Source of the DNA: Solirubrobacteraceae bacterium
GTDB taxonomy: Bacteria; Actinomycetota; Thermoleophilia; Solirubrobacterales; Solirubrobacteraceae
NCBI GenBank assembly: GCA_030447785.1
Contig: JAUJOF010000006.1
Span: 1 to 64,000, forward strand
Direction of reading: 5' to 3'
Length of the DNA: 64,000 bases
Both the position numbers and the translations under genes were made by a program. The number at the start of each line of letters is the position of its first letter. Position 1 is the first letter of the stretch. A model generated the notes under the pieces. The model was not told where the DNA came from. It was given only the letters and a program-made list of their open reading frames with translations, and searched no databases. Shown here piece after piece: positions 1 to 64,000 of this stretch.

Positions 1-26
1 GGTGCTTGGTGCTACGTCGTGCGTGA

Positions 27-758
27 TTGCGCGACGATCCAGTGATGGGGCGAGATCCTGATTCGTGGTGGCTTGACGAGAGAAGACATGCCGGCCGTGA
101 GCATTTCGATGAGCAGCACGCGCGGCGCTATGACGCCAAGATGGACGCCGAGGCCGCCGAGGAGGTCCGCCTCCTCCAAGACGCGGGCGTCCTCGGTCCG
201 GGGTGCTCGGTCGTCGACATCGGCGCCGGGAGCGGTCAGTTCGCGCTGGCCGCCGCGCAGGTCTGCGAGAGGGTGGTCGCGGTGGACGTATCGCCGGTGA
301 TGCTGGCACGGCTCGTCGAGAAGCTCGATCGTGGCGCTGCGAGCAACGTGGAAGCGATCGGCACCGGGTTCTTGACCTACCGCCACGCGGGCGAACCAGC
401 CGACGTCGTCTACAGCCGCTATGCGCTGCATCACCTTCCGGACTTCTGGAAGGCGATGGCGCTGTGTCGGATCGCCGGGATGCTGCGACCGGGAGGCGTG
501 TTGCGGCTGTGGGACGTGGTGTACGGCTTCGAGCCGGCTGATGCGGAGCGGCGCATCGAGGCGTGGATCACGGAGACGATGACGGCCGACGTCGAGCGTG
601 GCTGGACGCGGTCCGAGCTTGCAGAGCATGTGCGCGACGAGCACTCGACGTTCACGTGGCTGCTGGAGCCGATGATCGAGCGGGTGGGGTTCGAGATCGT
701 CGACGCGAGCTACAGCGCGTCGGGCGTGTTCGCCCGGTACCTGTGCAGCAAGCGGTAG
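27..758 (+). CDS. class I SAM-dependent methyltransferase
   Basis: VVDIGAGSGQFALAAAQ motif I, VYSRYALHHLPDFWKA; start may be TTG 27 or a downstream GTG/ATG near 42-45. Confidence 0.8.
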   Translation: MRDDPVMGRDPDSWWLDERRHAGREHFDEQHARRYDAKMDAEAAEEVRLLQDAGVLGPGCSVVDIGAGSGQFALAAAQVCERVVAVDVSPVMLARLVEKLDRGAASNVEAIGTGFLTYRHAGEPADVVYSRYALHHLPDFWKAMALCRIAGMLRPGGVLRLWDVVYGFEPADAERRIEAWITETMTADVERGWTRSELAEHVRDEHSTFTWLLEPMIERVGFEIVDASYSASGVFARYLCSKR

Positions 759-884
759 GCACCCGCCGCGCGGGCGGCCAGGCGTGCGGCATCGCAAACT
801 TGGCAGCGATCGGCGGACCCGTCACCCCGCACGACGCGCGCGGGTTCGACGACTACTCCGACGCCGACGCCGACGCGCGTCGCG

Positions 885-2048
885 CTAAGGCCGGCAGCCG
901 AGCAGCTTGCGGATGGAGGGGCACTCGTCGGCAGGCGGCGGCGTTGTGGGGGGCGTGGCCGAGGGCTGCGTCGTCGTCGGGGGCGCCGGCTCGGGGTTGG
1001 TCGGCCCGCTCCTTCTTCGCCGAGGGCGCGGCGAGGGTTTCGGCCGCTCATTCTTCGCCGAGGGCCGCCTCGCCGGGCGCCGGGCGCGCGACCGATGCCG
1101 GGCGCGGTCGTCCGAGCCGCCGTCGCCCTTGCGGCGACCGTGGCGGTCGCGACGGTCACCCTTGCGGTCGCCCTCCTGCTTGCGCTTCTTCTGCTTGCGC
1201 CGACGCTCGGCGTCGAGCAGCTGCCGGCGGACCGGCTCGCCGTAGGCGTCGTCGAACTCGGCCACGAGGCCCTCGTCCAGCCCGCAGTTCGGGCAGAAGC
1301 CGTCGAGCTGCCACGCTTCCGCGCGCGCGAGGACCTGACTGGCGTAGGTGACGCCGAAGAGGTCGTGCCCGTAGTAGGCGTAGGCCGCCGACCACGCGCC
1401 AGAATCCAGCGAGCGGCCGGCGCCCGAGTCGCTGAGCAGCGAGCCGGCGGCCATGATCGCGTCGAAGTCGTCGTAGACGGAGGGGTGAGAGCGTGTGCGG
1501 TGGGGGTAGCGCTCGGGCCGACGCCCGGCGCGGAACGCCTGGCGGTAGCTGTCCCAGGTGCTCACGGGCCCGTTGGTGACGTTGAACTGCATGGGGCCGG
1601 CGCAGCAGCCGAAGGCGTTGAGCCCGCGGTAGGTGCTCGGGTCTGTCGAGAATGCCGTTTCCTGGCGGTGGATGGAGGCGATCAGCCGCCAGTTGACGCC
1701 GAAGCGCCGTTCCGCCTCGCGGTAGAGCGGCAGAAAGCCCGCCGCGGCCTTCGCCGGGACGTGCTTGCGGGCGGTGCGGCGGTAGTGCGCCGCCCCGCCG
1801 CGACCTGGCCGGCGCCCGCGGTGCTCGGCGACCCGCTTGCGGGCGTCCATCCCCGACACGAACGGACGCGCGCCAGCCGCCGGGGCCGGCACGGCGGGCC
1901 GGGAGGGCCCCGCCGCGGCCGGTTGCGACGACGAGCCCGACCCCATCCCCACGGCCGCCGCGGCGCCCGCGAGCGCGACGACGACGACCAGCAGCGCGCG
2001 GCGGGGCCGCCGCCCGACAGGAAGCCGAAGACGAGCCGGCAGCCGCAT
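885..2048 (-). CDS. secreted lytic transglycosylase-like (SLT fold) protein
   Basis: N-terminal hydrophobic segment; FLPLYREAERRFGVNWRLIASIHRQETAFS ... GPMQFNVTNG ... AYYGHD; basic, low-complexity C-terminus. Confidence 0.75.
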   Translation of the reverse strand: MRLPARLRLPVGRRPRRALLVVVVALAGAAAAVGMGSGSSSQPAAAGPSRPAVPAPAAGARPFVSGMDARKRVAEHRGRRPGRGGAAHYRRTARKHVPAKAAAGFLPLYREAERRFGVNWRLIASIHRQETAFSTDPSTYRGLNAFGCCAGPMQFNVTNGPVSTWDSYRQAFRAGRRPERYPHRTRSHPSVYDDFDAIMAAGSLLSDSGAGRSLDSGAWSAAYAYYGHDLFGVTYASQVLARAEAWQLDGFCPNCGLDEGLVAEFDDAYGEPVRRQLLDAERRRKQKKRKQEGDRKGDRRDRHGRRKGDGGSDDRARHRSRARRPARRPSAKNERPKPSPRPRRRRSGPTNPEPAPPTTTQPSATPPTTPPPADECPSIRKLLGCRP

Positions 2049-2226
2049 CGTCGGCAGTCTGCCAGAGTCGCCCGGCGGTCGGCGCGGTTGTCAGTGCGGC
2101 GTGGCGGCGCGTCGCTGCGCCCGGAGAGGACCCGGGGCCCCGGCGTGACAGCGAAACCAGGCGCTGCTGGGCGTCACCCGGGCGGCGCGCGCCGACTTCA
2201 CGGTTGTCGTCCAGGGGGGCTTTGCC

Positions 2227-4344
2227 CTACGAAGTGGCCACCTGACGGGCGAGGGTGGTGTGGCGCTGCGCGGCATCCACGCGGGGAAGGGCCGCGGCCA
2301 GTGCGCCGGGCTCGGCGAGCAGCACGCACAGGCGCTCCGCGCGGGTCGTGGCCGTGTACAGCAGGTTGCGCGTGAGCATGTGGCGGTGGGCGCGCGCGAG
2401 CACCACGACCACCGCCGGGCTGCTGCTGCCCTGCAGCTTGTGCACCGAGGCGGCGTAGGCGGGACGCAGGCTGCCCAGGGCCGAGAAGGGAAGGGCGACC
2501 GTGCGCCCGTCGGTGAGGCGCAGCAGCGTCCGCTCGCGCTCGTTGTCGGCGCTGACCAGCACGCCGACCTCGCCGTTCATGACCTCCCGCTCGTGGTCGT
2601 TGACGGTCTGCAGGACCTTGTCGTGCACGCGCAGCGACGTCCCGGGAAGCGGTGGGCCCTCGGGGTTCAGGCGCGCGCGCAGGCGCTCGTTGAGCGCGTC
2701 GATCCCCGCGGGGCCGCGGTGCATGGGCGCGAGCACCTGGATCCCCGCCGCGGGATCGACGTCGAGGTGGCCGGGCAGGCGCTCGACGGCCAGCGAGACC
2801 GCCTCGTCCACCAGCGCGGCCGCGCCCTCGCGCTCGATGACGAAGAAGTCGCGCTCGCCGTCGGGGTCGGGATGGCGCAGCGGGGGCTCGTGGCCCGCGT
2901 TGATGGCGTGGGCGGCCTGCACGATGAGCGAACGCGCCGCCTGGCGAAAGACCTCCTCCAGGCGCGTGGCGGGCACCGAGCCCGAAGCGATGAGATCGCC
3001 CAGCACCCGGCCGGGCCCCACCGGCGCGAGCTGGTCCACGTCGCCGACCAGCAGCACGTGCGTGCGCGGACCGACCGCGGCCAGCAGCGCCTCGGCCAGG
3101 CGCACGGAGAGCATCGAGGCCTCGTCGACGATGAGCACGTCGCAGCCCTCGATCGGCGCGCTGGCATCACGCGCGGGCCCCTCGCCGGGCACCCACTCCA
3201 GCAGGCGGTGGATGGTGGACGCCGGCGCCCCGGTCAGCTCGGTCAGCCGCCGCGCGGCCTTCCCCGTCGGAGCGCACAGGCGCGCGGTGCGCCCGCGCGA
3301 GCGCACCGCGTCGACCAGCGCCCTCATGGTGGCGCTCTTGCCCGTGCCCGGCCCGCCGGTGAGGATGGACAGGCGGTGGGCGAGCGCCTGCTCGACCGCG
3401 CCCCACTGCGCGTCGGTGGGCACGAAGGCGCCGGTGGTCGGCCGCTCGGGCGGGCGTCGCAGCTTCAGCGCCGGGCTGCCGGAGAGGAGGCGCTGCACGT
3501 GGCCGGCCAGTCGCCGCTCGACGGCGTGCAGCCCGGCCGCGGCGACCCGGTCGTCCTCCACCACCACCTCGCCGCGTGCCGCCAGCTCGTCGATCACATC
3601 GCTCGCATCGGCGCCGAGCAGCCGCGCGGCCCGGGCCTCGAGCTCCGCGCGGGGCAGGTGGCAGTGGCCGTCGTCCTCGGCGAGGGCGAGCGCGTGCAGG
3701 ACGCCGGCGCGCAGGCGCCCGGGGGCGTCGGGCGGCGTGCCCAGGGAGCGGGCCAGGGCATCGGCGGTGGCAAAGCCCACCCCGGGCAGGGCCGTCGCCG
3801 CGTAGGGATCCTCGCGCAGGCGCTCGACCGAGCGCGGGCCCCAGGCGCGCACGATGCGCCCGGCCGCCGCGGCCTCCACCCCGTGCTCGGCCAGCAGCAG
3901 GCGCACGCGGCGCAGCGCGGCCTGGTCCTCCCACGAGCGCACCGCGGGCCCGATCCTGGCCCTCCCGATGCCCGGCACCTCGCCCAGCGCGGCGCGCGGG
4001 TCGCGGTCGACGACAGCCAGCACGTCGGTGCCGTGGCGGTCGAGCAGCCACGCCGCACCGCGCCGCCCGACCCCTTTGACCTGCTCGAGCACCGCCAGCA
4101 GGGCGGGCTCGGACGCGGGTTCCAGCACGGCCGCCCGGCGCACCTCGAGCTGGCGGCCGTGCTTGGGATGGCTGCGCCACTCGCCCGCGGCCCGCACGCG
4201 CTCGCCCTCGCGCACGTGGGCCAGCGGGCCCACCAGCACGGCCTCCTCGCCCTCGTCGGTCACGCCGACCAGCACCGCGAAGTCCCCGTCGGGCGCGGCG
4301 AACTTCACGCCCACGACCTCGGCGGTGAGCTCGGCTGACTCCAT
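2227..4344 (-). CDS. recD2: RecD-like ATP-dependent DNA helicase (RecD2 family)
   Basis: GGPGTGKSATMRALV Walker A, VLIVDEASMLS, LVGDVDQLAPVGPG, YAASVHKLQGSS; ATG at 4344 preceded by TACCGT-N7. Confidence 0.88.
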   Translation of the reverse strand: MESAELTAEVVGVKFAAPDGDFAVLVGVTDEGEEAVLVGPLAHVREGERVRAAGEWRSHPKHGRQLEVRRAAVLEPASEPALLAVLEQVKGVGRRGAAWLLDRHGTDVLAVVDRDPRAALGEVPGIGRARIGPAVRSWEDQAALRRVRLLLAEHGVEAAAAGRIVRAWGPRSVERLREDPYAATALPGVGFATADALARSLGTPPDAPGRLRAGVLHALALAEDDGHCHLPRAELEARAARLLGADASDVIDELAARGEVVVEDDRVAAAGLHAVERRLAGHVQRLLSGSPALKLRRPPERPTTGAFVPTDAQWGAVEQALAHRLSILTGGPGTGKSATMRALVDAVRSRGRTARLCAPTGKAARRLTELTGAPASTIHRLLEWVPGEGPARDASAPIEGCDVLIVDEASMLSVRLAEALLAAVGPRTHVLLVGDVDQLAPVGPGRVLGDLIASGSVPATRLEEVFRQAARSLIVQAAHAINAGHEPPLRHPDPDGERDFFVIEREGAAALVDEAVSLAVERLPGHLDVDPAAGIQVLAPMHRGPAGIDALNERLRARLNPEGPPLPGTSLRVHDKVLQTVNDHEREVMNGEVGVLVSADNERERTLLRLTDGRTVALPFSALGSLRPAYAASVHKLQGSSSPAVVVVLARAHRHMLTRNLLYTATTRAERLCVLLAEPGALAAALPRVDAAQRHTTLARQVATS

Positions 4345-4416
4345 GCGCGCCACGGTACCCGCGGCTCCGGCGAGCGCAGACAAGCGTCACACCCTCGTGT
4401 GGGACACTGCGCGGAG

Positions 4417-5256
4417 ATGAGCCTGGGCGCCATCCTCACGGCGATCGTCACCCCCTTCGACGCCGACCTGAACGTCGACGAGGACGCGTTCACCGCCCTG
4501 CAGCGGCACCTGTGCGAGCACGGCTCGGACGGCGTGGTGGCCGCAGGCACCACCGGCGAGGCCTCCACGCTGAGCACCGAGGAGCACCTGCGCGTGATCG
4601 AGCTGGCCGTGCAGACGCGCCCGCCGGGCACCGCCGTCGTGGCCGGCACCGGCTCCAACGACACGCGCCACGCCGTGGAGATGACCGAGCGCGCCACGGA
4701 GCTGGGCGTCGACGGGACCCTGTCGGTGACCCCCTACTACAACAAGCCCAACCGCCGCGGCATCGTCGCCCACTTCCGGGCGGTCGCGCAGGCCACCGAC
4801 AAGCCGATCGTCCTCTACAACATCCCCAGCCGCACGGCGGTCGACATGCCCAACGACCTGCTGGCCGAGCTGGCCCAGATTCCCAACGTCGACTACGTCA
4901 AGCAGGCCAACAACGCCAATCTCGCGCCCGTCGACGGCCTCGGCCTCTACGCGGGCAACGACGACATCCTGGCCCGCACCCTCGATCTGGACGGCGAGGG
5001 CGGCATCTGCGTCGCCAGCCACGTGGTGGGCGACGAGATGCGCCGCATGATCGACGAGCCCGAGCGTCGCGCGGAGATCGACGCGAGCCTGCGCCCGGTG
5101 TTCGAGGCCCTGGCGGTGACCACCAACCCGATCCCCGTCAAGGCCGCCCTCAACCTGATCGGCCACCGCGTGGGCGGGCTGCGCCTGCCGCTCGTCGAGG
5201 CCGACGAGAGCGAGCTCGCCACGATCCGCGCGGCGCTGACCCGGGTCCCAGTTTGA
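4417..5256 (+). CDS. dapA: 4-hydroxy-tetrahydrodipicolinate synthase
   Basis: GAILTAIVTPF, GTTGEASTLS, VTPYYNKPNRRG, YNIPSRT motifs. Confidence 0.95.
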   Translation: MSLGAILTAIVTPFDADLNVDEDAFTALQRHLCEHGSDGVVAAGTTGEASTLSTEEHLRVIELAVQTRPPGTAVVAGTGSNDTRHAVEMTERATELGVDGTLSVTPYYNKPNRRGIVAHFRAVAQATDKPIVLYNIPSRTAVDMPNDLLAELAQIPNVDYVKQANNANLAPVDGLGLYAGNDDILARTLDLDGEGGICVASHVVGDEMRRMIDEPERRAEIDASLRPVFEALAVTTNPIPVKAALNLIGHRVGGLRLPLVEADESELATIRAALTRVPV

Positions 5257-6920
5257 GCGCCACGCTGCGCGTCCTCCCTCTGGGCGGCCTGGGGGAGATC
5301 GGCAAGAACATGACGGTCCTGGAGCTGGAGGACCGCCTGATCGTGGTCGACGTCGGGCTTCGCTTCCCCACCGCGGACATGATGGGCATCGACCTCGTGC
5401 TGCCGGACTTCTCCTACCTGCGCGAGCGCGCCGACGACATCGAGGCCATCGTGGTCACCCACGGCCACGAGGACCACCTCGGGGCGCTGCCCTGGGTGCT
5501 GCGCGAGCTGGGCACGGGCGAGATCCCCGTGTTCGGGCGCAAGCTGACCATGGCCATGGCGCGCTCCAAGCTGGACGAGCACCGCCTGCGCGACGTGCGC
5601 GTCGAGGAGGTCGAGCCCGGCGAGCGCATCGACGCCGGTCCCTTCGAGCTCGAGCTGGTGCACATGACCCACTCGATCCCCGACGCGGCCGCGGTAGCCG
5701 CCCACACCGAGCTTGGCACCGTGCTGGTCACCGGGGACTACCGCTTCGACCAGACCCCGGTCGACGGACGCCCCGCCGACATCGCCCGGCTGGCGGAGCT
5801 GGGCCGGGAGGGCCTGCTGCTGTTGTACGGCGACTCCACCAACGCCGACCGACCCGGCGTGGCCACCTCGGAGTCCGACGTCGGCCCCCACATCGAGCAG
5901 GTCTTCGCTCGCGCGCCCGGGCGTATCGTGGTCACGAGCTTCGCCTCCAACATCCACCGCGTCCAACAGGTCGTCCACGCGGCCGCGGCGCTGGATCGCA
6001 AGGTCTGCCTGGTGGGGCGATCCATGCGCAAGAACGTGAACATCGGACGCTCGCTGGGCCACATCGACCTGCCCGAGGGGATGCTCGTGCAACCACGCGA
6101 GCTGGACGACTTCCCCGACGAGCGCGTCGTGGTGATCTCCACCGGCTCGCAGGGGGAGCCGCTCAGCGCCCTGCGGCGCATGGCCTACCGCGACCACCCC
6201 CAGGTGGCGCTGCACGAGGGCGACACCGTGGTGTTCAGCGCGACGCCGATCCCCGGCAACGAGCGTGCCGTCAACGACACCATCGACCGCCTCTACCACA
6301 TCGGCTGCGACGTGGTGACCACCCGCGATGCGCCCGTGCACACCTCCGGGCACGGCCACCGCGAGGAGCTCAAGCTGATGCTCAACCTCCTGCGCCCGCG
6401 CTATGTCATGCCGGCCCACGGTGACTTCAAGCGCATCCACCTGCACGCGCAGCTGGCCGAGCGGGTCGGCGTGCCCGCGGGGCACGTCTTCCGCGGCGAG
6501 AACGGCCTGCCCCTGGAGATCGGGGGCAACGGAGCGCGCTTCGCCGACCGCCGCGAGCAGTCGGGCATGATCTTCGTCGACGGGGTGGACATCGGGGACC
6601 CCACCGACGTCGCGCTGCGCGACCGGCGCATGCTCAGCGCCGACGGCATCTTCGTGGTGGTGGCCACGATCTCCGAGCAGGATGGTTCCTCGGTGGCCGA
6701 GCCGGAGGTCATCTTCCGCGGCGTGCCCTTCACCAAGGAGGCCAACGAGCTGCTGGGCGACCTGCGCGCCACCGTCGAGGCCTCCCTGGCCCGTGCCGCC
6801 TCGGAGGAGATCCGCGCGATCGATCTCCTCCAGCAGATACTCCACGACGACCTCGGCGCTTTCGTCTACGAGCGCCTGCGCCGGCGGCCCATGGTGCTGC
6901 CGGTGGTGGTCGAGGTGTGA
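5253..6920 (+). CDS. rnj: ribonuclease J family exonuclease
   Basis: LPLGGLGEIGKNM, VTHGHEDHLGALPW, TGDYRFDQTPVDG, VMPAHGDFKRIHLHA; TTG start overlaps dapA stop (TTGA). Confidence 0.93.
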   Translation: MSATLRVLPLGGLGEIGKNMTVLELEDRLIVVDVGLRFPTADMMGIDLVLPDFSYLRERADDIEAIVVTHGHEDHLGALPWVLRELGTGEIPVFGRKLTMAMARSKLDEHRLRDVRVEEVEPGERIDAGPFELELVHMTHSIPDAAAVAAHTELGTVLVTGDYRFDQTPVDGRPADIARLAELGREGLLLLYGDSTNADRPGVATSESDVGPHIEQVFARAPGRIVVTSFASNIHRVQQVVHAAAALDRKVCLVGRSMRKNVNIGRSLGHIDLPEGMLVQPRELDDFPDERVVVISTGSQGEPLSALRRMAYRDHPQVALHEGDTVVFSATPIPGNERAVNDTIDRLYHIGCDVVTTRDAPVHTSGHGHREELKLMLNLLRPRYVMPAHGDFKRIHLHAQLAERVGVPAGHVFRGENGLPLEIGGNGARFADRREQSGMIFVDGVDIGDPTDVALRDRRMLSADGIFVVVATISEQDGSSVAEPEVIFRGVPFTKEANELLGDLRATVEASLARAASEEIRAIDLLQQILHDDLGAFVYERLRRRPMVLPVVVEV

Positions 6921-6960
6921 GGCTGGCGGCCCGCTGCGGCCGCGGCCTCAGGCACCTTGG

Positions 6961-8799
6961 CTAGCGGCCGCGCAGCGACAGGCGCGTGAGCCGGTTGCTC
7001 GTATTGCCCGCCGGGTCCGTGGCCCGCACGCGCACGTGCAGGCGCACCGACCGCGCCCGGCTCAGCCGCCGCCGCTCGGTGGCACTGAGACGCAGGTTGC
7101 GCGCGAACGTCCCGGCGCGCGACCTGGTCGCCGACGTGCGCGCGAGCACCACCGGCCGGGTGACCCGGCCGAAGCCCAGGCGCCGCGCCGCTTCGGCGGG
7201 GAGGGTCAGCTCCGCGACCGTCCGGCAGGCCTCCGAGCAGCTCACCTCGGTACGTACCGCGCGGCGGCGCAGGAGGTCACGCAGGCTGCTGGTGGGCCTC
7301 GCGGTGACCCGCAGCAGCGGGGCGTTGCGGTCGGCGATGGGGCTGGGAGCAGTCGAGGGCGTGGGCGCCGGCGAGGAGCCGGTGTCCCCACCCGGTGGCG
7401 GCGCCGGCTCGGCGCCTTGCGGGGGTGGTGAGGGCTGGGGCGCCGGCGCGGGCTGGGGCTGGGGCTGGGGCGCCGGTGCAGGTACCACCTGCTGGTCGCC
7501 GGTCGTCCCGCCCAGCACGCCGAGCGCCCCGCGCGCGTTGAGCCGCCCGCCGGTCACGGTGCGCCCACTGAGGTCCCTCAGGGGGTCCACGCCGGTGAGC
7601 AGCGCCCGGCGAAGCGCCGCGGCACCGGCCTCGGGCGCGCGGGCGAGCAGCAAGGCGGCGGCGCCGGCGACGTGCGGGGCGGCCATCGAGGTGCCGGACA
7701 GGTAGGCGTAGCCACCGCCGCTACGCGGGTACGTGCTGGCGATGTCGACGCCTGGGGCGGCCAGGTCCACGGTGACGGCGCCCCTGTTCGAGAAGCTCGC
7801 CAGCCGGTCGTAGGAGTCGGTGGCCGCCACGCATACGACGTTGGGCAGGTCGTAGTTGCAGGGGTAGGAGCCCGTCGTGTCGTTGTCGGCGCCCTCGTTG
7901 CCGGCGGCCACCACGAACAGCACTTCGGGCAGGGCGGCGATGGCGTCGCGCTCGGCGCGCACGAACTGCGAGCCGCCGAGCGAGAGGTTGACCACGCGCG
8001 CGCCTGCGCGAGCGGCGTAGGCGTAGGCGCGCATGGTGTCGCTCGTCGAGCCGCTGCCGTCGGCGCCCAGGGTTCGCAGCGGGAGGAGGGCGGCGTCCCA
8101 GGCCACGCCGGTGACGCCCGCGCCGTCGTTGCCCTGCGCGGCGACGGTCCCGGCGACGTGCGTGCCGTGGCCGTTGGCATCGTCGGGCACGCCGTCCCCG
8201 TCGACGAAGTCGGCGCCCCGCACGTCGTCCACGAAGCCGTTGGCGTCGTCGTCCCTGCCGTTGGCGGGCGTCTCTGCGGGGTTGGTCCACAGGTTCGGAG
8301 CGAGGTCGGGGTGCCCGAGGTCGGCCCCGGTGTCGATCACCGCCACCCGCACGCCGCTCGCGCCGGTGGCGGTGTCCCAGGCCTCCGGGGCGTCGATGTC
8401 GGCGTCGTTCGCGCCCGGCACCTGCCCGGTGTTGTTCAGTCCCCACTGGTAGGGGAAGTAGCGGTCGTTGGGGACCGCAGCGGTCTGGCGGATGGCATCG
8501 GGCTCGGCATAGAGCACCTCGTCGGAGCGCTCGAGGTCGGCGAGGGCGCCGGCGACCGACACGCCCTCCTCGGGCTCGACGACCTCCGTGCGCGCCAGCG
8601 GGAGGCCCTGCTCGCGCCGCACGTCGGCGTCCTGACGGACGTCCCTGCGCTGCGCGCCCTCGACACCCGGCCGGTAGCGGACGATGATGTCGTCCGCCGG
8701 CGCGGGAGCCGGAGCCGGAGCGACCGTGTCGGCGAGCGTGGAGCCTCCCGGCAGGCTGGCGAGGGTGGCGGCCAAGACGGCCACGAGCGAAGGATCCAT
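6961..8799 (-). CDS. S8 family (subtilisin-like) serine peptidase with Pro/Gln-rich linker
   Basis: AVIDTGADLGHPDL (Asp), NGHGTHVAGTVAA (His), LSGTSMAAPHVAGAAAL (Ser); PAPQPQPQPAPAPQPSPPP linker before C-terminal domain. Confidence 0.92.
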   Translation of the reverse strand: MDPSLVAVLAATLASLPGGSTLADTVAPAPAPAPADDIIVRYRPGVEGAQRRDVRQDADVRREQGLPLARTEVVEPEEGVSVAGALADLERSDEVLYAEPDAIRQTAAVPNDRYFPYQWGLNNTGQVPGANDADIDAPEAWDTATGASGVRVAVIDTGADLGHPDLAPNLWTNPAETPANGRDDDANGFVDDVRGADFVDGDGVPDDANGHGTHVAGTVAAQGNDGAGVTGVAWDAALLPLRTLGADGSGSTSDTMRAYAYAARAGARVVNLSLGGSQFVRAERDAIAALPEVLFVVAAGNEGADNDTTGSYPCNYDLPNVVCVAATDSYDRLASFSNRGAVTVDLAAPGVDIASTYPRSGGGYAYLSGTSMAAPHVAGAAALLLARAPEAGAAALRRALLTGVDPLRDLSGRTVTGGRLNARGALGVLGGTTGDQQVVPAPAPQPQPQPAPAPQPSPPPQGAEPAPPPGGDTGSSPAPTPSTAPSPIADRNAPLLRVTARPTSSLRDLLRRRAVRTEVSCSEACRTVAELTLPAEAARRLGFGRVTRPVVLARTSATRSRAGTFARNLRLSATERRRLSRARSVRLHVRVRATDPAGNTSNRLTRLSLRGR

Positions 8800-8964
8800 G
8801 TGATGAGGCTACCCCGCCGCGCCGGGTGAGCCGACAAGACTGGCGCGCTCGCATAGCCGCCGTAGAACGTTCGTTTAGGGAACCGGGTGATGGTCCCCCC
8901 GCCCACTGCGCCGCCGCGATGATCTCGCCCACCTCTGCCAAAGCGCGACTCGAGCGCCGAACTC

Positions 8965-9714
8965 CTACTCGCTGCGCCGCCGGGCGGCCTCGATCGCCTC
9001 ATGCAGGGCGCCGACGTCGATGTCGGTCTCGGCCAGGGCCGAGGCGATCAGACCATCGGGCTGCTCGAGCAGGGCGAGGAGGAGATCGCCGGCGTCGAGG
9101 GGGCGGGCACCGGCTGCGACGGCCGCCTGCTCGAGGGCGCGCGCCAGGGCCTGCGCAAAGGAGGGGGGCGTTGTTGGCGCCGCCGACCGTGCGACTCCCG
9201 CCCGCCGCGCGCGCCGCACGGCTTCCGCTCGCGCCAGGGCATCCGCGGGTTGGCGGACCTCGCGCTTTTTCTCGTTGTTGGGGCGAGGCAGGCTCTGCAG
9301 CACTGTCTCGCGGATCTTCTGCGCATCGGCGCCGAGGTCGAGCAGGACGCGCGAGGCGACGCCCTGGTTCTCGCGGACGAGCCCGAGCAGGATGTGCTCG
9401 GTGCCGAGGTGCGTGTGCCGCAGGATGAGTGCCTCCTGCAGCGCGAGCTCGAGAAGCTTCTTGGCACGCGGCGTGAAGGGAATCTGGTCTGCCGTGACAT
9501 CTTCGCCACAACCGACTATCGCGACGACGTCGGCGCGGACACGCTCAAGGGCGACTCCCAGGCTCTCGAGTACGCTGGCGGCAAGCCCCTCCTCTTCGCG
9601 CAGTAGCCCGAGCAGGATGTGCTCGGTGCCGATCCAGTTGTGCTTCAGGGTGCGGGCCTCTTCTTGGGCGAGGACGACGACCTGGCGAGCCCGTTCGGTG
9701 AAGCGCTCGAACAC
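8965..9714 (-). CDS. Clp N-terminal (ClpC-type) domain protein without ATPase module
   Basis: MFERFTERARQVVVLAQEEARTLKHNWIGTEHILLGLLREEEGLAASVL plus second Clp_N repeat; only 249 aa, no Walker A. Confidence 0.85.
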   Translation of the reverse strand: MFERFTERARQVVVLAQEEARTLKHNWIGTEHILLGLLREEEGLAASVLESLGVALERVRADVVAIVGCGEDVTADQIPFTPRAKKLLELALQEALILRHTHLGTEHILLGLVRENQGVASRVLLDLGADAQKIRETVLQSLPRPNNEKKREVRQPADALARAEAVRRARRAGVARSAAPTTPPSFAQALARALEQAAVAAGARPLDAGDLLLALLEQPDGLIASALAETDIDVGALHEAIEAARRRSE

Positions 9715-9785
9715 TTGCCAGGGATCCTGGCAGAGCCGAGAAGTCCCGTGCGGCCGATTTTCGCGGGCGGTAGCGCTCGCCGTGC

Positions 9786-11207
9786 TCAGGCCTCGGTGCC
9801 CACGAGCGCGCGCTGCTCGGCCAGCGCGGGCAGGATGGCGGTGAAGCGGGTGCCGTGGCCGTCCACGGTCGGGGAGGTCAGCGCGACCGTCCCGCCGTGG
9901 GCGTCGACCACCGCGCGCACGATGGACAGCCCCAGGCCGAAGGAGCCCCCGCCGCGGTCGCCGGCGCCGCGCACGAAGCGCTCGAAGACGCGGTCGCGCA
10001 CCTCGGGCGGGATGCCGGGGCCGTCGTCCTCGACCACGAGCGTGACAGTGTCCTCCTCGCGCTGGACCGCCGCGCGCACATGGGTGCCCTCGGGGGTGTG
10101 GCGCAGCGCGTTCTCCATCAGGTTGAGCGCGAGGCGATGCAGCTCGTCGCGCGCGCCCTCCACCGGTGCGCGCTCGGCCTCCACCGTCAGCTCATGGCCG
10201 CCGGCCACCGGCTCCAGCTCGGAGGCCGCCTCCACCAGCACCTGGCCGACGTCGGTGGGCGCGCGCGGCGCAGCCCGCCCCACGTCGGCGCGGGCCAGCA
10301 GCAGAAGATCGGCGACCAGGCGGCGCATGCGCTGGGTGGAGCGCAGCGCCGAGCGTGCGGTCTCCTCGCGTTCACCGTCCAGCGTGTCAGCAAGCAGCTC
10401 GAGGTTGGCCAGCACGCTGGTCAGCGGCGTGCGCAGCTCGTGCGAGGCGTCGGCGACGAACTCGCGCTGGCGGCGCAGCATGACCTCGGTCTCCTCGCGC
10501 GAGGCGGCCAGCGCCTGGAGCATCTCGTCCAGCGTGCCGGCCAGCTCGGAGACCTCGTCGCGCGCGGCGGGCTGGGGCACGCGGCGCGCGGGATCGCGGG
10601 TGGTGGCGATCTCCCGCGTGGTCGACGTCAGCGCGGCGATGGGGGCCATGGCCCGGCGCGCGATGAACAGCCCGGCGCCCAGCGAGATGACCGTGCCCAC
10701 CAGCACGCCGAAGACCAGCGCCGCCTGCACGCCGCCGACCGTGGCCTCCAGGCGCGCAAGCGGCCGGGCGACCTGCAGGTAGGCGACGAAGCTCGGATCC
10801 TCCGCGCTGGTCAGCGCGCGGGTCTCGATGAGATAGCCCGCGGTCTCCACGCTGCGCTGCCGACGGGGAGGGCCGAGTTCCCGGTCGGGCGGCGTCTGGA
10901 GCACGACGCGCCCGCGCGGATCGACGATCCGGATGACCACGTCCTTGCTGAGCGCGACCATGTCGAGGGGAGGGTCGAGCTCGGTCACCTGGAAGGTCAG
11001 CGGGTCGAAGAAGAACTGGAGCCGGTCGGCGAGGTCGTCGGCGACCTGCTCGGTCTCCAGGGCGAACTCCTCGCGGATGCGGTCGGTGGTGAGGATCCCC
11101 ACGAAGACCGCGAAGCAGCACAGGATGGCCAGGGTGAGCAGCGCCGAGCCGCCGGCCAGGCGCCAGCGGATCGGGAGGTGCCTAGGCGCGGAGAACGTAG
11201 CCCGCAC
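9786..11207 (-). CDS. HAMP-containing sensor histidine kinase
   Basis: SHELRTPLTSVLANLELLADTL H-box, NLMENALRHTPEG N-box, DDGPGIP G1; GTG start at 11207 overlapping the end of the response regulator. Confidence 0.88.
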   Translation of the reverse strand: MRATFSAPRHLPIRWRLAGGSALLTLAILCCFAVFVGILTTDRIREEFALETEQVADDLADRLQFFFDPLTFQVTELDPPLDMVALSKDVVIRIVDPRGRVVLQTPPDRELGPPRRQRSVETAGYLIETRALTSAEDPSFVAYLQVARPLARLEATVGGVQAALVFGVLVGTVISLGAGLFIARRAMAPIAALTSTTREIATTRDPARRVPQPAARDEVSELAGTLDEMLQALAASREETEVMLRRQREFVADASHELRTPLTSVLANLELLADTLDGEREETARSALRSTQRMRRLVADLLLLARADVGRAAPRAPTDVGQVLVEAASELEPVAGGHELTVEAERAPVEGARDELHRLALNLMENALRHTPEGTHVRAAVQREEDTVTLVVEDDGPGIPPEVRDRVFERFVRGAGDRGGGSFGLGLSIVRAVVDAHGGTVALTSPTVDGHGTRFTAILPALAEQRALVGTEA

Positions 11208-11865
11208 CGCGGATCGTATGGAGGAGCCGAGCTTCACCACCGCTCTCCAGCTTGCGCCGGAGGTTGGAGACGAACACCTCGATGGTGTTCGTCGTCGCGA
11301 AGGGATCGTAGCCCCACACTTCCTCGAGCAGGCGTTGGCGCGCCACCACCAGGCGCTCGTTGCGCATGAGGTACTCGAGCAGCTCGAACTCGCGCTGGGT
11401 GAGCTCGATCGGGCGCGCACCGCGCGCCACCTCGTGGGTGTCGGGGTTGAGCGTGAGGTCGCTGACCACCAGCGAGGCCGCCCCGCGCGGAGGCCGGCGG
11501 CGCAGGAGCGCGCGCAGGCGCGCGAGCAGCTCCTGGCGGTCGAAGGGCTTGACCAGGTAGTCGTCGGCGCCCGCGTCCAAGCCCTCCACGCGCGACTCGA
11601 CGGCGTCGCGGGCGGTGAGGATGAGGATGGGCACGTCGCCGTCGTCGCGCAACTGCCGTGCGACGTCCACGCCGTCGATCTCGGGTAGGCCGAGGTCGAG
11701 GACGACCAGGTCGGGCGTGAAGGCGGCGGCGTCGCGCAGGGCCGCCTCGCCGTCGGCGCTTGCGCGCACCTCGTAGCCCTCCATGCGCAGCGAGCGCACG
11801 AGCACCTGGGCGATGTCCTCGTCGTCCTCGACCACGAGCACGCGGGCCGGTCGTTCGAGAGTCAT
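11182..11865 (-). CDS. OmpR/PhoB-family response regulator
   Basis: VLVVEDDEDIAQVL, DLVVLDLGLPEIDG, DDYLVKPF, winged-helix EVFVSNLRRKLE. Confidence 0.92.
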   Translation of the reverse strand: MTLERPARVLVVEDDEDIAQVLVRSLRMEGYEVRASADGEAALRDAAAFTPDLVVLDLGLPEIDGVDVARQLRDDGDVPILILTARDAVESRVEGLDAGADDYLVKPFDRQELLARLRALLRRRPPRGAASLVVSDLTLNPDTHEVARGARPIELTQREFELLEYLMRNERLVVARQRLLEEVWGYDPFATTNTIEVFVSNLRRKLESGGEARLLHTIRGAGYVLRA

Positions 11866-11912
11866 TGCGACAAGCGAGTGTAGGTCGGGCGGGTGAACGG
11901 GGGGTAAGGAGC

Positions 11913-13433
11913 TCACCCGCGCGGCGGGGGCACGAACAGGCGCACATTGCGATCCTCGCTGCCGCCGCGGGCGCCGTCGGGGCGCCCGCCCTGGGCGTCG
12001 AGGTGGGCCAACTCGCGGGCGTCGCCGGCCAGGCGCTCGCCGTCGTGGTCGACCACCCACGTCTCGATGGCCGCGCCGCCCCCGCGGGTGGCCACCACGC
12101 GCAGCATGCGCCCCTGCATCGGCCAGTCGGCCAGCGAGGCGGTGCCGATGAGCCAGAAGTCCTCGCGGCGGGTGATCTCGTGCTCGTGGGTGTGACCGTT
12201 GAGCACCGCCAGCGTGCGCGGGTGCTCCTCGAGCAGGGCGAGGGCCTCCTCGCCTCCGGCGGCCTCCGCGAGCGGTTGGTGGGTGGCCACGAGCACCCAG
12301 CGCTCGCCCGCCGCGCGCAGCTGCTCGGCCAGCCAGGCCCGCTGCCCGGCGGTGACGGTGCCGCCCGCGCCGCCCTCGCGCTGGACGATGTCGAGCACGA
12401 TCAGACGCACCCGCCCGCCCAGGTCGGCGCTGTAGTCCAGACGCCCGGGTGCGGCCTCGCGCGCGCGCATGCGCGCCCCCGAGCGCTTCGCCGCCGAGCG
12501 CAGGAGGTCGGTGGTTTCCCGCTCGCCAACGAGCGCGCGGTCGGGGTCGGCGGGCACCGTCGTGGTCTCCCCGGGCAGGCCGCCGGCGAGCACCCGGGCG
12601 ACCGTCTCAGGAGCGAGCGCCGGGTCGTCGGAGACGTCGAGGGCCTCGGCGTCCTCACGGTCGAGGCGTGTCACCACCTCGTTACCCGTGGCCACGGCCT
12701 GGAGCTGCGGGGTGGGCGGGACCTCGCCCTGCACGAGGAGGTCGTGGTTGCCCATGACCGGGAACCAGGGGACGTCCAGGCCCGAGGCATCGAAGGGGCG
12801 CTGGGCGTCGGTGAGCAGGTCGGGGCGGCGTGGCGGATCGACCCCGGGGCGGTAGACGAAGGGGTCGGGGTTGGAGGCCAGCTGCACACCGTCGTAGCCA
12901 CGCGCGCCCGAATCGAGTCCTGCCCGCCCCGCCCGCCCGCCGTTCAGCAGCCGGCCGGCCAGGCGCAGCTCGTTGCGCTGGGCGTTGTCGGCGCTGTCGC
13001 CCAGGACGAGCGCGGCTTGGGGCTCCTGGGCGTTGAGGGCGCGCACCGCGGCGTCGGCCACCTGTGCGCTGAGGGCCTCGTGGGGGCGGAAGGCCTCGGT
13101 GAGCGTGCCGCCCAGGCGGTCGAGGAAGGTCGCGCGGGCGGGTGACTCCTCGTCGCGCGCATGCAGGTCGGCGAGCACCCCCACCCGGGCCAGCTCCTGG
13201 CCGGTCGGCGCCGCCGGGGCCGCGGCGGTGCGGTCGACCAGGGGCTCGCCGGGGCCCGGCTCGGGCAGGCCGTCGCGATCGCGATCGACCAGCGTGGTCT
13301 CGCGGGTGGCGTCCTCGGGAAGGCCGGTGGTGGAGCTTGACCCTCCGCCGCACGCGCTGGACAGCGCGGCGACGAGGACCGCGGCGAGGGCGACGGCATG
13401 TCGCGGTCCGCGCGGTGAGGGGCGCGGGTTCAT
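11913..13433 (-). CDS. metallophosphoesterase lipoprotein
   Basis: lipobox LSSACGGG; GVLADLH, LVLGDSADN, VMGNHDLL, NGHTHEHE metallophosphoesterase motifs; ATG overlaps upstream permease stop (ATGA). Confidence 0.85.
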   Translation of the reverse strand: MNPRPSPRGPRHAVALAAVLVAALSSACGGGSSSTTGLPEDATRETTLVDRDRDGLPEPGPGEPLVDRTAAAPAAPTGQELARVGVLADLHARDEESPARATFLDRLGGTLTEAFRPHEALSAQVADAAVRALNAQEPQAALVLGDSADNAQRNELRLAGRLLNGGRAGRAGLDSGARGYDGVQLASNPDPFVYRPGVDPPRRPDLLTDAQRPFDASGLDVPWFPVMGNHDLLVQGEVPPTPQLQAVATGNEVVTRLDREDAEALDVSDDPALAPETVARVLAGGLPGETTTVPADPDRALVGERETTDLLRSAAKRSGARMRAREAAPGRLDYSADLGGRVRLIVLDIVQREGGAGGTVTAGQRAWLAEQLRAAGERWVLVATHQPLAEAAGGEEALALLEEHPRTLAVLNGHTHEHEITRREDFWLIGTASLADWPMQGRMLRVVATRGGGAAIETWVVDHDGERLAGDARELAHLDAQGGRPDGARGGSEDRNVRLFVPPPRG

Positions 13434-15734
13434 TCCTCGCGCAGCCCCGCCACGACGGGCTCGGCGGTGGCGCGCCGCGCCACCCACCAGGCGGCCGCCG
13501 CGGCCAACATTGCCACGCCGAGCGCGACCGCGAGGGCCTGCACGGTCGCGGCGCTCAACTCGAGGTCGGCGTAGCCCGCGGCCAGGTCGGCGGTGAGCGG
13601 CCCGAGGACCCAGCGCTCGAGGGCGAGCCCCGCCACGACCGCGGGCAGCGTCGCGGCGGCCACCACGCCGCCCAGCAGCAGGGCGACATGGCCGCGCCCG
13701 GCGCCCGTCGCGCGCAGGACCGCGATGGTGCCCCGCCGCTCGCGGGCGGTCAACGCCAGGGTCTGCACCAGCGTGTAGAGGCACACCAGGCCGTTGACCG
13801 CGGCGACGGCGCGCAGGAGCGCGGCGAGCACGGCGAGGAAGGAGGCCTCGTCGGGCGCCGCGCCGCCGACTTCCAGCGGCTCCGCCCCGAGCTCGAGCAG
13901 CGCGGCCTGCACCGCGCCGGGGGCGGCGCCCTCGGCCACCTTCACGGCCACCTGCGGCTCGTCGGCGCTGCCCTCGAGCGGACCAGGGTCGACGTAGGCC
14001 ACCCGTCCGCTGTTCTCCAGCGCGCGGACCACGCCGACCACCCGGAAGCGCGCCTCGTCGCCATCGGGCAGTTGGGCGGCCAGGACCCCGCCCACCGAGA
14101 GCCCCAGCGCGTCGGCGGTGCCCACGCCGATCTCCGCCTCGGGCAGACCGCCGGCATCCGTGCGCAGGCGCCGGCCCTCGGCCAGCGGTGGGGCCTCGAA
14201 GGCCACGTGGTCGCCGGCGAAGCCGATGAGGCGGAAGGTCGCGCCGAGCTGGAAGGAGTTGGCCGCCTCGACCTCGTAGCGCGCGGCGGCGTCGGCCACG
14301 CCGGGCAGGTCGCGCACCTCGTCCACGCGGTCGGGATCGAGGACCGCGGCGACCTCGTAGCGCTTGCCCAGCGCCGCGGGGTCGTCGCGTAGCTCGACCA
14401 GCAGGGAGGCCAGCGCGAGCATGAGCGCCACCACGCCGGTGGACACGGCGAGCACCAGCGCGGTGCCGCCCAGGCGGGCGGGCCGGCTGAAGGCCAGGCG
14501 TACGCCGAGGCCGACGAGGCCGGCGCTGGTGGCGCGGGCGCCGCGCCGACGGCGCTCGCCGCCGCCACCGGAGGCCCCGTGGGCGCGTGACCTCGGCGCC
14601 GCGCAGCAGGCCGACGATGGGCCGTCCGGTGGCGCGCCACGCAGGCCAGGCGGTGGCCAGCGCGACGAGCGCGACGATGGCCAGCCACGCGAGGCCCAGC
14701 GGGAGCACCAGCGCCCAGCCGGGGCCGAGCTGGTTGAGCGCCTGCAGGAGGCGCTCGCCCGGCACGGCGGCGACCAGGCCGCCCGCGGCCAGCCCCACCG
14801 CGGCGGCGGGCGCGGCCACCAGCGCCCCGCCCAGCGCGAAGCCGCCAGTCACCGCGCGGCGGGACACCCCGACCGCGCGCTGGATGCCGATTGTGTCCAG
14901 ACGGCGCTGCACGTCGGCGTGCGCAGCGGTGGCCAGCATGGCCGCCGCCGCGGCCAGCGCCACGAGCGAGAAGGCCACCAGCAGGGCGATCACGATCCCC
15001 GCGGCCTCGGCGACCGCCACGCGCACGCCCGCGCGCGTGACGAAGCGCAGATCCTCCAGCCCGTAGCTGGTGGCGCGCGCCTCGCGCAGCGTGACGTCGG
15101 TGCGCTGCGGATCGGTGGTCCACAGCAGGGCCATGTTCACGCCCAGCTGCTCGGGGCCCGGGATCTCCTCCTCCAGGGCGCGGCCCGACACATAGACGCG
15201 CGGCCCGGCGGCCAGCGGATAGGCGACGTTGTCGGGCGAGACGCCGATGCCCACCACCTCCAGCGCGACCCCGTCGTAGATGGTCAGCTCGTCGCCGACC
15301 TCCAGGCCCCAGTCGTCGGCCAGCCCCCGCTCGATCACCGTCTCGTAGGCGCTGTCGCCGACGTCGCGGCCCTCCACCACGGCATAGCCGCGACGCTCGC
15401 CGCGCACGGCCTGGATCACGCCGTCGCCGGTGGCCTCGCCACCGCCGTCGAAGGGCACGCCCGTGTACTCCGTGCGGTAGCTGTAGCCCTCGACGTTGGG
15501 CAGCGCGGCGAGGCGCTCGCCGACCTCCTCGCGCTCCTCCTCGGCAAAGCGCGCCAGTACGTCGGGCAGATCGGCGGCCTGCGCGGCGCGCTCGAAGCCC
15601 GTGGTCAGCCCGTAGGAGACGGTCAGCCCGGCGCCGAGCATGGCCGCCGCGGCGGCGATTCCCAGGGCGGCCAGCAGCGTGCGGGAACCTGCGGCGCGCA
15701 GGCGCCGCACGGCGTCCAGCGCCGCGGCCCTCAT
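13430..15734 (-). pseudogene. ABC transporter permease with two FtsX-like halves, split by a frameshift near 14575-14590
   Basis: N-half (from 15734) MRAAALDAVRRLRAAGSRTLLAALGIAAAAAMLGAG...GLLRGAEVT; C-half continues in another frame as GLVGLGVRLAFSRPARLGGTALVLAVSTGVVALML... to 13430. Confidence 0.75.
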
Positions 15735-16435
15735 GCCTGCAGGCGCTCCACCGGCGCGGTGCCCAGCGACACCTCGGCCAGGCGCCCGTCCTCCACGCGC
15801 AGCACGCGGTCGGCGATGGCGGTGGCCGCTGCCTCGTGGGTGACCAGCAGCACCGCGCGGCCCTCGTCGGCCGCCGCGCGCAGCAGTCCCAGCACGGTGC
15901 GCGCCGCCTCGGGATCGAGGTTGCCGGTGGGCTCGTCGGCCAGCACCAGCGGCGGATCGTGCACGAGCGCGCGAGCGACCGCGAAGCGCTGCTGCTCGCC
16001 GCCCGACAGCTCGTGGGGGAGGCGGTCGGCGACGTGGCCCAGCTCGAGCTGCTCGACCAGCGCGCGGGCGCGGCGCAGGGCGCCGGCGGGGGCGCCGGGC
16101 AGTCGCGCCGGCAACTCGACGTTCTCTGCGCCGGTGAGCTCGGGCACCAGATGGAAGAACTGAAAGACGAATCCGATCGCCCGCCCGCGCAGACGCGTGA
16201 GCTCGCGTTCGCGCAGACGGTCGATGCGCTGGCCGGCGACGGCGATCTGCCCCGCATCGGCCCGCTCCAGACCGCCCAGCAGGTGCAGGAGCGTCGACTT
16301 GCCCGACCCCGAGCGGCCGACCACGGCGACGACCTCGCCGCCCTGGATCTCCAGCGAGGCGTCCTCGAGCACGCGCCGCGCCGCCCGGCCCTTTCCGTGG
16401 GCCTTGACCAGCCCACGCGCGCACAGGACCTCCAT
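15731..16435 (-). CDS. ABC transporter ATP-binding protein (LolD/MacB type)
   Basis: VVGRSGSGKSTLLHLLGG, LSGGEQQRFAVARALVHDPPLVLADEPTGNLD. Confidence 0.92.
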   Translation of the reverse strand: MEVLCARGLVKAHGKGRAARRVLEDASLEIQGGEVVAVVGRSGSGKSTLLHLLGGLERADAGQIAVAGQRIDRLRERELTRLRGRAIGFVFQFFHLVPELTGAENVELPARLPGAPAGALRRARALVEQLELGHVADRLPHELSGGEQQRFAVARALVHDPPLVLADEPTGNLDPEAARTVLGLLRAAADEGRAVLLVTHEAAATAIADRVLRVEDGRLAEVSLGTAPVERLQA

Positions 16436-16767
16436 CGCAGCGAGGGTAGCCCCGGCAGAAGGGCGACCGCCCGCGTCCGGCCAGTGCCAACGCGCCCGGT
16501 AGGCGCTGCGCTGGTGAGGGGCGAAGGCCAGCTCCCAGGGTCGCCGCCCCAGGGTCGCCGAGTCGCGCTTGTGCTGCGCGGACGCCCTGGCCGCAGCATG
16601 AGGTGACGCTTCTCAGATCAAGGGTGCCTATGCGCGCCCGCGGGGGCTTCGGCGAGCTCCCACGAGGTGATCGGCTACCGGGTCTCCCCAGGGTAGGTGC
16701 GTGTGGGGCAACCTCATGTCGTCGGTGATGGCAGCCGAGCGGCGGCTCCCGCGAGGCGGTGCTCGCA

Positions 16768-17442
16768 TCAGCCTGCGCGTCGGGCGGCGACGACGGCGAA
16801 GTTGTGGTCTTTGAACAGGCAGTCGGCGTCGGCGAAGCCGGCCTCTCGCAGCCAGGCCAGGTGACGTTCGACTGAGGCTGTCCGGTCTTGCCGCATCCGC
16901 GTCTGCGATGCGCCCCACTGCGCATCGGTGGCACCGAGCTCTTGCGCGCGGCGCGCGTGCCATAGGGCGTATGCGTCGTCGAACAGGGCCGTGGGGCCTG
17001 CGACCTGTTCGGCATTGACGAAGATGCCACCGGGTGCGAGGGCGGCGTGGATCCGGCAGAACAGGTCGCTCTTGTCGCGGTCGTCGAGATGGTGGATGGC
17101 CAGTGCACTCACCACCGCGTCCCACGGGCCGTCAGGGAGCGGGCTCGTAAGGTTCGCCGTGATGTATTCGGCCCGCTCGCCGAGCAGGGCACGTGCCTCG
17201 GCCAGCATCGCCGGCGCGGCGTCTAACAGCGTCAGGTTGGCCTGGGGGTGCTCGTCGGCCACCATTTGGGCGACGAGGCCCGTCCCAGCGCCTAGGTCGA
17301 GGATTCGGTGCAGACGCCGGCCGGACAAACCGAGGGCGGCGATCGCCGTGCTGTAGAAGGCGTCGTACGGGGGGATGAGCCGCCTGCGTTCGGCTTCATA
17401 GCGGCTTGCGTGAGCATCGAAGAGGTCAGCTGCGTCTGTCAT
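16768..17442 (-). CDS. class I SAM-dependent methyltransferase
   Basis: RILDLGAGTGLVAQMVA, LTLLDAAPAML, WDAVVSALAIHHLDD. Confidence 0.82.
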   Translation of the reverse strand: MTDAADLFDAHASRYEAERRRLIPPYDAFYSTAIAALGLSGRRLHRILDLGAGTGLVAQMVADEHPQANLTLLDAAPAMLAEARALLGERAEYITANLTSPLPDGPWDAVVSALAIHHLDDRDKSDLFCRIHAALAPGGIFVNAEQVAGPTALFDDAYALWHARRAQELGATDAQWGASQTRMRQDRTASVERHLAWLREAGFADADCLFKDHNFAVVAARRAG

Positions 17443-17768
17443 ACTGTACAACTGTACGTTAACGCGCTGAGCGCGACGTTGAGGAGCCCTCCTCGGCATG
17501 CCGCACCTTCTGCCTCTACGACTGTCCCGAGCCGTTGGCTGACTGCCGGATTGCCGCTTCTCAGGCGCAGGGGCACCAGCAGGGGTGCCTCGCTGCGTGC
17601 AAGTCCCGGTCGACGTTCCGTAAGCCGATGGGCCGGTGCAGCGCCTCGTGACCGTGTCCTTGATCGTGGTCGTGCCCAGCTCAGCGCGGGCAGTGCCGGG
17701 CGTCCCCGTCGAGAGCGATCAGGGCTTGGCCACCGCTCAAGTGACGTGACCGTCGTATAGCCATCGAT

Positions 17769-17790
17769 TTGTCCCGCAGGCCGATCCCCT
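17769..17790 (+). repeat. 22-bp direct repeat copy A flanking the TA module
   Basis: TTGTCCCGCAGGCCGATCCCCT. Confidence 0.5.
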
Positions 17791-17806
17791 GACGGGGCGC
17801 AATGGG

Positions 17807-18067
17807 TCAGCGGTCGTAGACGTCGCGGCGGTGCCCGAGCATGATGACAACGACGAGGAGCACGTCGTCCTGAACGGTGTAGATGACGCGATAGTCACCG
17901 ACCCGAACGCGGAGTGCGGGTCGGCCTTTCGAGGCTCGGGCGGCCGGTGGACGCGGGTTCTGCGCCAAGAGTGCGATCGCGCCTTGGATCCGGCGACGAA
18001 TCGGCGGGTCGAGCTTGCGCAGCGCTCGTACGGCCGCTGGTCGCAGCTCGATCCGGTATTCGCTCAC
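17807..18067 (-). CDS. type II toxin, RelE/ParE family
   Basis: SEYRIELRPAAVRALRKLDPPIRRRIQGAIALLAQNPRPPAARASKGRPALRVRVGDYRVIYTVQDDVLLVVVIMLGHRRDVYDR; GTG overlaps antitoxin TGA. Confidence 0.88.
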   Translation of the reverse strand: MSEYRIELRPAAVRALRKLDPPIRRRIQGAIALLAQNPRPPAARASKGRPALRVRVGDYRVIYTVQDDVLLVVVIMLGHRRDVYDR

Positions 18068-18312
18068 TCCCAGCCCAGGTCTGCCTTCACCTGGTCCCAG
18101 GGGATGTTCGGGCCCTCCTCGTCCATCGCCGCGTCGAACGCCGCGACGTCCTCGGCGTCCTCGGCAGCGGCCATGAGCTGCTCGTAGCGCTCGTGACTCA
18201 GCAGCACGGCCGCACGCTGCCCGTAGCGCTCGAGGAAGACCGCCTCGGTCCGAGACAGCTCGACGGCGTCGGACAGGTTGTCGCGCGCGGCGCTGATGTT
18301 CATGGTGGCCAT
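18064..18312 (-). CDS. type II antitoxin, Phd/YefM family
   Basis: MATMNISAARDNLSDAVELSRTEAVFLERYGQRAAVLLSHERYEQLM...; directly upstream of and coupled to RelE toxin. Confidence 0.87.
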   Translation of the reverse strand: MATMNISAARDNLSDAVELSRTEAVFLERYGQRAAVLLSHERYEQLMAAAEDAEDVAAFDAAMDEEGPNIPWDQVKADLGWE

Positions 18313-18318
18313 ACGCGC

Positions 18319-18348
18319 ATTGTACAACTCGATGCGCTTCTTGTACAA
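18319..18348 (-). promoter_or_regulatory. TA promoter/operator: TTGTAC-N18-TACAAT with two TGTACA sites
   Basis: TGTACA palindromes at 18321-18326 and 18342-18347, overlapping the -10 and -35 respectively; ATG 6 nt after TACAAT. Confidence 0.6.
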
Positions 18349-18351
18349 CCC

Positions 18352-18373
18352 TTGTCTCGTAGGCCGATCCCCT
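18352..18373 (+). repeat. 22-bp direct repeat copy B flanking the TA module
   Basis: TTGTCTCGTAGGCCGATCCCCT, 20/22 identical to copy A. Confidence 0.5.
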
Positions 18374-18432
18374 TGCGGGCGACCTTGATGTCGCAGGTAG
18401 CAGGCGAGGTTGGTCGAACGAGCCGCCGCTCG

Positions 18433-19563
18433 CTATGCGGCCTCTTGGACCTCGAACGGCGCGACGAGGATCATTTCCTCCGCGTCTACGCCATCGCGGA
18501 CGTAGAGACGCGGGCGTCCCGAGTCGTCGTCGAGCACGGCCGCTTGGGCCTTGGCCTGCTCGAATGCACGTGCAAGGGCAGTACCGGCAGCCAACGAGCC
18601 GTACAGCTGTCCGGCGAAAGTCTTGGCCGTCTCGTCGTTGATCGGCTCTTCCATTCCGATCGCCGCGTCGATGAAGTTCGTTGCCATCGCCGCCTGAGCT
18701 GCCGACAGGCACGAGTTGAAGACAACGAGTCGGACCGGCTTGCGTACAGCGGTCAGAAGAAGCGCAAGCTGCTCATTGGACAGCTCTTGGGGGCGGCCAT
18801 CCGGACCCTCGAACAGCAGGGCGTCGCCGGCTCCGTGCCCGGAGAAGTGCACGATGTCTGGGTCGTAGCGGTTGAGCGCGTCAAGGATGTCCCTGATCTG
18901 GGTGGCCTGCACGGTCTCGAATCGGATCTGGTCGCGGTATTCGCTGGCCCGCACCTTCTGGTCGACCTCGTGAATCTCGCGATCCAGGCGCAGGGGCTTG
19001 TCATCGTCCTCGGATGCCTCCGGGGTGCCGGCCATGAACAGCGCCACGATCCGACACGGCGCGACCTGCCGGGCGGCCTGCAGCGCCTGCTCAAGTTCGT
19101 CGGTGCGCTGACGGAAACGCACGACCTCTCGCTGTGAGGCCAGCTCGCGCGCTCGTTGAGCTATGACCTCTCGCTCGCGTTCACGTTCCGCGTCGCGCTT
19201 GGCGCGGTCAGCCTTACGTTGCTCGCGCTCCTGGCTCTCTCTGGTCTTGCGCGCTTCCTTCGTGCGTGCGTCGGCAGCCTGACCTTCATGGCGGTGAACC
19301 TTGGCCTGGCAGTCAGCCATGTCCTTGGCGATCTTGGCTGCCTTCTCCCGGTGTTTCTGGGCATCGCTGCGCTTGCGAGCGGCCTCACTGATCTTGCTCC
19401 TGGCCTGACTCGACGACGAGGCTTTCGTGGCCGCGATATCCGCCTTCGAAGCCGCTTCTTCGGCACGGGCGGCAAGCTTGTCCTCGTCCGCTCGCCTTCG
19501 CATGAGGCCTTCGAGCTTCTTGCGCTCGGACGCCGCTTGGCGGTCGTAGTAGCTGGAGTCCAT
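18433..19563 (-). CDS. CHAT domain (caspase-like) protein with N-terminal charged coiled coil
   Basis: DIVHFSGHGAGDALLFEG (His) and RLVVFNSCLSAAQAAMA (Cys) dyad; about 150 aa Lys/Arg/Glu/Ala-rich helical N-terminus; SD GAGGAGGGG before ATG. Confidence 0.85.
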   Translation of the reverse strand: MDSSYYDRQAASERKKLEGLMRRRADEDKLAARAEEAASKADIAATKASSSSQARSKISEAARKRSDAQKHREKAAKIAKDMADCQAKVHRHEGQAADARTKEARKTRESQEREQRKADRAKRDAEREREREVIAQRARELASQREVVRFRQRTDELEQALQAARQVAPCRIVALFMAGTPEASEDDDKPLRLDREIHEVDQKVRASEYRDQIRFETVQATQIRDILDALNRYDPDIVHFSGHGAGDALLFEGPDGRPQELSNEQLALLLTAVRKPVRLVVFNSCLSAAQAAMATNFIDAAIGMEEPINDETAKTFAGQLYGSLAAGTALARAFEQAKAQAAVLDDDSGRPRLYVRDGVDAEEMILVAPFEVQEAA

Positions 19564-19857
19564 GAGACCCCTCCTCTTGTCGCGTGTCTGATAAAGCCGC
19601 TCGTGCGCGGGTGGTCATCCCGCACGGACTCGCGGCCAACCTGACATCTGCAGCAGACGGAAAAGTGGGCGCCGGGCGTGGCTGACGAGGCCCGCCCGGC
19701 ACCCAGCTAACACGCGACGGGCGATTTGTATCCCAACGTGCCGACGGGACCCGGTGCGGGGTCCTACTGGGGGATCGGCTTGCGACACGGTTGCGCCTAC
19801 AGCGAGCGTACCCTCCGGCAAGTCCTACGACTTCCCGGACGAACCACTGGCTCAGGG

Positions 19858-21286
19858 TCAAGCCTGCCCGCCGGGGAGCGTTCCCCGGGTGGAGGCGTCG
19901 AGCTTGCGGATAGCCAAGGCCACGCACCGGCAGAGCGCCTCCCGCGAGTAGCGCTCCCTCACCAGCTGCTGCGCCCGAGCCGCGATCCCGGCAGCCCGAG
20001 CGTGGTCGGTCCACAGCGCCACGAGGGCAGCGACGAACTCATCGGCGCTCTCGGCGACGACGAAGTGGGCGCCCTCTAACGCGTCAAGCCCCTCGACGGC
20101 CTTCCTGGTCGCGACGACGGGGGTGCCGGCGGCGAACGCCTCGAGCACCTTGATGCGCGTGCCTCCACCGTGGAAGAGGGGCACGACGACCGCAAAGGCG
20201 CGCGCGAGAAACCGCGTGACCTCCGGCACGGGTCCCGTGACCTCGATCCTAGGCTCCCTCGCAGCGGCCGCGCGGACCAACCCCGTCGGCGAGCTGCCTA
20301 CGAAGGCGCGCGGACGGAAGGCGCTCCCACAGGCGCGGCAGGACTTCTTCGACGAGGAAACGGGCAGCGATCGCGTTTGGCGGGTAGTCGAACCTGGCGG
20401 TAAGGACGACGGTCGGTTCGGTCGTTCCAGGCCGCTGCTCGTCTGCGGCGGGCTGACCCGCGTAGGAATCGACGTCGAGCGCGTTGGGCACGACGTCGAT
20501 CGGCGTCGTGGTCCCGTAACGATGCGCCGCAAGCTGCGCGTCGCGCTCGCTTGGGACCCAGACCTGATCGGCTCGCTCGAACGCGGCGATCTCGATCTCC
20601 ACGAGGCGCTCGGCGAGTGTTGCCCGCCGCAGGCGCGCCTCACGCCCCCCGGCCGAGGCCGCCGCCAGATCGATGGCCAGCGGGCCCTCGACGTTGTGGG
20701 CATCAAGCGCTACCGGCATGCCCTGTTCTGCGAGCGCGTCGATGTAGTGGTGCGTGCAGAGCACCTCGAGGACGGCGAGGTCGGGCTCGAACGTCCGGAC
20801 GATCTCCTCGAGCTCGCGGACCACCGCCGGCGAGTAGTACGCGTCCGACGGATGGCCCTCCGGCCACTGCGAGGACCCGATGGCAAGCTCGATACGGCGC
20901 CCCAGCGTTGGATCCCTGGAAAGTCGCCAGACATCGATGCCCGCGTCCGCCGGAGGCTCCTCCCTCCCGCCTGCCAGCCCGAATACCGCGACCGGGCCCA
21001 AGGAGAGGAGGCCCTTCACGTTCTCCCAGTTCCTGAGGTCGGCCCCTCCCCGCGGAGGTAGGGGCAGGCTCGGCACCACGACGAGCGTCCGCTTGAGAGC
21101 GCTCCGCTCGCCGTAGTCAGAAGGCCCAGGGTCCGGGCGATCCGCCTGACTACCAGTCGACGGCCCGGAGAAGGCAACCGCAGGCTGTCCCGGCGGCCCC
21201 GCGCCCCGGTAGGAACCGCGCTTACGCACCTCCAGGAACGCTACTCGCCCGTGCACGCGACTGCGCGTGTCAAGGGGATCCGTCAC
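19858..21286 (-). pseudogene. group 1-type glycosyltransferase, frameshifted near 20300
   Basis: N-part LVVVPSLPLPPRGGADLRNWENVKGLLSLG...TARFDYPPNAIAARFLVEEVLPRLWERLPSARL in one frame, C-part VGSSPTGLVRAAAAREPRIEVTGPVPEVTRFLARAFAVVVPLFHGGGTRIKVLEAFAAGTPVVAT in another; true start is downstream of 21286. Confidence 0.75.
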
Positions 21287-21319
21287 TGAGACGGCTTCGC
21301 AGCTTTCGTATCTCCGCCT

Positions 21320-24300
21320 CTACTCTCTCACGCCCTCACGGTGCGTATGCGCCGGCTCGGCCTTGACGATCGCCGGCTCCTTGAGGCCGCCGCGCAGGTC
21401 AATCTCGCCGGCCAGGACCTCGCGGGCGATCCAGTCGCGGTGAGCCAGCAGGTCGGCGTCGCCCTCGGGCAGCGTCAGAACGATGCGGTCGGTGAGCTCG
21501 ATGCCGGCCGCTCTGCGCATCACGTTGACGGAATGGATGAGGTCGAACACACGGCCTTCGCGGCGCAGGTCGTCGTCGAGCTCGACGTCGAAGGCGACGC
21601 TGATGCCGTTGTCCTCGGCCGTCGCCCAGCCCGGCAGCTCGTGCCGCTCGCCCTGGATGACGTCGGAGGCCTCGAGCAGCTCGCCGGCGACGCGGAGACG
21701 GCCGTCCTCGAGCAGCTCGACCTCGCCGCGCTCGAGCGCGGCGCTGACGCCGCGCAGGCGCGGACCCAGGCGCGGGCCGAGCACGCGCAGGTTCGGCAGC
21801 ATGCGCGTGGCGGTCACAGGGCCGGCGTCGAACTCGACGGTCTTCACGCGCAGCTCCTCGGCGATCTCCTCCGCGTGGGCGGCCGCCGCGGGCGCCCCGC
21901 GGACGTAGAGCCGCCGCAGCGGCTGGCGGAGCTTGATCCCGCGCTGGGCGCGCGCCCGGCGGCCGAGCTGCACGACCGTGCGCACCGCGGCGGTCTCGCG
22001 CACGAGCTCGTCGTCGCACAGTTCCGGGAGTGCCGCGGGCCAGCCCGCGAGGTGGACCGAGTCCGGCACGCCGTCGGTGACGTCGGTGACGAGGACCGTC
22101 CAGAGGTGATCAGTCAGGAACGGGATCAGCGGCGCGACCACCCGCAGCGACTGCACGAGCGCCGTCCACAGCGAACGGAAGGCGGCCTCGTCGAACGCGT
22201 AGAAGCGCCGGCGCGACCGGCGGATGTACCAGTTCGAGAGATCGTCGAGGAACGCCTCGAACGCCCGCAGGACGTCCACGCTCAGGTATGCGTCGTAGGC
22301 GGCCTGCGCATCGGCGATCAGCTGCTGGGTTCGTGCCTGCAGCCAGCGGTCCAGCGGGCGCAGCTCGACCTCCGTCACGCCCGTCTCCAGATCGCGCAGC
22401 TGCGGCTGGAAGCCCTCGATGCGCGCGTAGTCGGCGAAGAAGCGCACCGAGTTCCACAACGTGAGCAGCCGGCGCTTGACCTCGTCGGCTCCCGCGTAGC
22501 CGAAGCGGAGGTTCTGCGCCGGCGGCTGCCGGGAGTAGAGCCAGCGCATGACGTCGGCGCCCATGCGATCGAACGCCTCGTCGGCGGCGATCAGGTTGCC
22601 CCAGGAGCCGTGCATCTCGCGCCCCTCGGCGTCGAGCAGCTTCTCGTAGGTGAGCACCTTGCGGTAGGGCGCATGGCCGGTCAGCACCACCGACATGAAG
22701 AGCAGGGAGTAGAACCACAGCCGGATCTGCTCGCGCATCTCGGTCACCCAGTCGGCCGGGAACCACCGCTCCCAGGTCTCGTGGTCGGGCAGGTCGGCAA
22801 GGGTGAGGCCGGCGGCCGCGCCGGTCGCGTTGCCGGCCTCGACGAACGCCGGGTTCTGCCAGCCCAGGGTCGAGAAAGGCACGATGCCGGCGTCCAGCCA
22901 GACGTCGCCGACCTCCGGGATCCGGCGCACGTCGGAGTCGCAGCGCTCGCAGCGGATCACCACCGCGTCGATCCACGGCCGATGCAGCTCCTGCAGGGCG
23001 TTGAGCCCGGACACAGCGCGCGCCTCGAGCTCCGCGCGCGAGCCGATCACGTTCAAGCAGCCGCAGTCGCACGGGTAGAACGGCAGCGGCAGGCCGTAGA
23101 AGCGCCGCCGGGAGATGTTCCAGTCCCCCATGTTGCGCAGCCAGTCCTCCATGCGCTTGCCGTACTGCGGCGGCGTCCACTCGATGCGCCCATTCTCCTC
23201 GAGCATCCGCTGCCGCACGCCCTCCACGCCGATGTACCAGTCGTCGGCGACGCGGAAGATCAACGGCGTATCGCAGCGCCAGCAGTGCGGATACGCGTGC
23301 ACCACCGTGCCCGCGTCGACCAGCGCGCCGCGCTCGCGCAGGGCGGCGACGATCGGCTCAGCGGCCTCCGCGGTGCTCATCCCCGCCAGCCACCCGTAGG
23401 CGGGATAGAAGCGCCCGCTCTCGTCGACCGGCGTGAGCACCGGCAGGCCGTGGACCTTCGCGAGCTCGAAGTCCTCGGGGCCGGCACCGGGCGCGATGTG
23501 GACGATCCCAGTGCCGGTGTCGAGCGCTACGTCGGCCCACGGGATCACGCGGTGCTCGACCTGCGCGCCGGGCTCGAGGTCGTCGAACGGCCCGCGGTAG
23601 CGGAGGCCGACGAGCTCGCTCCCCGTCGCCCGCGCCTCGTAGGTCGCATCCGGCTGCGACGCGACCGCCACCCAGTCGCCCGAAACCAGCCGCCCGTACT
23701 CGAGCTCGGGATCGACCGCGGCGGCCACGTTGGCCGGCAGCGTCCACGGCGTCGTCGTCCACACCACCAGCGCCTCGCCCGGGCGCCCGAGGAACGGGAG
23801 GCGGACGTAGAGCGAGGAATCCTCGCGCTGCTGGTGCACGCCCGCCTGCGAGAGCTCGTGCTGCGAGAGCGACGTGCCGCAGCGCGGGCACCACTCAGTG
23901 GACCGGTGCCCGCGAAACAGCCAGCCGCGGTCGTGCACCACGCGCAGGAAGCGCCAGATGTACTCGATGTTGGTGTCGCTGAACGTGTAGTAGTCGCGCT
24001 CCCAATCCATACACATCCCGAGCCGCTGCGACGCCCGGCGCAGCTCGTCCGAGGACCAGGCGACCACCTCGCGGCAGCGCGCGGCGAAGCGCTCGAGCCC
24101 GTACTCCTCGATCTCGCGCTTGGAGTTCAGGCCGAGCGACTTCTCCACCCCGACCTCGATCCACAGCCTTTGGCAGTCCCACCCGTTCTGGTAGCGCTGG
24201 TGGCGGCCGCGCAGCGCCTGATAGCGCTGGAACACGTCCTTGAGCGTGCGCCCCCACGCGGTGTGAACGCCCATCACCTTGTTGGCAGTGACCGGGCCGT

Positions 24301-24442
24301 CGATGAAGGAGAACGTCGGGCCGTCCGCGTTCTGCTCGCGCAGGCGCTCGAACACCCGGTCGCGGTCCCACCGCGCCAGCGTCTCGGCCTCGATGCGCCC
24401 GTGATCCGGCACGGGCTCCAGGCGAGCGAACCGGCGCGGCAT
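21320..24442 (-). CDS. ileS: isoleucyl-tRNA synthetase-like class I tRNA ligase
   Basis: GWDCQRLWIEVGVEKSLGLNSKREIEEYG, WTTTPWTLPANVA editing-domain motif, RRRFYGLPLPFYPCDCGC; ATG 24442 preceded by TAGAAT-N8. Confidence 0.82.
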   Translation of the reverse strand: MPRRFARLEPVPDHGRIEAETLARWDRDRVFERLREQNADGPTFSFIDGPVTANKVMGVHTAWGRTLKDVFQRYQALRGRHQRYQNGWDCQRLWIEVGVEKSLGLNSKREIEEYGLERFAARCREVVAWSSDELRRASQRLGMCMDWERDYYTFSDTNIEYIWRFLRVVHDRGWLFRGHRSTEWCPRCGTSLSQHELSQAGVHQQREDSSLYVRLPFLGRPGEALVVWTTTPWTLPANVAAAVDPELEYGRLVSGDWVAVASQPDATYEARATGSELVGLRYRGPFDDLEPGAQVEHRVIPWADVALDTGTGIVHIAPGAGPEDFELAKVHGLPVLTPVDESGRFYPAYGWLAGMSTAEAAEPIVAALRERGALVDAGTVVHAYPHCWRCDTPLIFRVADDWYIGVEGVRQRMLEENGRIEWTPPQYGKRMEDWLRNMGDWNISRRRFYGLPLPFYPCDCGCLNVIGSRAELEARAVSGLNALQELHRPWIDAVVIRCERCDSDVRRIPEVGDVWLDAGIVPFSTLGWQNPAFVEAGNATGAAAGLTLADLPDHETWERWFPADWVTEMREQIRLWFYSLLFMSVVLTGHAPYRKVLTYEKLLDAEGREMHGSWGNLIAADEAFDRMGADVMRWLYSRQPPAQNLRFGYAGADEVKRRLLTLWNSVRFFADYARIEGFQPQLRDLETGVTEVELRPLDRWLQARTQQLIADAQAAYDAYLSVDVLRAFEAFLDDLSNWYIRRSRRRFYAFDEAAFRSLWTALVQSLRVVAPLIPFLTDHLWTVLVTDVTDGVPDSVHLAGWPAALPELCDDELVRETAAVRTVVQLGRRARAQRGIKLRQPLRRLYVRGAPAAAAHAEEIAEELRVKTVEFDAGPVTATRMLPNLRVLGPRLGPRLRGVSAALERGEVELLEDGRLRVAGELLEASDVIQGERHELPGWATAEDNGISVAFDVELDDDLRREGRVFDLIHSVNVMRRAAGIELTDRIVLTLPEGDADLLAHRDWIAREVLAGEIDLRGGLKEPAIVKAEPAHTHREGVRE

Positions 24443-24664
24443 GCCCGCGGATTCTAGGCGCCGGCGGCCGGGACCGGTAACACCCATGACACTTCGGGCA
24501 GCTCGCCAGCGATCGCGCGGATTGCCTACTCTCGGGCGCAGGTAAACCGCACGCGCGGCGCAGGCCAAGCGGCGCAACTCGGGGGACCGGGGGCGGTGCC
24601 GTAGGCGGAACCATCTGCGACATGGTCGCGACGTGAAGTTTCGATCGTCAATACGCTCGCGGGG

Positions 24665-25303
24665 GTGCCGCCGACCAATCACCTGCTCGCGCTCGCCGTG
24701 ACGGCTTTCGTCCTGATTGTGGTCCCGGGTCCGAGTGTGTTGTTCACCGTCGGGCGGGCTCTGGCGGTGGGCCGGCGGGGTGCTCTGCTGACAGTGGTCG
24801 GCAACACCGGTGGCTTGTACGTGCAGGTCATTGCCGTGGCGCTGGGGGTGGGTGCGATCGTGGAAGCCTCGGTGGAGATCTATACCTTGCTCAAGCTCGC
24901 CGGCGCCGCCTACTTGATCTACCTAGGGTTGCAGGCGATCCGGCATCGTCGTTCGCTCACGGCGAACACGGCGGCCACGACGATGCCGACGCAGAACCGC
25001 AAGGTTCTGCGAGAGGGATTCGTCGTCGGGCTCACCAACCCGAAGATGATCATCTTTCTGGCGGCCGCGCTGCCGCAGTTCGTGGATCGCGGCGCGGGGC
25101 AACTGCCGCTGCAGATGCTGCTCCTGGGCCTGCTCGTGGCTGTCATCGCGCTTGCCTCGGACAGCCTGTGGGCGCTCGCCGCTGGCACGGCGCGCTCATG
25201 GTTTGCCGATTCGCCACGCCGAATCGAGTTGCTGGGCGCGACCGGTGGACTGGCCATGATCGGCATCGGCGCCAGCCTCGCAGCCACCGACCGCAAGGAC
25301 TGA
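24665..25303 (+). CDS. LysE/RhtB family translocator
   Basis: FVLIVVPGPSVLFTVGRAL, LKLAGAAYLIYLGLQAIR, GLTNPKMIIFLAAALPQF. Confidence 0.9.
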   Translation: MPPTNHLLALAVTAFVLIVVPGPSVLFTVGRALAVGRRGALLTVVGNTGGLYVQVIAVALGVGAIVEASVEIYTLLKLAGAAYLIYLGLQAIRHRRSLTANTAATTMPTQNRKVLREGFVVGLTNPKMIIFLAAALPQFVDRGAGQLPLQMLLLGLLVAVIALASDSLWALAAGTARSWFADSPRRIELLGATGGLAMIGIGASLAATDRKD

Positions 25304-25377
25304 CCTGCGCCATTGCAGCGTCCCGCCTGACCAAAGCTCACCGGGATGCTTCCGGTCGGCACCTCAGTGCTGGAACG

Positions 25378-25568
25378 CATGGAGGCTGTTGCACAAAGCC
25401 GCTCCGGATAACGCGGACCAACGCCCCCGAATCTCCGCGTTGAGCACCCTGCCGAAGCGCACGTCGCACTCGGCCAAAGCTGCCTGACAGACGACTTGGA
25501 GCTCGCTTCCAGGAAGGCGTAGAACGCGCTCAGCGACGTCGCCAGGGGTTTGTGCAACAGCCTCCATG
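25378..25568. mobile_element. MITE-like element or decayed IS, 191 bp with 20-bp perfect terminal inverted repeats
   Basis: CATGGAGGCTGTTGCACAAA (25378-25397) and its exact reverse complement TTTGTGCAACAGCCTCCATG (25549-25568). Confidence 0.6.
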
Positions 25569-25726
25569 GAATGGAGGAGTGCCCTGCGACTCGACCTGGC
25601 GCCTTCGGCCGCTGCCGATGCCACGCGGAAGGACTGCAGCTCAGGGCGCGTCGGTTGCCGCCGCGATCGACGCGGGCTGCTCCCGACGGCCGGCCAAGTT
25701 GGTTGGTGCTTAAGACTCCGCTCGGC

Positions 25727-26203
25727 GTGGCGGGCTGTGTGTTCTGTGAGATCGTGCGCGGAGAGGCGCCCTCGTGGCGGGTGCATGAGGACGAGTCGAC
25801 CTACGCGTTCCTCAACATCTTCCCGGCGAGCGAGTGGCACACGTTGGTCGTCCCGAAAGCCCACCACGTCGACGTGTTCGACACCCCGGTGGAACAGCTT
25901 GTCGCGGTCACTCGCGCGGTGAAGCGCGTCGTGGATCTCTATCAGCGCGTGTTGGGGATCTCGAACGTGCAGATCATCAATAGCTCGGGGGTGGAGGCCC
26001 AGCAGGACGTCTTCCACATCCACTTTCACGTCCTCCCGCGCCGTCGCGGCGACGGTCAGGATGTCAGGTGGTGCATGCACCCCGAGTGGCGCGGCCGGTT
26101 CGATCGGATGGTGTCCCAGCTGCGCGTGGCCGGCGTCGCTGATGCAGGCGTGAACGGCAGCGACGCCGATTTGGCCGATCTTCGTCGAGGCGTCCCTTAC
26201 TAG
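25727..26203 (+). CDS. HIT family hydrolase
   Basis: CVFCEIVRGEAPSWRVHEDESTYAFLNIFPASEWHTLVVPKAHH ... DVFHIHFHVLPR. Confidence 0.88.
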   Translation: MAGCVFCEIVRGEAPSWRVHEDESTYAFLNIFPASEWHTLVVPKAHHVDVFDTPVEQLVAVTRAVKRVVDLYQRVLGISNVQIINSSGVEAQQDVFHIHFHVLPRRRGDGQDVRWCMHPEWRGRFDRMVSQLRVAGVADAGVNGSDADLADLRRGVPY

Positions 26204-26447
26204 CCCGACACCCCGGGTCGGCGATCCTTCGGCTGGGTTCACGCGCAGACTGTGCGCTACGCGACCGCGGCGTGCCTATGCGCGGGCGGGGAGCTAGAAC
26301 CGCCTTGCGCAGTGCGTGTTCCGATGAGAGATCGGCTTGTGGCGCCCGTGCGGGCGTTCTTGCAGGCGCGTGCTTGGCATGACCGCGCCCGCGATGGCTT
26401 TTCGAGCGAGGTAGACAGATGTGCCAGCGCGGGATCACACTGGATCG

Positions 26448-26972
26448 ATGATCCGACGCCTCGCGAGCAGGACCGTCTACGAGAACCGTGGATGCGCGTG
26501 CGCGAGGACGACATCGAGCGGGCGGACGGCTCGCGGGGCGTTTTCGGCGTCGTTGAAGCCGGATTTCGCGCTGATCATCCCGAAGGACGATGGCGGGCTG
26601 TGGCTCGTCGAGCAGTTTCGCTACCCCGTCGGTCAGCGCCTGTGGGAGTTCCCACAGGGCTCTTGGGAGGACGATTCAAGCGTCGAGCCCGGGGAGCTCG
26701 CGCGGGCAGAGCTCGAGGAGGAGACGGGGTTGCGTGCCGGAGCACTGCGTCACCTCGGCCACCTCTACGAGGCCTACGGGTACTCGACCCAGGGCTTCGA
26801 CGTGTGGTTGGCAACCGACCTCACGCTCGGCGAAGTGCGCCGTACGGCCGAGGAGCAGGACATGCGCACGCGGCGCGTGGCCGACGACGAGTGGGTAGCG
26901 ATGGTCAGGGCAGGCGCCGTGAAAGATGCGCCGTCGCTCGCGGCCTATGGCCTGCTGCTACTTGAGCACTGA
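26448..26972 (+). pseudogene. NUDIX hydrolase with two compensating frameshifts in the N-terminal third
   Basis: Nudix box QGSWEDDSSVEPGELARAELEEETG; N-terminal homologous sequence PWMRVREDDIERADGSRGVFGVVE lies in another frame (ORF 26252..26965). Confidence 0.7.
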
Positions 26973-27143
26973 AGCGGGAGGGCGCCTCAGGCGATCGAAG
27001 AGGCAGCCGGCGGCGTACCGTTGCCCGATCCGCTCGCGGAACTGTCCAGCCGGGCGAGGCCTCCAAGAGGCGCGTCATCGCTGTTGTCCGTGCGGGCGCG
27101 CTAGCAGCGCTGGCGTCGGCGGAAGCGGCAGCGCGTCCGTGAA

Positions 27144-27845
27144 TCAGGAGAGGGTCGCACGGGCGAGTCCGCCCACCTCCGGCCCGGTCCGGGCGATGGC
27201 GATCCCCTCAGCCGACCAGATGGCCGATGACCCGGCCGTCTCGGTGAACTCGTCGCCGGTCGAGCCGGCGAAGCTGGCGAACACGACAAATGCCCTGCAG
27301 GTCCGAGCGATCACCACTGCTCGGGCCTCCTGCTCGGGCAACTCCTCGGGTCGATGCACCAGGCCGGCGACGTAGGCGTCGACGCCGAGCGCCGCCGTGC
27401 CCGCGACGTGCTGAGCGGCGCCGGTGTCCTTGCAGATCCCGAGCCCGAGACGCCACCCATCGACGTCCAGAACCCTCGGTCCGTCACCGCACCCGAAGCG
27501 ATCCGACTCGACGCCTCCAAGCCAGCACTTGCGGTAGGCTACCCGCACTCCAGCCGCATCGACTCTGAGCATCGCGATGAAGGCGTCGTCGCCCTCTTCG
27601 ACGGGGGCACCGACGAGCGCCACAGACCCGGCCTCCGCGCACGCCTCGACGATTGGACTCAGCGCAGCGTCTTCGAGCGACACGGCGGCGGCGGCGAGCT
27701 CGTAGCCGGTCAGCGACAGCTCCGGGAAGACGACCACCCTCGCCTCGGCGGAACGGATGGCGGCGGCGTGCGACCGAGCATTGCGGACCACATCGCGAAC
27801 GATGCACGCCGGCTGCACTGCCGCGACTCTCAACGCATCACGCAC
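27144..27845 (-). CDS. carbon-nitrogen hydrolase (nitrilase superfamily)
   Basis: LRVAAVQPACIV, VVFPELSLTGYEL (Glu), AYRKCWLGG (Lys), LGLGICKDT (Cys). Confidence 0.85.
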   Translation of the reverse strand: MRDALRVAAVQPACIVRDVVRNARSHAAAIRSAEARVVVFPELSLTGYELAAAAVSLEDAALSPIVEACAEAGSVALVGAPVEEGDDAFIAMLRVDAAGVRVAYRKCWLGGVESDRFGCGDGPRVLDVDGWRLGLGICKDTGAAQHVAGTAALGVDAYVAGLVHRPEELPEQEARAVVIARTCRAFVVFASFAGSTGDEFTETAGSSAIWSAEGIAIARTGPEVGGLARATLS

Positions 27846-27963
27846 CGCTCCATTGTGCCGCAGGGCTCCGCGCCTTCGCCCAGCAGCCGTGCCGCAAAGC
27901 CGAACGCTGAGCGGCTCGCGTCGCCCATGCCGCAGGCGGATCGGTCCGCGGGCTTCCTCCCGA

Positions 27964-28527
27964 TCAGGCGTCGGTTCTGACCAGGCGGATGTCGACCTCG
28001 CGATCAACGTAGGCCCAGTGCTCGATTCGCCGCAGTCGTCCGACGAGCTGCTCGAACGTTTCGGCGTCGCTTGGGGCATACTCGAACCAGGTGAGGAAGT
28101 CGAAGGGCTCGTCGAGGTCGTGGCTGTGGTGGAGGCGACGCGCGATCGCTGGCAGATACTCGAGGCCGATCGCGATGTGATGCGAGCGTTCCTCGAAGAT
28201 CTCGCGCCGCTCATCCTGAGGCAGCGCCCACCACGCCGGTGACTTCGAGACTGGGATGAGCGCGGCCCGCGTCGCCTCCGGGCGACCGAGATCCGGCTGG
28301 CGCGCGGCGAGCTCGTCGTGCTCCGCGCGTCGGACATAGCGCTCGAAGCTGACCGCGCCGCGCAGCATCCATGTCGCCCCGGCGCTTGAGCCGTCGGTCA
28401 GCGGCCCTTCCACCACGTCAAGCCGCTCGACGCTCTGCAGCGGCGGGCCGATCACCGGGTCCGCACGCTCGATGCGCCAACGCCCCTCAGCACCACCCAC
28501 GAAGGTGGTGGTCAGAGCGCCAGCCAT
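27964..28527 (-). CDS. chlorite dismutase family protein
   Basis: KSPAWWALPQDERREIFEERSHHIAIGLEYLPAIARRLHHSHDLDEPFDFLTWFEYAP. Confidence 0.8.
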   Translation of the reverse strand: MAGALTTTFVGGAEGRWRIERADPVIGPPLQSVERLDVVEGPLTDGSSAGATWMLRGAVSFERYVRRAEHDELAARQPDLGRPEATRAALIPVSKSPAWWALPQDERREIFEERSHHIAIGLEYLPAIARRLHHSHDLDEPFDFLTWFEYAPSDAETFEQLVGRLRRIEHWAYVDREVDIRLVRTDA

Positions 28528-28863
28528 ACGCCGATGCTACCCACCGAGCCCTCAGTGCTCGAGTGCAGGACATCGCTCTCTCAGCAAGGCGACCTGCGGG
28601 GTCAGTCAGGCCGCCGACGAGGAAGAGCGGTCGGCGCACCAGCTGCCGAACGGCGTGCCGCGAGCCGAACCCCAACCGGGACACTTCGCCCGGGGCAGAA
28701 CCGCCCCAGCGCTGTGACCCGCAGCGACAAGTGGCGCGATTCTGACAGCGTTATCTGGCGCCGCGGCTCGATCGCGGCGTCGACGTGCGGCCGCTGATCA
28801 AGCTCGAGGCGTGACCCTCGGGAGGCTGCGGCTACGACCGCAGCGCCGCCTATCGTCTGCCGG

Positions 28864-29706
28864 ATGACCGTCCCAGAGGTCAGCCGGCAGCGCGAGCTGG
28901 AGATACCCGCCCGTTTCCGTCCTGCCGTTCGCGCTGTCGAGGCGCTGGCCGCAGAGGATCGCTACCTGGCCGCACTCATCTTCGGATCCGTCGCCGAAGG
29001 CTCCGCCACAACCCAAAGCGACCTTGACATTTGCGTGGTCGTCGACGAGGAGAACCCGTGCCGGAACATCAACCATCCCTGCATCGCCGGCGTAAAGCTC
29101 GACATCACGTTCCGTTCGCAGCGCCAGCTCGAACAGCAGACCGAGAACGAGACGCGGGACGGGGGGCGGGCGCCGAGGATCGCCGGCGGCCAGGTCCTCT
29201 TCGACAAGACCGGGAGCCTCGCCGACCTGAAGGCAGGCGCCGACGCCGCCCAGCCGCGCGCGTATGACCCGGCGGCCGCCCAATTTGACCAGTTCATGCT
29301 CTACCACGCCAACGACAAGGTCCAGCGCGCGGTGAGCACCGACCCCGAGTCGGCGCTGTACTCGATGCACGCGACGATCGGCAGCGTCGTCGAGATTTAC
29401 TACCGCACAAACGCCTACCATCGCGTGAGCAGCAAGAAGCTCCTCGCGGACCTCGACCGATGGGGCCCCGATCTCGCTTCGCTACTGCGCCGCTTCGTGG
29501 CGGTCGGGGACGTGCAGCGAAAGTTCGAGCTGTGGACGCAGATCATCGACCACGTCGCAGCGTCCCTCGGAGGCCGTCAGCCGATAGAGGAGAACCTCTG
29601 CAACTGCCCCGTCTGCCTGGCAGACCTCGCCTCGCTTCGAGCTGGGCTCGGCACCTTGGCCAACTGCTCGCCAGCTGACGGCGTGGCTAGCCCCATCTGT
29701 CGCTGA
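28864..29706 (+). CDS. nucleotidyltransferase (pol-beta fold) domain protein
   Basis: ALIFGSVAEGSATTQSDLDICVVV (GSx9DxD) and KLDITF third carboxylate; C-terminal CNCPVC. Confidence 0.75.
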   Translation: MTVPEVSRQRELEIPARFRPAVRAVEALAAEDRYLAALIFGSVAEGSATTQSDLDICVVVDEENPCRNINHPCIAGVKLDITFRSQRQLEQQTENETRDGGRAPRIAGGQVLFDKTGSLADLKAGADAAQPRAYDPAAAQFDQFMLYHANDKVQRAVSTDPESALYSMHATIGSVVEIYYRTNAYHRVSSKKLLADLDRWGPDLASLLRRFVAVGDVQRKFELWTQIIDHVAASLGGRQPIEENLCNCPVCLADLASLRAGLGTLANCSPADGVASPICR

Positions 29707-29801
29707 AAGATCACATCTGCATGCAGCGACGGCCACGTCTGACAAACGACGGTCTGTGAGACACGCTGGCCGCGCCCAGCCGCGTCCCGCGCGCGTGGAT
29801 C

Positions 29802-30418
29802 GTGAGGATCAGAGAACCCCGTTACGCTCCTCTCTTGCGCTCGGCGACGCCGATCGTCCTCGTGACCGGGCCGCCGGCGAGCGGAAAGTCCTTCGTTGCC
29901 GCCCTCGTCGCCGACCGACTCGGCCTTCCGCTCATCGCGAAGGACGCGATCAAGGAGACGCTCTTTGAGACCCTCGGCACAGGCGACGTCGCGTGGTCGC
30001 AGAGGCTCGGACGCGCGACGTTCGCGCTGATGCTGTGGGCGCTGGAGGGACAGCTGAAGGCCCGCCGCCCCGTCGTCGTCGAGGCGAACGTCGCCCCCGA
30101 GGACGCGCGTCCCGCGTTTCGGGCCCTCCACGAGCGCCTGCCGCTGAGGCCGCTCAGCTGCATTGCACGGCGGCCGAGGACATGCTGCTGGCGCGGTACG
30201 CCGCAAGGGCCGGCTCCCGCCATCCGGGGCACCTCGACGAGCAGCGGATCGCGGACATCGCGTCCGCTGTGTCCGCCGGGCGCTATCGACCGCTGGGCCT
30301 CGGCGAGGATCTCGTCGTCGTCGACACGACGTCCTTCGATGACGTTGACGCCGACGCGCTGTCGCAGGCGGCCGCGGAGCACCTGCGAGCCGGCCTGCGC
30401 GAACGCAGCGGCGCTTGA
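29802..30418 (+). pseudogene. AAA/zeta-toxin-like P-loop kinase, frameshifted near 30160
   Basis: VLVTGPPASGKSFVAALVADRLGLPLIAKDAIKETLFETLG in frame 1; HCTAAEDMLLARYAARAGSRHPGHLDEQRIADIASAV...LVVVDTTSFDDVD in another frame. Confidence 0.65.
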
Positions 30419-30454
30419 CAGTTGCTTTACAGCCCGCGAGGGCGCTCGCGGAGC

Positions 30455-30830
30455 AGCTTGCGCGTCCTGGTCGTAGAAGATGAGGCGGGCCTCGCGGGAG
30501 GTCATCGAGCGTCGGCTGCGCCGCGAAAGGTTGGCCGTCGATCTCGCCCACGCCGGCCGCGCCGCCGTGCTGAAGGCGGTCGTCGTCGACTACGACGCGG
30601 TCGTCCTCGCACGAGCGGATCGCGCTCGACGGACCGCGCGACGAGCTCAAGGCGCTGGCCGACACCTTCGACTCCATGCTCGCCCGCCTCGACACGACCC
30701 TTCGCCAGCCACCGCCGGTTCGTCGCCAGTGCCTCCCATGAGCTGTGCACGCCGCTTGCGATCATCCGCGCCGAGCTCGAGAAGCTCGAGGAGAGCGGCC
30801 CGCTTCGCTTCCTCAAGGCCCATCTGTGGT
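30455..30830 (+). pseudogene. degraded two-component gene remnants (receiver N-terminus joined to HAMP/HisKA fragment)
   Basis: LRVLVVEDEAGLA; VIERRLRRERLAVDLAHAGRAAVLKAVVVDYDAVVLA; LDGPRDELKALADTFDSMLARLD; RRFVASASHELCTPLAIIRAELEKLEESG, scattered over different frames. Confidence 0.6.
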
Positions 30831-31065
30831 GGGCTTCGCGTGCCGGCGCCGAGCGCGATCGCTATGCACGACCCGACCACCACCACCGGCCTCGAGGGGC
30901 TGCGCATCTACAAGGGCGACGAGCTCGTCTTCGATCGATTGGATCGCTTCAGGCACCCGGCCGTTGGCGTGAGGCGGGCTCCCGGCCCGCGACGGTCACT
31001 CTACGCGCGGACGTTGGGCTAACAGCACTTCTCACGGCTGTCGTGAGGATCATTACCGTGGGCAC

Positions 31066-31600
31066 ATGCAGTCACAGGAGCGCCCCATCGCCGTCGTGTT
31101 CGACCTCCTGTACACCTGGTACACCCGGGCACATACCCCGGCGGTGTCGGTCGGATGGAGTGGCTCGCGCAAGTCCTCGGGGTCGGTGTCGAGTCGCTCA
31201 AACAGCGCTGGCGTTCGTTCGAGCCGGTTCTAGAGGCCGGTCGGGCACCGGGCGGAGCCACCGAAGACGGGCCGGAGTTGGCATGGGTCCGGCAAGTCGC
31301 CGCTGAACTTCGCGTCACCGTCTCCGACGACGTCTTGGCGTTTATCGAGCACGACTGGGACCTGACACAAAGAGCCGCGCTGCTCAACCCGCCAGCATCC
31401 TCGCTTGACACGCTCCGCGTGCTTCGCGAGCGCGGGTTCCGACTTGGGTTGTTGAGCAACACGCACGCGCTGGAGTTGCGTGCCTGGGACCACTCGCCGC
31501 TGGCTTCCCATTTCGACGCCGTCGTCCTGTCGCACGAAGTGGATGCCTGCAATCCGGACCCCGTGGCGTACGCAAGCGTCCTCGCACAACTTGACGCTCC
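31066..31600 (+). pseudogene. HAD family hydrolase, N-terminally frameshifted and C-terminally truncated
   Basis: PIAVVFDLLYT then LVHPGTYPGGVGRMEWLAQVLGV in next frame; LRERGFRLGLLSNTH, VVLSHEVDACNPDPVAYASVL; homology ends near 31600. Confidence 0.65.
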
Positions 31601-31769
31601 AGGCGAGCAGCCAGCAAAGGGGGATCAAGAGGAGCCCCCAAGGCCAGTCCGCGAGAACCGCGAAGAGTGGCCCCAGAGGAACCAAGACGAGCGCGAACTT
31701 CTTCTTCGACCTCGCCCGGTCCCGCACCAAATCCTGTTTCAGCCCACAGTCGACTCTGTATTAAAGGCT

Positions 31770-32267
31770 TCAGGGAGCACGAAAGGCCGAGCAGTCGACC
31801 TCGCGGATGCGGGGCGCGCCCGCGTCGCACCGCGCGTCGCGCAGGCTGGTGACCACCCAACCGCCGTCCGAACGACGGCTCAGCGGGACACCAAGGCCCA
31901 CAGCACCGTTCTCACACCGCGCGCGGATGTCCGCCAGCACCTTGCGGTTGCCGGCCTCGTCGCGCCAACGCTCGACCTTGACGTCGACCGCCGGGCACCC
32001 GCCCCACGGAGCTGGCTTGGGGATGTTCTGATACTGCCCGCGCAAGTCCGCGGCGACGGCTGGCGCGGTGACATCCTGCAGACGCGCCCAATCTCCTGGA
32101 CGAAGCTGCCCGACCTGATGCTCACCGAAGTACAGCTGCGCGAAGGTGCTTGCGGCCGAACGCGCCCGTTTCGGGGGATCCCCCTGGTTTGAAGGAGTAC
32201 TCCCTGCGCCGCATCCGGCGATGGACCCCAGAAGCAGGGCAAGCGCCCAGGAAGCTGACAATCTCAT
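31770..32267 (-). CDS. putative lipoprotein
   Basis: MRLSASWALALLLGSIAGCGAG signal peptide with lipobox; conserved-looking 165-aa ORF of unknown function. Confidence 0.6.
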   Translation of the reverse strand: MRLSASWALALLLGSIAGCGAGSTPSNQGDPPKRARSAASTFAQLYFGEHQVGQLRPGDWARLQDVTAPAVAADLRGQYQNIPKPAPWGGCPAVDVKVERWRDEAGNRKVLADIRARCENGAVGLGVPLSRRSDGGWVVTSLRDARCDAGAPRIREVDCSAFRAP

Positions 32268-32706
32268 CGGATACCCATCAGCCTGTTGTAGCCGAAGAGA
32301 AGGCGAACGGCGCTGATCGGCGTACTGACTTGCGGTCGGCGCCGGGCAACCCCCGAGGCTGCACGACCAAGCGTCCGTAAGCGCAAACCCCCCTGGAAAG
32401 GGCGCTGGCGCCGACCGCCTTGAGCGTCGGGCCGCGGGGTGTCCGTAAGCCCCGCCCGGTGAAATGCCCGGTGAGGGGGCCCTATCCGTACGCTGGGCCG
32501 GAGACCAGGCAGAGCCGACATCGGTCAAGCTCTTGGAGCAAGGCGTGATCCTGGGATGAACCGGCTCCGGGCGTCAGCGCGGTGCGGTGACCGGCCTCGG
32601 TTCCCCGCGCAGACGATGCGCCGGGATAGGCAGCCACCCACCGGCCACGTGCCGGATGCGCGAGGCAGGACAACCCTCGCCCCCGTCGAACGGCGCAGGC
32701 AGCGAG

Positions 32707-35277
32707 ATGCCCCCTGCCCGCGCCAAGGCCGCCAAGCGCAAGCCCCCCGCCCGGGCCCGGCGCGCCGGCCTGCGCGCGCACCTGCCGGTGCTCGAGCAGC
32801 GCCACCTCGACGTGATCGGGCTGGGCCTGGTGTGCATCGGGGTCTTCCTGGCCTTCCCCCTCTATCTCGGGTGGGACGGGGGTGCCTTGGGCGAAGCGGT
32901 GGTCGACGGCCTGGCGTCCCTGGCGGGAGTGGTCGGCCATGCGGCGCCCGTCGCGCTGGTGCTGGCGGGTGCCCTGATCGTGCTGCGCCCCGTGCTGCCC
33001 AGCGCCCGCCCGGTGCGAGCTGGAGCGCTGTGCCTGTTCGCGGCGGCCACGCTCGCCCTGGCCGCGGGCACGCTCGGGCTCGGGCCGGACGGCCAGCGCC
33101 CGGGCTTCTTCGTGCCCGGCTTCTTCGAGCAGCGCGGCGGGGCGGTGGGAGAGGCCCTCTTCTGGACCTCGAGCACCCTGCTGTCGACCGTCGGCGCGCA
33201 CATCCTCGCGCTCTTCCTCTTCTGCGCCGCGACGCTGCTGCTCACGGGAGCCACGATCGCCGGCGTGATGCGCAGCACGGGCAGCGGCCTGGCCGACACC
33301 ACCCGCGCGCTGCGCGCACCGCTGGTTGAGCGTCGCGCGCGAGGCGAGCCGGAGCGAACCGGCGGGGAGGAGCATGCCGCGCAGCAGGAGGCGGTCGCGC
33401 CGCTCGCCCCACGACCCTTGGTGCCGCCTGAGCCCGAAGACCAGGAGCCCATCGTGCGCGCGACCCACGTCGAGGCACCCTCCCTCGACGGCGCGGTGCG
33501 CTACCCCGACCTGTTCGGGGAGGATCGGAGCATCGCCCCCGCTGAGCGCGGGGAATCGTCCGATCACCCGCCCGCACCCGAGGAGGAGCTCCCCCCGGAC
33601 GCGGAGGAGGAGGCGCCGGCGGACCGCGCCGAGCCCGAGCCCGACCCCGCCGAAGAGCCCACCGCCGTGGTGCGCGCCGAGGACCTCACCCCGCAGGGGC
33701 GCCTGCGCGCCTCGGTCACCGACGACCCGACCTTCCAGTGGAGGCTGCCCGCGCCGCGGCGGGTGCTCACCCGCTCCACCGCCGAGCAGGCGCGCCCGGA
33801 CACCCACGGCCAGCAGCAGACCGCCGCCGCGCTGGTCGAGGCGCTGGGTCACTTCGGAGTGGAGGCCAAGGTGGTGGGCACCGTCGCGGGCCCCCACATC
33901 ACGCGCTACGAGCTGCGCCTCGCGCCCGGGATCAAGATGAGCAAGGTCGCCCAGCTCAAGGACGACCTGGCCTACGCCCTGGCGGCGGTCGACATCCGCA
34001 TCCTCGCGCCGATCCCCGGCAAGACCGCGGTGGGCATCGAGGTGCCCAATCAGCGCCGGCGCATCGTCCACCTCGGCGACGTCTTCCAGGATCCCCCCGA
34101 GGGCTGGTCGCCGCTGACCGTCTGGCTGGGCAAGGACGTGGCCGGCAAGGCCATCGGCGCCGACCTGGCCAAGATGCCCCACCTGCTGGTGGCAGGCACC
34201 ACGGGCGCGGGCAAGTCGGGGGCGGTCAACGCGATGCTCTCCAGCCTCCTGCTGCGCGCCACCCCCCACGATGTGCGCCTCGTGCTGGTCGACCCCAAGC
34301 AGGTCGAGCTCAACCACTACGAGGCCATCCCCCACCTGCTCACCCCGGTCATCACCTCCCCGCGCAAGGCGGCCAACGCGCTGGCCAACCTCGTCAGGGA
34401 GATGGAGGACCGCTACGGCGCGATGGCGCTGGCCAAGACACGCTCCCTGCCCGAGCTCAACCGCGCGCGCGGCGAGCGCGGCCAGGCCCCACTGCCCTAC
34501 GTGCTGTGCATCATCGACGAGCTGGCCGACCTGATGATGGTCGCGCCCGCCGACGTGGAGGACTCGATCATCCGCCTGGCCCAGAAGGCACGGGCGGTGG
34601 GCATCCACCTCGTGCTGGCCACCCAGTCCCCGCGCGTGGATGTCATCACGGGCATGATCAAGGCCAACGTCCCCTCGCGGATCGCCTTCGCGGTGTCCTC
34701 CCAGACCGATTCGCGCGTGATCCTCGACCAGAACGGTGCGGAGAGCCTGCTGGGCCAGGGGGACATGCTCTTCGCACCCGTGGGCTCCAGCCGCCTGCAG
34801 CGCATCCAGGGCGCCTTCATCGACGAGGGGCAGATCGCCCAGCTCACGGACTTCTGGCGCCGCCAGGGCGAGCCGGAGCTGCGCGAGGAACTGCTCGACG
34901 AGGTCGAGGAGGAAGAGGCGAGCTCCTCCGAGGGCGGCGACGACGGCTTCGATCCCGACGAGGACCCGCTGCTGCCCGACGCGATCCGCCTGGTGGCCGA
35001 GATGCAGACCGCCTCCACCTCCATGCTCCAGCGCCGCCTGCGCCTGGGCTACACGCGGGCGGGCCGGCTGATCGACATGCTCGAGCGCCGCGGGGTCATC
35101 TCCGGCTACGAGGGCTCCAAGCCCCGCCAGGTCCTGGTGACCGAGGGCGACGTGGAGCACGTCGTGGCCGCGCTGGGCGCCCGCGAGGAACCCGTGGGCG
35201 CCGCACCGGACGGGCCCGCCCCGCCGCCCATGGACGACGACGAGGAGGCCGTCGCCATCGAGGCGGAGCCCCGCTGA
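32707..35277 (+). CDS. ftsK: DNA translocase FtsK/SpoIIIE
   Basis: four-TM N-terminus; PHLLVAGTTGAGKSGAVNAML Walker A, LPYVLCIIDELADLMMVAP, gamma domain STSMLQRRLRLGYTRAGRLIDMLE. Confidence 0.95.
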   Translation: MPPARAKAAKRKPPARARRAGLRAHLPVLEQRHLDVIGLGLVCIGVFLAFPLYLGWDGGALGEAVVDGLASLAGVVGHAAPVALVLAGALIVLRPVLPSARPVRAGALCLFAAATLALAAGTLGLGPDGQRPGFFVPGFFEQRGGAVGEALFWTSSTLLSTVGAHILALFLFCAATLLLTGATIAGVMRSTGSGLADTTRALRAPLVERRARGEPERTGGEEHAAQQEAVAPLAPRPLVPPEPEDQEPIVRATHVEAPSLDGAVRYPDLFGEDRSIAPAERGESSDHPPAPEEELPPDAEEEAPADRAEPEPDPAEEPTAVVRAEDLTPQGRLRASVTDDPTFQWRLPAPRRVLTRSTAEQARPDTHGQQQTAAALVEALGHFGVEAKVVGTVAGPHITRYELRLAPGIKMSKVAQLKDDLAYALAAVDIRILAPIPGKTAVGIEVPNQRRRIVHLGDVFQDPPEGWSPLTVWLGKDVAGKAIGADLAKMPHLLVAGTTGAGKSGAVNAMLSSLLLRATPHDVRLVLVDPKQVELNHYEAIPHLLTPVITSPRKAANALANLVREMEDRYGAMALAKTRSLPELNRARGERGQAPLPYVLCIIDELADLMMVAPADVEDSIIRLAQKARAVGIHLVLATQSPRVDVITGMIKANVPSRIAFAVSSQTDSRVILDQNGAESLLGQGDMLFAPVGSSRLQRIQGAFIDEGQIAQLTDFWRRQGEPELREELLDEVEEEEASSSEGGDDGFDPDEDPLLPDAIRLVAEMQTASTSMLQRRLRLGYTRAGRLIDMLERRGVISGYEGSKPRQVLVTEGDVEHVVAALGAREEPVGAAPDGPAPPPMDDDEEAVAIEAEPR

Positions 35278-35298
35278 CGAGCACTAACCTCCCCGCTC

Positions 35299-36108
35299 AT
35301 GGCCGACATCGGGCCCACTCTGCGGGAGGCGCGCATGCGCGCGCGGATGGACATCAGCGAACTGGAGGCCCAGACGAAGATCCGCGCCAAGTACCTGCGC
35401 GCGCTGGAGAACGAGGAGTGGGACCTCCTACCGGGGCCGACCTATGTCAAGACCTTCCTGCGCACTTACGCCGAGGCCCTGGGGCTGGACGCCAAGATGC
35501 TCGTCGAGCAGTACAAGCTGCGCTTCGAGCGCCTGTCGGACCTCGAGCGCCAGCCCATCGCTCCCAGCACCGCCCGCACCCAGCCCCGGCGCCGGGCGCC
35601 GGTTCCTCCCCGGGGGCTGGTGATAGGCGCGGTCGTGGTGGCGCTGATCGCGGCGCTGTGGGCGCTGGGCCAGAGCACGGGCGACAACGCGGACACCACG
35701 GCGGAGACCGCCCCCCCGCCGACGGCCACCGAGGAGGGCTCGGGCGAAAGCTCGGAGGAGTCCCGGGGCTCTGATGACGAGGACGGCGGCGGCTCCTCCG
35801 GCGGCGGCGAGGAGGCCGACGACCGCCCCGAGAAGCTTCGCCTGCGCATCGAGGCCACCGGGCCCACGCCCGTGTACGTGTGCCTGGCCGACGACGACGG
35901 CATCCTCGTGCGCGGCGAGCAGCTGGCACCCGGCGACCGGACCGACACCTTCAGGGCCGAACGCTTTCGCCTCGACCTGGGCAACAACCTCGCGGAGCTG
36001 ATCATCAACGGGAAGCGCCGCGCGGTGTCGCCGGGCACCTCGCTGGAGATCACCCGGGGCTCGGGCCGCCAGCGGCTGGCGGAGGGCTCCGTGCCCGACT
36101 GCTCGTGA
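35299..36108 (+). CDS. RodZ-like protein (HTH_25 N-terminus, TM, DUF4115 C-terminus)
   Basis: [80 protein letters not shown]. Confidence 0.88.
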
Positions 36109-36139
36109 GGGTGCGACGGCCCGGCGAGGGCGTGGACTG

Positions 36140-37441
36140 ATGGCGGCGCGCGCAGGGATCGTCGTCACCGGCACCGAGGTCCTGGCCGGGCGGGTGAGCG
36201 ACCGCAACGGCCCGTGGCTGGCCGACCGCCTGCTCGAGCTGGGCATGGACCTCGCCCACCTGGGGATCGTCGGCGACCGTCCTGAGGACCTGCTCGCGCT
36301 GCTGCGCTTCCAGGCCGCCGAAGGGGTGGACCTGATCGTCACGAGCGGCGGACTGGGGCCCACCGCCGACGACGTGACCGCGGCGCTGGTCGCGCGCTTC
36401 CAGGGGCGCGAGCTGGTCCTCGACGAGGCGCTGGAGGAGCGCATCGCCCAGATCCTGCGCTCGCTGACCTCGCGGTTCCCCGGCCTCGACATGGACGCGG
36501 TGCGTGCGGGCAATCGCAAGCAGGCCATGGTTCCCGAGGGGGCCACGGTGCTGGAGCCGGTGGGCACGGCACCGGGACTGGTGGTGCCCCCCGGCGACGG
36601 GAGGGTCGGGCCGACCGTGGTGGTGCTGCCGGGACCGCCGCGCGAGCTGCAGCCCATGTGGCGCGATGCGCTGGGCCAGGAGGCCTTTCGCGCCGCCGTG
36701 GCCGGCGCCGACGAGCTGCGCGAGCGGATGCTGCGCCTGTTCGGGATCCCCGAATCGGAGATCGCCGAGACGCTGCGTCGTGCCCAAACGGCCGGCGTCG
36801 AGCTCGACCGCCTCGAGGTCACCACTTGCCTGCGCCGCGGGGAGGTGGAGGTGGTCACCCGCTATCCGGCCTCGGAGCAGGCGGTCTACGACGCGTTCGC
36901 GGACGTGGTGCGCGACCGTCACGCCGACACGCTGTTCTCCCAGGACGGCAGCTCGCTCGACGACCAGGTGCTGGGCGCGCTGCGCGGCCCGCCACGGCGC
37001 ACGGTCGCCGTGGCCGAGTCGTGCACGGGCGGCCTGGTCGCCGCCCGGCTGACCGAGCAGCCGGGCTCCTCGGACGTGGTGGTCGGCGGCGTGGTCGTCT
37101 ACGCCGACGAGGCCAAGACTGCGCTGGTGGGCGTGGACCCGGAGGTGATCGCCCGCTGCGGCGCGGTCTCCGGGGAGGTCGCGCTCGCCCTGGCCCGGGG
37201 CGCGATCGCGCGCTTCGATGCCGGCGCGGGGATCGGCGTGACCGGCGTGGCCGGGCCGGGCGGGGGCAGCGAGGACAAGCCCGTGGGCACCGTCTGGCTG
37301 TGCGCCGCCCTGCGCGCCGGCGGGGCGCTGACCCGCCGCGTGCAGCTCCCGGGCGAGCGGGCCGACGTCCGCGACCGCTCGACGACCGTCGCGCTGCATC
37401 TGCTGCGCCGGGTGCTGGCCGGGGAGAGCGACAGGGCGTGA
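36140..37441 (+). CDS. cinA: CinA family nicotinamide-nucleotide amidase/competence-damage protein
   Basis: [72 protein letters not shown]. Confidence 0.93.
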
Positions 37442-38076
37442 CGGGCGGGCCGGGCCCGTCCGGAGAGCGTGCCTCGCGCGGCGAGGGAATCCATCCTCCC
37501 CGCGCGCGCCTCTTCGCCGCCGTCGACCTGCCCGCCGACGTGCGCGCCTCGCTGGCGGCGTGGGGACGGTCGGCGGTCGGCGCGGCCGGCGACACGCTGC
37601 GAGCGGTGTCCGAGGCCAACCTGCACCTCACGCTCGCCTTCCTGGGCGCCCGCGAGGAGGAGCAGGCCGAGGCCATCGGCGCGCTCGTCACCGCCTGCGC
37701 GACGCCGGCCGGCCCGCTCTCGCTGGGGGACGCGCTGTGGCTCCCGCCGCGCCGGCCGGGTGTGCTCACCGTCGCCGTGAACGAGGAGGAGGGCGGCGCG
37801 CTGGGATGGTTGCAGCGGGCGGTGGTGGAGGCGCTGGTGGCCGGAGCGGCCTTCGAGCCCGAGACGCGCCCCTTCCGCGCGCACGTGACAGTCGCCCGCG
37901 TGCGCGCGCGTCAGCGACCCCGGGAGGTCGCGCTCCCCGCCCCGCCGAAGGCGACCTTCCGCCCACCCTCGCTCACCCTCTACCGCTCGCGCACCGGCCC
38001 GGGCGGCGCGCGCTACGAGCCGCTGGCGCGGGTCTCGCTCGCGGACCGTCCGTCTGTTCGCCGGTCAGATGGGTAA
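37438..38076 (+). CDS. thpR: RNA 2',3'-cyclic phosphodiesterase (2H family)
   Basis: [22 protein letters not shown] (HxT), [11 protein letters not shown] (HxT); GTGA overlap with cinA. Confidence 0.88.
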
Positions 38077-38112
38077 CATCGCGCCATCTTTGGTCCTCGG
38101 GAGGGATGCTTC

Positions 38113-38730
38113 ATGCGGCAAGGCGGGATCCGACGGAACGTGCTGGGACTCGCGGCCGCGGGAGCGGCGGCGATCGGCCTTGGTGCCTGCGGCGGCGGCG
38201 GCTCGGCCATGCAGATGCCGCCCCCGCCGGATCCGGTGATGATGGCCCTGCAGGCGCCCGGCGTGCGCACCGTGGTGGTCCCACGTCAGTCCGACGACCT
38301 CACCGTCGTCGTCCCACCGTGCGGCCTCTCCCAGCTCGACCAGGAGACCACCGAGACCCCGCCGGGCTCCAACAAGGTCGTCGTTCCCAAGAGCTCGCTC
38401 GACCAGACCATCGCCGTGCAGCCCTGCATGCAGGGCGTTCAGAACGTCGGGCAGGCCAGCACCGTGCTGCTTAGCCCGGGCAGCTCGCAGTCACCGGGAG
38501 GCCAGCAGAGCGGTCAGACCCAGAACCAGCTCCTGCTGCCCGAGGACAGCAACATCGAGCGGCTCATCGTGCCGCCGTGCCTGGTCATCATGGCCAGCTC
38601 GAGCAGCTCGAGCAGCTCGGGCGGTCAACCGGGGGCTACCGACCAGGCCCTTCCCAGCTCCGGCGACGGGGGCACGGTCGTGGCGCCGCCCTGCCAGGTG
38701 TCGATGACCAGCAGCAGCAGCGGCGGCTAG
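38113..38730 (+). CDS. secreted lipoprotein with repeated VPPC motifs (unknown family)
   Basis: lipobox IGLGACGGG; repeats RTVVVPRQSDDLTVVVPPC, NKVVVPKSSLDQTIAVQPC, NQLLLPEDSNIERLIVPPC, GGTVVAPPC; SD GGGAGGGA. Confidence 0.7.
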   Translation: MRQGGIRRNVLGLAAAGAAAIGLGACGGGGSAMQMPPPPDPVMMALQAPGVRTVVVPRQSDDLTVVVPPCGLSQLDQETTETPPGSNKVVVPKSSLDQTIAVQPCMQGVQNVGQASTVLLSPGSSQSPGGQQSGQTQNQLLLPEDSNIERLIVPPCLVIMASSSSSSSSGGQPGATDQALPSSGDGGTVVAPPCQVSMTSSSSGG

Positions 38731-38740
38731 GGCGCGCCCC

Positions 38741-39304
38741 GTGGTGACCAACCGGGTGCCCTGGGTCGTCGGGGGAAGCCTCATCGTGCTCTTCGTGCTC
38801 GGCGCCCTCGTGTTCGGGAGCGGAAGCGGAGAGGAGATGGCGATGCCCGACCCGGCCTCCCTGCCCGAGAGCGCCCGCGCGGTGAAGCTGCCCGGGGAGC
38901 GGGCGTACACGGTGGTCGTGCCGCCGTGCGGCACGCAGGCCGAGGCGACGGTCCAGGACGCCGAGCGCGACCAGGCCACTCCGGGAGCGACCCGGCTCAC
39001 CGCGCCCGCCGGCGAGGGGGTCACCACCGTGCTGGTGCCCCACTGCCAACCCGGGACGGGAGCCACCAACGCCGGGGGCGACCTTCCCTCCGCCGCCTTC
39101 GTGCTGGCCGGGGACGAGCGCGCCGGAGAGGCGCAGGGCACCCTCAGCACGGACGGCGCCATCGCCCGCTCCCAGGTGCTCCTGCCCGCCGGCTCCGAGG
39201 TGGAGACGGTCGTGGTACCACCCTGCCAACGGTCCACCGCCGGCGGCGACGTGGTGCTCGACGCCGAGGAGGGCTCCGACACCGCCGTGGCACCCTCCTG
39301 CTAG
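38741..39304 (+). CDS. membrane-anchored protein with repeated VPPC motifs, apparent paralogue of 38113..38730
   Basis: single N-terminal TM; RAVKLPGERAYTVVVPPC, TRLTAPAGEGVTTVLVPHC, SQVLLPAGSEVETVVVPPC, SDTAVAPSC-stop. Confidence 0.7.
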   Translation: MVTNRVPWVVGGSLIVLFVLGALVFGSGSGEEMAMPDPASLPESARAVKLPGERAYTVVVPPCGTQAEATVQDAERDQATPGATRLTAPAGEGVTTVLVPHCQPGTGATNAGGDLPSAAFVLAGDERAGEAQGTLSTDGAIARSQVLLPAGSEVETVVVPPCQRSTAGGDVVLDAEEGSDTAVAPSC

Positions 39305-39325
39305 GCCGGGGCCACCAGCGACCTC

Positions 39326-40780
39326 CTAGGCCCCCAGATCCAGAGGCTGAGGGGAGCGCGTGAGCGCCGGGCTGCGACGCCGGGCGCGGACGGCGGCGAC
39401 CAGCCCGCACAGACCCAGCGCGGCGGCGGCGCCGAGCGGACCGAAGCCCGGCACCGCGGTGCGCGCGCTGAACTCCACCGTGGCCACGGGGATGACCAGA
39501 AGCGTCCCGGCCACCAGCACGAAGACGATCGAGGCATGGCGGAGCAGGCCGCGGGTCAGCAGGGGCGCCCCGGCAGCGAGCGCAGCCAGGGCGAGGAACA
39601 GCGCTCCCTGCACGCGGGTGACGGACTCCCAGCCGCGCAGCGCGCTCAGGAGGGTGCGGTCGGCCGTGAAGCGCCCCGCGTCGGTGTAGTACTCGGCGGC
39701 CACCTCGCGCCCCAGGGTTTGGAAGGTGCGGTGAAACAGGATCTCCCGGTGGACGAGGCCGCGGTAGCTGGGTCCCCCGCCATAGCCGCGAAAGCTCTCG
39801 GGGGCGATGTAGCGCAGCAGGCCTGCCCCGACCTCCTCGGCATAGTCGAGTGGCTGGTTGAGGATCACCGCGCGCGCGAAGGCGGTGACCTGGGCGGTCT
39901 GCTGCCGCGTGGCCGAATGCGGGTCGCCGAAGGAGCGGATGGCCGGCGAGTAGTACCAGTTGAAGGTGTAGTGGGCGGTCAGCGGACGCCGCGAGCGCGG
40001 CGTCGTCTCGCACAGACGCTCGGTTCCGGGCGGCGGGGTGAACGTCGCACAGTCGGCGAAGGGCGCGACCCGGCCGTAGATGTTCCAGGCGCCGTTGCGA
40101 CTGAGACCGCTCTTGCCCACCGAAAGCTCCGCGGCGACCTGGTAGGGGACGAGCACCGCCAGGGCGCCCGCGGCCACCGCGGCGCCGGTCGCCAGGCGAT
40201 GGCGCAGCGGCGCCGCGGTCACGGCCACGAGGGCGACGGCCAGGAGGAACACCAGCGGCAGGGCGACCACCCGCACGCTCGCCGCGGTGGCCAGGATCAG
40301 TCCCAGCAGCATCGGCCAGGCCAGGCCCCGGTCCCCCAGCGAGCGCGCCGCGGCGTACAGCGCCGCCGCCACCAGGAAGGTGAACACCGCCTCGCTGATG
40401 GGCGCGTGCTCGAGGAAGATCCCGTCGCCGCCCAACGCCACGATGGCGGCGGGGATCAGGCCCAGCGCGCGCGGCGCCCCCGTGCGTCCCACCGCCAGGT
40501 AGAGCAGCGCCGCCGTGGCCAGGCCGAGCAGGTGCTGGACCACCACCACGAGGGTGATGCTCGGCGTGATGGCGTGCAGGATGAGCAGGACGAGCGGATA
40601 GCCGGCGGGGCGCAGCTCGTTGGAGAACAGCTCTCCCTGGGAGACGTTGATGTAGCTGGCCGCGTCGGGCCAGCCGAAGAGGCCGGGCTGCCAGGCGAGG
40701 ACCATGAGCAGACGGAGCACCGCGCCCACGGCGAGCACCGCGCCGAGCGCGACCGCGGGTGACCTCCACCCCTCCCTCAT
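39326..40780 (-). CDS. polytopic membrane protein, GT-C/ArnT-like glycosyltransferase family candidate
   Basis: about 10 TM segments; [64 protein letters not shown]. Confidence 0.6.
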
Positions 40781-40969
40781 CGGGGGCAAAGAGTAAAGCG
40801 TCGGCAGCGTGGATGGCCTCTCGCAATCCCATCGCGCCACAGCGGCCGATCGTCACGCTTTCGCCACAGGGCGTCGCACCTGCGCAACGCCGGCGGACCT
40901 AGGTTCTCGTTCCGTCCGGTGGTCCCCTCACCATGGGGCCTCCTTCCGAAGCCAGCGAGGTTCTCCGCC

Positions 40970-42070
<1,101 letters not shown>

Positions 42071-42073
42071 GCC

Positions 42074-42574
42074 GTGGCGGACTCCGCCCGGCGCGCTGCG
42101 GACCCGCAGGCGCGCCTCCAGCATGCGCTCGACCTGGCCTACCGCCACCTCGGGCGCCGGGACCGCACGGTGGCCGAGGTGCGCCGCCATCTGGAGACCA
42201 AGCGGATCGACCCGGCGGAGATCGACGCCGCCGTGGGCGAACTCTCCCGCCAGGGCTACCTCGACGACGCTCGCTACGCCCAGCGCTTCGCGGAGGACCG
42301 GCGCACCCTGGACGGGTGGGGCGTCGAGCGCATCGAGCGCCGGCTGGTGGACGCCGGGGTCGACCCCGCCACGGCGGCGCAGGTGCTGGACGACCGCGCG
42401 GCCGGCGACGAGCTCGAGGCGGCGGTCGAGGTCCTGCGCCGGCGCCTGGTCGCCCCGCCCGGAGATGACCCGGCGCGGGAGCGCGCGCTCGCTCAGCTCG
42501 TGCGTCGGGGCTATGCACTCGAGGTCGCCTACGACGCTGTGCGCGCCTTCGAGCGCGAAGCGGCCACCGCATAG
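42074..42574 (+). CDS. recX: regulatory protein RecX
   Basis: directly after recA; ALDLAYRHLGRRDRTVAEVRRHLETK, LSRQGYLDDARYAQRFAEDR. Confidence 0.9.
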   Translation: MADSARRAADPQARLQHALDLAYRHLGRRDRTVAEVRRHLETKRIDPAEIDAAVGELSRQGYLDDARYAQRFAEDRRTLDGWGVERIERRLVDAGVDPATAAQVLDDRAAGDELEAAVEVLRRRLVAPPGDDPARERALAQLVRRGYALEVAYDAVRAFEREAATA

Positions 42575-42925
42575 GAGGGTGACTCCCCGGTCGCGTGGGT
42601 CCCGACGTGGGCGGCAGCGACCCACCGCCCGGTTTGCGCGCTCACCGCGACCGGTACTACGATGGGCACTTACATCGGACCGGGCCCCTCACGGGTCTCT
42701 GAAAACCGCAGCAAACGAACAACTTCCACCCGAACTCGACTCTTTCTCGGTTGATCGCGATCCATACCGCACGACGATCTCGCTCCGAACCAGGCGGCGC
42801 AGGGCCAGCCCTGCGCTGAGCTGCGCGTTCCAGGGCCCGTGCCGGGTCCGCTCCGATCCCCCCGACACGATCAGCCGTGAGGGTCTGGGCTGCCCGCCCG
42901 CCCCTCGCGCGGAGAGGACGAGGCA

Positions 42926-44353
42926 ATGGAGATCATCGGCGCGGCAGCCCTGGTGGCCGGGGCGCTGGTGTGCGTGGCGATCGTGCTCACGCGCAATGGT
43001 CGTCTGGCTGCCGAGGCCGCCTCCAACGGCTCGTCGGCCGGCGACGAGCAGGCCATCGAGCTGGCCGAGCGTCAGGCCGACCTGGCCCGCCGCGAGGAGC
43101 GCCTGGAGATGCGCATCGACGAGCTCGAGCGCCGCGCCCGCGCGCTCGACGAGCGCGAGCAGGGTCTGGCGGAGCGCCACGAGCAGCTCGGCCGCCGCGA
43201 GGCAGAGGTCGCCGACGCGCTCGAGCGCGCGTGTGGAATGAGCGCCGCGCAGGCGCGTCGCTCCCTGCTGGATGAGGTCGAGGAGCAGGCCCGCCAGGAC
43301 CGCTCGCGCCTGCTGCGCCAGATCGAGGAGGAGACCAAGCGCGACGCCGAGCGCCGCGTGCGCAACATCCTCTCGGTCGCCATGCAGCGCCTGGCCGCCA
43401 GTCACGCCGCGCAGACCACCGTCTCGGTCGTGCAGCTGCCCGCCGACGACATGAAGGGGCGCATCATCGGCCGCGAGGGGCGCAACATCCGTGCCCTGGA
43501 GAACCTGACCGGCGTGGACTTCATCATCGACGACACGCCCAATGCCGTCGTCCTCTCCGGCTTCGACGGCGTCCGTCGGGAGCTGGCGCGCATGACCCTC
43601 GAGCGTCTCCTGGCCGACGGGCGCATCCATCCGGCCCGCATCGAGGAGACCTTCTACCAGGCCAAATCCGACCTGGAGGCCCACATGATCGAGGCCGGCG
43701 AGAAGGCCGCCTTGGACGCTCAGGTCCCGGGACTGGATCCCGAGCTGATCAAGGTGCTGGGGCGCCTGCGCTTTCGCACCTCCTACGGCCAGAACGTGCT
43801 CGCCCACTCCGTCGAATGCGCCCAGCTGGCCGCGATCATGGCCCACGAGCTCGGGGCCAGCCCGCGCACCGCCCGGCGTGCGGCGCTGCTGCACGACATG
43901 GGCAAGGCCGTCACCCACGAGATCGAGGGACCGCACGCGCTGGTGGGCGGCGACCTCGCGCGCCGCCATGGCGAGGCGGAGGCGGTCGCTCACGCCATGG
44001 AGGCCCACCACAACGAGGTGGAGCCCCAGACCGTCGAGGCGGTGATCGTGCAGAGCGCCGACGCGCTCTCGGGTGCGCGCCCCGGCGCGCGCGGGGAGTC
44101 CCTGGAGCACTACGTCAAGCGCCTGCGCGAGCTGGAGAGCCTGGCCATGCGCCACACGGGCGTGGACAAGGTCTACGCCATGCAGGCCGGCCGCGAGATC
44201 CGCGTGATGGTCGCCCCCACCGAACTCGACGACGACGCCGCGCTGGGCCTTTCGCGTGAGATCGCCCGCCAGATCGAGCAGGAGCTCGAGTACCCGGGCC
44301 AGATCAAGGTGACCGTGATCCGCGAGTCGCGGTCGGTCGAGTACGCGAAGTAG
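42926..44353 (+). CDS. rny: ribonuclease Y
   Basis: N-terminal TM + coiled coil; KH GRIIGREGRNIRALENLTGVDFIIDDTP; HD HSVECAQLAAIMAHELG ... AALLHDMGKA. Confidence 0.93.
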   Translation: MEIIGAAALVAGALVCVAIVLTRNGRLAAEAASNGSSAGDEQAIELAERQADLARREERLEMRIDELERRARALDEREQGLAERHEQLGRREAEVADALERACGMSAAQARRSLLDEVEEQARQDRSRLLRQIEEETKRDAERRVRNILSVAMQRLAASHAAQTTVSVVQLPADDMKGRIIGREGRNIRALENLTGVDFIIDDTPNAVVLSGFDGVRRELARMTLERLLADGRIHPARIEETFYQAKSDLEAHMIEAGEKAALDAQVPGLDPELIKVLGRLRFRTSYGQNVLAHSVECAQLAAIMAHELGASPRTARRAALLHDMGKAVTHEIEGPHALVGGDLARRHGEAEAVAHAMEAHHNEVEPQTVEAVIVQSADALSGARPGARGESLEHYVKRLRELESLAMRHTGVDKVYAMQAGREIRVMVAPTELDDDAALGLSREIARQIEQELEYPGQIKVTVIRESRSVEYAK

Positions 44354-44366
44354 CCTCGGGCACGCG

Positions 44367-45692
44367 ATGAAGCGCTACCACGTCACCACGTTCGGGTGCC
44401 AGATGAACGAGCACGACTCGGAGCGCATGAAGGGCATGCTCGAGTCGCTGGGCTACATGGAGGCCAGCGAGCCGGCGGACGCCGACCTCATCCTCTTCAA
44501 CACCTGCTCCATCCGCGAGAAGGCCGACGAGCGCTTCGTGGCCCATCTGCGCCAGGCATCGGGGCTGAAGCGCCGCGATCCCGAACGGATCATCGGCGTG
44601 GGCGGATGCTGGGCCCAGTCGGTCAAGGACGACGTCTTCCGCCAGTTCCCCTTCGTGGACGTCGCCTTCGGCCCCGGCCAGGTGCACAAGCTGGCCGAGT
44701 TCTTGACCGCGGACTCGCTGACCGCCCAGGGCTTCTTCGAGTTCGAGGGCGTGACCGGTCGCCTGCCGGCCAAGCGCGCCCGACCGTTTCAGGCCTGGGT
44801 GCAGATCAGTCAGGGCTGCAACATGAACTGCGCGTACTGCATCGTGCCCTCGACGCGCGGGCGCGAGGTCAGCCGCCCGCTGGCCGAGCTGGTCGCCGAG
44901 GTCGAGCGTCTGGCCGCCGACGGCGTGCGCGAGGTCACGCTGCTGGGCCAGAACGTCAACGCCTACGGGCGCGACCTGCGCCCGCAGCGCGCGTCGTTCT
45001 CCCAGCTGATGCGCGCGCTGGACGGCGTCCCGGGGCTCGAGCGCGTGCGGTACACGAGCCCTCACCCCAAGGACATGCGCGAGGACGTGGTGCGCGCCCA
45101 CGCCCAGCTGCGCACGGTCTGCGAGCACGTCCACCTCCCGCTGCAGGCGGGCTCCTCGCGCATCCTCGAGGCCATGCGTCGCACCTACACGCGCGAGCGC
45201 TTCCTCGACCGCGTCGCGCTGATCCGCGAGCACGTGCCCGACATCGCTCTGACCACGGACGTCATCGTCGGCTTCCCGGGGGAGACCGAGGAGGACTTCG
45301 CCCACACGCTCGAGGTCTGCGAGGAGGTCGGCTTCGACGGCGCCTTCACGTTCGTCTTCTCGCCGCGCCGCGGGACCGAGGCGGCGTCGATCACCGAGGG
45401 CCTGGTGGCCCACGAGGTCGCCGTGGAGCGCATGCAGCGCCTCGTCGAGGTCGTCCAGCGCCGCGCCCGCGAGCGCGCCCAGCGCTTCGTGGGGCGCACC
45501 CTCGACGTGCTCGTCGAGGGCCCCTCGCGCACCGATCCCTCGAAGCTGCGCGGCCGCTCGCGCCACAACAAGGCCGTCAACTTCACCGGCCTGGCCAGCC
45601 CCGGCGAGATCGTCCCGGTGCAGATCGCCTCGGCCACCAGCCAGACCCTCGCCGGCGAGCTGTCGCTGCTGGCCGCCGCGGACGCGCGCTGA
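44367..45692 (+). CDS. miaB: tRNA-2-methylthio-N6-dimethylallyladenosine synthase
   Basis: VTTFGCQMNEHDSERM, FNTCSIREKA, QGCNMNCAYCIVPSTRG, TRAM C-terminus. Confidence 0.95.
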   Translation: MKRYHVTTFGCQMNEHDSERMKGMLESLGYMEASEPADADLILFNTCSIREKADERFVAHLRQASGLKRRDPERIIGVGGCWAQSVKDDVFRQFPFVDVAFGPGQVHKLAEFLTADSLTAQGFFEFEGVTGRLPAKRARPFQAWVQISQGCNMNCAYCIVPSTRGREVSRPLAELVAEVERLAADGVREVTLLGQNVNAYGRDLRPQRASFSQLMRALDGVPGLERVRYTSPHPKDMREDVVRAHAQLRTVCEHVHLPLQAGSSRILEAMRRTYTRERFLDRVALIREHVPDIALTTDVIVGFPGETEEDFAHTLEVCEEVGFDGAFTFVFSPRRGTEAASITEGLVAHEVAVERMQRLVEVVQRRARERAQRFVGRTLDVLVEGPSRTDPSKLRGRSRHNKAVNFTGLASPGEIVPVQIASATSQTLAGELSLLAAADAR

Positions 45693-45731
45693 GCCGCGAC
45701 GTCCGTCCGCGCCGAGTGCGAACATGTGTTC

Positions 45732-47792
45732 GTGCGCTGGGACAACCTGAGTGCCCGCGACGCCGACCAGGCGACGCTGCCCGGCTACCGCGACGCGGTC
45801 GTGCGGCGCTTCGACGCGCCCGAGGCGATGGACACCCGCTTCTACGAGGTCCACGCCAAGTCCGCGCTCAACCGGGTCCCCGAGCGCTCACAGGTCCCGT
45901 TCCGCTGGACGATCAACCCGTATCGGGGCTGCGCGCATGCGTGCCATTTCTGCAGCTCTCCGGAGACGCCGACCCTCCTGGCCGACGGCCGCACCAAGCC
46001 CATCGCCGACCTGCGTGTGGGCGAGGCGATCATCGGAACCGAGGTCCGCGGGCGCTACCGCCGCTACGTCGAGACGGAAGTACTCGACCACTGGCTGGTG
46101 TGGAAGCACGCCTACGCAGTCCATCTCGAGGACGGAACGCGCCTGGTCACCAGCGGCGACCACCGATTCCTGACCGAGCGAGGATGGAAGCACGTCGCGG
46201 ACGCCTCAGGCCACGCCCAGCGCCCTCATCTGACGACGAACAACGCCCTGCTCGGCACCGGCCGCTTCGAGACGCCGCCCAGGCCCTGTGCCGACTACCG
46301 CCGCGGGTATCTCTGCGGCCTGGTGCGCGGTGACGGGCATCTGAGTTCTCGGCCCTATCCCCCGAAACGGCGAAGGACGACGGTCAACCACACCTTCCGG
46401 CTGGCGCTCACCGACTTCGAGGCGCTGCGCCGCGCGAAGGACTACCTCTGCTCGGCGGGCGCCGAGACGCACGACTACGAGTTCAAGGTCGCGGGTGCGT
46501 CGTGCCGGCCGATGCGCTCCATCGCGAGCGGGGCAGGCGCCACGGTGAGACGGATCCAAGAGCTCGTCGAGTGGCCCAGGCAGCCCAACAACCAGTGGCG
46601 CAAGGGCTTTCTGGCCGGCATCTTCGACGCTGAGGGGTCGTGCGCCAGCGGCAGTGCCCTGCGCATCGCCAACCAGGACGGCTTCATCATCCACTGGACC
46701 CGCAGCTGCCTCGAGCACTTCGGCTTCGACACCGTCGTGGAGGGACCGCGGCCCAACGGCTGTCCCTACGTCCGCATCCGCGGAGGCCTGAGGGAGCGCC
46801 TGCGGTTCTTCCACCTCACCGATCCCGCGATCACCCGCAAGCGCACCGTGCAGGGGCTCGCGCTGAAGTCCGATGCCCAGACACGAGTGGTGGGCATCGA
46901 GCCGATCGGCATGGAGCTACCCCTCTTCGACATCACCACCGGCACCGGCGACTTCATCGCCGATGGCGTGGTCAGCCACAACTGCTTCGCGCGCCCGACG
47001 CACACCTACCTGGGCTTCGACGCGGGGCGCGACTTCGAGAAGGAGATCGTCGTCAAGGTCAACGTGCCCGAGGTGCTGCGCGCGGAGCTGCGCCGCCCCT
47101 CGTGGAAGGGCGAGCACGTGGCCATGGGCACCAACACGGACCCCTACCAGTGGGTGGAGGGCCGCTACCGGCTGATGCCCGGGATCTGGGAGGCGCTGCG
47201 CGACGCGCGCAATCCCGCGTCGGTGCTGACCAAGTCGCCCCTTCTGTTGCGCGACCTCGGGCTCATGCGCGAGCTGGGCGAGGTGGCTGACTTCAGCGCC
47301 AACCTGTCGGTGCCCACGCTGGACGAGAAGGCCTGGCGGGCGACCGAGCCCCACACCCCCAACCCGCGGGCGCGGCTGGAGGCGGTGGCCGAGCTCAATC
47401 GCGCGGGGATTCCGACCGGCGTGCTCGTGGCGCCGCTGATGCCGGGAATCAACGACGCGCCCGAGCAGGTTGAGGCGCTGCTGACGGCGGCGGAGGCGGC
47501 CGGCGCGGTGGGCATCGGCGGCATCGCGCTGCACCTGCGCGGCGAGACGCGCGGCGTGTTCCTCGACTGGCTGCGCAGCGCGCGGCCCGACCTGGTGAAC
47601 CGCTACGAGCGCCTGTACGCCCGCGGGGCCTACGCGCCGCCGGCCGAGCGCGAGCGGCTGGGCGCGCTGGTGCGCGGCCGCGGGGCGCCCGCTCCGTCGC
47701 GGTTCGGGGCGGGGCGGCGGGAGGTCGACCGAGCCGCGGAGGTCGGCCGGGGAGAGGTGCGCCCGGCCCACCGCCAAGAGGCGCTGTTCTGA
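45732..47792 (+). CDS. Rv2578c-family radical SAM protein interrupted by an intein
   Basis: extein RGCAHACHF|CFARPTHTYLGFDAGRDFEKEIVVKVNVPEVLR...MGTNTDPYQWVEGRYRLMPGI; intein between the bars; GTG 45726 is an alternative start. Confidence 0.88.
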   Translation: MRWDNLSARDADQATLPGYRDAVVRRFDAPEAMDTRFYEVHAKSALNRVPERSQVPFRWTINPYRGCAHACHFCSSPETPTLLADGRTKPIADLRVGEAIIGTEVRGRYRRYVETEVLDHWLVWKHAYAVHLEDGTRLVTSGDHRFLTERGWKHVADASGHAQRPHLTTNNALLGTGRFETPPRPCADYRRGYLCGLVRGDGHLSSRPYPPKRRRTTVNHTFRLALTDFEALRRAKDYLCSAGAETHDYEFKVAGASCRPMRSIASGAGATVRRIQELVEWPRQPNNQWRKGFLAGIFDAEGSCASGSALRIANQDGFIIHWTRSCLEHFGFDTVVEGPRPNGCPYVRIRGGLRERLRFFHLTDPAITRKRTVQGLALKSDAQTRVVGIEPIGMELPLFDITTGTGDFIADGVVSHNCFARPTHTYLGFDAGRDFEKEIVVKVNVPEVLRAELRRPSWKGEHVAMGTNTDPYQWVEGRYRLMPGIWEALRDARNPASVLTKSPLLLRDLGLMRELGEVADFSANLSVPTLDEKAWRATEPHTPNPRARLEAVAELNRAGIPTGVLVAPLMPGINDAPEQVEALLTAAEAAGAVGIGGIALHLRGETRGVFLDWLRSARPDLVNRYERLYARGAYAPPAERERLGALVRGRGAPAPSRFGAGRREVDRAAEVGRGEVRPAHRQEALF
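45951..46982 (+). mobile_element. full-length intein (344 aa) with LAGLIDADG homing endonuclease domain
   Basis: starts CSSPETPTLLADGRTKPIADLRVGEAIIG (block A-like), LVTSGDHRFLTERGW (block B TxxH-like), YLCGLVRGDGHLS and FLAGIFDAEGSCA (LAGLIDADG pair), ends GDFIADGVVSHN followed by +1 Cys. Confidence 0.9.
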
Positions 47793-47856
47793 TGGCCGAG
47801 CGTCTCATCGGGCGGACGCCGGCGGCGTTCGCGCGACTTGACGGCCCACCGGGCGC

Positions 47857-47885
47857 CGATATATCGTTACATATCGACAGTAGCG
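47857..47885. promoter_or_regulatory. putative PadR operator/promoter
   Basis: CGATATATCG palindrome at 47857-47866 followed by further ATATCG and CGATA elements; TTGACG at 47838 as possible -35. Confidence 0.4.
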
Positions 47886-47908
47886 ATACGGATACGAAGG
47901 AGCACACG

Positions 47909-48523
47909 ATGCACACGCATCACGCATGGGGGCTCGACCCCCGACTCGCGGGCTGGCTCTCCATGGGCGGTCCCCATCGCGGTGGCCACGGGCGCGGCCG
48001 GCACCGGCACCACCGAGGCGGCGGCCCGTTCGGCTTCGGACCGCCCGGCATGCACCGCGGCCCGCGGGCGCGGCGGGGCAACGTCCGCGCCGCCCTGCTC
48101 GCCCTGCTGGCCGAGGAGCCGCGCAACGGCTACCAGCTGATGCAGGAGATCGAGGACCGCAGCGGCGGCGCCTGGCGTCCGAGCCCCGGCTCGGTCTACC
48201 CGGCGCTCCAGCAGCTCGAGGATGAGGGACTCATTCGCGCGGAGGCCTCCGGCACCCGCAAGCTGTTCCACCTCACGGACGAGGGCCGCACCGCCGCCCA
48301 GGCCGGGGACGCCGCCCCCTGGGAGGCGGCCGGCGAGGCCGTTGACACCGAAGCCTGGGAACTCCTGGGCGGCATGAAGCAGGTCGGCCTCGCAGCCTCG
48401 CAGATCGCTCAGATCGGGACCCCCGAGCAGGTCGCCGCGGCGCAAGAGATCCTCACCAACGCCCGCAAGTCGCTCTACGGGATCCTCGCCGAGGACGAGC
48501 CCGAGCCGCCGCGGGAGGCCTGA
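47909..48523 (+). CDS. PadR family transcriptional regulator with His/Gly-rich N-terminus
   Basis: ALLALLAEEPRNGYQLMQEIEDRSGGAWRPSPGSVYPALQQLEDEGLI; HTHHAWG...GGHGRGRHRHHRGGG; SD GAAGGAG. Confidence 0.9.
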   Translation: MHTHHAWGLDPRLAGWLSMGGPHRGGHGRGRHRHHRGGGPFGFGPPGMHRGPRARRGNVRAALLALLAEEPRNGYQLMQEIEDRSGGAWRPSPGSVYPALQQLEDEGLIRAEASGTRKLFHLTDEGRTAAQAGDAAPWEAAGEAVDTEAWELLGGMKQVGLAASQIAQIGTPEQVAAAQEILTNARKSLYGILAEDEPEPPREA

Positions 48524-48691
48524 AAACCGGCCAACGCCTTGCCGCCGCGTGCGCTAGGTCTCCTTCGGCGGACGCGGCGCGCCCGCCGGCACTTCGTGGG
48601 GAGCCGGCGTCACGACGCCGTCGGGCAGCGCGTCGACGTCCCGAGCCGCCGAGGATCGGCCGGCAAGCGCCAATGCTAGGCGCCCGTCCGG

Positions 48692-49492
48692 TCAGCCGCG
48701 CTTGTGCGCCTGGCCGGCGGCGATGTCCTCGGCCACGCGGTCGGCGCCCAGCCGGCGGTTGACCGCGTCGGCGGTCTCGGGGGCCAGGCCGGCGAAGGTC
48801 GCGCCCAGGCGCAGGCCCAGCGGTGCGACGTCGACCTCGGCGAGGTCGCGCTCGATCGCGCGGGCGACGGCCCGTCCGACGTCCTCGGGTGTCTTGGTGC
48901 CGGCGAACCACGGCAGGACCGTGCCCGATTCGTGGAACATCCCGGCACCGCGGATGAAGCCGGGGAACACGCAGGAGACGCCGACGCCGGTGCCGGCCAG
49001 CTCGCTGCGAAGCGCCAGCGAGAAGCCCCGCAGGGCGAACTTGGTCGCGCTGTAGACCGAGCTGCCCGTGGTCGCGGCCTTGCCCGACAGGGAGGAGACG
49101 AAGACCAGCTGGCCGCGCCCGCGCTCGACCATGGCGGGGGAGAGGGCGCGGGCCAGCTGCATGGGGGCGCGCAGGTTCACGTCGAGGGCCGCGTCGATCT
49201 GGGCCGGTTCGAAGCTGGCCAGCCGCCCGGACCCCGGCAGCGCCGCGTTGGCCACCAGCACGTCGACCTGCCCGGCCTCGGCCGCGAGGTGCTCGACGTC
49301 GCCGGGCCGGCCGAGATCGACGGCCAGCCCACGGGCGCCGCGACCCAACTCGTCCGCGAGGTCGTCGAGCGCCACGGATCGCCGGCCGGTGAGCAGCAAC
49401 CGCGCCCCGTGCGAGGCGAGCTCGCGCGCGATCGCCCGGCCCAGCCCCCCGGTGGCGCCGGTGAGCAGGACGTGGCGGCCGCCGAGCTGCAT
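48692..49492 (-). CDS. SDR family oxidoreductase
   Basis: HVLLTGATGGLGRAIARELA (TGxxxGxG), LVANAALPG, SSVYSATKFALRGF (YxxxK); TAGGGT-N8-ATG. Confidence 0.9.
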   Translation of the reverse strand: MQLGGRHVLLTGATGGLGRAIARELASHGARLLLTGRRSVALDDLADELGRGARGLAVDLGRPGDVEHLAAEAGQVDVLVANAALPGSGRLASFEPAQIDAALDVNLRAPMQLARALSPAMVERGRGQLVFVSSLSGKAATTGSSVYSATKFALRGFSLALRSELAGTGVGVSCVFPGFIRGAGMFHESGTVLPWFAGTKTPEDVGRAVARAIERDLAEVDVAPLGLRLGATFAGLAPETADAVNRRLGADRVAEDIAAGQAHKRG

Positions 49493-49548
49493 GGTCCTAG
49501 ACCCTATCCGCTGGGGCGGAGGCCGGCGGCCGCGCGGCGGACGGCGCG

Positions 49549-50709
49549 CTACCCGCTCGGAAACACCGCGACCGTCGCGGTGAAGCCGTGCACGAAGGGG
49601 CGCCCGCCCACCGGACCGATCTCGCCGGCGGCGAAGAAGCCGGCGGCCGGGGCTCCCAGCTGCTCGTCGAGTACGCGGGTGTCGTGGTCCGAGGCGCCGA
49701 ACATCGCCGCACCGCGACCGTTGCAGGTGCACAGCAGCGCGCCCGCGGGGCGTGCCCCGCCCAGTGCCTCCCGGCGCAGGGCCAGCGCCTCGCGCAGTTC
49801 ACGATCGGCCGAGTCCGCGTCGCGCACGTGCAGGCGGACGACCGTGCCCGGCTCGATGGTCGCACCGACGGTGATGGCACCGGATCCGGGGTCGGCGCCC
49901 GCGAGCCCGCTGACGAGGAAGTCGTCGGGCCCGTACTCGGCCTTGGGCCCGCCGATCACCACGCCCATGAGCAGGCCGCGCCCGACCAGCGCCTTCTGCG
50001 CGCCCTCCAGCCCATCGACGACCTCACGCAGCTTCTCGATCGCCGGTCGGCCGGCCAGCTCGCGGATCATGTGGCCGTCGCCGGCGGTCACCGTCAGCTC
50101 GGGTCCCAGCGGCGCGGCGCCCTGGGAGACGCACGGGAGGATCTCCACGTCGGTGAAGCGCAGACCCACCGCACCGTTGTGGTGCACCTCGTCGTCGCAC
50201 AACAGTGTGGCCCGACCGTCGACGTGCGCGCTGGAAAGCCCGCCCAGCACGGGCACGCCGGGCGCGTAGTCGTGCAGCCGGCGCAGCACGCCGTCGGTGG
50301 GAAAGCTGAGGGGATCGGGCAGGAGCACGGCGGCCGTGGCGCCCTCGAGGTCGGGCAGTCCGCTGATCGCCATGCCCTCGGATACGCGCAGCACGTCGGC
50401 GTGGAAGGCCTGCGCGCCCCCGCCGTCCAGCGCCGCGGCCCAGACGGCCACCGCCGTGCCGTTCTCGACCTCGCGCCCGTCGCCGAGCACGCCCCCCGCG
50501 CCGCACCCGGCCAGGGCGGCGGGGGAGAGGACGTCGTGCACGCCCTCGAGGGTCTCCTTGGGCGCGGAGAGGTGCCCGCCCGAGGGGAAGACCAGGGCGA
50601 CGTCGACCGGACGACCGTCGAGCCCGCGCGCGGCCAGCCCGGCGGCCTGCACCGCCGCGACTCGCGCGTCGGGTTCCACCGAGAGCCCGCAACCGATCCG
50701 TACAGCCAC
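49549..50709 (-). CDS. FIST signal-transduction domain protein (FIST_N + FIST_C)
   Basis: VDVALVFPSGGH, CGAGGVLGDGREVE, VLGGLSSAH, GALLCTCNGRG, AAGFFAAGEIGPVGG..VHGFTATVAVF; TATCGT-N7-GTG. Confidence 0.8.
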   Translation of the reverse strand: MAVRIGCGLSVEPDARVAAVQAAGLAARGLDGRPVDVALVFPSGGHLSAPKETLEGVHDVLSPAALAGCGAGGVLGDGREVENGTAVAVWAAALDGGGAQAFHADVLRVSEGMAISGLPDLEGATAAVLLPDPLSFPTDGVLRRLHDYAPGVPVLGGLSSAHVDGRATLLCDDEVHHNGAVGLRFTDVEILPCVSQGAAPLGPELTVTAGDGHMIRELAGRPAIEKLREVVDGLEGAQKALVGRGLLMGVVIGGPKAEYGPDDFLVSGLAGADPGSGAITVGATIEPGTVVRLHVRDADSADRELREALALRREALGGARPAGALLCTCNGRGAAMFGASDHDTRVLDEQLGAPAAGFFAAGEIGPVGGRPFVHGFTATVAVFPSG

Positions 50710-50825
50710 CCCGGCGACGATACTCCGCCCGGGCCCACACGGCGAGGAGCCTCGCGGGCTCGGCCCCAACGAGCGGGCGCCGGCTGCCGGCGAGGTCGCC
50801 CGCGCTCCATCGCCATCCTCTGTCC

Positions 50826-51719
50826 GTGCGCAGCGTCCTGGCCCTCTTCGGCCCCACCGCCGTGGGCAAGACCGCGTTCGCCATCGCGCTGGCCGACCGT
50901 CTGCGCGCGCGCGGCGACGACCCCGTGGCCGTCTCGGCCGACGCACTGCAGGTCTACGCGGGCCTGGAGATCCTCACGGGGGTCGCCTCGCGCGCCGAGC
51001 GCGCGCGCCTCGAGCACCGCCTCGTGGCCTTCGTCGGGGTCGGAGAGCGCTTCAGCGTGGCCGAGTACCAGCCGCTGGCCCACCGCGAGATCGACGGCCT
51101 GCTCGCCGCCGGGCGCAGGCCGATCGTGGTGGGCGGCACCGGCCTCTACCTGCGCGCGGCGCTGGCCGGACTCGAGCTGCGCCCTGCGCCGCGGCCCGGC
51201 GTGCGCGAGCGCCTGGAGGAGGAGGCCGGCGTGCGCGGCCCGGCCTTCCTGCACGCGCGCCTGACCGATCTCGCCCCCTGGGCCGCGCAACGCATCGCCC
51301 CCACCGATCGCAGCCGCGTCATCCGCGCCCTGGAGCTACACGAGCAGGGCGCGCTGCACCCCCCGGAGGCACAGAGCGAGCTGTGGACCGCCCGCACGCG
51401 CCACCCCACCCGCCTGATCGGCCTGGTCATGCAGCGCGACGCCCTGCGCGCGCGCATCGACGAGCGCGTGGACGCGATGGTCGCGGCGGGTGCCGCCCAG
51501 GAGGTTCGCGCCGCCGACGCGCGGCGAGCCAGCGCCACCGCGCGCGCCGCCGTCGGCTTTCGCGAGCTGCTCGATGAAGGCGACGTGGAGGCCATGAAGC
51601 GCCGCACCCGCCGCTACGCGCGCCGCCAGGTGACCTGGTTGCGCAAGCTGCCCGGCGCCGAGGTGATCGACGTCACCGCCCGTGCGCCCGAGGACGTCGC
51701 CGCCCAGGTGCTCCCGTAG
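50826..51719 (+). CDS. miaA: tRNA dimethylallyltransferase
   Basis: LALFGPTAVGKTAFAIALAD, VSADALQVYAGLEI, VVGGTGLYLRAAL. Confidence 0.93.
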   Translation: MRSVLALFGPTAVGKTAFAIALADRLRARGDDPVAVSADALQVYAGLEILTGVASRAERARLEHRLVAFVGVGERFSVAEYQPLAHREIDGLLAAGRRPIVVGGTGLYLRAALAGLELRPAPRPGVRERLEEEAGVRGPAFLHARLTDLAPWAAQRIAPTDRSRVIRALELHEQGALHPPEAQSELWTARTRHPTRLIGLVMQRDALRARIDERVDAMVAAGAAQEVRAADARRASATARAAVGFRELLDEGDVEAMKRRTRRYARRQVTWLRKLPGAEVIDVTARAPEDVAAQVLP

Positions 51720-51729
51720 GGTCTTGGCC

Positions 51730-52572
51730 GTGCGCCTCGAGAAGTGGCAGGCCCTGGGCAACGACTATCTCATCGCCGAGCGCGACACCCTCGGGCTGAC
51801 GCTCACCCCGCCCCGGGTTCGCCGGCTGTGCGACCGCCACACCGGCCCCGGCGCCGACGGCGTCCTGCTCCTCCAGCCCGCCGACGAGCCCGGTTTCGTG
51901 GCGCGGCTGCGCATCTTCAACCCCGACGGCTCCGAGGCCGAGCTGTCGGGCAACGGCGCCCGCGAGGCGATCCTCTACCTGCACCGCCGCGGCTGGACGC
52001 CCGGGCGTACCTTCTCCATCCAGACCGTCGCCGGCGAGCTGCGCGCCACGATCGCCGACGAGCGCTCGGCCCGGGTGGACATGGGCCGCGCCCGGCTGCG
52101 TAGCGCCGACTTCCCCGGCGGCCCAGACAGCGGCGCGGGTGAGCTGCCCGACGGGACCGCCTTCCAGCACGTCTCGATCGGCAACCCACAATGCGCCATC
52201 CACGTGGGCGACACGCAGACGCTCGCCGCGCTCGACCTCCCGGCCCTCGGCCCGCCCATCGAGCACGCGTCCCTGTTTCCCAACCGCACCAACGTCTCGT
52301 GGTGGACGGCGCTCGACGCGCGCACGGTGGGCGCGCGGATCTTCGAGCGCGGGGTGGGCGAGACGCGCTCCAGCGGCACCGGCGCCACCGGCGCCGCGGT
52401 CGCCCACATGCTGCGCGGCGGCGACTCGCCGGTGACCGTGGTCCTCGACGGCGGCGAGCTGGAGGTCGACGTGGGCGAGGACTTCCATGTCGACCTCACG
52501 GGCTGGGCCGAGCCGGTCTACGCCGCCGAGCTGAGCGGGGAGCTGGTGGCCGCGCTCAGGGATCTCGCCTGA
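51730..52572 (+). CDS. dapF: diaminopimelate epimerase
   Basis: EKWQALGNDYLIAE, DGVLLLQPA, IFNPDGSEAELSGNGAREA (Cys replaced in this copy), ERGVGETRSSGTGATGAAVA. Confidence 0.9.
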   Translation: MRLEKWQALGNDYLIAERDTLGLTLTPPRVRRLCDRHTGPGADGVLLLQPADEPGFVARLRIFNPDGSEAELSGNGAREAILYLHRRGWTPGRTFSIQTVAGELRATIADERSARVDMGRARLRSADFPGGPDSGAGELPDGTAFQHVSIGNPQCAIHVGDTQTLAALDLPALGPPIEHASLFPNRTNVSWWTALDARTVGARIFERGVGETRSSGTGATGAAVAHMLRGGDSPVTVVLDGGELEVDVGEDFHVDLTGWAEPVYAAELSGELVAALRDLA

Positions 52573-52578
52573 AGGGCC

Positions 52579-53469
52579 TCAGACGCTCACCGCGTGCTCG
52601 CGCAGCGCCTCGTTGAGCGAGGTCTTGCGATCGGTGCCCGCGGAGCGCTCGCCGACGATCAGGGCGCAGGGGATGCGGTACTTGCCCGCCTCGAACTTCC
52701 GCTTGCGGGTGCCCGGGATCACGATGGCCCGCGGCGGCACGTGGCCGCGCAGCTCCACCGGCTTCTTGGCGCGCACGTCGATGATGGGGGTGGAGGCGGT
52801 GAGCACCACGCTGGCGCCCAACACCGCCTCGCGGCCCACGCGCACGCCCTCCACGACGACGCAGCGCGAGCCCACGAAGGCGCCGTCCTCGACGATGACC
52901 GGCGTGGCCTGCAGCGGCTCGAGCACGCCACCGATGCCCACGCCCCCGCTGAGGTGCACGTCGGCGCCGATCTGCGCGCACGAGCCCACGGTGGCCCACG
53001 TGTCGACCATCGTGCCCGCGCCGACGTAGGCGCCGATGTTCACGTAGGACGGCATGAGCACAACGCCGGGCGCCAGGTAGCTGCCGTAGCGCACGGTGGC
53101 CGGGGGCACGACACGCACGTTGCGCCGGGCGTAGTCCCCCTTGAGCGCGAGCTTGTCGTGGTAGGAGTAGGGGCCGACCTCGATGATCTCCATCTGCCGG
53201 GTGCGAAAGGCCAGCAGGATCGCCTTCTTGGCCCACTCGTTGATGGTCCAGTCCGCACCGCTCACCGTGGTGGCGTCCTGTCCGTGCGCCCCGGGCGAGG
53301 CGACGCGGACGTGGCCTTCGTCCAGGAGCGCGAGGACCTGGTCGACGGTCGCCGCCGCGTCGCCGTCCAACTCGGACCTGGGCTTCTCGTACAGCTCCTC
53401 GATGCGCGCGGCCAGCGCGACGAGGTCGACGTCGGGGGTGCTCGTGGTCATGGCCCCATGGTCGCTCAT
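52579..53469 (-). CDS. dapD: 2,3,4,5-tetrahydropyridine-2,6-dicarboxylate N-succinyltransferase
   Basis: left-handed beta-helix hexapeptides GAYVGAGTMVDTWATVGSCAQIGADVHLSGGVGIGGVLEP; ATGA overlap with dapC. Confidence 0.93.
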   Translation of the reverse strand: MSDHGAMTTSTPDVDLVALAARIEELYEKPRSELDGDAAATVDQVLALLDEGHVRVASPGAHGQDATTVSGADWTINEWAKKAILLAFRTRQMEIIEVGPYSYHDKLALKGDYARRNVRVVPPATVRYGSYLAPGVVLMPSYVNIGAYVGAGTMVDTWATVGSCAQIGADVHLSGGVGIGGVLEPLQATPVIVEDGAFVGSRCVVVEGVRVGREAVLGASVVLTASTPIIDVRAKKPVELRGHVPPRAIVIPGTRKRKFEAGKYRIPCALIVGERSAGTDRKTSLNEALREHAVSV

Positions 53470-54635
53470 GCGCCGCCGGCGAGGCGCTGTGCCGCGGCGG
53501 CGCAGGCCTCCAGCGTGGGTACGAGCGCCACGCGCACGTGTCCGGCGCCGGCCGCGCCCAGGAACGAGCCGGGGGCGACCACGACCCCGTGCTCGTCCAG
53601 CAGCCACGTCGCGAAGGTCGCATCGTCGCCCCCGCCGGGGACCGCGAGCCACAGGAAGAAGGTGCCCCGCCCGCCCACCGGCTCGAGCCCGACGGCCCGC
53701 AGCGCGGGCAGCAGGATGTCGCGCTTGGCGCGATAGAGCGCGCGCACGTCCTCGACGTGGGCCTCGTCGCCCCACGCGGCGGCCGAGGCGCGCTGCACGA
53801 ACTCCTGGGGGGTGGTCCCCGTGGTGGGACGCAGGCGCCGGACGGCCTCGATCAGCCGCGCGTCGCCGGCCAGGAAGCCCGAGCGGTAGCCGGGCATGGA
53901 CGAGCGCTTGGACAGCGTGTTGAACACCGCCACGTTGGCCCGGTCGGTGAGCTGCAGAGCAGAGGAGGGCGGGTCGCCCTCCAGCCACAGCTCGCTGTAG
54001 GCCTCGTCGCTGGCCAGCACCGCGCCGGCCGCGCGGCAGCGCCCGGCCAGCTCGCCCAGCAACTCCAGGCCGGCCACCGCGCCGGTGGGGTTGTTGGGTG
54101 TGTTGATCCACAACAGCGCCAGGCGGGCCCACTCGGCGGCAGCGAGATCGTCGGGGTCGGGCACGAACCCGCGCTCGGCGCGCAGAGGGAGCTCGACCAC
54201 GTCGGCGCCCGCGAACTGGGCGCCGCGGGCGGGTACCGGATAGCCCGGTGTGGTGACCGCCACGAGGTCGCGCCCCGGGCCGACGACCACCTGGGCGAGC
54301 TGGAAGATCGCCTCCTTGGAGCCCAGCGTGGGCACCACCTCGCCGTCGGGGTCCAGGCCGGCGCCGAAGCGCCGGCCCACCCACGCGGCCACCGCGGCGC
54401 GCAGTTCGGGCAGCCCGACAGCCAGGGGATAGGTGGAGACGGGCGTGATCGCCTCGGCCAGGGCGGCGCGGATGAAGGCGGGGGTCTCCTCGCGCGGCTC
54501 GCCCACGCCGAAGTCGATGAGGGCGAGCCCCCGCGCGGCCGCGGCCTCGGCCGCCTCGCGCAGGCGGGTGAAGGGATAGGTGCCCTGCGCGGCGAGGAGA
54601 GGGTTGACCGGCAGCGATGGGGCGCCGCCGCTCAC
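53466..54635 (-). CDS. dapC: succinyldiaminopimelate transaminase
   Basis: FGVGEPREETP, WINTPNNPTGAV, ASDEAYSELW, NTLSKRSSMPGYRSGF (PLP Lys). Confidence 0.9.
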   Translation of the reverse strand: MSGGAPSLPVNPLLAAQGTYPFTRLREAAEAAAARGLALIDFGVGEPREETPAFIRAALAEAITPVSTYPLAVGLPELRAAVAAWVGRRFGAGLDPDGEVVPTLGSKEAIFQLAQVVVGPGRDLVAVTTPGYPVPARGAQFAGADVVELPLRAERGFVPDPDDLAAAEWARLALLWINTPNNPTGAVAGLELLGELAGRCRAAGAVLASDEAYSELWLEGDPPSSALQLTDRANVAVFNTLSKRSSMPGYRSGFLAGDARLIEAVRRLRPTTGTTPQEFVQRASAAAWGDEAHVEDVRALYRAKRDILLPALRAVGLEPVGGRGTFFLWLAVPGGGDDATFATWLLDEHGVVVAPGSFLGAAGAGHVRVALVPTLEACAAAAQRLAGGA

Positions 54636-55708
54636 GCCGCCGCTCCGGCGAACGCCGCCAGGGTCTCGTAGGCGCGCACGAGGGCGGCCTCCTCGACGCG
54701 CTCGTCGCGGCGGTGGGCCATCGCCGGGTCGCCGGGGCCGAAGTTCACCGCCGACAGCCCGTGGGCGGCGAACTCGGCGATCGGGGTCCACGCCTGCTTG
54801 GGCTCCACCGCCAGGCCCCCGACCTCCGCGAGCGCGCGGACGAGCGGGTCGTTCGCGGTCACAGGCGCCGAGGGGGCGTTGGAATCGATCGTCAACGCTC
54901 CGAACGGCGAGCACCAGCCGTGCAGGCGCGCCTCCGCCTCGGCGCCCGCCAGCCCCGGCGGATAGCGGTAGTTGACGTGCGCCCTGGCCTCGTCGGGCAC
55001 GACGTTCCCGGCGATGCCGCCCGCCACCCGCGTGATCGAGACCACCTCGGTGAACGTCAGCCCTTCGAAGGCGTGCTCCACCGGCTCGCGCGCGGCCAGC
55101 GCGGCGATCCCCGCGCCCGCCCGGTGCACCGCGTTGTCGGCCAGCCATGGACGCGCGGAGTGCCCGCTGCGCCCGTGGAAGGTCCACGTCGCGTTGATGT
55201 TGCCCAGGCAGCCGGCCTGGACGGCGTTGGCGGTGGGCTCCATCATCACGACCAGGTCAGCCTCGAGCAGGCCGGGTTCGCGGGCCAGGAGCGGGGTGAG
55301 GGCCGACTCGGCGACCGCCAGCTCCTCGCGGCCGAAGAACACGTAGCCCAGATCGACGGCGTCGCCGCCCGCGCCCGCCAGGGCGAGCTCCACCATCACC
55401 GCCACCGCACCCTTCATGTCGCTCGCGCCCAGCCCGTGCACCGCGCCGGCCTCGCGGCGGCCGGGCCGGTTGCCCTGGGCGGGCACCGTGTCGAGGTGCC
55501 CGGCCAGCAGGACGAGCGGCCTCGGACCGCGCTCCAGCGTCCCGGCCAGGACGCAGGTGTCGCCGGAGTCGGTCACCGCCACCCCGCCGTCGCGTAGCAC
55601 CTGCTGGATGCGTTCGGCCAGCGCCGCCTCGTCGCGCGACTCGGAGGGCACGTCGACCAGCGCGAGGGTACGATCGGCCAGGCGCTGCGCAAGAAGGGCG
55701 GGCGGCAC
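54632..55708 (-). CDS. dapE: succinyl-diaminopimelate desuccinylase (M20 family)
   Basis: LLAGHLDTVPAQGN, GLGASDMKGAVAVM, FFGREE, GRSGHSARPW. Confidence 0.92.
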   Translation of the reverse strand: MPPALLAQRLADRTLALVDVPSESRDEAALAERIQQVLRDGGVAVTDSGDTCVLAGTLERGPRPLVLLAGHLDTVPAQGNRPGRREAGAVHGLGASDMKGAVAVMVELALAGAGGDAVDLGYVFFGREELAVAESALTPLLAREPGLLEADLVVMMEPTANAVQAGCLGNINATWTFHGRSGHSARPWLADNAVHRAGAGIAALAAREPVEHAFEGLTFTEVVSITRVAGGIAGNVVPDEARAHVNYRYPPGLAGAEAEARLHGWCSPFGALTIDSNAPSAPVTANDPLVRALAEVGGLAVEPKQAWTPIAEFAAHGLSAVNFGPGDPAMAHRRDERVEEAALVRAYETLAAFAGAAA

Positions 55709-55729
55709 GGGTAGGCCATCCTCCCAGGC

Positions 55730-56569
55730 ATGCGCTACTGCGGCATCGACGTCTCCGCACGGGCTGAGGCCCAGCAGCTGTGCACGCTGCACGAGCGCCG
55801 CGGGGCCGAGGGTCCCGAGCTCGTAGCGACCTTCTACGAGCCCGGCGACGTGGCCGCGGTCGCGCGTACGGTGCTGGGCTTCGGCGGCGAGGCCGTCGTC
55901 GCGCTCGACGCCCCCACCGGCCACCGCCTCGACCTGCTCGCCCCCGGAGAGCCGCTGCGCGAGACCCTGGGGCTGCCCAGCGGGCGCTTCGAGCGCCACC
56001 GGGTCTGCGACGCGCTGCTCTTCCGCCGGCGCATGCCGCTGTACCCCGTGCCCGCCTCGCTGGGCGCGCAGCGCACGTGGGAGACGTGGATCGCCACCGC
56101 CTTCGCGCTGGCGGAGGCGCTGGCACCGCTCGGGCGCTTCACGCCCCCGCCCCCGCGCGAGGTGCCCGCGAACGGCGATCAGGCCCCCGACGCCGAACTG
56201 CGCGGGAGCGTCGAGCCGGGCGCCCTGCGCTTCGGGCGGCTGTGCGAGACCTATCCCGAGGCGGTCTTCTGCGCGCTGCTGGGTCACCGCCCGTCCTCCA
56301 AGCGCACGCCCTCGGGCCTGCAGCAGCGGATCGCTGCGCTGCGCCTGCGCGGGGTCGCTGACGACGACGGCGGGCTGTGGCACCGCAGCCTGCCCGAGCT
56401 GGACGCCTGCGCGGTCGCCTACGCCGCCCATGCGCTGGCCACCGCGCAGGGCATCTGGGTGGGAGCGCCCGGCGAAGGGGTGATCGTGCTTCCCACCGAC
56501 GAGCTGCGCGACGCCTACGGGCGCCTCCCGCCGCCCGCCCGCACCCCGCTGGCGGTCGCGCCCCGTTAG
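55730..56569 (+). CDS. DUF429 domain-containing protein
   Basis: MRYCGIDVSARAE, VVALDAPTGHRLDLL, RVCDALLFRRRMPLYPVP, ETYPEAVFCALLG, ELDACAVAYAAHALA. Confidence 0.75.
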   Translation: MRYCGIDVSARAEAQQLCTLHERRGAEGPELVATFYEPGDVAAVARTVLGFGGEAVVALDAPTGHRLDLLAPGEPLRETLGLPSGRFERHRVCDALLFRRRMPLYPVPASLGAQRTWETWIATAFALAEALAPLGRFTPPPPREVPANGDQAPDAELRGSVEPGALRFGRLCETYPEAVFCALLGHRPSSKRTPSGLQQRIAALRLRGVADDDGGLWHRSLPELDACAVAYAAHALATAQGIWVGAPGEGVIVLPTDELRDAYGRLPPPARTPLAVAPR

Positions 56570-56633
56570 TCCTCGCCGGCCCCCGGGTAGCGCCCGGCCG
56601 AACGCTCCCCAGCGCAAAGGAGGTGAGCATCGC

Positions 56634-56966
56634 ATGCTCACCCTCACCCCGACGGCCTCAGAGGCGATCCGCCAGCTCACCGAGCAGATCCCGACCGAGG
56701 AGGACACCGCCGGCATGCGGATCGCCCCGGGCGACGCGCCCGGCGGCGAAGACACGGCCCTCGAGCTCTCCCTCGTCGAAGCCCCCGAGGACGCCGACGA
56801 GACCGTGGAGGAAGCCGGCGCCACCGTGTATCTCGAGCCCGGCGCGGCCCAGCTCCTGGACGACAAGGTGCTGGACGCCGAGGTCGGCGACGACGGCGTC
56901 GCCTTCCAGATTTTCGATCAGGTCCTCGGCGACCCGGGCATGGACGGCCAGGCGCCGATCGGCTGA
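56634..56966 (+). CDS. HesB/IscA-like small protein lacking cysteines
   Basis: MLTLTPTASEAIRQLTEQ...AGMRIAPG...GATVYLEPGAAQLLDDKVLDAEVGDDGVAFQI; no Cys in 110 aa; perfect SD AAAGGAGGTGA. Confidence 0.65.
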   Translation: MLTLTPTASEAIRQLTEQIPTEEDTAGMRIAPGDAPGGEDTALELSLVEAPEDADETVEEAGATVYLEPGAAQLLDDKVLDAEVGDDGVAFQIFDQVLGDPGMDGQAPIG

Positions 56967-57060
56967 AAGCCCGAACCACTGGATCACTGCGCACGGCCCC
57001 GCCTGGGGCGGCCATCTCCGGCCGCCTCAGGCACCCGGACCCCCCTACACTGAGGGGTGC

Positions 57061-58386
57061 ATGCAACGAAGCCGCAACGGGCGCACCGGCCGGTCGCGTC
57101 CCTCGCACGCAGAGCGCGCGACCCGGGCGCGCCAACGGGCGTTCGCCATCGCGGCGCTGCGCGAGGGCGACGATCTGGGCGAGCTGCGCGAGCTGCTGCG
57201 CACCGCCGGGGTGGCCACGGTCGGCCAGGCGGTGCAGCACCGCGAGCGTCCCCACCCCAACAGCTACCTGGGACCCGGCAAGCTCGAGGAGGTCAAGGCC
57301 CATGTGGCCACGACCGACGCGAACCTGGTCGCCTGCGACGACGAGCTGAGCCCCCGCCAGGAGCGTAACCTGGAGGCCGCGCTGGGCGTACCGGTCATCG
57401 ACCGCACGGCGATCATCCTCGACATCTTCGCCGGGCACGCCAACAGCGCCGAGGGCAAGCTCCAGGTCGAGCTCGCCCAGCTCGAGTACAACCTCGCACG
57501 CATGCGGGGCCTGTGGACGCACCTCGAGCGCCTGGGCGCAAGCGCTTCCTCGCCGGGCATCGGCACCCGCGGCCCCGGCGAGACCCAGATCGAGACCGAC
57601 CGCCGCCTGGCGCGCGACCGCATCTCCGCGCTGCGCCGGCGCCTCGACGAGGTCAAGGGCTCGCGCGCGACCATGCGCGCCGAGCGCGAGCGCGCACATC
57701 TGCCCAAGCTCGCGCTGGCCGGCTACACCAACGCCGGCAAGTCCACGCTGCTCAACCGCCTCACCGACGCAGAGGTCGGCGTGCGCGACCGCCTCTTCCA
57801 CACGCTGGATCCCGCCACGCGCGTCCTGCGCCTCAACGGGCGCCCCTACCTGCTGACCGACACCGTCGGCTTCATCCAGAAGCTGCCCCACCAGCTCGTC
57901 GACGCCTTCTCGGCCACGCTGGAGGAGACCGTCGACGCCGACCTGATCCTTCACGTGGTCGACGCCTCCACGCACGAGGAGGAGACCGGCGAGATGCTGC
58001 AGGCCGTCGACGACGTGCTGGCGGGCATCGGGGCCGAGGAGACGCCGCGCCTGCTCATCCTCAACAAGGCCGACGCGATCGACGACGAGCGCCGCGAGGA
58101 GCTGCGCTTCGCCCACCCCGACGGCGTCGCGGTCTCCGCCCTCACCGGCGAGGGCATCGAGGAGCTGGGCGAGCGCATCGAGCGCGCCTTCCGCGCCACG
58201 CTGCGCGGCGTCGACCTGCTGGTGCCCTACGCCGAGGGCGCCCGGCTGGCCGAGCTGCACGAGATCGCCGGCGACCTCGAGCGCAGCGACACGCCCGACG
58301 GCGTGCGCGTGCACGCCCGTCTCCCGGCCGCGGTCGCCCAGCGCTACGAGCGCTTCGCGGTCAACGGCTCCGCCGCCCCCGCCTGA
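57061..58386 (+). CDS. hflX: GTPase HflX
   Basis: NSYLGPGKLEEVKA, GPGETQIETDRR, LAGYTNAGKSTLLNRLT, DTVGFIQKLPHQLVDAFSATLEE. Confidence 0.95.
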   Translation: MQRSRNGRTGRSRPSHAERATRARQRAFAIAALREGDDLGELRELLRTAGVATVGQAVQHRERPHPNSYLGPGKLEEVKAHVATTDANLVACDDELSPRQERNLEAALGVPVIDRTAIILDIFAGHANSAEGKLQVELAQLEYNLARMRGLWTHLERLGASASSPGIGTRGPGETQIETDRRLARDRISALRRRLDEVKGSRATMRAERERAHLPKLALAGYTNAGKSTLLNRLTDAEVGVRDRLFHTLDPATRVLRLNGRPYLLTDTVGFIQKLPHQLVDAFSATLEETVDADLILHVVDASTHEEETGEMLQAVDDVLAGIGAEETPRLLILNKADAIDDERREELRFAHPDGVAVSALTGEGIEELGERIERAFRATLRGVDLLVPYAEGARLAELHEIAGDLERSDTPDGVRVHARLPAAVAQRYERFAVNGSAAPA

Positions 58387-58390
58387 GCGC

Positions 58391-58831
58391 TCAGGCGCCC
58401 GACGAGCCGAAGCCCTGCTCGCCGCGGTCGTCTGCCGCGGGCGGCAGCTCGGCCACGACCTCCAGCTGGGGCGCCCAGTAGGGAACGAGCAGAAGCTGGG
58501 CGATGCGCTCGCCGGAGCGGGCGGCGAAGGGCTCCTCGCCGAGGTTGACGAGCACGACGCGGATCTCGCCGCGGTAGTTGGGGTCGATGAGCCCCGGGGC
58601 ATTGACCACCCCCAGCCCGCAGCGGGCCGCCAGGCCCGAGCGGGGGACCACCAGTCCCGCGGTGCCGTCGGGCAGCGCGAGGGCCACCCCGGTGGGCACG
58701 ACCGCGCGCTGGCCCCGCGCGAGCGTCACGGCGTCCAGGCAGCGCAGGTCGTAGCCCGCGTCCCCCGGCCGCCCGCGCGCGGGAGGCCGCGCGCGGGGGT
58801 CGAGGAGACGGACTCGGAGCGCGTCGCCTAT
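58391..58831 (-). CDS. dut: dUTP diphosphatase
   Basis: PGDAGYDLRC, VPRSGLAARCGLGVVNAPGLIDPNYRGEI, GERIAQLLLVP, GFGSSG; no canonical start codon found, ATA at 58831 overlaps upstream TAG. Confidence 0.85.
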   Translation of the reverse strand: MGDALRVRLLDPRARPPARGRPGDAGYDLRCLDAVTLARGQRAVVPTGVALALPDGTAGLVVPRSGLAARCGLGVVNAPGLIDPNYRGEIRVVLVNLGEEPFAARSGERIAQLLLVPYWAPQLEVVAELPPAADDRGEQGFGSSGA

Positions 58832-59826
58832 TCCCGGATGAACCCGAACTGGGTCAGGTACTCGCGGGCGACGGCCTCGGGCTCCTGCGCGTCGACGGCG
58901 ACGCGGGAGTTGAGCTCCTGCATGACCTCGTCGGTCAAGGGCGCCTGGATGCGCTTGATGACCTCCATGCCCTGCGGGCCGATCATCCGGGCCGCCTCGT
59001 CGCGCATGGTGAACGAGATGTTGTACGGCGGGAAGAAGTTGCGATCGTCGTCGAGCACCTGGTACTTGCCGGTGGCCAGGTCGCCGTCGGTGGTGAACAC
59101 GAACGCGACGTCGGCCTCCTTGGAGTCGAGCACCTGGTAGGGCGACTCGGAGGAGACGAACTCCCCGAACTCGATGCCGTAGGTGCGCTCCACGCCGATC
59201 AGGCAGTCCGTGCGCTGCTCGCACTCCGGGAAGCCGGTGACCGACAGGTTCTGCGCCTTGCCCTGGAGGTCTGAGATCACCTTCGGACCGCCCAGTCGCT
59301 GCGCCGTCTCGCGCAGCATGCCCAGGCGGTAGGAGTTCTCGAACGGGGTGGGGGGGAGGGCGACGATCTCCTCCTTGGCGTAGGCGGCACGCGCCTCCTC
59401 GTAGGCCTCCGTGGGCTCCTTAGGCACCTCGTCGAGCTTGCGATCGAAGAACGAGGTCAGCGCCGTCCCGGTGTACTCGGGGTAGGCGTCGATCTCGCCC
59501 TGCTGCAGCGCCTCGAAGGCGACGACCTCCGAGCCGATGTCCAGCTCGGTCTTGACGTTGAAGCCCGCGGCCTCGAGCGCCTGGGCGTAGATCTCGCCCA
59601 GGATGTACTGCTCGTCGAAGTTCTTGGAGCCGACGGTGATCGTCTTCTGTGGGGCGTTGGCGACCGGCTCAATGAGAGTCTGCTGCTGGCCGGACTGGCC
59701 CCCGCCCTGCGCCGACCCGCCCTGCTGGCCGGAGCCCTGCTCCGCGCCGCCGCCGCAGGCGGCCAGCAGGACGCCGGCCGTCAGTACCGCGACCAGGCTG
59801 AGGAGGAAGCGAAATTGACCCTTCAC
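58828..59826 (-). CDS. glycine betaine/osmoprotectant ABC transporter substrate-binding lipoprotein (OpuBC/ProX type)
   Basis: lipobox LLAACGGG; ITVGSKNFDEQYILGEIYAQALEAAGFNV, IDAYPEYTGTALTSFF. Confidence 0.9.
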   Translation of the reverse strand: MKGQFRFLLSLVAVLTAGVLLAACGGGAEQGSGQQGGSAQGGGQSGQQQTLIEPVANAPQKTITVGSKNFDEQYILGEIYAQALEAAGFNVKTELDIGSEVVAFEALQQGEIDAYPEYTGTALTSFFDRKLDEVPKEPTEAYEEARAAYAKEEIVALPPTPFENSYRLGMLRETAQRLGGPKVISDLQGKAQNLSVTGFPECEQRTDCLIGVERTYGIEFGEFVSSESPYQVLDSKEADVAFVFTTDGDLATGKYQVLDDDRNFFPPYNISFTMRDEAARMIGPQGMEVIKRIQAPLTDEVMQELNSRVAVDAQEPEAVAREYLTQFGFIRE

Positions 59827-60596
59827 GATGGTTGAACCTTCCTTCTGGGAGTGAACGGGAGGCGCGCCAGCAGCGACCTGCGGCCGCCGGCGGGCTGTGC
59901 GGCGAGCTTGAGCCCCTTGGGCGTCACCAGCCGCTGGACGCCGCCCAGGCCCGCATCCACGGCGAGCGTGATGGTGGCGACGACGATGGCGGCGGCCAGC
60001 TGGCCCGTCCCGCCGTAGACGTTGAAGTTGATGATGGGCTGCCCGAGCGTCTCCACGTTGGCGTAGGGCGCGATGGTGGCGGTGGCCACCACGTTCACCG
60101 CCGAGGTGCGGATGCCCCCGAAGATGGTGGGCAGCGCCAGGGGCAACTCGATCCGCGTGAGCCGCTGGCGCTCGGTGAGGCCCATCCCGCGCGCGCTGTC
60201 GACCGTGTCGCGGTCGGCCTGGGCGGTGCCCACGTAGGCGTTGGTGAGGATGGGCGGGATGGCCAGCAGCACCAGCACGAGCGCCACGTTGGTGAAGCCC
60301 ACGCCGACGAAGGCGATGAAGAAGGCGATGAGCGCGAGCACGGGTACGGCGCGGCCCACGTTGGAGATGCTGACCGCCAGAAACTGGAAGCGCCCGATGT
60401 GACCAAGGTAGGCGCCGATGGGCACGGCGATGGCCACGGCCACCGCCACGGCGATGCCCGAGAGCAGCAGGTGGTTGCCCGTGAGGAAGGCGAACTCCTC
60501 CAGACCGCCGACCTGCACCGTTCCCGCGCGCGACTCGCGCGCCTGGAAGATGAACTCGAACGCGGCGAGGAAGTCCTGGACGATCGCGAAGGTCAC
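59823..60596 (-). CDS. osmoprotectant ABC transporter permease
   Basis: NVGRAVPVLALIAFFIAFVGVGF, SARGMGLTERQRLTRIELPLALPTIFGGIRTSAV. Confidence 0.9.
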   Translation of the reverse strand: MTFAIVQDFLAAFEFIFQARESRAGTVQVGGLEEFAFLTGNHLLLSGIAVAVAVAIAVPIGAYLGHIGRFQFLAVSISNVGRAVPVLALIAFFIAFVGVGFTNVALVLVLLAIPPILTNAYVGTAQADRDTVDSARGMGLTERQRLTRIELPLALPTIFGGIRTSAVNVVATATIAPYANVETLGQPIINFNVYGGTGQLAAAIVVATITLAVDAGLGGVQRLVTPKGLKLAAQPAGGRRSLLARLPFTPRRKVQPS

Positions 60597-61320
60597 GCCG
60601 GCGCCGCCCGCCGCCAGGGCATGAGCGCCCGCTGCATGCCCAGCACGAGGAGGTCCAGCGCGGCGGCCAGCACCACGGCCAGGCCGCCCGCCACCACCAC
60701 GTTGGACTTGAAGTTGATCTGCGCGTCGATCTGGGCGCCCAGCCCGCCGGCTCCCGCGAAGAAGGCCAGCGTGGCCAGCCCCACGGTGGTGGAGGCCGCG
60801 ATGCGCAGGCCGGCCAGGATCTCGGGCAGGGCCATGGGCACCTCGACGCGCAACAGGGTCTGCGTCGGCGTGAGCCCCATGCCGGCGGCCGCGTCCACGG
60901 CGTCGGCCGGGACGTTGCGCAGCCCGTTGACCATGTTGCGAAAGATGATCAACTGGGTGTAGGCGACCAGGGCGATGATCGCCGTGGTGTTCCCGCGCCC
61001 GGTGATCGGCAGCAGCAATAGGAACAGCGCGATGCTGGGGATCGTGTACAGCGCGGCGGTGGCCCCGATCAGTGGCCCGGTCAGCCAGCGCTGGCGGTGG
61101 GCCAGCAGGCCCAGGCAGAAGGCGATCGCGAAGCCGATCGCCACGGACACGGCGACCAGGTAGACGTGCTCGAAGAACGGATCGACGTAGCGCTCGAAGT
61201 TCTCGACGATCCAGCCGGGGCAGAAGCCGTTCTCGGCCACGCACGAGAGGTCGTCGGGATCGCGCTGGGTGAAGAAGCCCTCGGGGACCTGCGGGGCCTG
61301 GGCGAAGAGGGATGCGACGA

Positions 61321-61324
<4 letters not shown>
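60593..61324 (-). CDS. osmoprotectant ABC transporter permease
   Basis: LYTIPSIALFLLLLPITGRGNTTAIIALVAYTQLIIFRN, AAAGMGLTPTQTLLRVEVPMALPEILAGLRIA. Confidence 0.9.
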
Positions 61325-62487
<1,163 letters not shown>

Positions 62488-62529
62488 TGCATCCTCATCT
62501 TATTCACATCGCAGCCCGGATGCGGTGGG

Positions 62530-63297
62530 TCAGATCCCGGCAGCGCGCCGGGCCGCCGCGTGGGCCGCGTGCTCGAGGTCGTCGGGCAGCGCCGGCAGGT
62601 CAGCGTGCGGACCAATGGCCCGGGCGATGAGCCAGTCGGCGAACCAGGCGTTCTTGGGCAGCAACGGTCCGTGCAGGTAGGTGCCGACCACGTTGCCCCG
62701 GCGTACCCCCTCGACGTCCCCGGCGCCCGTGTTGCCGTGCCCGCGCAGCACGCGGCCCAGCGCCCGCTCGCCCGGGCCGAGGTGGGTGCGCCCCCCGTGG
62801 TTCTCGAAGCCGGCCAGCACGCGGGGGCCCTCCAGGCCGGGCAGCCGCACCTCGATGGCGATGTTGCCGATCAGCCGCTCGCCCTCGCCGCGCACGGTGT
62901 GCAGGTCGACCAGGCCGATGCCGGGCACCTCCTCGGCGCCCAGGCGGTAGGTGTGGCCCAGCAGCTGGAAGCCCCCGCACACGGCGAGGATCACCGCATC
63001 GCGGGCGGCCGCGGCGTGCAGGGCCTCGCGCTTGACCTCCGCCAGGTCGCGGGCGCACAGCACCTGGTCGCGGTCCTGGCCGCCGCCCAGGTAGAAGAGG
63101 TCGTGCGCCTCGGGGTCGATCGTGTCGCCCAGCCCGGCGGGGGTGACCTCGAAGCCGATGGAGCGCCAGGCACAGCGGCGCTCGAGCAGGAGCAGGTTGC
63201 CCCGGTCGGCGTAGATGTTCATCAGATCGGGGTACAGCGCGCACACCCGCAGCCTGTGCCCGAAGCGCGAAGCGTGTGGGTAGACCGGGTCAGGCAT
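62530..63297 (-). CDS. gatD: glutamine amidotransferase, lipid II isoglutaminyl synthase subunit GatD-like
   Basis: LYPDLMNIYADRGNLLLLERRC, LGGGQDRDQ, ILAVCGGFQLLG (catalytic Cys), GFENHGGRT, YLHGPLLPKN. Confidence 0.85.
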   Translation of the reverse strand: MPDPVYPHASRFGHRLRVCALYPDLMNIYADRGNLLLLERRCAWRSIGFEVTPAGLGDTIDPEAHDLFYLGGGQDRDQVLCARDLAEVKREALHAAAARDAVILAVCGGFQLLGHTYRLGAEEVPGIGLVDLHTVRGEGERLIGNIAIEVRLPGLEGPRVLAGFENHGGRTHLGPGERALGRVLRGHGNTGAGDVEGVRRGNVVGTYLHGPLLPKNAWFADWLIARAIGPHADLPALPDDLEHAAHAAARRAAGI

Positions 63298-64000
63298 CGC
63301 CGGCCTCCCGGCGCAACAGCGCGACCTCGCTGGCCACGTGATCCTGGGTCTCGGCGATCACGCGGGGGGGGAGGGCTTCGAAGCCGTCAGCGACCGCCGC
63401 GCCGTACAGGTCCGCCAGCCTCACGGCCTCCAGGCGCACGCGGTCGAGCTCGCAGGTGCGCGCGCCGAAGGGGTCGACGGCCTCGCGGCGGCGCTCCAGC
63501 CACGCGGCGCCGCTGCCGTCGAGGTCGGGACGCACGGCGACGGGCAGGCTCGCGTACGCCCAGCCGTCGGCCTCGTGCACGTCGGGCGCCGGAGGCTCCA
63601 CCGTCGGCAGCGATCCGGCTGTGCGGCCATCGACCAGCGGCTTCGCCGCCGGTGCCCCTCGCTGCGCCAGCGGCGTGTCGAACGGGATCGCCTCGGCCAG
63701 CGCGGCGGCCAGCACGCCGCCGGGGCGCAGGTGCTCGCGGGTGCTGCGCAACAGGCCGCGCACGCCCTCCGCGCCGCCCAGCAACTGCGCGGTCTGCATG
63801 GGCGCGAGCACCAGCGCGAAGGCACGTCCCAAGGTGAAGGCACGCGCGTCGCCGTGCACCGCCTCCACCGCCAGCCCGCGGGCGCGCTCGCGCAGGGCAC
63901 CCAGAAGGGTCTCGTCGAGGTCCAGGGCGACGACCTCGTGGCCACGGCGAGCCAGGTCGAGCGCCACCCGGCCGGTGCCGGCGCCCAGGTCGAGCACCGG
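63290..64000 (-). CDS. class I SAM-dependent methyltransferase (5' end beyond window)
   Basis: MLDLGAGTGRVALDLARRGHEVVALDLDE, LRPGGVLAAAL; open at window edge. Confidence 0.8.
   Translation of the reverse strand, partial: PVLDLGAGTGRVALDLARRGHEVVALDLDETLLGALRERARGLAVEAVHGDARAFTLGRAFALVLAPMQTAQLLGGAEGVRGLLRSTREHLRPGGVLAAALAEAIPFDTPLAQRGAPAAKPLVDGRTAGSLPTVEPPAPDVHEADGWAYASLPVAVRPDLDGSGAAWLERRREAVDPFGARTCELDRVRLEAVRLADLYGAAVADGFEALPPRVIAETQDHVASEVALLRREAGDA

What the first reader, a model, noticed from the sequence alone, without database searches (positions are those of the whole stretch)
38113..39304. Tandem paralogues built on a recurring hydrophobic-V-P-P-C repeat, possibly an undescribed envelope protein family
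Two adjacent genes encode a lipoprotein and a TM-anchored protein. Both contain 3-4 copies of roughly x-V/L-V/L-x-P-(x6-7)-T/L-V/I-V-P-P-C: RTVVVPRQSDDLTVVVPPC, NKVVVPKSSLDQTIAVQPC, NQLLLPEDSNIERLIVPPC, VVAPPC; and RAVKLPGERAYTVVVPPC, TRLTAPAGEGVTTVLVPHC, SQVLLPAGSEVETVVVPPC, TAVAPSC at the C-terminus. Ser/Gly/Gln-rich spacers separate the units. Regularly spaced exported Cys could form disulfides, bind metal/heme, or crosslink partners. I do not recognise any Pfam family.
Basis: seen in the sequence. Interest (0 to 1): 0.72.

Follow-up and report, generated by a model that had tools for sequence, protein, structure and literature searches.

The report
Paired four-cysteine hairpin-repeat membrane proteins
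A few soil actinobacteria carry a matched pair of undescribed membrane-anchored surface proteins, each built from four copies of a 20-residue unit ending in an unchanging cysteine; the family is real and new, but what it does is unknown.

Summary
Window 38113-38727 (P1, lipoprotein) and 38741-39301 (P2, one N-terminal membrane helix) are tandem paralogues (BLASTP 1e-11). They match nothing in Pfam, NCBIfam, PADLOC or PDB sequences, nothing meaningful in PHROGs, and the fold search gave no hit. Profile searches found the same tandem pair in six other genomes of the order, and nowhere in samples of the class and phylum. In all 13 full-length relatives the four unit cysteines are invariant, units R1-R3 are practically gap-free and linkers vary; dN/dS is below 1. 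AlphaFold2 gives strand-turn-strand for R1-R3 of P1, with disordered linkers. The cassette sits in different genomic places; in the window it lies between thpR and recA, and its phylogeny conflicts with RecA, which suggests lateral transfer. A GT-C-type glycosyltransferase gene is adjacent in four of six pairs with readable flanks. Most likely these are paired extracytoplasmic scaffolds, disulfide-locked through the unit cysteines. Disulfides, glycosylation and pairing are inferred, not shown. Amyloid-like stacking, metal binding and free-thiol cross-linking remain open.

The parts
38113..38730 (+). P1: 205-aa lipoprotein with four hairpin-PPC units and Ser/Gly/Gln-rich linkers (with stop codon)
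   Evidence: codon-position GC 0.68/0.56/0.90 and dN/dS 0.10-0.40 between relatives
38179..38190 (+). lipobox LGAC of P1 (Cys26); lipobox conserved in all P1 relatives (LSAC, ISAC, LAAC, LTAC)
   Evidence: alignment
38263..38322 (+). P1 unit R1 VRTVVVPRQSDDLTVVVPPC
   Evidence: unit profile hit E=6.5e-7; AF2 strands 52-56 and 63-67
38368..38427 (+). P1 unit R2 SNKVVVPKSSLDQTIAVQPC
   Evidence: E=2.3e-7; AF2 strands 87-91 and 98-102
38521..38580 (+). P1 unit R3 QNQLLLPEDSNIERLIVPPC
   Evidence: E=8.5e-6; AF2 strands 139-141 and 150-152
38635..38694 (+). P1 unit R4, degenerate: ATDQALPSSGDGGTVVAPPC
   Evidence: alignment; AF2 strand 188-190
38741..39304 (+). P2: 187-aa single-pass membrane protein (GTG start), four units; the last residue is an invariant Cys (with stop codon)
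   Evidence: codon-position GC 0.76/0.57/0.93
38759..38812 (+). N-terminal membrane helix of P2 (about residues 7-24)
   Evidence: sequence; AF2 helix 7-24
38870..38929 (+). P2 unit R1 SARAVKLPGERAYTVVVPPC
   Evidence: E=9.5e-5
38987..39046 (+). P2 unit R2 ATRLTAPAGEGVTTVLVPHC
   Evidence: E=4.3e-5
39167..39226 (+). P2 unit R3 RSQVLLPAGSEVETVVVPPC
   Evidence: E=2.5e-7
39242..39301 (+). P2 unit R4, degenerate: GGDVVLDAEEGSDTAVAPSC, ending at the C-terminal Cys
39326..40840 (-). adjacent GT-C-type (PMT-like) membrane glycosyltransferase, tail to tail with P2; 60% identical relative in the same arrangement in G223
   Evidence: Pfam PMT only below threshold

Best explanation
P1 and P2 are sister proteins held on the outer face of the cytoplasmic membrane, P1 by a lipid on Cys26 and P2 by an N-terminal membrane helix. 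Each carries four units of about 20 residues. In each unit, strand 1 (three hydrophobic residues) ends in Pro, a six-residue polar turn follows, then strand 2 (Thr and three hydrophobic residues) ends in Pro-Pro-Cys. The units most likely pack together into a small all-beta core, within each protein and probably between P1 and P2. The four unit-end cysteines lock it as disulfides, while the Ser/Gly/Gln-rich linkers loop out, disordered and possibly O-glycosylated by the neighbouring GT-C enzyme where one is present. Their role is then structural: an accessory, laterally exchanged envelope scaffold or adaptor pair. Shown here: the family, the pairing of the genes, four invariant Cys, the fixed-length units, the anchors (by sequence) and purifying selection. 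Predicted: the beta-hairpins (AF2). Inferred: disulfides, P1-P2 contact, glycosylation and the scaffold role.
For: Tandem P1-P2 pair in 7 of 7 genomes that have either gene. Four unit Cys invariant in 13 proteins, even in number, all on the predicted export side. R1-R3 have 0-2% gap cells against 13-23% in linkers, and higher identity. In the unit profile positions -16, -14, -5, -4 and -3 are hydrophobic in 34 of 34 units and -13 is Pro in 31 of 34. AF2 places strand pairs in R1, R2 and R3 of P1 with pLDDT about 72-86 in most 10-residue blocks of the units, and most linkers lower. P1 and P2 form two clades at 100/100 support, so the duplication is older than the known spread. dN/dS is 0.10-0.61. 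GT-C gene next door in the window, G223, G101 and G107. In mycobacteria about 64% of exported proteins are predicted to have even Cys numbers, and DsbA and VKOR introduce disulfides into exported proteins (PMC12421883). Streptomyces coelicolor glycoproteins include many lipoproteins and membrane proteins (PMC6593405).
Against: No experiment. AF2 models rest on 6-7 sequences, with pTM 0.56-0.60, mean pLDDT 62.8 and no coordinates in hand, so Cys-Cys distances could not be measured. Foldseek finds no similar fold. No GT-C gene lies next to the pair in G227/G228, two GT-C subfamilies are involved, and the GT-C is common without the pair (36 of 232 genomes have a relative). An unpaired role for each protein is not excluded.
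Confidence: 0.45

Rival explanations
1. Self-stacking (functional-amyloid-like) system: fixed-length hairpin units stack as cross-beta layers with linkers looped out, P1/P2 acting as anchor/nucleator and partner, with cysteines stapling the layers.
For: Same formal design as FapB/FapC: tandem paralogues, fixed number and length of imperfect repeats, linkers that carry the length variation, each repeat one cross-beta layer (PMC12392863). Strands are almost pure Val/Ile/Leu.
Against: Units are 20 aa, not 38-39. No conserved Asn/Gln core motif. Both proteins are membrane-tethered, and no recognised secretion or chaperone genes lie beside them. No PDB sequence or fold match.
Confidence: 0.15
2. 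Thiol metal- or heme-binding pair: the four unit-end Cys of one or both proteins converge on a metal (Cu, Fe or Zn).
For: Four invariant Cys per protein. In G227 a CopD-like 4-TM gene (Pfam E=0.007, below cut-off) overlaps the end of P2, and an FTR1-like gene lies nearby in G227 and convergent to P2 in G228 (FTR1 named from reading the sequence, not by a profile).
Against: No CxxC between the unit Cys, no conserved His or Met, Cys 25-72 residues apart. Metal-type genes occur near the pair only in one genus, not as a common operon.
Confidence: 0.12
3. Free-thiol cross-linkers: unit cysteines, above all the invariant C-terminal Cys of P2, form mixed disulfides with P1 or other envelope partners rather than internal disulfides.
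For: P2 ends exactly in Cys in all seven relatives; P1 and P2 have equal unit-Cys counts and are always paired.
Against: The even Cys number in each protein is as easily explained by internal disulfides; no covalent partner is known.
Confidence: 0.12
4. Low-complexity coincidence or wrong reading frame: not a real family.
For: High G+C, Ser/Gly/Pro-rich sequence; long open frames on the opposite strand.
Against: Homologues in six further genomes, four invariant Cys, gap-free units, dN/dS below 1, third-position GC 0.90-0.93, zero of 20,000 shuffles.
Confidence: 0.01

Closest known systems
Fap functional amyloid subunits FapB/FapC (Pseudomonas)
   Same: Tandem paralogues; fixed number and fixed length of imperfect repeats; linkers hold the length variation; each repeat predicted or shown as a beta element (PMC12392863).
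   Different: 20-aa versus 38-39-aa units; four versus three; each unit ends in Cys; hydrophobic strands without the Asn/Gln core motif; both membrane-anchored; no fap operon recognised; no direct sequence comparison with Fap was run.
DsbA-VKOR-dependent exported proteins of actinobacteria (for example LpqW, LamA)
   Same: Exported lipoprotein or single-TM proteins with an even number of extracytoplasmic Cys (PMC12421883).
   Different: A functional class, not a homologous family; disulfides not shown here.
O-glycosylated lipoproteins and membrane proteins of actinobacteria (Pmt substrates)
   Same: Exported lipoprotein/single-pass protein with Ser-rich stretches; GT-C gene beside the pair in four genomes (PMC6593405).
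   Different: Glycosylation not shown; the window GT-C misses the Pfam PMT cut-off and a GT-C gene is not always present.
Other adhesive or amyloid repeat families held in Pfam (curlin, chaplin; named from memory)
   Same: Exported, beta-prone repeats (curlin) or conserved Cys (chaplin).
   Different: No Pfam family matched any of 13 members at E<=0.01.

Membership tests
Fap functional amyloid (FapB/FapC) | 38-39-residue repeats with conserved Asn/Gln motif | tested here: not met
   Units are 20 residues, hydrophobic-P-x6-T-hydrophobic-PPC; motif from PMC12392863
Fap functional amyloid (FapB/FapC) | fap operon neighbours (FapA, D, E, F) | tested here: inconclusive
   Neighbouring ORFs read by eye in seven genomes (thpR, recA, GT-C, sulfatase, malate synthase-like, ferredoxin reductase-like, FTR1-like, MMPL-like); none recognised as fap, but no Fap profile was run
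Fap functional amyloid (FapB/FapC) | forms amyloid fibrils | not testable with these tools
   needs purified protein
Bacterial lipoproteins (P1) | N-terminal signal ending in a lipobox | tested here: met
   LGAC, LSAC, ISAC, LAAC, LTAC in all P1
Disulfide-bonded exported proteins (DsbA/VKOR substrates) | exported, even number of conserved Cys outside the lipobox | tested here: met
   four invariant Cys in each of 13 proteins; export inferred from lipobox or N-terminal helix
Disulfide-bonded exported proteins (DsbA/VKOR substrates) | Cys oxidised in the mature protein | not testable with these tools
   needs differential alkylation or MS
Pmt O-mannosylation substrates | glycan on Ser/Thr | not testable with these tools
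   needs MS
GT-C / PMT family (window 39326-40840) | match to PMT or PMT_2 above Pfam gathering score | tested here: not met
   PMT 13.6 bits versus cut-off 22.7; the G107 neighbour does pass for PMT_2, 52.1 versus 26.1
Any curated family for P1/P2 (Pfam, NCBIfam, PHROGs, PADLOC, PDB) | significant profile match | tested here: not met
   one unnamed PHROG hit a single member at E=0.004 and an anti-sigma model hit P1 at E=0.006, far below its cut-off

The most novel reading that the evidence does not exclude
A laterally exchanged three-gene surface module (lipid-anchored and helix-anchored sister proteins plus a GT-C glycosyltransferase). The 20-residue beta-hairpin-PPC unit would be a new repeat fold whose unit-end cysteines staple P1 and P2 into a covalent, glycosylated, stacked assembly on the membrane.
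Probability: 0.12. Interest if true: 0.7.

Novelty: new variant of a known kind. Interest (0 to 1): 0.42.

Why it matters
It gives a first description, with a usable profile, of an orphan envelope protein pair in a largely uncultured lineage whose cell surface is little studied. The unit (strand-P-turn-strand-PPC) is a compact, gap-free design with one Cys per hairpin, easy to test as a peptide or small domain. If the cysteines staple units or join P1 to P2, it would be a new way to build a membrane-tethered scaffold and a useful module for protein design.

Tried and rejected
Single-sequence P1 search in 61 relatives gave only noise beyond the window. A1 scan of genome contigs found nothing, and A2 had no stretch conserved enough to search with. 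Weak hits G004, G005, G029, G070, G085, G086, G112, G199 and G221 were judged noise: those read are ordinary proteins or frames unlike P1/P2 and without the four Cys; G070 was not read. Plasmids, phages and viral contigs: none. GT-C as a strict partner was rejected: 36 of 232 genomes have a relative of it, mostly without the pair. Cassette recognisable by base composition: no, G+C 0.69-0.77 as in the flanks. Flanking repeats that would mark an insertion: none convincing. Promoter or terminator: none found. Literature: no paper held all the terms for such a protein. AF2 was run only with window sequences and loci fetched by the search for related loci, as its rule states, which limited depth.

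Full report
What is there. Window 38113-38730 encodes P1 (205 aa, lipobox LGAC) and 38741-39304 encodes P2 (187 aa, GTG start, one N-terminal membrane helix), on the same strand and 10 bases apart, after rodZ-like, cinA and thpR genes and before a convergent GT-C-type membrane protein and recA. P1 and P2 align over most of their length (E=1e-11, 30% identity). All quoted peptides are real. None of 20,000 shuffles of either protein gave more than one motif hit, against four of four Cys observed in each.

The unit. Both proteins have four units of 20 residues ending in Cys. In 34 R1-R3 units taken from six genomes (plus P2 of a seventh), positions -16, -14, -5, -4 and -3 are always hydrophobic, -13 is Pro in 31, -6 is Thr in 24, -2 and -1 are Pro in 23 each, and Cys is invariant. 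The fourth unit is degenerate but keeps its Cys. Units R1-R3 are practically gap-free, while linkers hold the length changes (gap cells 13-23%, Cys-Cys spacing 25-72). A profile of the unit alone finds all six R1-R3 units of the window, and those of G223 and G227. It finds no other place below E=0.003 in 151 genomes, and the two best other places are not relatives.

The family. Profile searches found the same tandem pair in G101 and G107 (the window's family) and G215, G223, G227 and G228 (another family of the order): with the window, 7 of 232 genomes of the order. Nothing outside the order turned up in samples of 399 genomes of the class and 398 of the phylum. Named records for six of them are MAGs labelled Thermoleophilaceae, Solirubrobacterales or Actinobacteria. 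In G228, P1 is split over two contig ends. Pfam, NCBIfam, PHROGs, PADLOC and PDB sequences give no meaningful match. dN/dS is 0.10-0.61 among pairs, so the plus-strand frame is under selection. P1 and P2 are two clades with 100/100 support, so the duplication is older than the known spread.

Genomic setting. Many relatives have cinA, thpR and recA close together, with recA starting within about 150 bases of thpR in some and other genes in between in others. In the window the slot holds P1, P2 and the GT-C gene. In G223 the same three genes lie in the same order and orientation beside unrelated genes, with a GT-C 60% identical. Window P1/P2 group with G223 and G215 (support 94/94 and 100/99), whereas the RecA next door groups with the window's own family (96/98; 94% identity to the same-genus genome). 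This points to lateral transfer of the cassette; ancient paralogy with losses is not excluded. GT-C genes are also adjacent in G101 (both sides) and G107 (downstream, another subfamily), were not seen in the immediate flanks in G227/G228, and cannot be judged in G215, where the contig ends just after P2.

Structure. AF2 with 6-7 sequences gives pTM 0.56 and 0.60 and mean pLDDT 62.8. In P1, strand pairs fall on R1 (52-56/63-67), R2 (87-91/98-102) and R3 (139-141/150-152), and most linker stretches have low confidence. P2 has strand pairs on R1 (45-51/56-60) and R2 (84-88/94-100), strands in R3, and a membrane helix at 7-24. No PDB fold resembles them.

Mechanism. I favour a disulfide-locked beta-hairpin core on the outer membrane face, with flexible linkers that may be glycosylated. 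Export and an even number of invariant Cys fit the DsbA-VKOR substrate pattern known from mycobacteria (PMC12421883), and many glycoproteins of Streptomyces coelicolor are lipoproteins or membrane proteins (PMC6593405). The closest design analogue is FapB/FapC, also tandem paralogues with fixed-length imperfect repeats and variable linkers (PMC12392863), but unit length and motif differ, so it is not filed there. Disulfides, P1-P2 contact, glycosylation and the scaffold role are inference.

Verdict. It is an orphan, lineage-restricted, accessory envelope pair. The repeat design is unusual, but function is unproven, hence moderate interest.

Noticed in passing
G001:C110:5882-7987 (L153), also G035:C7 (L159) and G054:C7: RecA matches in two pieces (1-213 and 209-345) within one open frame of 732-887 codons: an intein-like insert in recA at the same place in three relatives, absent from the window's recA.
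   Followed up: partly
window 38075-40919 and L153-L159: The thpR-recA interval is a variable slot in this family: other relatives carry a flavodoxin-like protein with a monooxygenase-like gene, an acyltransferase-like gene, a protease-like gene or nothing (names from reading the sequences).
   Followed up: partly
L074:10901-11284: A 4-TM, weakly CopD-like protein (Pfam E=0.007, below cut-off) overlaps the end of P2 by four bases in G227 only.
   Followed up: no
window 39326-40840, L073:1283-2740, L051:2517-4034: This GT-C subfamily shares a motif FA(D/N)C..FTPPPGT..LC with two Cys, conserved even at 31% identity.
   Followed up: no
L051:4252-4911 and L052:8949-9650: P1 of G101/G107 has poly-Ser linkers of up to about 20 residues (30-31% Ser overall) and a GT-C gene directly downstream on the same strand.
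   Followed up: no
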